Shown: positions 1 to 41,027 of the stretch, piece by piece | Layout of the letters: every line of letters begins with the position of its first letter | How positions within the stretch are numbered: position 1 is the stretch's first letter | DNA from: Rhodospirillaceae bacterium | GTDB lineage: Bacteria; Pseudomonadota; Alphaproteobacteria; Azospirillales; Azospirillaceae | DNA: 41,027 nucleotides | NCBI GenBank assembly: GCA_029267445.1 | Contig: JAJUIU010000031.1 | Span: 1 to 41,027, forward strand | Reading direction: 5' to 3' | Translations under genes and position numbers: made by a program | Notes under the pieces: generated by a model | Told to the model about the DNA's origin: nothing | Database searches by the model: none | Seen by the model: the letters and a program-made list of their open reading frames with translations, nothing else

Positions 1-3000
1 GGGCGGCGGGCGGGTCCGCCGGGCCAGCCGCCACGGCCGGTGCGCCCAAGGCGACGGCGGCGCGCGCGGGCTCCGCCATCGCCGCCGACTCCCCGCCGGG
101 CAGGAAGCCGATGGCGATCATGTGCCGCTCGATCACCTCCCCGATGGCGGCCAGCAGGGAGGGGACGTAACGCCCGTCCATCCAATGGCCGCCGCGCGGG
201 TCGAACACGGCCTTCAGCTCCTCCACCACGAAGGAAACGTCGCCGCCGCGCCGGAACACGGCCGAAACCATGCGCGTCAGCGCCACGGTCCAGGCGTAGT
301 GTTCCATGTTCTTGGAGTTGATGAAGACCTCGAACGGGCGGCGGCGCCCGTCCTGCAGGATGTCGTTGAGGGTGATGTAGAGGGCGTGGTCGCTGTCCGG
401 CCAGCGGATCTTGTAGGTCTGGCCCGGCAACGCCTCCGGCCGGGCGAGCGGCTGGGTCATGTAGACGACCGCACTGTCGGCCGGCGCCTCCGCCGGCGGC
501 GCCGGCTTCGCCTTCGCCTTGGCCGGCTTGTCCTCCGGCTTGGCGACCGACAGGACCGCACCCGTCACCGGGTTCGGCCGGTATGTCGTGCAACCCTTGC
601 AGCCCAGCTCGTAGGCCTGGAGGTAGACGTCCTTGAAGGCCGCGAAGGGCAGATCCTCCGGGCAGTTGATGGTTTTGGAGATGCTGCTGTCGACGTATTT
701 CTGGGCGGCCGCCTGCATCACCACATGGGCGCTGGGGGCGAGGCTCTGCGCGTCCACGAAGGCGTCGGTCAGGGGCGCTTCGGGCCCGAACATCTCCCGA
801 TAGAGGGCATAGGCGGCGTCCCGCACCCGTTCCGTCCGGCGGCTGCCGTCGGGCATCAGCACCGCGCGCTCGTACTCGTAGGCGAACACGGGCTCGATCC
901 CGGAGGAGACGTTACCGGCGAACAGGCTGATCGTGCCGGTGGGCGCGATGGAGGTGAGCAGCGCGTTGCGGATGCCGTGAGCGGATATGGCATCGCGCAC
1001 GGCTTGCGGCAGGGCCTGGACGCCCGGCCGCGCCAGGAACGCGTCCCGGTCGAACAGGGGGAAGGCGCCCTTCTCCGCCGCCAGCTCCGCCGAGGTGAGA
1101 TAGGCGCGGTCGCGCAGGGCCTTCAGCCAGAGTTCGGTCAGGCGGACCGCCTTCTCCGTCCCGTAGCGCACGCCGCACATGATCAGCGCGTCGGCGAGCC
1201 CCGTGACGCCGAGGCCGATGCGCCGCTTGGCCCTGGCCTCCCGCGCCTGGGCCTCCAGCGCGAAGCGGGACACGTCCACCACATTGTCCATCATGCGCAC
1301 GGCCAGCGGCACCACCCGCTCCAGCTCCGCCATGTCGAGCTCGGCCCGGGGGCTGAACGGCTCCCGCACCAGGGCCGCGATATTGACGGAGCCGAGCAGG
1401 CAGGCGCCGTACGGGGGCAGGGGCTGTTCGCCGCAGTTGTGCACGATCATCCCGTTAGCGGCGAAGGCGTTCACACCGGGGATGCGGACGTCGAAGACCT
1501 CCTCCTCCCCGTCAGGCACGATCTCCGCCACCTCCGCCGTCCAGCGCTCGCGGTTCAGCGCGCGCTTGTAGGCGGACAGCGCGGATTTCAGGCGCAACGC
1601 CTTGTCCGTGTCGGCGAAGCCGATCCGGTCGGCGAAGGCGGCAACATTCTCCCGCGCGATGACCAGCTCATGGTCGGCGGAACACAGATACTCGCGGCTG
1701 CCGCCCCGTCCGTCGGGGAGTAGTCGGGGGCCGGCCGGGCGGCGATCCGCGAAGATCGTCGAGACGATGCCGAGCCGCAACAGCATCCGCTGCACCGCGC
1801 GCAGACGGCCGAGGTCGCTCTGCGCCAGCCGGACGCTGACACCCTTGCGCTGATCGCCCTGCACGCTGCCGTCCGCGTCGAACAGGCCGCGCAGGAAACC
1901 CGCCTGGAAGGCGCTTCCGGCGCGCTCGATGGCCGGCGTCACGTCCTTGGCGCCGGGGCGCAAGCCATAGGCGGCGGCCAGATGCTTCAGGCCGCCGGGG
2001 GCCATGCGATACTCGTCGCGTCCGGCGACGGGTATCCAGCCGGTGAAATCGGCCCGGTGCGGCAGTCCGCGCGCCGCCGTCTCCGCCGCCGCCATCACGC
2101 CGTGGACGCCAAGCGGCGGACCGCCATTGACCGCGAGCGGCGGAAGCCAGACGGACAGCACGGCCTTGTCCGCCTTCAGCGTGCCGTCGCCGACCAGCAG
2201 ACCCAGCAGATAGCCTTCGTCCGCGCCGTCGGTCCGTCCATCCGGGCCGGGCCATTCCCGCGCCGTGTCCGCGCGGTTCAGGCGGATCAGGTCGCCGGGG
2301 CGCAGATCGCCGAGGGCGACCCACTCCTCCGTCTCCCTGTAGCGGGTCCGGGCCGCGACGCGGCGAACCGGATGGTCGGCCGTCCCCCGCAGCTCCAGCC
2401 CCTCCGCCGTGCGCAGGCGCAGGACCGGCTTGCGGCCGGTGGCGAAGAACCCGGTGTCGTCCGCGCGCCATGGGGCGCCATGCACCAGGGCGGTGAAGGG
2501 ACGCCCCACCAGCTCCGCGACCTGGCGGGGGCCGTCCACGGTGCAGACCCAGGTGTCGGCGGTGACGCAGGGGTTCGTCGCGGAGATCGTCTCGCAATAG
2601 GCGAGGTTGTTCTGCTGGTTGATGCGGTCGATGAAGATCACGCCGGGCTCGGCGTAATCGTATGTCGCCCGCATGATGCGGTCCCACAGGTCGCGGGCGC
2701 GCAACGTCCGGAAGGTGCGGCCGCCGAACACGAGGTCCCAGTCCCGGTCCTCCTTCACCGCCGCCATGAAGGCGTCGGTCACCAGGACGGACAGGTTGAA
2801 CATGCGCAGGCGCCCCGGCTCGCGCTTGGCGTCGATGAAGATCTCGATGTCCGGATGGTCGCAGCGCAGGGTCGCCATCATGGCGCCCCGGCGGGACCCG
2901 GCACTCATGATCGTGCGGCACATGCCGTCCCACACATCCATGAAGCTGACGGGGCCGGAGGCGTCGGCCCCCACGCCCGCCACCGGGGCGCCCTTGGGCC

Positions 3001-3400
3001 GCAGGGTGGAGAAGTCGTACCCGATGCCGCCGCCGTGCTGCATCGTCAGGGCGGCTTCGCGCAGATGCTCGAAGATGCCGCCCATGTCGTCCGGGATCGT
3101 GCCCATGACGAAGCAGTTGAACAGGGTCACCGACCGGTCGGTACCCGCCCCCGCCAGGATGCGGCCTGCAGGCAGGAAGCGGAAGCCGTCCAGCGCCGAC
3201 AGGAACCTGTCCGTCCAGGCGGCGGGGTCCGCCTCCGCCCCGGCGAGGGCGGCGGCCACGCGCCGCCACGTGTCGGTGACGCCCGTGTCCAGCGGCGTGC
3301 CGTCCGGCCGCTTGAACCGGTATTTCATGTCCCAGATCTGGCGGGAGATCGCGGCCAGCGCGGGTTCGCCGCCAGTCCGGGAAACGGGTCCGTCCGCCAT
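1..3400 (-). CDS. nrdJ: Adenosylcobalamin-dependent (class II) ribonucleotide reductase, intein-containing, C-terminus outside window
   Basis: Reduces ribonucleotides to deoxyribonucleotides in the cytoplasm using adenosylcobalamin, so it works with or without oxygen. The frame is open from the ATG at 3400 (GGAGG 4 bases upstream) to the window edge: 1133 codons, of which 378 are an intein (2569-1436). Host segments read as the class II family: an N-terminal part with FNCFVMG and GGGIGYDFS, then ISATNP before the intein and CGEQPLPPYGACLLGS after it, then IAPTGTIS, the active-site loop. NPCGE holds the thiyl-radical Cys (known from NrdA/NrdJ). I translated the intein and the whole downstream host part base by base and found no frameshift or stop. 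The distal part (about 500-1) carries an Ala/Pro/Lys linker followed by the start of a C-terminal domain. The AdoCbl source may be the PduO gene at 22944-23534. Identification is near certain. Confidence 0.96.
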   Translation of the reverse strand, partial: MADGPVSRTGGEPALAAISRQIWDMKYRFKRPDGTPLDTGVTDTWRRVAAALAGAEADPAAWTDRFLSALDGFRFLPAGRILAGAGTDRSVTLFNCFVMGTIPDDMGGIFEHLREAALTMQHGGGIGYDFSTLRPKGAPVAGVGADASGPVSFMDVWDGMCRTIMSAGSRRGAMMATLRCDHPDIEIFIDAKREPGRLRMFNLSVLVTDAFMAAVKEDRDWDLVFGGRTFRTLRARDLWDRIMRATYDYAEPGVIFIDRINQQNNLAYCETISATNPCVTADTWVCTVDGPRQVAELVGRPFTALVHGAPWRADDTGFFATGRKPVLRLRTAEGLELRGTADHPVRRVAARTRYRETEEWVALGDLRPGDLIRLNRADTAREWPGPDGRTDGADEGYLLGLLVGDGTLKADKAVLSVWLPPLAVNGGPPLGVHGVMAAAETAARGLPHRADFTGWIPVAGRDEYRMAPGGLKHLAAAYGLRPGAKDVTPAIERAGSAFQAGFLRGLFDADGSVQGDQRKGVSVRLAQSDLGRLRAVQRMLLRLGIVSTIFADRRPAGPRLLPDGRGGSREYLCSADHELVIARENVAAFADRIGFADTDKALRLKSALSAYKRALNRERWTAEVAEIVPDGEEEVFDVRIPGVNAFAANGMIVHNCGEQPLPPYGACLLGSVNIAALVREPFSPRAELDMAELERVVPLAVRMMDNVVDVSRFALEAQAREARAKRRIGLGVTGLADALIMCGVRYGTEKAVRLTELWLKALRDRAYLTSAELAAEKGAFPLFDRDAFLARPGVQALPQAVRDAISAHGIRNALLTSIAPTGTISLFAGNVSSGIEPVFAYEYERAVLMPDGSRRTERVRDAAYALYREMFGPEAPLTDAFVDAQSLAPSAHVVMQAAAQKYVDSSISKTINCPEDLPFAAFKDVYLQAYELGCKGCTTYRPNPVTGAVLSVAKPEDKPAKAKAKPAPPAEAPADSAVVYMTQPLARPEALPGQTYKIRWPDSDHALYITLNDILQDGRRRPFEVFINSKNMEHYAWTVALTRMVSAVFRRGGDVSFVVEELKAVFDPRGGHWMDGRYVPSLLAAIGEVIERHMIAIGFLPGGESAAMAEPARAAVALGAPAVAAGPADPPAA
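1436..2569 (-). mobile_element. In-frame intein with LAGLIDADG homing endonuclease inside nrdJ
   Basis: 378 codons inserted between host ISATNP and CGEQPLPPYG. All splicing blocks are visible. Block A begins at Cys1 (CVTADTWVCTVDG). Block B has T63-A-D-H66 (GTADHP). Block F reads VFDVRIPGVNAF. Block G ends NGMIVHN with His377 and Asn378, and the host +1 residue is Cys. The endonuclease motifs are block C, EGYLLGLLVGDGTL (Asp128), and block E, GFLRGLFDADGSV (Asp231/Asp233), both with their acidic residues, so the homing enzyme may be active. Splicing would restore the host NPCGE motif, whose Cys is both the splicing nucleophile and the radical-bearing residue of the reductase. Base composition and codon use look like the host, which argues against very recent arrival from an AT-rich source. 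Boundaries follow from the Cys1 / His-Asn / Cys+1 rule and the host alignment. Confidence 0.95.
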
Positions 3401-3547
3401 GGGGCCTCCGGCGATTGCCTGGGACGGGGACCCTAGATCATGGGTTGCCGAACGTCAATACTTGTACACCAAATGTTCATGATAGGATTGCGAATGTTCT
3501 TTTTTGGCCTTCCGATTCGCTGATTGATAAGATTTGTATATTAGAGA
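3401..3547 (-). promoter_or_regulatory. AT-rich nrdJ upstream region with a 21-bp-spaced AATGTTC repeat
   Basis: This 147-base gap between plsC and nrdJ is much more AT-rich than its surroundings. It contains AATGTTC twice in direct orientation on the plus strand (3472-3478 and 3493-3499), starts 21 bases apart, which is two helical turns. That spacing suits a dimeric regulator of nrdJ, but the binding protein is unknown. I see no cobalamin-riboswitch B12 box and no clear NrdR box. Confidence 0.35.
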
Positions 3548-4345
3548 TCACTGCTGTGCGGCGCGGGCGTTCGCGTGCGGTGCGTGGTCGACCGCAACAT
3601 CTTGGGGTGCGGCCCTGGGCGTGGCGGGGCCGCCGACGGCCGTCACCAGCCTGTCGCTGGCCTCCTCAAGCTCAGCCTCCAACCGGGCCAGCGCCGTCTC
3701 CTTGGTCAGACCGGGCGGGATCGGCGGGAGGAACTGGATTGTGATCCTGCCGGGCCGTTTGATGAAGGTGCGGCGGCCCCAGAACATGCCGGAATTGAGC
3801 GCCATCGGCACGATCGGCAGGTCCAGCGCCTCGTACAGGATGGCGATGCCGACCTTGTAGGGCCGGTGGACGCCCGGCGCCACGCGGGTGCCCTGGGGGA
3901 AGATGCAGATCGGCCGCCCTTCCGCCGCGACCTGCTTCGCGCCCTCCAGCATGGAGGCGACGGCGGCACCCTTCCTGCCCCGGTTGACGGCGATCATCCG
4001 CGCCTTCGCGGCGTACCAGCCCCAGATGGGCAGGAACAGCAGCTCCCGCTTCAGGATGATCGCCGGATCGTCGAGGATGAGATGGAGCTTCATCGTCTCC
4101 CACATCGACTGGTGCTTGGCGCCGACGATGAAGGCGCCCTGCCGGGGCAGATGCTCCAGCCCGACGATCTCGTACTCCAGCCCGATGATGGTCCGCTCCA
4201 GCCAGACCAGCGTGCGCATGTACCACTTCACGCCCGCGATCAGGCGGCTGTGGTGCAGCGGCAGCGTCCACAGCAGGCCGAAGCAGCAGACCACCGTCCA
4301 GCCGTAGAACACCGTGTTGAACAGGAGCGAACGCAGGATCAGCAT
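3548..4345 (-). CDS. plsC: 1-acyl-sn-glycerol-3-phosphate acyltransferase
   Basis: Transfers an acyl chain to lysophosphatidic acid at the inner membrane, giving phosphatidic acid for phospholipid synthesis. The 265-residue protein starts MLILRSLLFNTVFYGW, with a hydrophobic N-terminus (about residues 5-30), then KHQSMWET, the family's HX4D block in the HX4E form. Block III is FPQGTR in place of FPEGTR, and the later block reads VPMALNSG. The ATG at 4345 is preceded by AAGGGA and starts at the membrane segment; the frame extends 43 codons further upstream but without family similarity that I can see. It is on the same strand as nrdJ, 147 bases upstream of it. In related genomes a plsC commonly follows ftsX and a DUF218 gene (from memory); here the phytochrome block lies between. 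The Ala-rich C-terminal tail looks disordered. Confidence 0.9.
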   Translation of the reverse strand: MLILRSLLFNTVFYGWTVVCCFGLLWTLPLHHSRLIAGVKWYMRTLVWLERTIIGLEYEIVGLEHLPRQGAFIVGAKHQSMWETMKLHLILDDPAIILKRELLFLPIWGWYAAKARMIAVNRGRKGAAVASMLEGAKQVAAEGRPICIFPQGTRVAPGVHRPYKVGIAILYEALDLPIVPMALNSGMFWGRRTFIKRPGRITIQFLPPIPPGLTKETALARLEAELEEASDRLVTAVGGPATPRAAPQDVAVDHAPHANARAAQQ

Positions 4346-4510
4346 CCGGGTCCCTTCGCGGAGCGATGCCGCAGTGCGGTGCGGCAGGCGCCAGCAATAT
4401 CCCCCCGCGTCGCCCGCTGTCCAGTCGGGGAACCCTGTCGGCGCCCCGACGGTTGAGCGGCGGGCGATCCCCATCCTACGAACTCAGCGAGAAAAGGAGA
4501 CGAGGCGGCG

Positions 4511-4771
4511 ATGACCCGACAGGCACCACAGCGCCCCGGCCCCGGCGGCATGGCGAACGACCCCAAGGACCCCACCCAGCGGATGCCCGACGCGCCCGAG
4601 GCGGGCGAGGGGGCCGGTGACGCGGAGGCGCGCCGCATCCTGGAGCAGCAGCACACCGGCAACCATCAGAAGCCGGCCGGAGAGAGCGCCGACGCGCGTG
4701 GCGGAACCCGCGCCGGGGCGGAGAATGTCGAGCCGCGAGACGGCGCCGCCAAAGACCGCCAGACGGGCTGA
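4511..4771 (+). CDS. Small hydrophilic protein of unknown function
   Basis: 86 residues, rich in Gly, Ala, Pro, Asp and Arg, with one short likely helix (AEARRILEQQHTGNHQK, about residues 39-55); otherwise predicted disordered. I do not recognise a family. Support for translation: AAAAGGAG sits 11 bases before the ATG, and the gene starts 165 bases from the divergent plsC. There is no membrane segment or signal peptide. A second ATG (residue 14, MANDPKDP) could be the true start. It lies upstream of bphP on the same strand, but a 112-base gap with its own palindrome suggests separate transcription. Confidence 0.5.
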   Translation: MTRQAPQRPGPGGMANDPKDPTQRMPDAPEAGEGAGDAEARRILEQQHTGNHQKPAGESADARGGTRAGAENVEPRDGAAKDRQTG

Positions 4772-4831
4772 TGGTGGAAAGTCTGGGAAATCGCGTGAAG
4801 TTTACTGAAAGTTAGGGGTATGGGGCTGTAA

Positions 4832-4848
4832 CGTTCCGCATCGGAACG
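4832..4848. promoter_or_regulatory. Palindrome upstream of bphP
   Basis: CGTTCCGcatCGGAACG is a perfect dyad with 7-base arms and a 3-base centre, ending 35 bases before the bphP start codon. It is flanked by TGT on the left and ACA on the right. It is not the TGT-N12-ACA site of PpsR/CrtJ, as the spacing is 20. It is a candidate operator for the bphP-bphO pair, with the regulator unknown. Confidence 0.4.
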
Positions 4849-4883
4849 AACACTGTAGCGCGGAAGGTAGCCCCGCCCCGCCC

Positions 4884-7571
4884 ATGCTCAGCGAACAGCC
4901 CCCGGTCGATCTCAGCGTCTGCGCCCGCGAACCGATCCATATCCCCGGTTCCATCCAGCCACATGGCGCCCTGCTGGCCGTGCGCCCCGGCGACGGCATG
5001 ATCGTCCAGGCCAGTGCCAACACGGGACAGGTGTTCGGACTGGAGCCCGAGGAACTGCTGGGCCGGCCACTGGCCGACGGGATCGGCGCCGACCTCGCGG
5101 CCCAGGTGATGGCCACGGCCATCGAGGGGCCGAAACCGGACTGCAGGCACCTGTCCGGGATCGCCCGGCAGGATGCGCCGGGCTGGCTCTGCGCCCACCG
5201 CAAAGCCGGCCGGATCATCGTCGAGTTCGAACCCGACCGCGGGGCGCCCATCGCCGTCGCCCTCGATCCGGCGGGGCTCGCCGGGCTGACGGCGGAGGCG
5301 AACCTCTTCAAGCTGTGCCAGAAGGCGGCCGATCTCGTCCGCGCCACCACCGGCTATGACCGGGTGATGCTGTACCGGTTCCACCCCGACTGGACCGGCG
5401 AGGTGATCGGGGAGGCGCGCAAACCTGATTCCGTCCCGTATCGGGGGCTGCGCTATCCGGCCAGCGACATCCCGGAGCAGGCCCGGCGGCTTTACCTGGA
5501 GTGCCAGATCCGCGTGATCGCCGACGTGCGTGGGGCACAGGTGCCGGTCATCCCGCGCGAGGACCCGGACACGGGCGCCCCGCTGGACATGGGCTGGGGC
5601 CAGCTCCGCACCATGTCGCCCATCCATGTCGAATATCTGTCGAACATGGGCGTCGGCGCCTCGCTGACGGCGTCGATCGAGGTGGCGGGACGCCTCTGGG
5701 GCCTGATCGCCTGCCATCACGACAGCCGCAAGGCCGCCCCGCCGCCGGTCCGCGACGCCGTCCGGCGTGTCGCCGACACGCTTGGCGCGCGGATCGAGGC
5801 GCTGGAGACCGAAGCCGCCCGCGTGGCCGAGACAGAGGGCTCGAAGCGGTCGCTGCGCCTGATCGAACAGATCCGCCAGCAGTCCAACATCGCCATGGCG
5901 CTGCTGTCCGGCGATCTCGGCATCGGGCATTTCCTGCGGGCCGACGGGTCCGCCATCATCGCGGGGGACGCGGCGGCGACGGCGGGCTCCGCACCCGACG
6001 TGCGCCGGCTGCGTGAGATCATCGACGCCATCGTCCGGCATCAAGGGGCCGGCGTCTTCGCCTCCGCCGCGCTGTCGGCCGACCTCGGCCTGCCGCCGGC
6101 GGGCAACGGCATCGGGGCGGGCGTTCTGGCCCTGGTCCTGTCGACCGACCCGGTCGTCGCCATCGCCTGCTTCGCCAACGAGCTGGTGCAGGAGGTGAAC
6201 TGGGGCGGCGACCCCAGCAAGCCCGCCGTCATCGACCCCGTGTCCCACCGCCTGTCGCCGCGCAAGAGCTTCGAGCTCTGGCGGGAGGTGGTGAAGGGCA
6301 CCTCACGGGCATGGCGGCCGCTCGACATCGCCACCATGCGGCACCTCGGCGACCATCTGGCGGCCGTGACCACGGCGCCGGTGCTGCGCCAGCAGCTGGC
6401 CGACGGCATCCGTTCGCTGCTGTCGAGCGCCCGCGACCGGCAGGCGCTGATGCGGGAGTTCCTGGACGCGACGGACGAGGGCATCGTCACCTATCTGGTC
6501 ACCGAGCGGAAGGAGGGGGCGGGACACCCCGTCGTCCATACGGTGAACCGGCGCGTGCGCAACCTGTTCGAGCTGTCGGACGATTTCGACGGCCCGTCCA
6601 GCCTGACGGACCTGTTCGTCCGCTGCGGCCTGCCCCTGTCGCTGCTGGAGCCGGGTGCACCCGACGTGCAGGAATGCGAGGTCTGGACGCCATCGCGCGG
6701 CCGGCTGGTGCTGCGGGTGACGCGCCACAACATCATGGGGCTCGAGACGGAGATGGGCCGCACCGGCGCCACCCTCTACGCCCTTATCGACATCACGGAG
6801 TTCCGCGAGGTCGAGGAGGCGCTGCGGGCGGTGCGCGACAAGGCGCTGGAGGGGGAGCGGGCCCGGACGGCCTTCCTGGCCGGGGTCAGCCACGAGCTGC
6901 GCACGCCGCTGAACGCGATCATCGGTTTCGCCGAGATGCTCCAGTCCGAAGCATTCGGGCCGCTCGGCAACGACCGCTACAAGGGCTATGTCAGCGACAT
7001 CGCCCAGGCGGGCCGGCACCTGCTGTCGCTCGTCACCGACATCCTGGAGTCCGCCCGACTGAACTCCGCCGCCGCGCAGATGACGGAGACCCTGGTCGAC
7101 CTGCGCGCGGAGGTGGAGGCGGCGCTGTCCATGCTGTCGGGGCAGATCGAGGCGGCGGGCCTGGCCGTCACGATCCGGGGCGCGGATGCCATCGTGCGCG
7201 CCGACGCGCGCGGGCTGCGACAGGCGGCGCTGAACCTTTTGTCGAACGCGGTGAAGTTCACGCCGGCGGGCGGGCGGGTCGACTGCGTGATCGGCGCCGA
7301 CCCGTCGGGCGAGGTCTGGCTCGAGGTCACGGACACCGGCATCGGCATCGCCGACGAGGACCTGCCGAAGCTGTTCCAGCCGTTCCAGCGAGCCGGTGGC
7401 GGGCAGGCGGCGAAGACGCCGGGAACCGGACTCGGCCTGTCGTTGGTCAAGGCCATCGCGGAGCTGCATGGCGGCCGCGTGGCGCTCAACAGCCGGCTCG
7501 GGCACGGGACGACCGTGCGGCTGATCCTGCCGTCCTGGCGGGTGGAGCGCGCGGCGGAGACCGTGTCGTGA
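4884..7571 (+). CDS. bphP: Bacteriophytochrome sensor histidine kinase
   Basis: Red/far-red photoreceptor that binds biliverdin and controls a C-terminal histidine kinase. Order in the 895 residues: N-terminal Cys13 followed by REPIHIPGSIQPHG, the biliverdin-attachment position of bacteriophytochromes; PAS (about 20-125); GAF (about 140-310) with YPASDIP at 191-197 and the chromophore-pocket His248 and His278/279; PHY (about 325-510) with WGG at 440-442 and the PRKSF tongue motif at 459-463; a further PAS-like segment (about 520-640); HisKA with His670 in GVSHELRTPLNAIIGF; HATPase with N box NLLSNAVKF (784-792), DTGIGI and GTGLGLSLVK. The ATG is 35 bases after a palindrome; its ribosome site is weak (GGAAGG, too far away). 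The stop overlaps the GTG of bphO. No response regulator gene is adjacent, so the phosphorylation partner lies elsewhere. It is oriented opposite to its neighbours plsC and the DUF218 gene. Confidence 0.96.
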   Translation: MLSEQPPVDLSVCAREPIHIPGSIQPHGALLAVRPGDGMIVQASANTGQVFGLEPEELLGRPLADGIGADLAAQVMATAIEGPKPDCRHLSGIARQDAPGWLCAHRKAGRIIVEFEPDRGAPIAVALDPAGLAGLTAEANLFKLCQKAADLVRATTGYDRVMLYRFHPDWTGEVIGEARKPDSVPYRGLRYPASDIPEQARRLYLECQIRVIADVRGAQVPVIPREDPDTGAPLDMGWGQLRTMSPIHVEYLSNMGVGASLTASIEVAGRLWGLIACHHDSRKAAPPPVRDAVRRVADTLGARIEALETEAARVAETEGSKRSLRLIEQIRQQSNIAMALLSGDLGIGHFLRADGSAIIAGDAAATAGSAPDVRRLREIIDAIVRHQGAGVFASAALSADLGLPPAGNGIGAGVLALVLSTDPVVAIACFANELVQEVNWGGDPSKPAVIDPVSHRLSPRKSFELWREVVKGTSRAWRPLDIATMRHLGDHLAAVTTAPVLRQQLADGIRSLLSSARDRQALMREFLDATDEGIVTYLVTERKEGAGHPVVHTVNRRVRNLFELSDDFDGPSSLTDLFVRCGLPLSLLEPGAPDVQECEVWTPSRGRLVLRVTRHNIMGLETEMGRTGATLYALIDITEFREVEEALRAVRDKALEGERARTAFLAGVSHELRTPLNAIIGFAEMLQSEAFGPLGNDRYKGYVSDIAQAGRHLLSLVTDILESARLNSAAAQMTETLVDLRAEVEAALSMLSGQIEAAGLAVTIRGADAIVRADARGLRQAALNLLSNAVKFTPAGGRVDCVIGADPSGEVWLEVTDTGIGIADEDLPKLFQPFQRAGGGQAAKTPGTGLGLSLVKAIAELHGGRVALNSRLGHGTTVRLILPSWRVERAAETVS

Positions 7572-8155
7572 CGGACCTGCACGCGATTCTGAAGGACGGC
7601 ACCGCCGCCCTGCACGCGGCCGTGGAGCGCACGCCGCTGTCCCGGCGGGTGCTGGCCCCGGACGTGACCCTGGCCGACTACGGCGCCTTCCTGGCCGCGA
7701 CAGTGCGGGTGCTGTCCCCGCTTGCGGGGCGGCTGGCGGCGGACGCGGACGACGGACTTGGCCCGCTGGTCGCGGCGATCGAGGCCGACCTCGCCGACCT
7801 TGGCGTCACGGCGGGTCCGCCGCTGCCACCGCAGTTCGGGCCGACGGCGGACACGCCGGCCGGACGCCTGGGCGCCCTTTACGTGGCGGAGGGGTCCGCT
7901 ATGGGCGGGGCGGTGATCGCGGCCCATCTGCGCCGGCGGCTGGGCGAGCCGGCGGTGGCGGCCAGCCGCTATCTCGGCCGCGCCAGGGACGATGCGGGTG
8001 CCCGCTGGCGGGCCTGGAAGGCCGCCGCCGCAGCGCGCGACTGGACGGCGGCGGAGGAACTGGCCGCGCTGGCGGCGGCGCGGGCGGTGTTCCTGGCCTT
8101 CGAGCGGGCCTATGGCGGCCCCGGCCCGGCGACGCTGGGCGAAGCTGCTGATTAA
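7568..8155 (+). CDS. bphO: Heme oxygenase (biliverdin-producing)
   Basis: Opens heme to biliverdin, CO and iron; biliverdin is the chromophore of the phytochrome encoded just upstream. The GTG start shares bases with the bphP TGA (GTGA overlap), indicating translational coupling. The 195-residue protein has the heme-oxygenase layout: an N-terminal helix with the likely proximal ligand His16 (GTAALHAAVERTPLSRR), and the distal-helix motif LYVAEGSAMGGAVIAAHL around residue 100, matching the LYVxEGSxxGG signature. Length fits the bacterial BphO/HmuO class (about 190-210). The stop codon overlaps that of the convergent DUF218 gene (3 shared bases, 8153-8154 plus flanks), leaving no room for an intervening terminator. 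A role in iron acquisition is possible but the coupling points to phytochrome assembly. Confidence 0.93.
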   Translation: MTDLHAILKDGTAALHAAVERTPLSRRVLAPDVTLADYGAFLAATVRVLSPLAGRLAADADDGLGPLVAAIEADLADLGVTAGPPLPPQFGPTADTPAGRLGALYVAEGSAMGGAVIAAHLRRRLGEPAVAASRYLGRARDDAGARWRAWKAAAAARDWTAAEELAALAAARAVFLAFERAYGGPGPATLGEAAD

Positions 8156-8784
8156 GCCGTGGCGGCGTCCGGCGGCGGGCGGGGGCCGAACAGGCGCGCC
8201 CGCGCCCAGGCCAGCAGGAATTTGTTGTACTCCTCCACGATCAGCGTGGCCGTTCCCGGCCAGAGGAACCACCAGTCCAGCCGCACGTTCGGCGGGCTGA
8301 CGGGATGCGGCACGATCGCCACCTCCGGCAGGGAGCGGCGGAACTCCACGAGGCTGCGCGGCATGTGGTAGTTGGCGGTCACGAGCCGCAGCGAGCTGAA
8401 GCCCTCCTGCCGCATCCACTCCGCCGTCTCCACGGCGTTGCCCTCCGTGTCGTCGGCGGTGTAGCCGAGCACGATGCAGCATTCGATGTCGTCCGGCGCC
8501 TGCCGCGACATGCGCAGCAGCTCCCGCACGTCGACCCCGCGATAGACGCCGGAGATGAACAGCTTGCCGCCGAGGTCGCGGCGCAGCAGGTCGAAGCCGC
8601 TGGCCAGCCGCTCGCTGCCGCCGGTCAGCACGACGATGGCGTCGGTCCGGCCGTCGGCCGCCGGCTCCGACCGGGGCAGCGAGTGGGCGAAGGCCAGCAG
8701 GCCGCCGATCCAGGTCAGGGCCAGCAGGCCGACAAGGCCGGACAGCCCCCTCAGCGCCCGACGGGCACCGCCCCTGCGCCTCAC
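8152..8784 (-). CDS. DUF218 (YdcF/SanA-like) membrane-anchored protein
   Basis: 210 residues beginning at a GTG that shares bases with the ftsX stop (GTGA), so it is translated after ftsX in one operon. One N-terminal membrane segment (GLSGLVGLLALTWIGGLLAFA, about residues 13-33) is followed by a DUF218 domain: DAIVVLTGGSERLASG, LFISGVYRG, then a central DDTEGNAVETAEW and LVTANYHMPRSL. DUF218 proteins are linked to envelope or peptidoglycan functions in other bacteria, but the reaction is unsettled. The C-terminal part ends in an Arg/Pro-rich tail. It runs convergent to bphO with overlapping stop codons. Family assignment is firm; function is not. Confidence 0.88.
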   Translation of the reverse strand: MRRRGGARRALRGLSGLVGLLALTWIGGLLAFAHSLPRSEPAADGRTDAIVVLTGGSERLASGFDLLRRDLGGKLFISGVYRGVDVRELLRMSRQAPDDIECCIVLGYTADDTEGNAVETAEWMRQEGFSSLRLVTANYHMPRSLVEFRRSLPEVAIVPHPVSPPNVRLDWWFLWPGTATLIVEEYNKFLLAWARARLFGPRPPPDAATA

Positions 8785-9662
8785 GGCAGGCGCTCCAGGG
8801 CGCGCATGACGGTGAAGCGCGCCGTCAGCGCGGCCAGCGTCGCGGCCCCCAGCGGGACCAGCGGCAGCAGCATCCATTCGAAGGCCGACAGGGTCAGCCG
8901 GGGCAGCATCGCGGCCTGGAGGCCCCGCGCGGCCCAGTCGAGACCCAGCAGGGTGAGCAGCGCCAGCGCCAGCCCGATGCCGCCGCCCAGTGCGGTCAGC
9001 CGCACCACATGGCGCTGGAACTGGGCGGTGATGTAGATGTCGGACGCGCCGATCACATGCAGCAGCTCCACCTCGGAGCGGTGGACGGCGAGGCCGGCGC
9101 TGGCGGCGAAGATGACGGCGGCCACCGCGGCCCCGCCGATCAGCAGCACCACGATCGCCGCCACCCACTGCACCGTCGCGGCGAGCCGGCGGAGATCCTG
9201 CAGCCACGCGCCCGGATCCTCGACGCCCACTCCCGGCACGGCCGCCAGCGCCCGGGCCACGGCGCCCGAGTCGGCGCCGGGGGCCAGCCGGACATCGATC
9301 AGCACCGGCACCGGCAGCTCGGCGACCAGAGCGCCGTCGCCCAGCCAGGGCTCCAGCAAGGCCCGCGATTCGGCGGGGGTGAGGGCGCGGGCGTCGGCCA
9401 CGGCGGGCAGGTCCGACAGGACCTTCAGCGCGGACTGGACCCGGGTCTCCAGCGGTGCGGCGTCGCGGCCGGCGATGGGGCTGACCTGCACGGCCAGCGT
9501 TCCGGACAGCCCCGTGTCCCAGCGCCCGGCGAGGTCGGACAGCATCAGCGCCGCCGCCAGGGACAGCGACGCCAGATAGACCATCAGGGCGATGATCCAG
9601 GGCAGGAAGCGGCCTGTTGCGTCGCGCTTCAGCGGGATGTCGAACTGGGCGCGGCCGGGCAT
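8781..9662 (-). CDS. ftsX: Cell-division ABC-type permease FtsX
   Basis: Inner-membrane partner of the ATPase FtsE; the pair regulates periplasmic peptidoglycan hydrolases at the division site. The 293-residue protein shows the FtsX layout: TM1 (about 22-45), a periplasmic domain of about 130 residues (ALKVLSDLPAVADARALTPAES...), then three C-terminal membrane segments (about 165-190, 217-240, 262-285) with the motif VIGASDIYI before TM3. Start: ATG at 9662; no strong ribosome site is visible, so a slightly different start is possible. Unusually, no ftsE precedes it: the gene starts 168 bases from a divergent zinc-ribbon gene. Its stop overlaps the DUF218 start. FtsE must be encoded elsewhere or be missing. 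Confidence 0.9.
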   Translation of the reverse strand: MPGRAQFDIPLKRDATGRFLPWIIALMVYLASLSLAAALMLSDLAGRWDTGLSGTLAVQVSPIAGRDAAPLETRVQSALKVLSDLPAVADARALTPAESRALLEPWLGDGALVAELPVPVLIDVRLAPGADSGAVARALAAVPGVGVEDPGAWLQDLRRLAATVQWVAAIVVLLIGGAAVAAVIFAASAGLAVHRSEVELLHVIGASDIYITAQFQRHVVRLTALGGGIGLALALLTLLGLDWAARGLQAAMLPRLTLSAFEWMLLPLVPLGAATLAALTARFTVMRALERLP

Positions 9663-9830
9663 GGTCTCGCTTGGGTTCCGCTGGGGGCTGTCGCGCCGAC
9701 GCGGGCGCGGTCGCCGTCAAGGATATGGCACGTTGGGACCTTCATCGTCCAGTCCGGCACCCCGCCTTGCGCATCCGGCTTACCCTTTCTATAAAGCCAG
9801 GAGCCATCCGCCAGAACGGCAGTCCCCCGA

Positions 9831-10712
9831 ATGATCCTATCCTGCCCGTCGTGCAAGAAGCGGTTCCTGCTCGACGCGCGGCTGTTGGGCGTCGGGCGGC
9901 GGGTGAAGTGCGGGAACTGCGGCCATATCTGGCACCAGGAACCACCGCCGCCCGAGAAGCGCGGCGCCAAGCCGGCGGCCCAGAAGGCCGCCCCGAAGGC
10001 GGCGGCCAAAGCGCCAGCGAAACAGGCGCCGAAGCCGGCCCCGAAACCAGCACCCAAGCCGGCCCCACCACCTCCGCCCCCGGTGGAGGAGATGATGTTC
10101 GAGCCGCCGCCGGTGGCCGAGCCGACGCCGTCGTTCGGCGCCGACGAGGAGGCGGCCTACGCGGCGATGCGCGACGGCATGGGCGAGAAGCCCCGGCCGA
10201 TCCCGAAGGGGTCCAACCTGCCGGTGCCGCTGGACGAGGGGAAGTCCCGCCGGGGCGCCATCCTGCGCTGGGGCGGGCTGGGCGTGGCCGTGGCCGCACT
10301 GCTGGCGGGGCTGGTGATCGCGCGCCCGGAGATCGTGCAGCTCTGGCCCGCCGCCGCGAAGCTTTACGAGGTCGTGGGCCTGCCGGTGGAGCCGCCGGGT
10401 GCCGGCCTCGCCATCCCGGCGGAACGCACCAAGGTGGAGGTGCGCGACATCGAGGGGGCCAAGCTGCTGTTCGTGACCGGCGAGGTGACGAACACGACGG
10501 AGACGACCCGCACCGTGCCCGACATCCTGGCCACCGCCTACGACGCGGCCGGCAAGGAGCTGCACACCTGGCGGATGCAGCCCTCCGCCCGCCGGCTGTT
10601 CCCCGGCCAGACGGCCACCTTCGAGTCGCGCATCCCGGAGCGCGGCGGCGAGGCGGCGAACATCGGCTTCACCCTGGTCCCGCCCGAACAGCCGCCCGCG
10701 GCGGGCAGCTGA
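9831..10712 (+). CDS. MJ0042 zinc-ribbon / DUF3426 membrane protein
   Basis: 293 residues in four parts. An N-terminal MJ0042-type zinc ribbon has CPSC (residues 5-8) and CGNCGHIW (about 27-34), giving four Cys for one zinc. A long Ala/Lys/Pro linker follows (about 45-85, AP-KPAPKPAP repeats). One membrane segment lies at about 145-165 (RWGGLGVAVAALLAGLVIA). The C-terminal DUF3426 domain (VRDIEGAKLLFVTGEVTNTTETTRTVPDI...) is predicted to lie in the periplasm. Its role is unknown; in many Alphaproteobacteria it is found divergent from ftsEX, as here. The zinc ribbon would face the cytoplasm. Domain calls are confident; function is open. Confidence 0.88.
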   Translation: MILSCPSCKKRFLLDARLLGVGRRVKCGNCGHIWHQEPPPPEKRGAKPAAQKAAPKAAAKAPAKQAPKPAPKPAPKPAPPPPPPVEEMMFEPPPVAEPTPSFGADEEAAYAAMRDGMGEKPRPIPKGSNLPVPLDEGKSRRGAILRWGGLGVAVAALLAGLVIARPEIVQLWPAAAKLYEVVGLPVEPPGAGLAIPAERTKVEVRDIEGAKLLFVTGEVTNTTETTRTVPDILATAYDAAGKELHTWRMQPSARRLFPGQTATFESRIPERGGEAANIGFTLVPPEQPPAAGS

Positions 10713-10770
10713 CGAACCGCGTTCCCCCAGGCGGCGTTCTCCCAGGCGGGGTGGGCCCAAGTGACCCGGA

Positions 10771-13446
10771 TCAGAACCGGTCGAGCAGGCGGTCGATGTA
10801 ATCCAGCTCCTGGCGGGGGCGGTTCTGTTCGCCCGAGCGGCGGCGCAGCTCGTCCAGGATTTCGCGGGCGCGCTGGACGTCCGCCTCCTCCGGGATCTTG
10901 ACCTGCTCGCCGCTGGACATGCCGTTGCCCGGAAGCTGGCGGCCCAGCGGGTCGCGGCCCGGCAGGCGGCCCATGCGGGGCTGCTGCCCCGGCTGCATGC
11001 CGGGCTGGGCCATCATCTGCTGCATCATCTGCTGCGCCATGTCCTGGAGGCCCTGCTGCAGCTCGTCCAGGGCTTGACCCTGCGGCGGCACCGCCTGGCC
11101 GGGGGTGCCCTGCTGGAGCGCCTGCTCGGCGTCGCGCATGGAGCGTTCGGCCCGGCCGAGGGGGCGCGGGATCTCCCCGCCCCTCTCACCGAACTGGCGC
11201 ATCAGGTCCCCCAGCTGGCGCCGCAGCGCCTCCTGCCGCGCCGCCATCTCCCCGGCGTCGCCCGGCTCGCCGGCACCCTGGCCCGGCTGACCGCCCGGTC
11301 CCTGCATCGGATTGCCGCCCTGCTGCGGCGCACGGCCCTGGCGGGCGGGGCCCTGCTGACCCTGTTGGCCCTGCTGCTGCTGGCCCTGCTGGCCCTGTTC
11401 ACCGCCCTGGGGTTCCTGCGCGCCATCCTGCTGGGACTGGCGGAAGGTCTCGTCCATCAGCTCCTGCTGGCGCTTGGCGAGGTCCTGTAGCTGGCGCATC
11501 GCCTCGGCCATCTGTTCGGCCTGCTGGGCGTCCTGCTGGGCCATCTGGCCGGACTGCAGGCTCTCCAGCATCTGCTGGAGCTGCGACAGCATCTGCCGCG
11601 CCGCCTCCCGCGAGCCGGTCTGCGACAGCTCCCGCATCTGCTCCAGCATCCGCTCCAGGTCCGAACGGTCGAGCGTCTGGGTGTTCGGGTCCATCGGCAT
11701 GTCGGGCATCTGCTGCCCGTTCTGCATGGCCTGGCGCATCCGCTCCTCGAGCGCGTCGAGGAAGGCCTGCATCGCCTGCTCGAGCTCCCGCATGAGCTGG
11801 TCGATCTCGGTCTCCGAGGCGTCGTTGTCCAGCGCCTCCATCAACCGCCGCTGCGCCTCGCGCAGCTCGCGCTCGGCCAGCGACAGGCCGCCATCCTCGA
11901 TGCGGAGCGCCGTCTCCCACAGGGTCTGCTGGACCTGCGGGATGGCCTGCGGCTCCCGGTCCATCATCAGCCGGTTGACGGCCGAGCGCAGGGCCAGGAA
12001 GGCGGCGAGGTCGTCGCCGAAGCTGCCGGGGCGGGCCGAAATCTCGGCCAGCGACCGGGCCACGGGCTCGCGCAGCGGGTCGCCGCCGAGGGTGAGCTTC
12101 TTGCGTTCGTCGATGATGGCGCGGGCGACCGGATGGTTGAAGGTCCGCTCCGGCAGGGTGAAGGTCTGGTCGGCGCTGAAGCCGGTCTGCCCGGCGGCGT
12201 CCGTCGCCTCCAGCCGGATCGTCACGTCCAGCCCGGCCCAGGGATGCGGCGTCAGGTCATGGAAGCCGATGCCCTGCGCCTCGCGCGGGGCGGCACCCGG
12301 CAGCGGCAGCGGCAGGACGATGGGCGTCTTGTCGATGATGTCCGGCACCGGGGTGATCAGGCGCACGGTGGCCGTGGCCAGCGTGACGCCGTAGTCGTCG
12401 GCGGCCGTGTATTCGATCCGGGTGCTGAAGCGCTCCGTCGCGGTCGGGGCGGTCCGGAAGGCGATGCCGGGCGCCTGATCGGGCACCACGACGATGTCCC
12501 AGCCCTCCAGCGTCCGCCCGCCCTGGCGCACGCCGATCCGGGTGCCGGCGGTGATCGGGGCGCTGACCTGCCAGGCGTCGCCGCCGACAGCCTCGAACGC
12601 GACCTCCTGACCGTCGTTCGCCACCAGCTTGGGCGTGCCGTAGCCGCCGGTGACCTTGGCCAGCAGGGTGCTGCCGGCCGGGATGGGCACGGCGGCGCGC
12701 GGGGCCTCCGGCTCCTTGTCGGCCACGGGTGAGGCGCCCGCGACCGTCGTGGGAACCGGGGCCGCCTGACGGGTCAGGAAGATGGGGGGGAGGCCGGTGT
12801 AGTCGGGCGGGGTGACCCACACATCCAGCGCCACCGGCCCGGTGATGCCGCCGAGCGCCACGCGCGGAGCCAGCGCGGAACCGAGCCGCTGGCCCCAGTC
12901 GCCCCAGGCGACCGTGCCGGCGGTCGCCAGCAGCAGCAGCACGGCGGCGCGCAGGGCCCAGGGATCGCGGGCGGCGAGGTTGGGGTGCGGGGCGTTGACG
13001 GTCAGGTCCTTCGCCTGCCGCCGGGCCCGCTCCTGCGCCGCGCGCCAGAGGGCGGCCGCATAGGGGTCGCCGGCCCCGGCCATCCGGTCCTTCAGGGTGG
13101 CGAGGGGACGATGGGGCAGCCTGCTGTCCCGCTCGATCCGGCGGCGCGCCTCCGCCACGGTCGGCAGGCGCACGGTGCGGACCCCGACCACCAGGATGGC
13201 GACGAAGGCGGCGACGAAGCCGAGCAGCACCAGCAGGTGCAGCCAGCCGGGCAGGCGCTGCGGCACGTCGAGCCAGGCCAGCGCCACGAACAGTCCGGCC
13301 ACGCCGGCGGCGGGCCACAGGGCGGGCCACAAACGCTCCCAGGCGAGCGCCAGGCGCGCGGCGAGCAGCGACAGCGCCGGCTCCTCCGGTCCGCCGGCCT
13401 TACGCCCACCCAGTTCCTTCAGGTCCTTCAGGCGCCTGTCCATCAT
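10771..13446 (-). CDS. DUF4175 / TIGR02302 family membrane protein
   Basis: 891 residues. Two membrane segments close to the N-terminus (about 38-55 and 66-88) and a third near 165-183 (PWALRAAVLLLLATAG) precede a large predicted periplasmic region with beta-rich domains. The C-terminal third is helical and very rich in Gln and Met (repeated QMAQQ, QGQQGQQ and MMQQMM runs between about 570 and 840), ending in ELDYIDRLLDRF. The family is conserved in Alphaproteobacteria and has no established function; its place downstream of argH and lysA recurs there. The gene starts with two adjacent ATGs (13446 and 13443); I use the first. It lies 73 bases after lysA on the same strand, so it is probably the last gene of that operon. 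Confidence 0.88.
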   Translation of the reverse strand: MMDRRLKDLKELGGRKAGGPEEPALSLLAARLALAWERLWPALWPAAGVAGLFVALAWLDVPQRLPGWLHLLVLLGFVAAFVAILVVGVRTVRLPTVAEARRRIERDSRLPHRPLATLKDRMAGAGDPYAAALWRAAQERARRQAKDLTVNAPHPNLAARDPWALRAAVLLLLATAGTVAWGDWGQRLGSALAPRVALGGITGPVALDVWVTPPDYTGLPPIFLTRQAAPVPTTVAGASPVADKEPEAPRAAVPIPAGSTLLAKVTGGYGTPKLVANDGQEVAFEAVGGDAWQVSAPITAGTRIGVRQGGRTLEGWDIVVVPDQAPGIAFRTAPTATERFSTRIEYTAADDYGVTLATATVRLITPVPDIIDKTPIVLPLPLPGAAPREAQGIGFHDLTPHPWAGLDVTIRLEATDAAGQTGFSADQTFTLPERTFNHPVARAIIDERKKLTLGGDPLREPVARSLAEISARPGSFGDDLAAFLALRSAVNRLMMDREPQAIPQVQQTLWETALRIEDGGLSLAERELREAQRRLMEALDNDASETEIDQLMRELEQAMQAFLDALEERMRQAMQNGQQMPDMPMDPNTQTLDRSDLERMLEQMRELSQTGSREAARQMLSQLQQMLESLQSGQMAQQDAQQAEQMAEAMRQLQDLAKRQQELMDETFRQSQQDGAQEPQGGEQGQQGQQQQGQQGQQGPARQGRAPQQGGNPMQGPGGQPGQGAGEPGDAGEMAARQEALRRQLGDLMRQFGERGGEIPRPLGRAERSMRDAEQALQQGTPGQAVPPQGQALDELQQGLQDMAQQMMQQMMAQPGMQPGQQPRMGRLPGRDPLGRQLPGNGMSSGEQVKIPEEADVQRAREILDELRRRSGEQNRPRQELDYIDRLLDRF

Positions 13447-13519
13447 CGGGCCTCTGACTTCCGGATCGCTCCCGGTCGAGCGCGCCCCCGCAGGTCCAAC
13501 ACCGCCGGAAGACGGACCG

Positions 13520-14815
13520 TCAGGGCGTGAGCCATGCCGGCATGCTTTCCATCTCCAGCAGGTCCGCCACCGTCTGCCGGCGCCGGACCACCTCCCAGCC
13601 GCCCCGCGCCACCAGCACCTCCGGCACCAGGGGGCGGCTGTTGTAGGTGCCCGCCATCACCGCGCCGTAGGCCCCGGCGGTGAGGAAGGCGACCAGATCC
13701 CCCGCGCGCATCGGCGTCAAGGGCCGCTCGCGGGCGAAGGTGTCGCCGGTTTCGCAGACGGGCCCCACCACGTACATCGGGGACAGGGGCGCCTCCGGAT
13801 CCGGCTCTTTCACAGGAAGGATAGTGTGCCAGGCGTCATAAAGCGAGGGGCGGATCAGGTCGTTCATCGCCCCGTCGAGGACAAGAAAGCGCCGGTGCAG
13901 CCCCTCCTTCACATAGACGACCCGCGACAGCAGGATGCCGGCGGCGGCGACCAGCGAGCGGCCGGGCTCCAGCGTCACGTGGCAGTCGAGCCCGGATGTC
14001 GCCTCGCGCACCACCTTGGCGTAGGCGGCGTAGTCGGGCGTCCTGTCCTCAGGCCGGTAGGGCACGCCAAGGCCGCCGCCCAGGTCCAGCCGCTCGATCC
14101 CGATGCCGGCGGCCCGCAGCCTGTGCACGAGATCGCCGATCTTCCCGAAGGCGCGCTGGAAGGGTGTCACGGACAGGAGCTGGCTGCCGATGTGCAGCGC
14201 GATACCCAGGGGCCGCAGCCCCGGCAGCGCCTTCGCCCGGGCGAAAGCCTCGCCGGCGTGGTCGAAGTCGATGCCGAACTTGTCCTCCTTGCGGCCCGTG
14301 CTGATCTTGCCGTGGGTCCCGGCGTCGACGTCCGGGTTGATGCGCAACGCCACCGGCGCCGTCACGCCAAGCTCCGTCGCCACGGCCGACAGCAGATCCA
14401 GCTCCGGCAGGCTCTCCACATTGATCTGGTGGATCCCGGCCTTCAGCGCCGCCGCCAGCTCGTCGCGCGTCTTGCCCACGCCGGAGAAGACGATGCGGTC
14501 CGCCGGGATGCCGGCGGCCATGGCGCGGCGCATCTCCCCCACCGAGACCACGTCCGCCCCTGCGCCCAGGCGGGCCCGGGTGCGGATGACGGCGAGGGTG
14601 GACTTGGCCTTCAACGCGTAGCAGATGTCCATCCGCGCGTCCGGCCGGCCCAGCGCGAATGCGTCGGCATAGGCGCGCCACGCCGCCTCCAGCCCCGCCG
14701 TGGAGTAGACATAGACGGGCGTGCCGACGGCGGCGGCGATTTCCGTCAGCGGCACGCCGTCGGCCGTCAGCACGCCGTCATGGTAGGCGAAGCCCGGAAC
14801 GGGGAAGCAGCTCAT
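13520..14815 (-). CDS. lysA: Diaminopimelate decarboxylase
   Basis: Last step of lysine biosynthesis: PLP-dependent decarboxylation of meso-diaminopimelate to lysine, in the cytoplasm. 431 residues, the usual length. Motifs: the PLP lysine in YALKAKS (Lys69), KTRDEL, INPDVDAGTHGKISTG, HIGSQ, the glycine loop LDLGGGLGVPY, LEPGRSLV, and the active-site Cys-Glu in GPVCETGD, completed by AGAYGAVMAGTYNSRP. The ATG overlaps the stop of the upstream lipoprotein gene (ATGA), so the two are probably coupled. It is flanked downstream by the DUF4175 gene on the same strand. Confidence 0.97.
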   Translation of the reverse strand: MSCFPVPGFAYHDGVLTADGVPLTEIAAAVGTPVYVYSTAGLEAAWRAYADAFALGRPDARMDICYALKAKSTLAVIRTRARLGAGADVVSVGEMRRAMAAGIPADRIVFSGVGKTRDELAAALKAGIHQINVESLPELDLLSAVATELGVTAPVALRINPDVDAGTHGKISTGRKEDKFGIDFDHAGEAFARAKALPGLRPLGIALHIGSQLLSVTPFQRAFGKIGDLVHRLRAAGIGIERLDLGGGLGVPYRPEDRTPDYAAYAKVVREATSGLDCHVTLEPGRSLVAAAGILLSRVVYVKEGLHRRFLVLDGAMNDLIRPSLYDAWHTILPVKEPDPEAPLSPMYVVGPVCETGDTFARERPLTPMRAGDLVAFLTAGAYGAVMAGTYNSRPLVPEVLVARGGWEVVRRRQTVADLLEMESMPAWLTP

Positions 14816-15249
14816 GGACGGGCGCCGCCGGACTGCGTGCCGGGCGGCACGGCGGACCCGCCGGGCGCCCCCGGATTGGCCGGCGGCACGTCCACCGGCT
14901 TCCTCACATCCTCCACCCCGATGGAGGGGAGCGGGGAGGGCGGAGTCGGCTGGGGTGCGGGGGCCGATGCGGGGGCCGGTGCTGGCGTCGGCTGGGGGTC
15001 CAGCGCCGGGCTGGGATAAAAGCGCGGCGCCACGTCGCCGGACGGGGCGACGGGAAAGTCCGGCTTCTTGCCGCAGGCGGCGAGGGCCAGAAACACACCG
15101 GCCAACACGGCGACCCGGCCACACCGGCCCTTGCCCGTCATTCCCGCGAAAGCGGGAACCCATGTGTCCGCAGCGGCACCCTGGACCAGGATGGGTTCCC
15201 GCTTTCGCGGGAATGAAGATTCATTTTCTGAAGTTACGGCAGGACTCAT
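14812..15249 (-). CDS. Small lipoprotein (LptM/YifL-like position) carrying an embedded REP-type palindrome
   Basis: 145 residues from the ATG that overlaps the argH stop by one base (TGATG), or 109 residues from an internal ATG at 15141. The internal start gives a textbook lipoprotein signal: MTGKGRCGR, then VAVLAGVFLALAAC with a LAAC lipobox, then CGKKPDFP. Small lipoproteins between argH and lysA in other Proteobacteria are LptM/YifL-like; this one has a longer Pro/Ala-rich tail. Residues of the long form about 12-37 (SFPRKREP ... WVPAFAGM) are the translation of a palindromic repeat (15138-15216) inserted in frame into what was probably the n-region of the signal. The internal ATG lies inside one arm of that hairpin, so which start is used is unclear. 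The stop overlaps the lysA ATG (ATGA). Confidence 0.75.
   Translation of the reverse strand: MSPAVTSENESSFPRKREPILVQGAAADTWVPAFAGMTGKGRCGRVAVLAGVFLALAACGKKPDFPVAPSGDVAPRFYPSPALDPQPTPAPAPASAPAPQPTPPSPLPSIGVEDVRKPVDVPPANPGAPGGSAVPPGTQSGGARP
15138..15216. repeat. REP/BIME-like inverted repeat inside coding sequence
   Basis: Two perfect 26-base complementary arms (15138-15163 and 15191-15216) enclose a 27-base spacer. Each arm also contains its own small hairpin, TTCCCGCgaaaGCGGGAA. On the minus strand the element reads in frame as FPRKREP ... WVPAFAGM, the translation commonly seen for dispersed intergenic palindromes of this type in proteobacterial genomes (recalled, not searched). No second copy is visible in this window. 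It lies wholly inside the lipoprotein frame of the argH-lysA operon. Confidence 0.9.
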
Positions 15250-16682
15250 CACAGGAACCTCCCGCGCGCCGCGGCCACGGCGGCGCGCACAGTGTCGGGG
15301 GCGGTGCCGCCCAGGCTCGTCCGGCTGGCGACGGAGGCCTCCAGCGTCAGCACGCGATAGACGTCGTCGGTGAAGCGCGGATCGATCGAGCACAGCTCGT
15401 CGAGGCTCAGGTCTGACAGGCCGCAGCCCTTCGCCTCCGCCAGCTTCACGGCGCGCCCGGCGATGTGGTGCGCGTCGCGGAACGGGACGCCCAGGCTGCG
15501 CACCACCCAGTCGGCGAGGTCGGTCGCGGTGGGGAAGCCAAGCTCCGCCGCGCGGCGCATGCCGGCCGGGTCGACGGTGAGGTCGCGGATCATGCCGGTG
15601 GTGGCGGCGAGGCAGAGGGCCAGGGTCTCCTCCGCCTCGAACACCGGCTCCTTGTCCTCCTGCATGTCCTTGGAATAGGTCAGCGGCAGGCCCTTCAGCA
15701 TGACCAACAGGCTGTTGAGGCTGCCGATCACCCGGCCCGTCTTGCCCCGCACCAGCTCCGCCGCGTCGGGATTGCGCTTCTGCGGCATGATCGAGCTGCC
15801 GGTGGTGAAGGCGTCGGTCAGGCGGATGAAGCGGAACTGCGGCGTGCACCACAGCACGATCTCCTCCGCCAGCCGCGACAGGTGCATGGCGACGATGCTT
15901 CCGGCGGCCAGATACTCCAGCGCGAAGTCCCGGTCGGAGACGCCGTCGAGCGAGTTGGCCGTCGGCCGGTCGAAGCCCAGCGCCGCCGCCGTCATGGCGC
16001 GGTCGATGGGGTAGGGCGTGCCGGCCAGTGCGGCACTGCCCAGGGGGCATTCGTTCAGCCGGGCGCGGGCGTCGCGCACCCGGCCCCGGTCGCGGCCCAG
16101 CATCTCCACATAGGCCAGCAGATGGTGCCCGAAAGTGACCGGCTGGGCGACCTGGAGATGGGTGAAGCCGGGCATGATGGTGCCGGCATGCTCCTCCGCC
16201 CGGTCGATCAGGGCGGCCTGCAGCGCCTTCAGGTCGGCGTCCAGCCGGTCCAGCGCGTCGCGGACCCAGAGCTTGAAGTCGGTCGCCACCTGATCGTTGC
16301 GGGAGCGGGCCGTGTGCAGGCGGCCGGCGGGATCGCCGATCAGCTCCCGCAGGCGGGCCTCCACATTCATGTGGATGTCCTCCCGGTCGGTGCGGAACTG
16401 GAAGGTGCCCGCCTCGATCTCCGCCGCGACCTGATCCAGGCCCTTCAGGATGGCGTCGCGGTCGGCCGTCGTAATGATGCCACGGGCCGCCAGCATGGTC
16501 GCATGGGCCTTTGAGCCGGCGATATCCTGGCGCCAGAGCTTCCGGTCGAAGCCGATGGAGGCGTTGATCGTCTCCATGATCGCGGCCGGACCGCCGGAGA
16601 AGCGCCCGCCCCACAGCGCGTTCGACTGCGGGTCGTCCGCCGGTGCGGGCGGGGGTGCGGCGTCGGGGCGGGTTGAATTCAT
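15249..16682 (-). CDS. argH: Argininosuccinate lyase
   Basis: Cleaves argininosuccinate to arginine and fumarate, the last step of arginine biosynthesis; cytoplasmic homotetramer. 477 residues from ATG 16682, close to the family's usual 460-470, with an Ala/Pro-rich N-terminal extension (about 20 residues) before [11 protein letters not shown]. Motifs: [13 protein letters not shown], the catalytic His in [19 protein letters not shown], and the fumarase-superfamily signature [12 protein letters not shown]. The frame continues 32 codons upstream of 16682, but that stretch lacks family similarity and would run into the divergent tlpA-like promoter region. First gene of the argH, lipoprotein, lysA, DUF4175 operon; the 71-base gap to the divergent tlpA-like gene holds both promoters. 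Confidence 0.97.
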
Positions 16683-16753
16683 GAAGCGGGAGACCGAGTT
16701 AGTCCGGAAAGCCCGGTGGCCGGGACGATCCGTGGAAGCGTGAGAGGGCAAGA

Positions 16754-17329
16754 ATGGCGATTTTCCGGCTGACCGCAATGGCCCTGGTGACGGCCGCGAC
16801 GCTTTCGCTGCATGCGGGTGCCGGTGCCACGGAGATGCCGCCGCGCGACAAGATACCCGAACTGCGCGGCAGCATGGGCAGCTTCACCATCGCGGAAGCG
16901 CCGGCACCCGCACCGGCCCTGACCTTCACCGGGCCGGAGGGTCAGCCCCTCACCCTGGAGGATTTCAAGGGGAAGGTGGTCCTGCTGAACCTGTGGGCCA
17001 CCTGGTGCGCGCCCTGCGTCAAGGAGATGCCGTCGCTGGACCGGCTGCAGGCCGCGATGGGGGGCAAGGATTTCGAGGTGGTGGCCCTGTCGCTGGACCG
17101 GGGCGGCAAGACCCAGGTCCAGCCCTTCTTCGAGAAGACGGGCGTGCGGCATCTGGCCATGTATCTGGACCCGAAATCCACGGCGATGACGGCGTTCAAG
17201 CCGCGCGGTCTGCCCACGACATACCTGATCGGCAGGGATGGTACCCTGCTGGGCCGGATCGAGGGCGACGCGGAATGGGACGGCGAGGCGGCCCGGACCC
17301 TGATCCAGCTTTTCCTGACGCCGGAGTGA
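16754..17329 (+). CDS. TlpA-like thiol:disulfide oxidoreductase
   Basis: 191 residues with an N-terminal signal peptide ([25 protein letters not shown], cut near residue 25) and a thioredoxin-fold domain of the TlpA/ResA group. The redox motif is WCAPC (Cys85, Cys88) in [22 protein letters not shown], and the cis-Pro region reads GLPTTYLIG. Such proteins reduce periplasmic disulfides, often for cytochrome c or copper-site assembly; the target here is unknown. No membrane segment follows the signal, so the product is soluble or retained by an uncleaved signal. It is divergent from argH, an arrangement I recall from other Alphaproteobacteria. DsbB is encoded at 32759-33316 in the same window. 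Confidence 0.9.
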
Positions 17330-17365
17330 GCGGGGCGCCCGGCCCTTGACGCTGGCCCTTCAGGC

Positions 17366-17617
17366 TCAGCCCTTGCGCATGATCTCGCGGTCGCGGATGC
17401 GGCGCTGCAGGTCGTCGGCCAGCATGGCCTTCACCCTGGCCGCCACCTCCATATGGAAGGCGGCGGTGGGGCTGCCGGTCCTGGCCATCTGTTCGGCATA
17501 GCGGTCCGCCGTGCCGGCCGCCTGCTTGCCCCAGGCCTGGATGAGCTGTTCGGCGCGGGTCTGCACGGCATCGTTACCGCCGGCCGGCCCCCGCGCGGTG
17601 GGTCCCGTTCTTCGCAT
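17366..17617 (-). CDS. Small helical protein of unknown function
   Basis: 83 residues. The first 17 are low complexity; residues about 18-83 look like two amphipathic helices (VQTRAEQLIQAWGKQAAGTA... and VAARVKAMLADDLQRRIRDREI). I do not recognise a family; a phasin-like or structural role is only a guess. It converges on the tlpA-like gene with a 36-base gap. The ribosome site before the ATG at 17617 is weak, so the true start may be inside. Two dyads lie about 55-90 bases upstream. Confidence 0.5.
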   Translation of the reverse strand: MRRTGPTARGPAGGNDAVQTRAEQLIQAWGKQAAGTADRYAEQMARTGSPTAAFHMEVAARVKAMLADDLQRRIRDREIMRKG

Positions 17618-17669
17618 TCCCGGACTGTGCCAGAGATATTGCGGCGCGGCAATACTTGGAAGGATGTGA

Positions 17670-17708
17670 ATCCGTAAATGGAAGCACTACGGATCGCATT
17701 GTGAATGC
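17670..17708. promoter_or_regulatory. Two adjacent dyads in an AT-rich divergent intergenic region
   Basis: ATCCGTA-N11-TACGGAT (17670-17694) and GCATT-gtg-AATGC (17696-17708) lie side by side in the 215-base gap between the small gene ending at 17617 and the ion channel. The stretch is more AT-rich than its flanks. They look like operators for one or both divergent genes; no regulator is encoded nearby. Confidence 0.35.
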
Positions 17709-17838
17709 AGTAATACAAGCGGCCCGATCAGTCCTCCACGTCCGGTGGAGCATGGGTTCGACAAGGGTGCCGGCTATCACGCAACGGTCCGCCACGCCGC
17801 CCGTTTGACCTTCCGAACGGGATTGCGGGGAGGTGGCC

Positions 17839-18633
17839 TTGGCGACGGATGCGGCGGTGGCCCGGCACGTGGCGCGCAACCGCTGGCGCCTGCTGGCGCA
17901 GGTGGAGGACTGGCTGGAGGGGCCTATGCTGGTGCTGGGCCTGCTCTGGCTGCTGCTGTTCATGGTCGAACTGCTGCGGGGACTGAGCCCGTTCCTGGAG
18001 AATGTCGGCTATGTGATCTGGGCCGTGTTCGTGGTCGACTTCCTGGTCCGTTTCAGCCTTGCGCCGTCGAAGCGCGCATTCCTGAAGCGGAACTGGCTGA
18101 CCGTGCTGTCCCTGCTGCTGCCGGCCTTCCGGGCGCTCAGGGCGTTCCGGGCCCTACGAGTGCTGCGGGCTGCCCGGACGGCGCGGGGCCTGCGGCTGGT
18201 GAAGACGCTGGGATCGCTGAACCGGGGCCTCAGCCTCGTCAAGGCGGGCAGCCGCCGGCGCGGCCTCGGCTATGTGGTCGGGCTGTCGCTCCTGGTGCTG
18301 GCGCTGGGGGCGGCGGGCATGTTCGGGCTGGAGCGCGGTGCGGAGTCCGGTTTCGACAGCTACGGGACGGCGATCTGGTGGACGGCCCGCATCCTGATGA
18401 CCATCGGGCCCGATTTCTGGCCGGTGACGCCGGAGGGGCGGGTGCTTTCGCTGATCCTCGTCCTCTACGGCTATGCCGTGTTCGGCTATGTCACGGCGTC
18501 CATCGCCACCATCTTCCTGGGCCAGGACACGGCGGAACGGGAGGATGCGGGCCAGCGGAAGGTCCTGGCCGAGCTGCGGGCGCTGCGGGATGAGCTGGCG
18601 CGGACGGGGGGAGAGGGGCGCGCCACGCGCTGA
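17839..18633 (+). CDS. Voltage-sensor-type ion channel with an atypical selectivity filter
   Basis: 264 residues, six-helix ion-transport family, inner membrane. S1 is near 30-47, S2-S3 about 57-73, and S4 carries eight arginines at every third position (98, 101 ... 119: FRALRAFRALRVLRAARTARGLR). S5 is about 145-165, the pore helix is WWTARILM, then TIGPDFWPVTPEGR (188-201), then S6 about 203-228. Potassium channels have TVGYGD at this place; here the sequence is TIGPDFWP. Related proteobacterial channels with TxGxDxWPxTxEGR are recalled, so this is a variant class, and ion preference cannot be read from it. Start: TTG 17839 has GGGGAGG five bases upstream, whereas the GTG at 17833 overlaps that site. 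The C-terminal tail is a short coiled helix (about 235-255). It ends 19 bases before the convergent hbd stop. Confidence 0.85.
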   Translation: MATDAAVARHVARNRWRLLAQVEDWLEGPMLVLGLLWLLLFMVELLRGLSPFLENVGYVIWAVFVVDFLVRFSLAPSKRAFLKRNWLTVLSLLLPAFRALRAFRALRVLRAARTARGLRLVKTLGSLNRGLSLVKAGSRRRGLGYVVGLSLLVLALGAAGMFGLERGAESGFDSYGTAIWWTARILMTIGPDFWPVTPEGRVLSLILVLYGYAVFGYVTASIATIFLGQDTAEREDAGQRKVLAELRALRDELARTGGEGRATR

Positions 18634-18652
18634 CCGCCCACCCCCGGTGGCG

Positions 18653-19525
18653 TCAGCGTGTCGGGCGCGGCGTGTCGCCCGAATAGTCGTAGAAGCCGCG
18701 CCCGACCTTGCGGCCGTACCAGCCCGCCTCGACATACTTCACCAGCAGCGGGCAGGGGCGGTACTTGCTGTCGGCCAGCCCTTCGTAAAGCACCTGCATG
18801 ATGGCGAGGCAGGTGTCCAGGCCGATGAAATCCGCCAGCTCCAGCGGGCCCATCGGGTGGTTGGTGCCCAGCTTCATGGCGGTGTCGATGGCCTCCACGC
18901 CGCCCACGCCCTCATACAGGGTGTAGACCGCCTCGTTGATCATCGGCATCAGGATGCGGTTGACTATGAAAGCGGGGAAGTCCTCCGCGACGGCGGCGGT
19001 CTTGCCCAGCTTCGCCGTCAGCTCCTTGGTCGCGAGGTAGGTCTCCTCGTCCGTGGCGATGCCCCGGATGATCTCCACCAGCTGCATCACCGGCACCGGG
19101 TTCATGAAGTGCATGCCGATGAACTTCGCCGGCCGGTCGGTGGAGGCAGCGAGGCGGGTGATGGAGATGGACGAGGTGTTGGTCGCCACCATCGCGTCGG
19201 CCCGCAGGTTGGGGACGAGCTGCTTGAAGATGGAACGCTTGACCTCCTCGCTCTCGGTCGCGGCCTCGATCACGAGATCGCAGTCGGCGAAGATGGCCAT
19301 GTCGGTGCCGGTGGCGATGCGGGCGAGGGTGGCGTCCTTGTCGGCCTCGGTCAGCTTGCCCTTGGATATCGCGCGGTCGAGGTTCCGGCCGATGCCCGCG
19401 ACCGCCTTCTGCAGCTGGTCGGCGTTGATGTCGGACAGCTTCACCGCATAGCCCGCCTGGGCGCAGACATGGGCGATCCCGCTGCCCATCTGCCCGGCCC
19501 CGATGACACCGATGGTCTTGATCAT
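18653..19525 (-). CDS. hbd: 3-hydroxybutyryl-CoA dehydrogenase
   Basis: Interconverts 3-hydroxybutyryl-CoA and acetoacetyl-CoA with NAD(P) in the cytoplasm. 290 residues, typical of the single-domain class. The N-terminal Rossmann motif is GVIGAGQMGSGIA (residues 6-18), the acid of the NAD site follows in LSDIN, VIEAATE is the conserved core, the catalytic His lies in GMHFMNPVPVM, and the C-terminal domain reads DTAMKLGTNHPMGPLELADFIGLD and GRGFYDY. In many Alphaproteobacteria this gene directly follows etfBA; here an exonuclease gene lies between (19629-20108), so hbd probably has its own promoter in the 103-base gap. The substrate could arrive from the GcdH at the window end through crotonyl-CoA hydration. 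Confidence 0.95.
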   Translation of the reverse strand: MIKTIGVIGAGQMGSGIAHVCAQAGYAVKLSDINADQLQKAVAGIGRNLDRAISKGKLTEADKDATLARIATGTDMAIFADCDLVIEAATESEEVKRSIFKQLVPNLRADAMVATNTSSISITRLAASTDRPAKFIGMHFMNPVPVMQLVEIIRGIATDEETYLATKELTAKLGKTAAVAEDFPAFIVNRILMPMINEAVYTLYEGVGGVEAIDTAMKLGTNHPMGPLELADFIGLDTCLAIMQVLYEGLADSKYRPCPLLVKYVEAGWYGRKVGRGFYDYSGDTPRPTR

Positions 19526-19628
19526 TGACGCGCCCCTCTCTCGTCACGGCCCGACCAGAGTCGTGATCTGGGGCAATTCCTAAAGAGCGCGACAGGCTGG
19601 AGCAAGCCTCAATCCAACCCCGCAGGCC

Positions 19629-20108
19629 CTACAGCCTCGCCCGGCACCAGTGCCAGACAGACCGCGCGGCGAGGGCGTCGGCGAGGGCACGATGCTGCGT
19701 GCCGGTCCACACGTGCCCGACTTGGGCAGCGGCCGCTTCGAGCTTCTGCCACTTCGTCCCTCGAAGCTCTGCGTAAGTCCGCATGGCGCAGTTCACGTGG
19801 GTCGATCCCCAAATGTTCTGCGGGAGGAAGGGCATGTCGAAACTGGCATTGTAAATGATGACACGTTCGGCGGACGCGATGATGGGACGGAGGCGCGCGA
19901 TGACGGCGGACAGGGATGGAGCTGTCCGAACCATCGCGTCGGTAATGCCATGGATGCGGGTCGCATCGGCCGGGATCGGGATGCCTGGATTGATGAGCGT
20001 ATCCAGGACGGGTTTACCCTGGTCGTCGGCAACCGCCAATTCGACCAGCGCGGCTCCATGTGCCGGACTGAGGCCCGTCGTCTCTGTATCCAAGTAAAGC
20101 GTCGCCAC
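19629..20108 (-). CDS. DnaQ-like DEDDh 3'-5' exonuclease
   Basis: 159-residue single-domain exonuclease. Motifs: ExoI YLDTETTGL (Asp6, Glu8), ExoII with YNASFDMPFL (Asp near 91), ExoIII with H-x4-D in QHRALADAL (His about 138, Asp about 143), so the full DEDDh set is present. It lacks polymerase-binding extensions, so it is not clearly the DNA polymerase III epsilon subunit; small stand-alone members act in RNA or DNA trimming or repair. Start: GTG at 20108 with AGGAG six bases upstream (AGGAGccggccGTG). Its base composition is visibly less GC-rich than its neighbours, and the upstream 140 bases are AT-rich. It separates etfA from hbd, which are usually contiguous, so it may be an insertion. 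Confidence 0.85.
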   Translation of the reverse strand: MATLYLDTETTGLSPAHGAALVELAVADDQGKPVLDTLINPGIPIPADATRIHGITDAMVRTAPSLSAVIARLRPIIASAERVIIYNASFDMPFLPQNIWGSTHVNCAMRTYAELRGTKWQKLEAAAAQVGHVWTGTQHRALADALAARSVWHWCRARL

Positions 20109-20201
20109 GGCCGGCTCCTAAAGAGGTACCATGAACGTAGCATCCGTTCCGATTAACAGCAAATAAAAAACAACCTAAAAGTGCATTCTCGCCAAAGAAA
20201 A

Positions 20202-20223
20202 GGGGCGGGATCGAGCCCGCCCC
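20202..20223 (-). terminator. Rho-independent terminator after etfA
   Basis: On the minus strand GGGGCGGG-ctcgat-CCCGCCCC forms a perfect 8-bp GC stem, 28 bases past the etfA stop, followed by the T-rich tract TTTTCTTT. It ends the etfBA transcript before the exonuclease gene. Confidence 0.85.
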
Positions 20224-20250
20224 CTTCCTCAACGATCTCGCCTGAAACGA

Positions 20251-21186
20251 TCAGAGCTTTTCCGTCAGCTCCGGCACCAGCTTGAACAGGTCGCCGACCA
20301 GGCCATAGTCGGCGACCTGGAAGATCGGCGCCTCCTCGTCCTTGTTGATGGCGACGATGACCTTGCTGTCCTTCATGCCGGCCAGATGCTGGATGGCGCC
20401 AGAGATGCCGACGGCGATGTACAGCTCCGGGGCGACGATCTTGCCGGTCTGGCCGACCTGGTAGTCGTTCGGCACGAAGCCGGCGTCCACGGCCGCGCGC
20501 GACGCGCCGACGGCGGCACCCAGCTTGTCCGCCAGGGCGTCAAGGATGACGAAATTGTCGCCGGACTGCATGCCGCGCCCGCCGGACACGACCACGCGGG
20601 CGGCGGTCAGCTCCGGCCGCTCGGACTTGGTCAGCTCCGCACCAACGAAGCTGGACAGGCCGGCGTCGCCGGTGCCGCCCACGCTCTCCACCGTGCCGGA
20701 GCCGCCCGTCGCGGCGGCGGCCTCGAAGGCCGTGCCGCGCACGGTGATGACCTTCACCGCGTCGGACGACTGCACCGTGGCGATGGCGTTGCCGGCATAG
20801 ATCGGCCGCTCGAACGTGTCGGCGCCGTGCACGGCGGTGATGTCGCTGATCTGCTGCACGTCGAGATGGGCGGCGACGCGCGGGGTCACGTTCTTGCCGA
20901 AGGTGGTGGCCGGGGCGAGGACGTGGCCGTAGCCACCCTCCTTCGCCAGCTTCACCACCAGCGGGGCCACATTCTCGGCCAGCGGGTGGGCGTACTCGGC
21001 GGCGTCGGCGACCAGCACCGTGGCGACACCGGCGACCTTGGCTGTCGCGTCGGCGGCGGCGCCCACACCCTGGCCGACGACCAGCACATGGATGGTGCCG
21101 CCCAGTGCGGCGGCGGCACCGATGGTGGTCAGGGTGGGCTTCTTGACGCCGTCCGTCGCGGGCTCGGCGATGACGAGGATGTTCAT
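20251..21186 (-). CDS. etfA: Electron transfer flavoprotein alpha subunit
   Basis: FAD-carrying subunit of the ETF heterodimer, which takes electrons from acyl-CoA dehydrogenases (for example the GcdH at 40626-41027) and passes them to ETF:quinone oxidoreductase. 311 residues with an N-terminal domain ([13 protein letters not shown]) and a C-terminal FAD domain showing [58 protein letters not shown] and [22 protein letters not shown]. Start ATG 21186 has AAGGAG seven bases upstream. It follows etfB with a 24-base gap and ends in a strong terminator. Confidence 0.97.
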
Positions 21187-21210
21187 GGTCTTGCTCCTTC
21201 CCTTCGCCGG

Positions 21211-21960
21211 TCAGATCACGCGGGCTTCGTCGCGCAGCTTGGACACCAGCGCGTCGACATCCGCGACCTTCACGCCGCCCTTGCGCTTCGCCGGCTCCGT
21301 CACCTTCAGCGTCTTCAGGCGCGGGGCGAGATCGACGCCGAGGGAGGCCGGGTCGACCATGTCGATCGGCTTCTTCTTCGCCTTCATGATGTTGGGCAGG
21401 GAGGCGTAGCGCGGCTCGTTCAGGCGCAGGTCGGTGGTCACCACCGCCGGCAGCTTCAGCTCCACCGTCTCCAGGCCGCCGTCGACCTCGCGGGTGACCG
21501 CCACCTTGCCGTCCCCCGGCACCACCTTGCTGGCGAAGGTGCCCTGCGGCCAGCCCAGCAGCGCCGCCAGCATCTGGCCGGTCTGGTTGGCGTCGTCGTC
21601 GATCGCCTGCTTGCCCAGGATCACCATGTCCGGGTTTTCCTTCTCGACCAGCGCCTTCAGCACCTTGGCGACACCCAGGGGCTGGGTCTCGCCGTCGGTC
21701 TGCACCAGGATGCCGCGGTCGGCCCCCATGGCCAGCGCAGTGCGGATCGTCTCCTGCGCCGGGGCCGGGCCGATGGAGACGACGACGATCTCGGTGGCCT
21801 TGCCGGATTCCCGCAGGCGCACGGCCTCTTCAACCGCGATCTCGTCGAACGGGTTCATCGACATCTTCACGTTGGCGAGATCGACGCCCGTATTGTCCGG
21901 CTTCACGCGGATCTTGACGTTGTAGTCGACGACCCGCTTGACGGCGACGAGAAGCTTCAT
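21211..21960 (-). CDS. etfB: Electron transfer flavoprotein beta subunit
   Basis: AMP-binding subunit of ETF. 249 residues starting [20 protein letters not shown], with [17 protein letters not shown], the conserved MGADRGILV stretch, [25 protein letters not shown] (AMP-binding loop) and a C-terminal arm with [12 protein letters not shown], the ETF-beta recognition loop region that contacts dehydrogenases. The ATG at 21960 has GAGGAA about nine bases upstream; a longer frame runs to 22143 but its extra residues are not family-like. The 247-base upstream gap must hold the etfBA promoter. In related genomes pduO lies directly upstream; here two foreign-looking genes intervene. Confidence 0.97.
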
Positions 21961-22207
21961 GGCTGGCGTTCCTCGAGTCAGCTTGCGGCTGGAGCCGTTG
22001 TCCCGGACGGTCCGCGCGGGCAAGGGGAAGCCTGCGCGGCCCTGTCGGGGCCGGCGTGGGCCGCGACCATAGGATTGTCCCCAAGGCACTGTCAATGCGC
22101 GGGGAGGGTGCGTGTGGACGCATCCCTTCTGTGGTAGGGTCAAGGCCTGCGGTGCACTGAAATTCCGGCCCCCGCCGATGAAAAAGCGGGATGCCGGATC
22201 CGCTGTG
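21961..22207. other. Intergenic region: etfBA promoter and 3' end of the winged-helix gene
   Basis: No gene seen. Near 22164-22197 (minus strand) CCGGCatCCCGC-tttttcatcg-GCGGGggCCGG can fold into an interrupted hairpin just after the winged-helix gene's stop, a possible terminator for it, though no T-tract follows. The etfBA promoter should lie in the rest, but I could not fix its elements. Confidence 0.4.
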
Positions 22208-22555
22208 TCAGGCCGCTTTCAGCATGAAGTCCACATGGATGGCGTCGTAGGGGAAGACGATCCGGCGATCCGCCGTCCAATCGATGAGACGCGCATCCAG
22301 AAGGGCATGCACGTCGGCGTGCACGGCCTTCACGTCGCGGCCCACAAGCCGCGCCGCGGCCCGTATGGACATGGCCTCCCGCCCGGCCATCGCCTTCAGG
22401 ATTTCCCACCGCCGTGCCGTGAGCACCTGCCAGAGCAACTCCGGTGTCGCGAAGCTGATGCGCGCGCCGTCTTCGGCGGTGCCGCTCGACAACGCATCTG
22501 AAACAGCAATCAGCGTGCATTTCAATGAGGCGACCGTTACCTGCAGGAGTCTCAT
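22208..22555 (-). CDS. HVO_A0114-family winged-helix DNA-binding protein (TumA-like antitoxin family)
   Basis: 115 residues. The C-terminal three quarters match the HVO_A0114 family: [21 protein letters not shown], then a winged helix ([31 protein letters not shown], wing [17 protein letters not shown]). In other bacteria this family includes TumA, the antitoxin of the TumE-TumA toxin pair, encoded next to a small TumE toxin. No TumE frame exists on either side here; the only neighbour is the divergent 92-residue protein at 22662. The first 30 residues are atypical and the ribosome site before ATG 22555 is weak, so the start may be internal. It forms, with its neighbour, a less GC-rich insert between etfB and pduO. 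Confidence 0.75.
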
Positions 22556-22661
22556 GTAAGCACCTACCAGTGAATGGAGTTATGCATATAGGAAAACGTC
22601 CAGGTTGAATTCCAATCACTAAGAGATGACCATATCACCATCGGCAGATTGGAGGCGCATT
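22556..22661. promoter_or_regulatory. AT-rich divergent promoter region of the two-gene insert
   Basis: 106 bases separating the winged-helix gene from the divergent small gene. Strongly AT-rich against a GC-rich genome (for example the ttatgcatataggaaaac stretch near 22579). It should hold both promoters and is the natural binding place for the winged-helix protein. No exact dyad seen. Confidence 0.4.
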
Positions 22662-22940
22662 ATGGCTAGCGAGTGGTACGTGCTGACCTACGACATTGAT
22701 AAACGCCATAGCGACGTAAAGAGTCACCTGCTTAGGAACGGCTTCTCTGCATGCATGAATAAGAGCGGAAAATCCTACAAAGTACCTAATACTACTGTAT
22801 TCACGCAGGCGACCAGCACGCGTGAAGCCATGAGCAAGTTCTACAAAGAGGTATCTGCTCTAGACAGGACCGTAAAGGTAATGAAGCTCTTCGCTTGTAT
22901 TCTTAATGGACAGGAACTTGACAGCGACGAGCTGTGTTGA
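22662..22940 (+). CDS. Small protein with a Cas2/VapD-like ferredoxin-fold pattern, horizontally acquired
   Basis: 92 residues. Predicted order is beta-alpha-beta-beta-alpha-beta: EWYVLTYDID / SDVKSHLLRNG / FSACMN / YKVPNTTVFTQA / REAMSKFYKEVSAL / KVMKLFACIL. This, with an Asp just after strand 1 (TYDI), resembles the small nuclease fold of Cas2 and VapD. I do not recognise a named family, and there is no CRISPR array or cas1 in the window, so this is not an adaptation module. Start ATG 22662 has GGAGG seven bases upstream; an earlier in-frame ATG (22626) lacks one. Base composition is striking: bases 22681-22740 hold 29 G+C and 22741-22800 hold 23, while flanking genes are far richer. It ends three bases from the convergent pduO stop. 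Confidence 0.75.
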   Translation: MASEWYVLTYDIDKRHSDVKSHLLRNGFSACMNKSGKSYKVPNTTVFTQATSTREAMSKFYKEVSALDRTVKVMKLFACILNGQELDSDELC

Positions 22941-22943
22941 GCC

Positions 22944-23534
22944 TTACGTCGACCGGTTCTTCCCCGGCACCCAGAGCACGTCCTTGGCCCCCTTGTCGTT
23001 GACCCAGCGGGACAGCACGAACAGGTGGTCGGACAGGCGGTTGATATAGTGCAGGGCGGGTTCGCCCACCGGCTCCAGCGTAGCGAGATGGGTCATCAGC
23101 CGCTCCGCCCGGCGCACCACGGTGCGGCCCTGGTGCAGATAGGCGGCGGCCGGGGTGCCGCCCGGCAGGATGAAGCTGTTCAGCGGCTGGAGCTCGGCGT
23201 TCATGGCGTCGATCTCCCGCTCCAGCCGGTCCACCTGCGCCTGCACGACGCGCAGCGGCGGCCATTCCGGGTTCTCCCGCTCCGGCGTGCAGAGATCGGC
23301 ACCCAGGTCGAACAGGTCGTTCTGGATGCGGCCCAGCATGGCGTCAGCCTCCGCCAGCACCGGATCGGCACTACCCCCGGTGTGCAGCCGGGCGAGGCCG
23401 AGCACGGCGTTCGCCTCGTCCACCGTGCCGTAGGCTTCCACCCGGATCGTGTGCTTGGCCACGCGTGAACCGTCGCCCAGCGACGTTTCCCCGGCGTCGC
23501 CGCCACGGGTGTAGATGCGCGTCAGCCGGACCAT
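22944..23534 (-). CDS. pduO: PduO-type cob(I)alamin adenosyltransferase
   Basis: Transfers the adenosyl group of ATP to cob(I)alamin, giving adenosylcobalamin, the cofactor of NrdJ in this window. 196 residues, all-helical family. The N-terminal ATP-binding motif is YTRGGDAGETSLGDGSRVAK, followed by GTVDEANAVLGLAR; the second conserved block is VVRRAERL and the third NRLSDHLFVLSRWVN. It overlaps nothing upstream: the start is 7 bases from the stop of the twin-membrane-segment gene on the same strand, so the two are probably cotranscribed. In many Alphaproteobacteria etfBA and hbd follow directly; here the AT-rich insert cuts that order. Confidence 0.95.
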   Translation of the reverse strand: MVRLTRIYTRGGDAGETSLGDGSRVAKHTIRVEAYGTVDEANAVLGLARLHTGGSADPVLAEADAMLGRIQNDLFDLGADLCTPERENPEWPPLRVVQAQVDRLEREIDAMNAELQPLNSFILPGGTPAAAYLHQGRTVVRRAERLMTHLATLEPVGEPALHYINRLSDHLFVLSRWVNDKGAKDVLWVPGKNRST

Positions 23535-23541
23535 GGCCGCC

Positions 23542-23739
23542 TCACGCCGCCGCCGAGAAGAAGGCCAGGGCGAACAGCACCAGCGCCAGCAGCTGGAGGC
23601 GCACGCGCCACCACATTAGCCGGTTGCCGTACTTGGCGTTGAACTCACCGCCGCGCGCCATGGCGACGAGGCCCATCGCGAGCACGCCGAAGGTCGCCAG
23701 CATGGCCGCGATCAGAAGGAAGAAGAGAAGTCCGTTCAT
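23542..23739 (-). CDS. Twin-transmembrane small protein (HIG1-like)
   Basis: 65 residues with two membrane segments (LLFFLLIAAMLATFGVLAMGLVAM and LLALVLFALAFFSAA) joined by a conserved loop ARGGEFNAKYGNRLMWWRVRLQ. This pattern is that of the alphaproteobacterial twin transmembrane protein related to the HIG1 domain of respiratory supercomplex factors; the bacterial role is not established. The ATG at 23739 begins the first membrane segment; the 30 upstream codons of the open frame are unrelated. It precedes pduO by 7 bases. Confidence 0.85.
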   Translation of the reverse strand: MNGLLFFLLIAAMLATFGVLAMGLVAMARGGEFNAKYGNRLMWWRVRLQLLALVLFALAFFSAAA

Positions 23740-23867
23740 GGACCCCATATAGCGCGGCCGGGCCCCGCCGCCCATCCCCATCGGTGCGGCAAACGGGTAG
23801 GGGCGGGTGCCACCTCGGCCCTTCGGCATGCTTGCCGGACGGCGCGCGGGGCCGTTTACTGCGGCGC

Positions 23868-24713
23868 ATGAGCTTCCTGCGCCATATCACCGCCTGCAAC
23901 ACGCACGACCTCACGGACACCCGGCCCTTCATCGTCGGCGGGCACCCGGTGGGTCTGGTGCGGGGGCCTTTCCGGGATCGGCTGGTGGCGTTCGGCGACC
24001 CGTTCGTCGGCGTCGACGACGGTGTCGCCGTTGACGATCGCCACGCCACCGCGGAGGCGCGGACGGTGGTGGTGGGGCGGGCGCTGGCGCAGCTCGTGAA
24101 GGACCGGGTCGTCCACAAGCTGCGCCGCGAGCTCTATCCCGTGCTCACGCACTGGGGGGCGGAGCCGCTGATGGGCATCGACCGGGCAGCCGTGCCCTAT
24201 TTCGGGCTGATGAGCTTCGGCCTGCACATCAACGGCTTCGTCCGCAAGGCCGACGGGTTGCACCTCTGGGTCGGCAAGCGGTCGAACGACCGGGGTGTGG
24301 CGCCGGGCCAGTACGACAATCTCGTGGCCGGCGGCCAGCCGCTGGGTCTGACCCTGGCCGAGAATCTGGTGAAGGAGGCGCACGAGGAGGCGGCCTTGCC
24401 GGAGGACCTCGCCCGCAAGGCCGTGCCGGTCGGCATCATCAGCTATCTCATGCGGAACGAGCACGGGCTGAAGGACGACACGCTGTTCTGCTACGACCTG
24501 GAACTCCCCCCCGACTTCACGCCCCGCAACACCGACGGCGAGGTGGAGCGGTTCGAGCTGTGGCCGGTGGACCGAGTGGCCGCCAGCGTGCGCGACACCG
24601 ACGACTGGAAGTTCAACGTCAACCTCGTCGTCATCGACTTCCTGATCCGGCACGGCCGGCTGACGCCGGACCATCCGGAGTACATGGCCCTGTGCAAGGG
24701 GTTGCGGCGCTGA
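23868..24713 (+). CDS. DUF4743 / NUDIX hydrolase (TPK-associated type)
   Basis: 281 residues. N-terminal DUF4743 (about 1-120: MSFLRHITACNTHDL ... FIVGGHPVGLVR) is followed by a NUDIX domain (about 120-260: FGLHINGFVRKADGLHLWVGKRS, DNLVAGGQPLG). The same pair occurs in fungal and plant proteins fused to thiamine pyrophosphokinase, where the NUDIX part acts on damaged or oxidised thiamine phosphates; a similar clean-up role is likely but not shown here. The NUDIX box is degenerate: G155, K169-E170, E173 and E174 are kept, but the first Glu is Leu161 and the last Gly is Ala176. The ATG at 23868 is preferred because DUF4743 begins there. It is divergent from the twin-membrane gene with a 128-base gap. 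Confidence 0.85.
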   Translation: MSFLRHITACNTHDLTDTRPFIVGGHPVGLVRGPFRDRLVAFGDPFVGVDDGVAVDDRHATAEARTVVVGRALAQLVKDRVVHKLRRELYPVLTHWGAEPLMGIDRAAVPYFGLMSFGLHINGFVRKADGLHLWVGKRSNDRGVAPGQYDNLVAGGQPLGLTLAENLVKEAHEEAALPEDLARKAVPVGIISYLMRNEHGLKDDTLFCYDLELPPDFTPRNTDGEVERFELWPVDRVAASVRDTDDWKFNVNLVVIDFLIRHGRLTPDHPEYMALCKGLRR

Positions 24714-24818
24714 CGTCCCGCGCATGTTCCATTTTTCCGGAACGCCCGTCCGTCCCGCCCATTGAGGCGCGGGCGGGGACCCGGTCGGCGGGTCCCGCCT
24801 GACCCATGGAGACGGGCG

Positions 24819-25094
24819 ATGTCGGACCGGAAGGATGCCTCCGAACAGCGGCTTGAGCGCGGCTATACCGTGCGCGAGGTGACGAACATCCAGGCGTCGT
24901 GGACGGAGCGGCAGCGGGGCGCGCCCGGCACCTTCACGCTCCAGCTCATCCTCGACAACGGGGTGGAGGAGTACATCCTGGACGCCACGGCCGACGACAT
25001 GGACGTGCTGGTCAAGCTGTTCGGCAAGAGCGGCCACACCATGTTCGACCTGGACCGCAAGGTGCTGATGTTCAGCAACCTGGATACGGACTAG
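24819..25094 (+). CDS. Conserved-looking small protein of unknown function
   Basis: 91 residues, acidic, no membrane segment. Reads as a small beta-rich domain (TFTLQLILDNGVEEYILDATADDMDVLVKLFGKSG) followed by a short strand (VLMFSNLDTD). No family recognised. GGAG lies seven bases before the ATG at 24819. Its stop shares bases with the stop of the convergent mgsA gene (TAG on both strands, 25091-25094). It follows the NUDIX gene by 105 bases on the same strand. Confidence 0.7.
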   Translation: MSDRKDASEQRLERGYTVREVTNIQASWTERQRGAPGTFTLQLILDNGVEEYILDATADDMDVLVKLFGKSGHTMFDLDRKVLMFSNLDTD

Positions 25095-25534
25095 CGGCCC
25101 TCGAGCCGGCCGTCGGCGGGGGTTTCGACCGCGTCCTGGAACAGGGGCGAGGAGATCAGGAACTCCGCCGTCGTCCGGTTGGTCGCCAGCGCCACGTCGT
25201 ACAGCGTCGACAGGCGGACCAGCGCCTGCACGTCCGCGTCGTGCGGGTGCGGCGACAGCGCGTCGGTGAAGAAGATCACCACGTCCAGCTCCCCCTCCGC
25301 GATCAGGGCGCCCACCTGCTGATCGCCGCCCAGGGGCCCCGACTTCAGTCCGGTGATCTCCAGCCGGGGGCAGGCCCGCCGCACCGCGTCACCGGTGCCG
25401 CCGGTGGCCCAGAAGCGGTGCGGCGCCAGCGCTTCGGCGTGGGCCTCCACCCAGGCGACGAGGTCGTTCTTCTTGGCGTTGTGCGCGACGAGTGCCACGC
25501 GCTTGCGGGCACCGAGCTGCTTGCTGTTCGCCAT
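25091..25534 (-). CDS. mgsA: Methylglyoxal synthase
   Basis: Converts dihydroxyacetone phosphate to methylglyoxal and phosphate, a bypass used under phosphate limitation or sugar-phosphate stress. 147 residues, normal length. Family motifs and E. coli-equivalent residues: GPLGGDQQVGAL (catalytic Asp71), DALSPHPHDAD (Asp91, His98, Asp101), ATNRTTAEFLISSP. One departure: the ALVAHDxxK motif reads ALVAHNAKK, so the Asp that follows His (Asp20 in E. coli) is Asn19. Start ATG 25534; longer open frame upstream is unrelated. It converges with the small gene ending at 25094, sharing stop bases. Confidence 0.92.
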   Translation of the reverse strand: MANSKQLGARKRVALVAHNAKKNDLVAWVEAHAEALAPHRFWATGGTGDAVRRACPRLEITGLKSGPLGGDQQVGALIAEGELDVVIFFTDALSPHPHDADVQALVRLSTLYDVALATNRTTAEFLISSPLFQDAVETPADGRLEGR

Positions 25535-25666
25535 GGGACCGGTCCTGGTGGGCGGCCCGGGGCGGCCGCTGCCGGACAACCGGCGGCGCGTCAGGATGTC
25601 GCGAAACGAAACGCATAGCGGCCAGCCCTGTTGGTGCTGCGGTAACACATCTTCGGAGGAGGTCCC

Positions 25667-25912
25667 ATGCGCACCATCGCCCTTTCCGCCATCGCGATCC
25701 TTGGACTGGCAGGCTGCGGCACGTTGGGAATCGGCGGCGATCCGGAGATCACGAACGCCACCCCGCAGAGCATCACCTTCGCCTACCGGGGCCAGCAGAG
25801 CGACGAGGCGATGGAGCGGGCGCAGAACCACTGCCGCAGCTTCGACCGCTCGGCGCGGCTTCAGGCGGTCACCGGAACGGATCGCAAGGTCGCGACCTTC
25901 GACTGCGTCTGA
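25667..25912 (+). CDS. Small lipoprotein of unknown function
   Basis: 81 residues with a lipoprotein signal: MRTIALSAIAILGLAGC, lipobox LAGC, Cys17. The mature part carries NATPQSITFAYRGQQSDEAMERAQNHC and ends VATFDCV, so it has two further Cys that could form a disulfide. Similar short lipoproteins with a T-x-x-S/AVTF-Y pattern and a final FDC are recalled from other Alphaproteobacteria, with no known role. GGAGGAGG lies 5 bases upstream of the ATG. Single-gene unit: the upstream 132-base gap is divergent from mgsA. Confidence 0.8.
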   Translation: MRTIALSAIAILGLAGCGTLGIGGDPEITNATPQSITFAYRGQQSDEAMERAQNHCRSFDRSARLQAVTGTDRKVATFDCV

Positions 25913-25924
25913 CGTGGTGGGGGT

Positions 25925-26416
25925 TCAGAACAGGGCGTCGATGGCGTCCTGGTCCATGGCGCCGCAGGGGGCCATGCCGTGGACGATGGCGCCGGCCCGG
26001 TCCACCAGGTCCTGCAGCCGGCGCCAGTACTCGTTCGCCAGATGGCCGAACAGGGCCGGGTCGGCCTTCGCGGCCTCCAGCGCCTCCACCCCCTCGGCGA
26101 TGGTGGCGTTCAGCTCGTCGATGGTGGCGTCGAACGGGACCCGGAACTCTCCCGGCACATGCGCGTAGCACTCCGCCGCCAGCGGCGCGATGGCGAGGCC
26201 GGAGCGGGCGAAATGCTCGCAGTAGGACAGCGGCCGCCACGCCTTGATGTCGTCCAGCATCTCCGGCATGTCGCCGACCATGGAGAGCAGCATGATCACT
26301 TCGTTGAAGTGATTGAAGTAGTCCGTCGACAGCAGGGTCCTGCTGTCGATCGTCGTGTTCTCCGTCAGGCGCCGATAGTGGGCGAGCATGGGCGTGTCCG
26401 GCATGGCCGCGCTCAT
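25925..26416 (-). CDS. Uncharacterised soluble protein
   Basis: 163 residues, mostly helical, no membrane segment. Contains STDYFNHFNEVIMLLSMVGDMPEMLDDIKAWRPLSYCEHFARSGL and a second helical part ending AMDQDAIDALF. The aromatic and acidic helices resemble no family I can name. The ATG at 26416 has GGGAG six bases upstream and is preferred over an earlier in-frame ATG (26452). An 18-base palindrome lies 32 bases upstream of the start. It converges with the small lipoprotein gene, with a 12-base gap. Confidence 0.75.
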   Translation of the reverse strand: MSAAMPDTPMLAHYRRLTENTTIDSRTLLSTDYFNHFNEVIMLLSMVGDMPEMLDDIKAWRPLSYCEHFARSGLAIAPLAAECYAHVPGEFRVPFDATIDELNATIAEGVEALEAAKADPALFGHLANEYWRRLQDLVDRAGAIVHGMAPCGAMDQDAIDALF

Positions 26417-26447
26417 ACCACACTCCCGCAAACAGGTTAATTTTCTT

Positions 26448-26465
26448 TGCAACCCGAGGGTTGCA
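26448..26465. promoter_or_regulatory. 18-base near-perfect palindrome between gluQ and the 25925-26416 gene
   Basis: TGCAACCCGAGGGTTGCA has 8-base arms and a 2-base centre. On the minus strand it lies 12 bases past the gluQ stop and 32 bases before the next start. The following minus-strand bases are AAAGAAAA, not T, so it is not a usual terminator for gluQ. An operator is more likely. Confidence 0.4.
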
Positions 26466-26476
26466 TCATCCTGTGC

Positions 26477-27343
26477 TCACTCGGGAAAGCCGGCCAGGGA
26501 CCTCACTTCCGCCGGCGTGCGCCCGGCTTCGCGCAGGGCGCGCAGGGCGGTGGCGCCATCCCGCTTGGACAGGCGTTCCCCCGCGTCGTTGGTCAACAGG
26601 CCGTGATGCCGCCACTCCGGCACGTCCAGCCCCAGCAGCGCCTGGAGCAGCCGGTGCAGATGGGTGGCCGGATGGAGGTCGCGGCCCCGCGTGACCAGCG
26701 TCACGCCCTGGAGATGGTCGTCCACCGTGACCGACAGGTGATAGCTGGCGCGCACGTCCCGGCGGGCCAGCACCACGTCGCCCAGCACGCCGGGATCGGC
26801 CGTGACGACCCCTTTGCCCTGTTCCTCCCAGGTCAGCGGACCGGTGATGGCGGCGGCCTTGGCCACATCCAGACGGATGGCGTGCGGCTCCCCCGCCGCC
26901 ACGCGCGCGGCGGCATGGATCGGATCGCGGCGGCGGCAGGTGCCGGGATAAAGCGGCCCTTCCGGCCCCATGGGGGTCAGGTGGGGTGCGTAGCCCGCCC
27001 GCGCGATCTCCTCCTGTATGTCCTTGCGGGAGCAGAAGCAGGGGTAGAGCACGCCGAGCCGCCCCAGCCGGTCCAGGGCGGCGGCATAATCGTCCATGTG
27101 ATCCGACTGGCGGCGCACCGGCCCATCCCAGTCCAGGCCCAGCCAGGCGAGGTCCTCCAGGATCGCCGCCTCGAACTCCGGCCGGCAGCGCTGCGGGTCG
27201 ATATCCTCGATCCGCAGCAGGAAGCGCCCGCCCGCCTCCCGCGCGATGCGCCAGCCGAACAGGGCCGAATGGGCGTGCCCCAGATGCAGGAAGCCCGTCG
27301 GGCTGGGCGCGAAACGGCAGACTGTCCGGGGGGCTGCGGTCAT
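26477..27343 (-). CDS. gluQ: Glutamyl-Q tRNA(Asp) synthetase
   Basis: Activates glutamate and attaches it to queuosine at position 34 of tRNA-Asp; a truncated glutamyl-tRNA synthetase lacking the anticodon-binding domain. 288 residues, matching the family. Motifs: CRFAPSPTGFLHLGHAHSALFGW with the HIGH-type HLGH (20-23), RIEDIDPQRC, the zinc-binding cysteines YPCFCSR and YPGTCRRRD, and RLSKRDGAT as the KMSKS-type loop near residue 260. The ATG at 27343 is chosen because the family N-terminus begins there; 55 open codons upstream are not conserved. Its 5' side is a 287-base intergenic region holding a long hairpin and two DnaA boxes. Confidence 0.94.
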   Translation of the reverse strand: MTAAPRTVCRFAPSPTGFLHLGHAHSALFGWRIAREAGGRFLLRIEDIDPQRCRPEFEAAILEDLAWLGLDWDGPVRRQSDHMDDYAAALDRLGRLGVLYPCFCSRKDIQEEIARAGYAPHLTPMGPEGPLYPGTCRRRDPIHAAARVAAGEPHAIRLDVAKAAAITGPLTWEEQGKGVVTADPGVLGDVVLARRDVRASYHLSVTVDDHLQGVTLVTRGRDLHPATHLHRLLQALLGLDVPEWRHHGLLTNDAGERLSKRDGATALRALREAGRTPAEVRSLAGFPE

Positions 27344-27363
27344 GGGACCTGCATAGGCCGGGC

Positions 27364-27404
27364 GGCACCGCCGCCGCAAGCGAGTCGCGGGCATCGGCGG
27401 TGCC
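27364..27404. repeat. Inverted repeat in the gluQ leader region
   Basis: GGCACCGCCG (27364-27373) and CGGCGGTGCC (27395-27404) are perfect 10-base complements around a 21-base loop, and can extend imperfectly outward (GGC on the left, GCCGCC on the right). On the minus strand it would form in the gluQ 5' leader, 20 bases before the start codon, so it could limit translation. Confidence 0.5.
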
Positions 27405-27432
27405 CTGCCGCCTGGGGGTAACCCATCGGGCA

Positions 27433-27441
27433 TGTGGATAA
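27433..27441 (-). promoter_or_regulatory. Perfect DnaA box
   Basis: TGTGGATAA, the reverse complement of the consensus TTATCCACA. It pairs with an inverted copy at 27554-27562 in the same intergenic region. Confidence 0.65.
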
Positions 27442-27553
27442 CCGGCTGGGACCCAGAATAGGTGTGCCCATCGCCCGGATACCCCCAGGGCTGGTGTGTA
27501 CGAACCATGACAGCGGCGTGAAATCCGCGTCACGGCGTCACGGCGCGATTGCC

Positions 27554-27562
27554 TTATCCACA
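27554..27562 (+). promoter_or_regulatory. Perfect DnaA box
   Basis: TTATCCACA, an exact consensus match, 68 bases before the HNH gene start. The inverse copy lies 112 bases to the left. Confidence 0.65.
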
Positions 27563-27630
27563 ACCTTCGTCTATCTAGACCGCAGTCGGCTCCGGTTGGC
27601 CGGGGCGACCCCCAGGGAACGATAGAGGGC

Positions 27631-28200
27631 GTGGCCTTGACACCACCGCTCGACAGTTGTCCGGCCTTGGTGCTCAACGCGGATTTCCGCCCGCTGAGCT
27701 ACTTCCCGCTGTCCCTGTGGTCCTGGCAAGAGGCGGTGAAGGCGGTCTTCCTGGACAGGGTGAACATCATCTCCGTCTACGACCGGACGGTCAGATCGCC
27801 CAATCACGAGATCAAGCTTCCAAGCGTCATCAGTCTGAAAGAGTACATCCCGGCGACACGAAGGCCGGCCTTCACACGGTTCAACGTCTTCCTGCGCGAC
27901 CGGTTCAGTTGTCAGTACTGTGGTAACGGCTTCCCCACCCAGGACCTCACCTTCGACCACGTGATCCCCCGCTCCAAGGGCGGCCGAACAACCTGGGAAA
28001 ACGTCGTCACCTCCTGCTCCGCCTGCAATCTGCTGAAGGGCAACCGCTATCCCCACCAGTGCGGGATGCACCCGATCCAGCCGCCCTTCCAGCCCACCGC
28101 CTATCAGCTCCAGGAAAACGGCCGCAGCTTCCCGCCGAATTTCCTGCATGAAAGCTGGCGCGACTTCCTCTACTGGGACAGCGAGCTCGATCCCTTCTGA
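27631..28200 (+). CDS. HNH endonuclease family protein
   Basis: 189 residues. N-terminal part (PALVLNADFRPLSYFPLSLWSWQEAVKAVFLDRV) is the domain typical of the stand-alone HNH proteins widely conserved in bacteria. The HNH domain at about 90-140 has the zinc cysteines CQYC and CSAC, the catalytic His in FDHVIPRSKGG and the Asn of WENVVTSCSACNLLKG. Function in the cell is unknown; the family is chromosomal and not linked to phage packaging when it has this N-terminus. Start is GTG 27631 (weak GAGGG just before it), or TTG 27637. Two perfect DnaA boxes lie in its upstream region. Confidence 0.88.
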   Translation: MALTPPLDSCPALVLNADFRPLSYFPLSLWSWQEAVKAVFLDRVNIISVYDRTVRSPNHEIKLPSVISLKEYIPATRRPAFTRFNVFLRDRFSCQYCGNGFPTQDLTFDHVIPRSKGGRTTWENVVTSCSACNLLKGNRYPHQCGMHPIQPPFQPTAYQLQENGRSFPPNFLHESWRDFLYWDSELDPF

Positions 28201-28371
28201 GCCCCTCCCGGTCCCCGGCGCCCTCCCGAATTCCGCGTTCGACACCGAATCGCGTCGCGTCCTGCGACCGGCATCCGCACGCCCTGTCGCGGCTTGGCGG
28301 GAATCGGCCGTTGCCCGCATGGCATGGCGCTTGCGCCGGTCGTCCCCGACATAGAACGAGGGAGAGCCGTC

Positions 28372-28749
28372 ATGTCGATCAAGGTCGTGGGGCTGAAGCA
28401 CCAGCACACCATCCACTACGCCCCGGAGGAGGGGGACGCTGGCCATGCCCATCGTGTCCGCCGGTTCCTGGACAGCATGCAGCAGGCCGTGTTCGAGGCG
28501 AACCGGGCCGTGATCGGCCGGGCCATCCCGGAACTCGACAAGGACGGGCTGCTAAGGCTCGCCGTGCGCGTGGCTGAGCTGCGCGCCCAGCATGTGCAGA
28601 AGGCGATCGCGCTGGCGGCCCAGGCCCATCCGGATGCCGACTCCGTCCGCGAGCTGGCGGCGCTGCGCACCGCCATCGAGGAGCTGGTCGCCGCGTTCGA
28701 GGCGGCGGAACGGCTGGTCGAGCGGGGCTACGTCCAGCCGCCCGCGTGA
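28372..28749 (+). CDS. Helical protein of unknown function, paralogue of the convergent gene at 28760-29143
   Basis: 125 residues, largely helical and soluble. Core: RVRRFLDSMQQAVFEANRAVIGRAIPELDKDGLLRLAVRVAELRAQHVQ, then FEAAERLVERGYVQ. No named family recognised. GAGGGAG lies eight bases before the ATG at 28372. The next gene, on the opposite strand and only 10 bases away, encodes a clear paralogue: AV-EAN-AVIGR-IP, AVRVAELRA, HP-D, FEAAER and ERGYV are shared in order. Upstream 171 bases (28201-28371) hold no gene. Confidence 0.75.
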   Translation: MSIKVVGLKHQHTIHYAPEEGDAGHAHRVRRFLDSMQQAVFEANRAVIGRAIPELDKDGLLRLAVRVAELRAQHVQKAIALAAQAHPDADSVRELAALRTAIEELVAAFEAAERLVERGYVQPPA

Positions 28750-28759
28750 GCCGCCGGGA

Positions 28760-29143
28760 TCAGTCCAACTTCACATAGCCGCGTTCGATGACCCGCTCGG
28801 CGGCCTCGAACACGGCCTTCATCTCCTCGTAGGCCCGGCGCGCCTTTGCCAGATCGTCCAGCGCGTCGGGGCCGGGGTGGCGGATTTCCGCCAGCTTCAG
28901 GCCGTGGCGGATGTAGTCCGCCCGCAGCTCGGCCACCCGCACCGCCATCTTCAGGAAGCTCTCCTGGTTGAGGTGCGGGATCTCCCGTCCGATCACCGCC
29001 GTGTTGGCCTCCAGCACGGCGGTCTCGATCGCCTCCAGGAAGGCCATGACCCGGCGGCGGACGTTCTTGTCGGCCATCTCCGGCGTCAGCAACTTGTCCA
29101 CCTTGTTCGGGTTGTGCTCGCCAACGACCTTGCCCCCCAGCAT
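28760..29143 (-). CDS. Helical protein of unknown function, paralogue of the convergent gene at 28372-28749
   Basis: 127 residues. Core: NVRRRVMAFLEAIETAVLEANTAVIGREIPHLNQESFLKMAVRVAELRADYIRHGLKLAEIRHPGPDAL, then MKAVFEAAERVIERGYVKLD. The helical core aligns along its length with the protein encoded at 28372-28749 with few gaps. The N-terminus (MLGGKVVGEHNPNKVDKLLTPEM) differs: this copy has a polar segment where the other has a His-rich one (KHQHTIHY). Both therefore derive from a duplication followed by inversion, or arrived as an inverted pair. No function known. Confidence 0.75.
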   Translation of the reverse strand: MLGGKVVGEHNPNKVDKLLTPEMADKNVRRRVMAFLEAIETAVLEANTAVIGREIPHLNQESFLKMAVRVAELRADYIRHGLKLAEIRHPGPDALDDLAKARRAYEEMKAVFEAAERVIERGYVKLD

Positions 29144-29265
29144 CGTGCGCCTCCAAAGGCGGTGTCCGTTCCACGAACTATCGCGCCGAAACGGCGCGCC
29201 GTGAAGAGCGGACGTGGTGGCGGGCCCCGGGGAACACCGCGGCGCCAGGCGGGGTTCACTCCCGG

Positions 29266-29859
29266 ATGTCCACGACGACCAACATCCGGACCGGCCAAGA
29301 CGGCCCGCCGCCGTTCCTGGCCGGACTGGCGCGGCGATCGGCGGTCGAGTTCGGGCCGCTGCTGCTGTTCTTCATCCTGTACGCCCGCGCCGGCGTGTTC
29401 TGGGCCACCGCCGCCTACATGGCGGCGGCGGCGCTGGTCACGGCCGTCTCCTGGGTCCGGCATCGACGGCTGCCGGTCATGCCGCTGGTCGGGACCGGGT
29501 TCGTGCTGCTGTTCGGCGGGCTGACGCTGGCGACGCGCGACCCCTTCTGGCTGCTGATCCGGCCGACCGTGGTGAACGGGATCATGAGCCTGTCGCTGTT
29601 CGCCAGCGTCGCGGCGGGGCGTCCGGGGCTGCGGCTGGTGCTGGGCGGGGCGCTGCCCCTGCGGGACGAGGCCTGGGCCGGGCTGTCGCTGCGGGTGGCG
29701 GCGTTCCTGGCGGCGCTGGCCGTGCTGAACGAACTGGTCTGGCGCGGCCTGGGTCTTGACGCCTGGGTCCTGTTCAAGACCTTCGGCCTGCTGCCGCTGA
29801 ACTTCGCCTTCGCGGCATCCCTGTGGCCCTGGGTGCGGCGGCGGCTGGCGCCGGGCTGA
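29266..29859 (+). CDS. yciB: YciB/IspZ-type inner-membrane septation protein
   Basis: 197 residues with about five membrane segments. Family marks: FGPLLLFFILYARAGVFWATAAYMAAA, LVGTGFVLLFGGLTLATRDPFWLLIRPTVVNGIM, then LNELVWRGLGLDAWVLFKTFGLLPLNFAFA. YciB/IspZ is linked to cell-envelope synthesis and septation. Upstream 122 bases separate it from the divergent paralogue gene. It ends 6 bases before the convergent stop of the hydrolase at 29865. Confidence 0.88.
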   Translation: MSTTTNIRTGQDGPPPFLAGLARRSAVEFGPLLLFFILYARAGVFWATAAYMAAAALVTAVSWVRHRRLPVMPLVGTGFVLLFGGLTLATRDPFWLLIRPTVVNGIMSLSLFASVAAGRPGLRLVLGGALPLRDEAWAGLSLRVAAFLAALAVLNELVWRGLGLDAWVLFKTFGLLPLNFAFAASLWPWVRRRLAPG

Positions 29860-29864
29860 CCCGG

Positions 29865-30797
29865 CTATTCGGCGGCCAGCCGATCCCCGCGCGGCATGGA
29901 CCGGGCGAGGAACTCGAGCAGCGCCGCATAGGATTGCCGCTTCACGTCGGCGTCACGCTGGATGTGGTAGCCGGTCGCCCGCACGCCGAGCGCGATCACC
30001 AGCCGCCGGGTCAGCGGCCCCCGCATGGGCAGCCCCGTCTCCTCGTGGCGGGTGCGGTGGCGCCGGTCCAGGCGGACATGCAGATGCTCCAGGCTCCAGC
30101 GGACGAAACGGCGCCGCTCGTCATTGCCGTCCCACTGGTGCCACGCGTCGTAGACGATCTTCCGCACGGCGGAGCCGCCGCGCCGCAGATCGGCGGCGAT
30201 GTCCGCCGAGCGGTCCAGGCTGACGTTCCGGTCCTTGTCGCCCAGCAGCATCAGGACGGGCGCCCCGGTGGTGCGCGGGTCGTCGAGGCGCGGCACGGAA
30301 CATCCATAGAAGCTGGCATGGGCGGCGAAGCCCGGCGCGGCCGGCTGGATCAGACGGCGGAGCTGGTCGTAGGCGGCCAGGACGCTGATCATCCCGCCGT
30401 AGGAGAAGCCCATGACGCCGATCCTCGCCGGATCGACGGCCGGGTGCGTCCGCAGGAAGGCGAGGCCGGCGTAGGCGTCGGCCAGCATCATCGCCTCGCT
30501 CACCTCCAGCGCCCGCTTGGTGTCGCCGAAGCCGTCGGCCGCCCGCGCGCGGAAGGTGTCCACCACCAGCACGGCATAGCCATCGGCGGCGAGGTCGCGG
30601 CCATAGGCGAGCTCCCGGTGCGGCTTCAGCCCGCCCAGCCCCTCCATCAGCACCATGGCCGGCAGCCTGACGCCGTCCCGCGCACCGGCCGGCAGATACA
30701 GCTTGCCATATCCGGTGATCGGGTTGGCCCGCACGGACTCCCGTGCGAAATCCGCCATGACGAACGGGTTCATGGTCGGAAAGGTGACATCCTGCAT
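29865..30797 (-). CDS. Dienelactone-hydrolase-family alpha/beta hydrolase
   Basis: 310 residues. Nucleophile elbow GFSYGGM (Ser instead of the Cys typical of true dienelactone hydrolases), acid in LMLLGDKDRNV and His in YDAWHQWDG form a full triad. Substrate unknown; Ser places it in the broad carboxyl-ester/lactone group. The C-terminal extension (about 230-310) is basic. Start ATG 30797 has GGAG nine bases upstream and is preferred to an ATG at 30857. It follows the amidase by 83 bases on the same strand and may be cotranscribed. Confidence 0.85.
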   Translation of the reverse strand: MQDVTFPTMNPFVMADFARESVRANPITGYGKLYLPAGARDGVRLPAMVLMEGLGGLKPHRELAYGRDLAADGYAVLVVDTFRARAADGFGDTKRALEVSEAMMLADAYAGLAFLRTHPAVDPARIGVMGFSYGGMISVLAAYDQLRRLIQPAAPGFAAHASFYGCSVPRLDDPRTTGAPVLMLLGDKDRNVSLDRSADIAADLRRGGSAVRKIVYDAWHQWDGNDERRRFVRWSLEHLHVRLDRRHRTRHEETGLPMRGPLTRRLVIALGVRATGYHIQRDADVKRQSYAALLEFLARSMPRGDRLAAE

Positions 30798-30880
30798 ACG
30801 CTCGCGCTCCGGCTCCGGGCCCCAGTCCGGGCCCCAGTGTGAACCGGGCCGGCGCATGGTCTGTTCCCGGAGCGGGCGGG

Positions 30881-32164
30881 TTATCCCTCGGACAAGGCGC
30901 CCTCGAGCAGGGCCGCGACCGCCAGCGTGCGGGCGTCGTCGCGGTACCGCCCCACCACCTGGACGCCGACGGGCATTCCGTTCGGCCCGGCGCAGCCCGG
31001 CACCGCCAGGGACGGCACGCCCAGCAGCGTCCACACCCGGCTGAAGATCGGATTGCCCGTGGCGGCGATGCCCTCTGGCGCCTCCCCCATGGCGGCCGGG
31101 CAGATCAGCGCGTCCAGACCGTCCATCACGGCGGGGAAGGCGGCCCGCGCCCGGGCGGCGCGGTCGAGGGCCTGGTCCAGCTCGTCCGGCGTCGTCGCCT
31201 CCCCCAGGGCGATCAGCTCCCGCAGCGGAGCGCTCAGCCGGTCGGGGGCGGCGTTCATCTCCGCCGCGCAGGCCCGCGCCCCCTCCACCGCCATGATGCG
31301 CTTCTGGTCCCGCCACAGGTTGCGGAAGGGGGCGGGGAGGCTCACCTCCCTCACCGTCGCGCCGAGGGCGGAGAGGCGGGCGGCGGCCGTCTCCAGGGCG
31401 GCCCGGCTCTCCGGGGCCGCCTGGTCCCATTCATGGGTACGGCAGAGGCCTATCGCGACGGCGCCCGGATCGGCGGAGAGATCGGGCGCCGGCCGGCCGG
31501 CGAGGGCGAAGCAGAACCAGGCGGCGTCGTCCACCGTGCGGGCCAGCGCCCCCAGAGTGTCCAGGCTGTCGGCGAAGGGGCGCACGCCGGTGCGGTCCAG
31601 CAGGCCGAAGCTGGGCTTGTATCCCACCACGCCGCAATAGCTGGCCGGCCGGCTGATGGAGGCGGCGGTCTGCGTGCCGAAGGCGACCGGCACCATGCCC
31701 GCCGCCACGGCCGCCGCCGAGCCTGAGGAGGAGCCGCCGGGGGTGCGGGCCGGGTCGTGCGGGTTGCGGGTGGGGCCGGGGCCGAAATAGGCGAACTCGG
31801 TCGTCACCGTCTTGCCCAGGACCAGCCCGCCCATCCGCCGCAGCAGGGCCACGCAGGAGGCGTCGCGCGGCGGGCGGTGCCCGGCATAGAGCGGTGAGCC
31901 GTAGCCGGTCGGCATGTCGGCCGTGTCGATGATGTCCTTCACGCCGACGGGCACGCCCGCCAGCGGGCCGCGCGGCCCGTCACGGTCGATCCGGCGGGCC
32001 GCGTCCAGGGCTATGGCGGGGTCGAGGAAGGCCCAGGCCCGCACTTCGGGCTCCAGCGCCGCGATCCGGTCCAGCAGCCCTTCGACAAGGCCGACGCAGG
32101 TCAGGGTGCCGCCCTCGAGACCGGCGGCGATGGCGCGGAGCGCGGGGACGGGCGGGTCGGCCAC
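30881..32164 (-). CDS. Amidase-signature family hydrolase
   Basis: 427 residues. Amidase-signature Ser-cisSer-Lys triad: GVKDIIDTADMPTGYGS holds the Lys, GGSSSGSAAAVAAGMVPVAFGTQTAASISRPASYCGVVGYKPS the cis-Ser and nucleophile Ser (in TAASISRPA, where GatA-type enzymes have TGGSI). It is not adjacent to gatB/gatC, so it is a stand-alone amidase, not the tRNA amidotransferase. Substrate unknown. It lies between coq7 (7-base gap upstream) and the hydrolase at 29865, all on the minus strand, so all may share a transcript. Confidence 0.88.
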   Translation of the reverse strand: MADPPVPALRAIAAGLEGGTLTCVGLVEGLLDRIAALEPEVRAWAFLDPAIALDAARRIDRDGPRGPLAGVPVGVKDIIDTADMPTGYGSPLYAGHRPPRDASCVALLRRMGGLVLGKTVTTEFAYFGPGPTRNPHDPARTPGGSSSGSAAAVAAGMVPVAFGTQTAASISRPASYCGVVGYKPSFGLLDRTGVRPFADSLDTLGALARTVDDAAWFCFALAGRPAPDLSADPGAVAIGLCRTHEWDQAAPESRAALETAAARLSALGATVREVSLPAPFRNLWRDQKRIMAVEGARACAAEMNAAPDRLSAPLRELIALGEATTPDELDQALDRAARARAAFPAVMDGLDALICPAAMGEAPEGIAATGNPIFSRVWTLLGVPSLAVPGCAGPNGMPVGVQVVGRYRDDARTLAVAALLEGALSEG

Positions 32165-32171
32165 GCGCCGC

Positions 32172-32762
32172 TCAGAACCGCTCGGACAGCCAGATGGCGG
32201 CGCGCGAGCCCGCCTTGATGACGCTGGACAGCACGGGGTATCCGGCCGCCAGCTCCGCCTCGTTCTCCAGCCCGATGTCGCGGTGCTCGGCCTCCTCGGC
32301 GCGGAACCGCTCGATCGTGTCCTTCAGTTCGGCCTCCTCGGGGCCGAGGGCGTCGCGCTGGTTGGCGTAATGCTCGTCGATCACGGTCTCCACCGCCACG
32401 GTGCAGGCCATGGCCGCCCGCTCCCCCATCAGGGCGGTGACGGCGCCCAGCGCATAGCCCGCCGCGTGCCAGATCGGCTGCAGCGCGGTGGGGCGGACCT
32501 TCCGGTCCACGATCATCTTCTGGAAGGTTTCCAGATGCACCCGCTCCTGCTCCGCCATGTGGCGGATCAGGTCGCCCGTGCCGGGCCGGTCCTTCAGCAC
32601 CGCGAGCTGCCCGGCATAGATGCGGGCGGCCCCGTATTCCCCGGCATGGTCCACCCGCACCATGCGGGCGACGGCGTCGCGGGTGCCGGGGTCGCCGGGC
32701 AGCCGGCGTGGCCGGGGCATGTTGGACAGCCGGGTCGGGTCGGCGAGCGGACGGGCGGTCAT
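32172..32762 (-). CDS. coq7: Demethoxyubiquinone hydroxylase
   Basis: Di-iron monooxygenase that hydroxylates demethoxyubiquinone late in ubiquinone synthesis, at the inner membrane. 196 residues. The four-helix ferritin-like core shows the six iron ligands: VDHAGEYGA, EQERVH, VETVIDEHYANQ and EEAEHRDIG. A short hydrophobic stretch (about residues 100-118) probably contacts the membrane. Its ATG overlaps the dsbB stop (ATGA), so the two are translationally coupled. It is followed by the amidase with a 7-base gap. Confidence 0.95.
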   Translation of the reverse strand: MTARPLADPTRLSNMPRPRRLPGDPGTRDAVARMVRVDHAGEYGAARIYAGQLAVLKDRPGTGDLIRHMAEQERVHLETFQKMIVDRKVRPTALQPIWHAAGYALGAVTALMGERAAMACTVAVETVIDEHYANQRDALGPEEAELKDTIERFRAEEAEHRDIGLENEAELAAGYPVLSSVIKAGSRAAIWLSERF

Positions 32763-33316
32763 GCCGCTGTCTCCTTCAAGCGGGCGTTCGCGGCCCAGGC
32801 GAGGCGCGCGGCGACGGCGGATATCGCGGCCAGCCCCAGCATCGCCAGGACGTTCCAGCCTGCCATGGACAGGCCGAGGAAGGACCAGGGGATCTCGTCG
32901 CAGCGGGCGATTGGGGCCGCCTCGAGCTGGCGCAGCAGGTCGTCCACGCTGGTCGCCCCGGCGGCAGGGTTGGCGCAGGCGGTCAGGCCCGTCCACCAGC
33001 CCTGCTCAACGCCGGCGTGGAAGAAGGCGATGCCCGCACCCGCCAGGAAGGCGAGGGCGCCCAGGACCAGGATGACGGCCCGCGCGCCCGGCCGGTCCTT
33101 TACGAACATGCCGGGCATCAGCGCGCCGATGGCGGCGGCATAGGCCCAGCGCTGCCACAGGCACAGCTCGCACGGGGCCAGCCCGCCCCAATGCTGGGAC
33201 GCGAAGGCGACGACCAGGGCGCCCGTGCCGGCGATCACCAGCGCCGCCGGCACCCGGGGGCTTGCCAGCAGGCCGATCGGACCGGCCGTGGGCCGGGAAT
33301 GCGTGACGGCGGTCAT
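32759..33316 (-). CDS. dsbB: Disulfide-bond formation protein B
   Basis: Inner-membrane quinone reductase that re-oxidises DsbA and hence drives disulfide formation in the periplasm. 185 residues with four membrane segments and both redox pairs: Cys49-Glu-Leu-Cys52 after TM1 and Cys114...Cys139 in the second periplasmic loop, as in the family. The ATG at 33316 begins the gene; the frame extends upstream without family similarity. The stop overlaps the coq7 start. The 102 bases upstream separate it from the tRNA gene on the other strand. Confidence 0.94.
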   Translation of the reverse strand: MTAVTHSRPTAGPIGLLASPRVPAALVIAGTGALVVAFASQHWGGLAPCELCLWQRWAYAAAIGALMPGMFVKDRPGARAVILVLGALAFLAGAGIAFFHAGVEQGWWTGLTACANPAAGATSVDDLLRQLEAAPIARCDEIPWSFLGLSMAGWNVLAMLGLAAISAVAARLAWAANARLKETAA

Positions 33317-33418
33317 CCCCCCGATATAAACCCCCCGGCGCCCCAGGCAAAGCGGCGGAAAGCCTTTGACCCGCGACAGGCCGCCGCTATGATCCCCCGC
33401 GCGTCCCCGGACCCCGGT

Positions 33419-33504
33419 GCCCCCGTGGCGAAATGGTAGACGCGGCAGACTCAAAATCTGTTGCCGGCAACGGCGTGTTGGTTCGAGTCCGACCGGGGGC
33501 ACCA
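33419..33504 (+). tRNA. tRNA-Leu, anticodon CAA
   Basis: 86 bases including an encoded CCA. Acceptor GCCCCCG pairs with CGGGGGC, anticodon loop CTCAAAA gives CAA (reads UUG), anticodon stem GCAGA/TCTGT, long class II variable arm, T-arm with GGTTCGAGTCC. No integrase or direct repeat of its 3' end is visible nearby. Confidence 0.97.
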
Positions 33505-33669
33505 TCCACGACGTTCGGTCCATGGCGCCCCCTGGTGGACGGCGCGCGCCCACACGATGCCGGAAGCGCCTGCGCGGTGGACCATGGAAAGGGCGCGGTT
33601 CCACGGCGCCGCGCGGGCCCTATCACCACGGAACGGCGATACTTTGCCGCCTGACCTGTTTCGGCCTGC

Positions 33670-34989
33670 ATGGACCCATACATCGTCGCGCTTGTCGGAT
33701 TCGGCCTGCTGATCCTGCTGGTCGTCTGGCTCCCCATGCTGCTGCAGCGGTTGCCGCTCTCCTTGCCGATCGTCTGCGTGGGCATCGGGTTCCTGCTGTT
33801 CCGCTACGTGTACCCGGCCGACGATCCACACCCGCTGCGCTATCCGGAGATCACCGAACGCCTGACCGAAATGCTGGTCATCGTGGCGCTGATGGGCAGC
33901 GGGCTGAAGCTCGACCGCCCGCTCGGCTGGCGGAACTGGCAGATCACCTGGCGCCTGCTGGGGATCGTGATGCCGCTCAGCATCGCGGCCGTCGCCCTGC
34001 TGGGCTGGTCCCTGATGGGTCTGTCGCTGGCTGCGGCGATCCTGCTCGGCGCCTGTCTCGCGCCGACCGACCCGGTGCTGGCGTCCGACGTGCAAGTCGG
34101 GCCGCCGGGGGCGGGCGAGGAGGACGAGGTGCGCTTCAGCCTGACGTCGGAGGCCGGGCTGAACGACGGTCTCGCCTTCCCCTTCGTTAATCTCGCCGTC
34201 GCGGTCGCGCTGGCGACCGGCGTGGCGGCGCCGCTCGACGCCGAACCCGCCACGGAGCCCGGCCTCACATGGCTTTGGGACTGGTTCGCCGTGGATGTCG
34301 TGTGGAAACTGGCGGCCGGCATCGCCGTGGGCTGGTCCCTGGGGATGCTGCTGGGCTGGCTGACCTTCCGCCTGCCGAAGCGGTCGGCCCTGTCCAGCAC
34401 GGGCGACGGCTTCCTGGCGCTCGGCATGACGGCGCTGTCCTACGGTATCACCGAACTGGTGCACGGATACGGCTTCCTGGCCGTATTCCTGACCGCCGTC
34501 GCGTTCCGCCGGGCGGAGCGGCACCACCACTACCATGAACGCCTGCACGAGTTCGCGGAACAGCTCGAGCGGCTGTTCATGATGCTGGTCCTGGTCCTGT
34601 TCGGAGGCGCCATCGCCCAGGGTCTGCTGGCCCCGCTGACTTGGTGGGACATCGCGGCGGGCCTCGCCTTCCTGTTCCTGATCCGACCGGCCGCCACCTG
34701 GATCGGATTCATCGGCCTGGGGCGCCGCCCGGCGGAGACGCTGGCCGTCGGCTTCTACGGCATCCGGGGCGTGGGCTCGATGTACTACGTCGCCTACGCC
34801 GTCAACGAGGCGCGCTGGACCTTCGAGCAGGGGCCCATCTGGGCCATCGTCGGCTTCATCATCCTGGTGTCGATCGTCATCCACGGCATCACCGTGACCC
34901 CGGTGATGGGCCTGCTGGACCGGCATGTCGCCGCTGGCGACCGGCCGGACGGGACGTCGATGACCAAGCACGATACGGCCGCGGACTAG
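33670..34989 (+). CDS. CPA1-family Na+(K+)/H+ antiporter
   Basis: 439 residues, about twelve membrane segments, inner membrane. Family marks: LLGACLAPTDPVLASDVQVGPPG and TSEAGLNDGLAFPF (the ion-binding ND pair), later FYGIRGVGSMYYVAYAVN. Exchanges monovalent cation for proton, so it takes part in pH or salt homeostasis. It lacks a C-terminal regulatory domain; the tail is a short hydrophilic stretch. No strong ribosome site is visible before ATG 33670. Single-gene unit downstream of the tRNA by 165 bases, a gap with no other gene. Confidence 0.9.
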   Translation: MDPYIVALVGFGLLILLVVWLPMLLQRLPLSLPIVCVGIGFLLFRYVYPADDPHPLRYPEITERLTEMLVIVALMGSGLKLDRPLGWRNWQITWRLLGIVMPLSIAAVALLGWSLMGLSLAAAILLGACLAPTDPVLASDVQVGPPGAGEEDEVRFSLTSEAGLNDGLAFPFVNLAVAVALATGVAAPLDAEPATEPGLTWLWDWFAVDVVWKLAAGIAVGWSLGMLLGWLTFRLPKRSALSSTGDGFLALGMTALSYGITELVHGYGFLAVFLTAVAFRRAERHHHYHERLHEFAEQLERLFMMLVLVLFGGAIAQGLLAPLTWWDIAAGLAFLFLIRPAATWIGFIGLGRRPAETLAVGFYGIRGVGSMYYVAYAVNEARWTFEQGPIWAIVGFIILVSIVIHGITVTPVMGLLDRHVAAGDRPDGTSMTKHDTAAD

Positions 34990-35031
34990 CCTGAAGCGGC
35001 AGCGATGCCTGGTCGCCCCAGGTCGAAGGGG

Positions 35032-35373
35032 TCAGCCGGGAAGCGTGCCCTGGTCCGGCGCGCGGCCATGGTGGCCCATGCCCGCAAGGACCACCCCGCG
35101 CGAAGACGGCGGCCGTGGGTCCCCGCCATCGATGCCGTCCAGGAAATGGCGCACCGGCACGTTCAGGGCTTTGGCGATGCGGGCGAGCTTGCCCACCGGA
35201 ATGGACCCGGCGGCGCGCTCGTATCGCCGCAACTGGCGGAGGTTCAGCCCCGCGGCATGGGCGAGACCAGCCTGAGAAAGACCCACCATCGCCCGCCGGG
35301 AACGGATGCGGGTGGCGACGTGGGCGTCCACCAGCGCCTCCAGCGCGTCTTCCCCCGGTATCTCTGGCGCCAC
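35032..35373 (-). CDS. XRE-family (Cro/cI-type) transcriptional regulator
   Basis: 113 residues. Helix-turn-helix at about 24-80: RIRSRRAMVGLSQAGLAHAAGLNLRQLRRYERAAGSIPVGKLARIAKALNVPVRHFL. The tail is disordered, with Gly/Pro/Arg. Small regulators of this class often bind their own promoter region; the target here is unknown. It lies 32 bases after the MDR gene on the same strand, so it could be the last gene of the catabolic operon at 41027-35406, and converges with the antiporter gene. Confidence 0.85.
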   Translation of the reverse strand: MAPEIPGEDALEALVDAHVATRIRSRRAMVGLSQAGLAHAAGLNLRQLRRYERAAGSIPVGKLARIAKALNVPVRHFLDGIDGGDPRPPSSRGVVLAGMGHHGRAPDQGTLPG

Positions 35374-35405
35374 GCCATGACCTCCGTCGACGGGTGTGGC
35401 GGCGC

Positions 35406-36353
35406 TCAGGGGATGACCATCGCCACCTTGCCGCGGATGTGCCGGCTGTCGAGCTGGGCGTGGACGGCGGCGATGTCCTCCACGCCGACCACGCGCTCCA
35501 GCGTGCTCTTCAGCCAGCCGGCCTCCACCGCCTCGCGCATGCGGTCCAGCGCGTCGGGCACGTTCTCGAACGCCACCTCGCGCAGCTGCACACCGTACTT
35601 GGCCACATTGGCGGCGCGGTGCTCCATCTCCACCTTGTGGCCGCGCTCGACCAGCAGGATGGTGCCGCCGCGCTTCATGCTCTCATAGGTCTTCAGGCTG
35701 GTCTCGCCGCCGACCTGGTCGATGGCGATGTCGCAGTCCTTGACCAGCGCGCTGAAATCCTGGGTCTGGTAGTCCACGACCAGGTCGGGGCCCAGCGCCT
35801 TGCAGTAATCCACGTTGGCGGTGGAGCAGGTGGTGGCGACCCAGCAGCCCGCCTTCTTGGCGAGCTGGATGGCGTAGCTGCCGACACCGCCCGCACCGGC
35901 ATGGATCAGCACCCGCTGGCCGGGCTTCAGCGTCACCATGTCGTGCAGGGCGTAGAAGGCGGTCATGCAGGCCATGGGCATGACGGCCGCCTGCTCGAAG
36001 CTGAGGTTCGACGGCATGCGGCGGATGCCGTCCGCCTTCACGGCGATGTACTGGGCGTAGGCACCCTGGTGCGGCGGCCAGGTCATGCCCCAGACCTTGT
36101 CGCCGATGGCGAGGCTGGACACGCCGTCGCCCTTGCCGACGACGACGCCCGCGAAGTCCGCCCCCGGCACGTAGGGGAACTCCACCTGGTAGAACCAAGT
36201 CAGGTAGCCGCGCCGGATCTTTGCGTCGAAGGGATTGATGCCGCTGGCGCGGATCTCCACCAGCACCTCGTCGGCGGCGGGAACCGGCTTCGGGATGTCC
36301 ATCAGCTCCAGCGCGTCCGGGGCACCGTAGGCTTTGAAGGCGACGGCTTTCAT
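35406..36353 (-). CDS. Zinc-independent MDR NADPH:quinone-type oxidoreductase
   Basis: 315 residues. N-terminal GroES-like domain (MKAVAFKAYGAPDALELMDIPKP ... VPGADFAGVVVGKG) then a Rossmann domain with AGAGGVGSYAIQLAKKAG. The structural-zinc cysteines of classic alcohol dehydrogenases are absent, so it belongs to the quinone-oxidoreductase/zeta-crystallin branch. Substrate unknown. It lies 37 bases after the next MDR gene, same strand: a tandem of distant relatives. Probable last enzyme gene of the operon. Confidence 0.87.
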   Translation of the reverse strand: MKAVAFKAYGAPDALELMDIPKPVPAADEVLVEIRASGINPFDAKIRRGYLTWFYQVEFPYVPGADFAGVVVGKGDGVSSLAIGDKVWGMTWPPHQGAYAQYIAVKADGIRRMPSNLSFEQAAVMPMACMTAFYALHDMVTLKPGQRVLIHAGAGGVGSYAIQLAKKAGCWVATTCSTANVDYCKALGPDLVVDYQTQDFSALVKDCDIAIDQVGGETSLKTYESMKRGGTILLVERGHKVEMEHRAANVAKYGVQLREVAFENVPDALDRMREAVEAGWLKSTLERVVGVEDIAAVHAQLDSRHIRGKVAMVIP

Positions 36354-36390
36354 GGCGAAGCTCCTGTCCCTGCTGTGTTCTTGCCGTGTG

Positions 36391-37395
36391 TCATGGTTCG
36401 ACCCGGACGAGCTGCTTGCCCGGGGGCGGGCTGCGGAACAGCCCGGCGAAGGCGGCGGGGGCGTTCTCCAGCCCCGCGGTGACGTTCTCGAACAGGTCGA
36501 GGCTTCCCTCCCGGTACCAGCCGGCCAGCCGGTCGAGGGCCGCCGGCGCGTCGCCCATGTGGTCGGCCAGAAGGAAGCCCGCCAGCGTGGCGCGGCGGAA
36601 GATGACCGCGTGCGGATTGCCGTAGGGCTTGCGCTCCCCGTAGCCGGAGATGAAGCCCGCCATCACCACGCGCCCGCCCACGGCGATGTTCGCCATGATG
36701 GCGTCGTGGGTGGCCCCGCCCACCGTGTCCAGCGCCGCGTGGATGCCGTCCCGGCAGACGGCCTTCAGTGCGGTCGCGAGGTCCGGTTCCGCCTGCCAGT
36801 CGATGGCGGCGTCGACGCGGAGCCTGTCCTTCAGGAAGGCGATCTGGTCCGCCCCGCCGGCGATGCCGACCACGCGGGCGCCCAGGTTGCGGGCGATCTG
36901 GCAGGCGGCCGAGCCGACGGAGCCGGCGGCGGCGGTGACCACCACCGTCTCCCCCGCCTTCACCCCGGCCTTTGCCGTCAGCGTGAAATACGCGGTCAGG
37001 CCGGAGGGGCCGAGCAGACCCAGGGCGGCACTGGGCGGGGCCGCGTCGGGGTCGAGCTTCCGCGGCGTCTCGGCGGCGGTGTAGAGCGCGTGGTCCTGCC
37101 AGCCGGGATCGCAGACGATCCAGTCGCCCGGCTCCAGGTCCGGCCGCCGGCTCTCCACCACGCGGGCCACGCCGCGCCCGATCATCACGCTGCCCAGCGG
37201 GATCGGCGGCGGGCCGCCCGGCCGGTCGGTCAGCTGCATGCGCGGGAACGGGTCCATGCCCAGCCACACGGTGCGCACCAGCGCCTGCCCGTCCGCCGGG
37301 ACGGGCACCGGGGCCGTCTCCAGCGCGAAATGCTCCGGCCCCGGCAGGTCGGCCGGGTAGGCCTTCACGATGACGCGGCGGTTCGGCTCAGCCAT
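36391..37395 (-). CDS. NADP-dependent MDR oxidoreductase, CurA/PTGR type
   Basis: 334 residues. N-terminus (RRVIVKAYPADLPGPEHFALET) and WLGMDPFPRMQLTDRP match the CurA/leukotriene-B4-dehydrogenase branch of MDR, and VTAAAGSVGSAACQIARNLGARVVGIAGG is the NADP motif. Members reduce the double bond of alpha,beta-unsaturated ketones or aldehydes, which fits ring-cleavage intermediates. Its ATG overlaps the end of the alpha/beta hydrolase by eight bases. Confidence 0.88.
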   Translation of the reverse strand: MAEPNRRVIVKAYPADLPGPEHFALETAPVPVPADGQALVRTVWLGMDPFPRMQLTDRPGGPPPIPLGSVMIGRGVARVVESRRPDLEPGDWIVCDPGWQDHALYTAAETPRKLDPDAAPPSAALGLLGPSGLTAYFTLTAKAGVKAGETVVVTAAAGSVGSAACQIARNLGARVVGIAGGADQIAFLKDRLRVDAAIDWQAEPDLATALKAVCRDGIHAALDTVGGATHDAIMANIAVGGRVVMAGFISGYGERKPYGNPHAVIFRRATLAGFLLADHMGDAPAALDRLAGWYREGSLDLFENVTAGLENAPAAFAGLFRSPPPGKQLVRVEP

Positions 37396-38245
37396 GGGCG
37401 GCGGCCTTCGGCATGTCCCCGGCGGGCCAGTGCCGCGCCAGCCAGCCCAGCAGGGCGGCGTTGAAGGCGTCCGGGTTCTCGATGTTGCTTGCGTGGCCGG
37501 CGTCCGGGATCACCGCGTGGGTGGCGCCGGGGATCGTGTCCGCCATGCCCTTGCCCATTGCGGGCGGGGCGATGGGGTCGTGCTCCCCGTTCAGGACCAG
37601 GGTCGGCACGGTGATCAGGCCGAAGGGGGGGAAGTCGTGGTAGCGGGTGACCGCCTCCAGAGTCTTCAGGTAGCTGCCGGTGCGCAGGGCCGCCAGCGTC
37701 TCCACGATCCGGGCGAAGGCGTCGGGCGGGCAGCCGGGACCGGCGAAGGACTTGGCGATGCCGGGCGCGATGTCGGCCGGGGTCAGCCCATCCTCCAGCA
37801 GCGGCTTGCGCCGGGCGGCGAGGAACGCCTCGATCCTCGCGGGGTCGCGGCTCTGCGCCGTGCCGCCGCTGGTGTCGGCCAGGACGAGGGCGCCGACACG
37901 GTCCGGGTGGCGGCCCCAGAAGTCCAGCGCGATGCGACCGCCCATGCTGAGGCCGAGCAGGCACACCCTGTCGATCCCGTAATGGTCCAGCACCCGCAGC
38001 AGGTCGGCGCTGAAATCGGCGAAGTCCAGCGGCCCCGGATAGTCGTCGCTGAGGCCGTAGCCCCGCGCGTCCCAGGCCATGCCGGTCCAGCCGCCGTCCG
38101 CCAGGGCGCGGAGCTGGCCGGTCCAGTTGATCCGCCCGCCGCCGATCCCGTGCAGGCACAGCACGGGCGCACCCCGGCCGATCCGGTCGACGGCGATGCG
38201 CGGCGCGGGGCCGATATGGGCGGTTTCGACCGGCAAGGCGGTCAC
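37388..38245 (-). CDS. Alpha/beta hydrolase, candidate NicD-role enzyme
   Basis: 285 residues. The GTG start shares bases with the stop of the nicX-like gene (GTGA), so the pair is coupled. Fold marks: VLCLHGIGGG oxyanion region, nucleophile elbow GLSMGG with Ser100, acid in LNGEHDP, His in PDAGHASNIE. In Pseudomonas putida NicD, an alpha/beta hydrolase, deformylates N-formylmaleamate made by NicX; the coupling makes such a role plausible. However this protein is generic in sequence and could act on another product, so I give no symbol. Confidence 0.82.
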   Translation of the reverse strand: MTALPVETAHIGPAPRIAVDRIGRGAPVLCLHGIGGGRINWTGQLRALADGGWTGMAWDARGYGLSDDYPGPLDFADFSADLLRVLDHYGIDRVCLLGLSMGGRIALDFWGRHPDRVGALVLADTSGGTAQSRDPARIEAFLAARRKPLLEDGLTPADIAPGIAKSFAGPGCPPDAFARIVETLAALRTGSYLKTLEAVTRYHDFPPFGLITVPTLVLNGEHDPIAPPAMGKGMADTIPGATHAVIPDAGHASNIENPDAFNAALLGWLARHWPAGDMPKAAAHG

Positions 38246-39300
38246 GCCATCGCCATGTGCAGCTCGCCCACCGGGACGCCGTCCTTCACCACCACCTCGC
38301 CGTCCAGGGTGATGGTGGTGTTCTTCACCGGCAGGTCGAAATGGCCCAGCGTGTAGCGGTTGGCCGACGGGTTGGCGCCGGTGGAATAGAGGAAGTTGCC
38401 GGCGAAGGCCCGCTGCTCCGTCGCGTTGGTGTCCTTCTTGTCGTACATGACCAGCGCCTCCCACCGGGCGTAGGGGTTCATGCCCCAGCCGACGTGGCTC
38501 ACGCCATAGGCGTTGCGGTCGCCCCAGACGGCGAAGTACTCGCGGTGCAGGTCGGCGTCCAGGCCCTTGCCCTCGATCTTGGTGACGAAATCGTCCTCGA
38601 TCACCAGGCGGACCGGCTTCTCCAGGTAGCGCTTGAAGGTCAGGTTCAGGTCGCCCTCGTCCAGCACCAGCACGCCGTTCACGGCCCCCGCCGGCGGGAA
38701 GCAGGAATTGATGCCGCCGGGCCAGCTCGCCAGCTTGCCGGGCTCCCGCACCACGCCGAGGTTGCCGCCCACCCGCGCCCCCTCCATGCGGATGCGCAGG
38801 TCCGTGCCGGCGGCCGAGGTGACCCGCATCTCCTTGCACTTCTGCATCATCTCGCGGCCGATCAGGACCTTCCGGATCAGCTCCTCCCGGGGTTTCAGGC
38901 GCTCCAGCACCTCCGGGTGGTCGTTGCTGACGTAGAGGGAGCGGCTGCCGGAGCCGAGGATCGCCGGGGTCTCCGGCGCGTGCATCAGGCCCTCCACCGT
39001 CAGGTCGGCGATCATGATGCCGCCGGACAGGACCTTCACCACCGGCTCCAGCCCCTGGATGGCATGGGAGGAGCCGGTGGAGCGCACCGGCACCATCTCC
39101 TCTTGCGGCGGGGTCGGCACGATCACGTGGAAGGGCCGGGCCCCCATGCGGAGCAGGGCGAGCTCGGCCAGGTGCACGTTGATCTGCCGGCTCTGGCTTT
39201 CCGACAGGATCGCCACCGGGTCGCCCTTGCGCACGTGGCAGAGCTCGAAGGTGTGGGCGAAGGTGTCGATCCACTTCGCCTCGATCCGGTCCCGCAGCAT
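38242..39300 (-). CDS. NicX-type non-heme iron dioxygenase homologue (2,5-dihydroxypyridine 5,6-dioxygenase family)
   Basis: 352 residues, close to NicX of P. putida (350). The family keeps two His and one Asp that bind Fe(II) (reported as His265, His318, Asp320 in NicX); here GVSHVGWGMNPYARW gives His269 and LGHFDLPVKN gives His320 and Asp322. Also shared are AFAGNFLYSTGAN and LVLDEGDLNL. NicX opens 2,5-dihydroxypyridine to N-formylmaleamate. The family is a branch of M29 aminopeptidase-like folds, so some annotations call these aminopeptidases; the ligands favour the oxygenase. ATG 39300 has GGGGA nine bases upstream. The substrate is not proved: the companion enzymes NicC, NicF and NicE are absent from the window. 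Confidence 0.82.
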   Translation of the reverse strand: MLRDRIEAKWIDTFAHTFELCHVRKGDPVAILSESQSRQINVHLAELALLRMGARPFHVIVPTPPQEEMVPVRSTGSSHAIQGLEPVVKVLSGGIMIADLTVEGLMHAPETPAILGSGSRSLYVSNDHPEVLERLKPREELIRKVLIGREMMQKCKEMRVTSAAGTDLRIRMEGARVGGNLGVVREPGKLASWPGGINSCFPPAGAVNGVLVLDEGDLNLTFKRYLEKPVRLVIEDDFVTKIEGKGLDADLHREYFAVWGDRNAYGVSHVGWGMNPYARWEALVMYDKKDTNATEQRAFAGNFLYSTGANPSANRYTLGHFDLPVKNTTITLDGEVVVKDGVPVGELHMAMA

Positions 39301-39382
39301 GCGACCATTCCCCCGCTTCGTCGTGTCGCCGCCACCATCGCCCCGGCGGTCGGCGCCCAACAAATGCATTGGGATGGGGGGC

Positions 39383-39401
39383 GCATAACGTCGGGTTATG
39401 C
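39383..39401. promoter_or_regulatory. LysR-type dyad before the nicX-like gene
   Basis: GCATAACgtcggGTTATGC has perfect 7-base arms and a 5-base centre and contains T-N11-A (T39386, A39398), the LysR-regulator pattern. It lies 82 bases upstream of the nicX-like ATG in the 130-base gap after the hydratase gene, so this part of the operon may have its own inducible promoter. No lysR gene is in the window. Confidence 0.5.
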
Positions 39402-39430
39402 CGGGGCGGACCGTCAGTCCAGGCGCCCCC

Positions 39431-40174
39431 TCAGGCGATGCGTAGCGTGACACCGCCCAGGGCGCCGAACAGGGCGTCCACCCTCTGTCCGGCCCGCGCG
39501 TTGGCGAAGCACAGGTTGCCGGACGCGACGAGATCGCCGGGCTTGAGCGCCAGCCCGTGGCGGGGCAGGGCGCCGGCCAGCCAGGCGAGTGCCGTCCAGG
39601 GATCGCCCAGCACGGCGGCCCCGGTGCCCTCCATCGCCGTGACGCCGTCCAGCTGGATGGCGGCCGTGACGGACGGCAGGTCCGTGTCCGGCGGAATGGC
39701 GGGGCCGACGACCAGGCCCGCGTTGGCGCCGTTGTCGGCGACGATGGCGAACCCGCCCTCCGCGAACGGGTCGGCGTAGGACGGCTGGTTCACCTCCACC
39801 CCCAGCCGCACGGCGCGCACGCAGGCGCGAAGGGTGTCGGGCGTGGCGCCCGGCGGCGGGGTTTCCGCCATCTCGAACAGGATTTCCGCGTCCAGGGTGA
39901 TCGGCCGCCCGCCGGTGGTCCAGGTGGCCGGGGCCTGCCGGACGGTGCCCGCCAAGACGCGGCCGAAGAAGGGTTCGGGGATGCCCAGCATCCGCTGCCC
40001 CCGCTCCGACGTGGCCCCGATCTTCCAGCCGGCCACGGGGCCGAGGCTTTCGGCGAGATTCGCCGCCACCGCATAGGCCGCCGCGAGATCGCCCGGCTTC
40101 TCCCCCGGTGCCAGCGGACCCAGCGGGGCGGCTCCGCCACGGCGGACGGCGAGCAGGCGGTCGGCGAGGGTCAT
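39431..40174 (-). CDS. 2-keto-4-pentenoate hydratase / oxaloacetate-decarboxylase-family enzyme (MhpD/BphH type)
   Basis: 247 residues. MhpD-type features: AGWKIGATSERGQRMLGIPEPFFGRVLAG, then ITLDAEILFEMAE (metal-binding acids) and PSYADPFAEGGFAIVADNGANAGLVVGP, ending LKPGDLVASGNLCF. The family hydrates 2-oxopent-4-enoate-type products, or decarboxylates 4-oxalocrotonate, in meta-cleavage routes. Its presence beside a NicX homologue is unusual, because the maleamate route needs no such step. ATG 40174. Two stem-loops lie directly upstream. Confidence 0.85.
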   Translation of the reverse strand: MTLADRLLAVRRGGAAPLGPLAPGEKPGDLAAAYAVAANLAESLGPVAGWKIGATSERGQRMLGIPEPFFGRVLAGTVRQAPATWTTGGRPITLDAEILFEMAETPPPGATPDTLRACVRAVRLGVEVNQPSYADPFAEGGFAIVADNGANAGLVVGPAIPPDTDLPSVTAAIQLDGVTAMEGTGAAVLGDPWTALAWLAGALPRHGLALKPGDLVASGNLCFANARAGQRVDALFGALGGVTLRIA

Positions 40175-40197
40175 GGGCGGGCTCCGGAAAGAAAGGC

Positions 40198-40249
40198 GGC
40201 GCCGGCGTTTGCGCGCCGGCGCCGGAGGTAGCGTTTCGGGAGGAAACGC
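40198..40249 (-). terminator. Tandem stem-loops between the YdhR-like and hydratase genes
   Basis: On the minus strand, GCGTTTC-ctccc-GAAACGC (40249-40231) is followed by GGCGCCGGCG-cgcaaa-CGCCGGCGCC (40223-40198) and then GCCTTTCTTTCC. The second stem has 10 perfect GC pairs plus a T-rich tail, so it may stop or attenuate transcription just 24 bases before the hydratase ATG. It could also be an mRNA-stabilising element. Confidence 0.6.
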
Positions 40250-40264
40250 GAGCGGAAAGGAAGC

Positions 40265-40591
40265 TCAGGCGTAGACCGGCTCGCCGTCGACGATCACCTC
40301 GCCGGTGGAGTTGTCGACGATCACGGGCGTGTCGAAGAACAGGATCTCGGGCTCCGCGCCCACCTGCCGTGCGATGATCGGGCGGGCCATGGCGTAGAAC
40401 TCCTCGGCCAGCTTCCGGTCTTCCCAGAGATAGACGCCGTAGCCCACGCGCTTCTCGAAATCGAGGCAGATATACTTGCGGATCACACCCTTGCGGCCCT
40501 TGTAGACCGGGATCGTCTCCTTGATCTCCTCGATCGCCTGTTCGCGGGTCAGGCCCTCGCGCAGCGGGTACTTCGAGAACACGGTGATCAT
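40265..40591 (-). CDS. Small dimeric alpha/beta-barrel protein (YdhR-like)
   Basis: 108 residues. Layout ([66 protein letters not shown]) resembles YdhR and related dimeric alpha/beta-barrel monooxygenase-like proteins. The function of YdhR itself is uncertain. Set between gcdH (34-base gap) and the hydratase, so probably in the same operon. Confidence 0.75.
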
Positions 40592-40625
40592 CGGACCCTC
40601 CCTGTCTTCTGTTGTCGGTTGCGTC

Positions 40626-41027
40626 TCACCCGAAGGCCTGGAGGCCGGTCTGGGCGCGGCCGAGGATGAGGGCGTGGACGTCGTGGGTGCCCTCGTAGGT
40701 GTTGACGGTCTCCAGGTTCACCATGTGGCGGATCACGTGGTATTCGTCGGCGATGCCGTTGCCGCCATGCATGTCGCGGGCGAGGCGGGCGACGTCGAGC
40801 GCCTTGCCGCAGTTGTTGCGCTTCATCAGGCTGATCGCCTCCGGCGCCCAGGTGCCGGCGTCCAGCATGCGCCCCAGCTGGAGCGAGCCCTGCAGGCCGA
40901 GGGCGATCTCCGTCTGCATGTCGGCCAGCTTCTTCTGGATCAGCTGCGTGGCGGCCAGCGGCTTGCCGAACATCTGCCGGTCCAGCGTGTACTGGCGCGC
41001 CGCATGCCAGCAGAACTCCGCCGCCCC
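40626..41027 (-). CDS. gcdH: Glutaryl-CoA dehydrogenase (acyl-CoA dehydrogenase family), N-terminus outside window
   Basis: The C-terminal 133 residues are present, open to the window edge. Sequence [46 protein letters not shown] and, later, [59 protein letters not shown] is that of glutaryl-CoA dehydrogenase; the catalytic base Glu lies in NTYEGTHD. It oxidises and decarboxylates glutaryl-CoA to crotonyl-CoA, passing electrons to ETF (encoded at 20251-21960). Nearest gene of the catabolic operon that continues beyond the window. Confidence 0.9.

Follow-up and report, generated by a model that had tools for sequence, protein, structure and literature searches.

The nrdJ locus

The window, by which we mean the whole stretch of DNA analysed here, is contig C114 of 41,027 bases from a genome of 4.23 Mb in 174 contigs. 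Its first 3.4 kb are filled by the open reading frame of nrdJ, the 3' end of which is lost at the contig edge (Table 1). This frame encodes 1133 residues with the intein, and the spliced product, or extein, has at least 755 residues, since the contig ends within the frame. The joined extein was assigned to NrdJ_Z (TIGR02504) with 543 bits against a cut-off of 400. When the extein is aligned with NrdJ of T. maritima (1xje/1xjk), the interrupted motif NPCGE corresponds to residues 320-324 and Cys+1 to Cys322, the radical cysteine of that enzyme. In addition to Cys322, the extein keeps the equivalents of Cys134, Asn320, Glu324 and Cys333, the other active-site residues of T. maritima NrdJ.

A bacteriophytochrome histidine kinase (PAS_2, GAF, PHY, HisKA and HATPase_c; 4884-7571, forward strand) lies close to nrdJ and an acyltransferase, and an 891-residue DUF4175 protein of unknown function (full-length match, E 2.9e-268) is encoded at 10771-13446 on the reverse strand. 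An Rfam scan of the window found no cobalamin riboswitch before nrdJ, and a tRNA was its sole match.

Table 1. Positions of nrdJ, its intein and other features in the window
Feature	Position	Strand	Basis
nrdJ, class II (adenosylcobalamin-dependent) ribonucleotide reductase	2..3400	-	TIGR02504, E 9.5e-163; T. maritima NrdJ 1xje match, E 5e-76
Intein, 378 residues, Cys1 to Asn378	1436..2569	-	Stop-free translation, Pfam, AlphaFold2 model, structural matches
N-terminal part of predicted HINT splicing domain, intein residues 1-110: Cys1, block B TADH (T63, H66)	2240..2569	-	Pfam, family alignment, model
Predicted LAGLIDADG homing endonuclease domain, intein residues 111-339: GYLLGLLVGDG (D128), FLRGLFDADG (D233)	1553..2239	-	Pfam LAGLIDADG_3 at 221-317; I-Tsp061I structural match
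C-terminal part of predicted HINT domain, intein residues 340-378: block F VFDV (D360), block G HN378	1436..1552	-	Family alignment
Cys+1 codon TGC: predicted splicing nucleophile, then radical-bearing Cys of NPCGE	1433..1435	-	T. maritima Cys322 alignment
tRNA-Leu (CAA), sole tRNA of the window	33419-33504	+	Rfam scan

Anatomy and predicted fold of the intein

A preliminary description of this DNA had placed a 378-residue intein at 1436-2569, at the catalytic cysteine of nrdJ. Its boundaries proved correct to the base, and the translation is stop-free from Cys1 to the terminal His-Asn378. The intein sequence reads CVTADTW...AANGMIVHN and is preceded by the host residues ...ISATNP and followed by CGEQPLPPYGACLLG, so that the reductase is split in frame between NP and CGE. 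The joined (empty) DNA site is ...ACGAACCCC followed directly by TGCGGCGAA..., and the peptide across the spliced junction would be ...ISATNPCGEQPLPPYG.... The class 1 intein residues that had been described are all present, namely Cys1, T63 and H66 of block B (TADH, a TxxH motif), H377-N378 and Cys+1, as are the two acidic LAGLIDADG motifs, LLVGDG (D128) and LFDADG (D233). Pfam recognised both Intein_splicing (E 8.2e-11) and LAGLIDADG_3 (PF14528; E 2.4e-25) above the gathering score. The intein is a single copy, and a second copy was ruled out by a search of the genome contigs.

The AlphaFold2 model, for which 33 aligned family members served as input, had a mean pLDDT of 93.6 and a pTM of 0.92. 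On the one hand, over its whole length (residues 1-378) the model matched the two-domain HINT and LAGLIDADG fold of full-length endonuclease inteins, with Z scores of 26.5 for TliVMA, 26.5 for PI-PfuI and about 24 for PI-SceI. On the other hand, these inteins reside in other host proteins or at other sites, and show 17-19% identity to the window intein in structural alignments. Splicing-only inteins (NpuDnaB, Ssp DnaB, Mtu RecA and Mxe GyrA) were matched at about 1.5-2.2 Å, NpuDnaB at 1.5 Å over 128 residues, and residues 111-339 matched the homing endonuclease I-Tsp061I (Z 17.0). The predicted model and its matches show that the two ends of the insert form a HINT splicing domain around a two-motif LAGLIDADG endonuclease.

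Insertion site and intein family

We collected 38 further full-length relatives by a scan of genome contigs and by searches of related genomes, and all of them lie between NP and the catalytic cysteine. Their hosts are Alpha-, Beta- and Gammaproteobacteria, Synergistota, Bacillota (Desulforudis), WOR-3, Methanomicrobiales and Archaeoglobaceae, with the reservation that many of these records are metagenome bins, in which individual assignments may be wrong. When 385 genomes were drawn evenly from the class, 15 carried the intein, the window's own genome counted.

The proposal that this was a known insertion site is borne out by these relatives and by the bnrdE intein of Bacillus phage SPbeta. 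A published allele that probably shares this site is rir1-b (PMC4071816). Reported from 55 bacteria, 15 halobacteria and 5 other euryarchaea, rir1-b sits like the window intein in the large subunits of ribonucleotide reductases (RNRs) of bacteria and archaea. Its hosts include Rhodanobacter, Desulforudis, Thermovirga and Methanofollis (PMC4071816), and the relatives of these hosts in our set (L023, L025, L046 and L032/L033) carry the window-type intein at the same site. The window intein is alphaproteobacterial, whereas the main text of PMC4071816 never mentions Alphaproteobacteria. Judged by the site and the shared host taxa, and not by the sequences of that study, the family is most likely rir1-b.

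Two further inteins can be compared with that of the window. The nrdJa intein of Azotobacter chroococcum (residues 321-690) also interrupts a class II reductase, is about 370 residues long and contains LAGLIDADG_3, and it was noted as potentially shared with Rhodanobacter (PMC4465626). However, its host is gammaproteobacterial, and the likeness is drawn from its published description. The SPbeta bnrdE intein occupies the homologous site, between NL and CSE before the radical cysteine, but it resides in a class Ib reductase, shows 24% identity and ends in Gly-Asn instead of His-Asn. Carriage of the window intein by a phage or plasmid was considered and rejected, as no close relative was found among 50,697 phage and 72,556 plasmid records, in which the best full-length matches had 24-29% identity. 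The window intein is thus an added member of an already described, widespread allele. Given this and its anatomy, we conclude with high confidence that it is a class 1 intein of full length, equipped with a LAGLIDADG homing endonuclease of two motifs, and that it represents the RNR catalytic-cysteine allele, most likely rir1-b, in Alphaproteobacteria.

Empty sites and lateral movement

The search for empty-site orthologues that the preliminary description had suggested was productive. Among 34 other genomes of the window's bacterial family, 2 carry the intein and 8 lack a window-type nrdJ at the threshold used; in the 23 same-family genomes that were inspected, nrdJ (50-80% identity) is intein-free and NPCGE is joined. 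A total of 29 loci without the insert read ...TNPCGEQPLPP..., with the flanks joined exactly. The insertion site in relatives is conserved in the protein and at 29-37 of 42 bases in the DNA.

When presence of the intein is mapped on a tree of 56 exteins, at least 7 changes are required; the long branches of the distant sequences leave the depth of this tree unsure. In several distant hosts the intein is closer to that of the window than the extein is, with identities of 61 versus 47% in a gammaproteobacterium (L041), 56 versus 36% in a member of Methanoregulaceae (L033) and 52 versus 38% in a member of Archaeoglobaceae (L036). This relation is reversed in Alphaproteobacteria (intein about 60%, extein about 71%).

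The Thiobacillus intein L029 (L029:4001-5131) comes from a metagenome bin, the label of which needs care, and its intein and extein trees draw on the same contig. The intein was placed among gammaproteobacterial inteins (98/97) and the extein with Betaproteobacteria (99), and a single clade of betaproteobacterial inteins was rejected (p-AU 0.0004). From these placements, L029 is a clear case of lateral transfer of the intein. Since the intein and host-gene trees conflict in places, it is well supported that members of the intein family have moved laterally without their host gene.

Within the window's own bacterial family, for which a transfer of the intein was also considered, the intein tree joins the window with L008 (100/94) and rejects a grouping with L007 (p-AU 0.015). 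The extein tree joins the window with L007 (88/88), and does not reject a grouping with L008 (p-AU 0.123); for the three in-family carriers as one extein clade, p-AU was 0.268.

Residence, homing and the state of the endonuclease

The intein has a GC content of 72.6%, compared with 70.6% in the extein and 70.5% in the window, and its GC3 is 0.89. Its codon use, the comparison of which had also been proposed, lies inside the range of the neighbouring genes. Accordingly, the earlier statement of host-like GC content holds, but GC content is not evidence of working homing, for which the preliminary description had taken it as a sign. Better evidence comes from the constraint on the endonuclease and its conserved acidic residues, from empty sites in relatives, and from the disagreement of the intein tree with the extein tree. 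A recent acquisition with foreign composition was ruled out by the host-like GC content and codon use, and these compositional measures are best fitted by an old residence of the intein in the window lineage.

We compared pN/pS between the window and its relatives, noting that these values are rough considering the high dS (0.5-0.9). Against L007, pN/pS was 0.37 in the extein, 0.46 in the splicing domain and 0.34 in the endonuclease, and against L008 it was 0.54 in the endonuclease; the extein values against relatives were 0.35-0.37. In L008, from the same family, the first LAGLIDADG motif has changed from GDG to GDA, and L042, an Actinomycetes bin, has an intein of 280 residues with part of the endonuclease lost. 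These rates are in line with purifying selection having acted on the endonuclease along the lineages of the window and L007, and with a decaying endonuclease in L008. L008 and L042 probably represent stages of decay within the homing cycle.

This observation bears on the possibility that the window intein splices with an inactive endonuclease, being inherited vertically and kept since precise deletion is rare. We regard this as a real but clearly minor possibility. It would accord with the decay seen in L008, with the host-like composition, and with the fact that the two other sampled carriers in the window's family are near relatives by their exteins. However, the window intein has lost neither the acids nor the glycines of its two motifs, its predicted fold is complete, and its endonuclease has a lower pN/pS against L007 than its splicing domain. 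Both splicing by the window intein and cutting by its endonuclease are judged probable from anatomy and selection.

In the proposed mechanism, Cys1 would attack the peptide bond preceding the intein, and the N-extein would be transferred to Cys+1. Asn378, aided by His377, would then cyclise and release the intein, upon which NPCGE would be rejoined and Cys+1 would become the thiyl-radical cysteine. The endonuclease would cut intein-free nrdJ at a very conserved site, and recombination would copy the intein in.

Conserved and deviating residues

In the alignment of full-length members, C1, T10, G13, T63, H66, W83, D360, F369, G373, H377 and N378 are invariant (39 of 39), and D128 and D231 are each kept in 38 of the 39 aligned members. 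The window intein deviates at two positions: residue 370 (codon 1460-1462) is Ala in place of the Asp of 36 of the 38 relatives, and residue 100 (codon 2270-2272) is Ala in place of His, again found in 36 of 38. An extra TDGA stretch at residues 113-116 is common to the window and L008 only among the 39 members. The NpuDnaB intein, the structure of which is known, has Val at position 370, which makes a catalytic role of this position unlikely in the window intein as well. D370 is also absent from the assisting positions named in a review (PMC4031507).

The deviations D370A and H100A, together with two further RNR large subunits in the strain, could be read as signs of a splicing-dead remnant, in which nrdJ yields only precursor or fragments and is tolerated thanks to the other enzymes. 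We consider this extremely improbable: the splicing nucleophiles are all kept, the frame is open, and the extein retains its NrdJ active-site residues and has a pN/pS of 0.35-0.37 against relatives.

Other ribonucleotide reductases and the consequence for the host

As the preliminary description had advised, we searched for another RNR in the strain. Beside the intein-bearing NrdJ, two large subunits without an insert are encoded: a second class II enzyme of the long type, with NPCSE in a 1298-residue frame on contig C28 (L003), and an NrdA-like enzyme, with NLCSE in a 645-residue frame on C50 (L004). Every one of the 15 intein-bearing genomes checked had one or more further RNR large subunits, which rules out that these carriers rely on the intein-bearing nrdJ as their sole RNR. 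Same-family genomes with an empty site or without the whole gene have other RNRs too, indicating that spare RNRs characterise the group and not the intein.

Unspliced NrdJ would almost surely be inactive, because the intein would part the equivalents of Pro321 and Cys322; this is a strong inference, where the preliminary description had called it certain. We also considered conditional splicing, for example by redox state through Cys1 and Cys+1, by which the intein would be a post-translational switch on the class II reductase. The splicing nucleophile is indeed the catalytic cysteine itself, and there is a published example of an intein that senses oxidative stress (PMC6195587). However, no switch-specific residue was found in the window intein, several carriers have Ala, Val or a different residue in place of the N-extein Cys at -9, and the strain encodes two other RNRs. 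We therefore consider such a switch very unlikely. A more specific form of it, in which oxidation of the cysteine or metal binding would block both splicing and activity, so that an accessory B12-dependent reductase matures only under some conditions, is given slightly less credence still. Considering the two other RNRs and the 8 of 34 same-family genomes without the gene, failed splicing need not be lethal. The intein would not necessarily be a gate on dNTP supply, and a failure to splice would not obviously halt DNA synthesis.

Conclusion

In summary, the window intein is an ordinary and well-formed representative of a mobile allele that was already known. This element crosses domains, and it now has one more copy from Alphaproteobacteria that looks intact. 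One bacterial family holds both empty and occupied alleles, and relatives have forms that are decaying or shortened, which makes this set useful for the study of the homing cycle. Additionally, the spare RNRs of the carriers bear on the persistence of an intein in a catalytic site.
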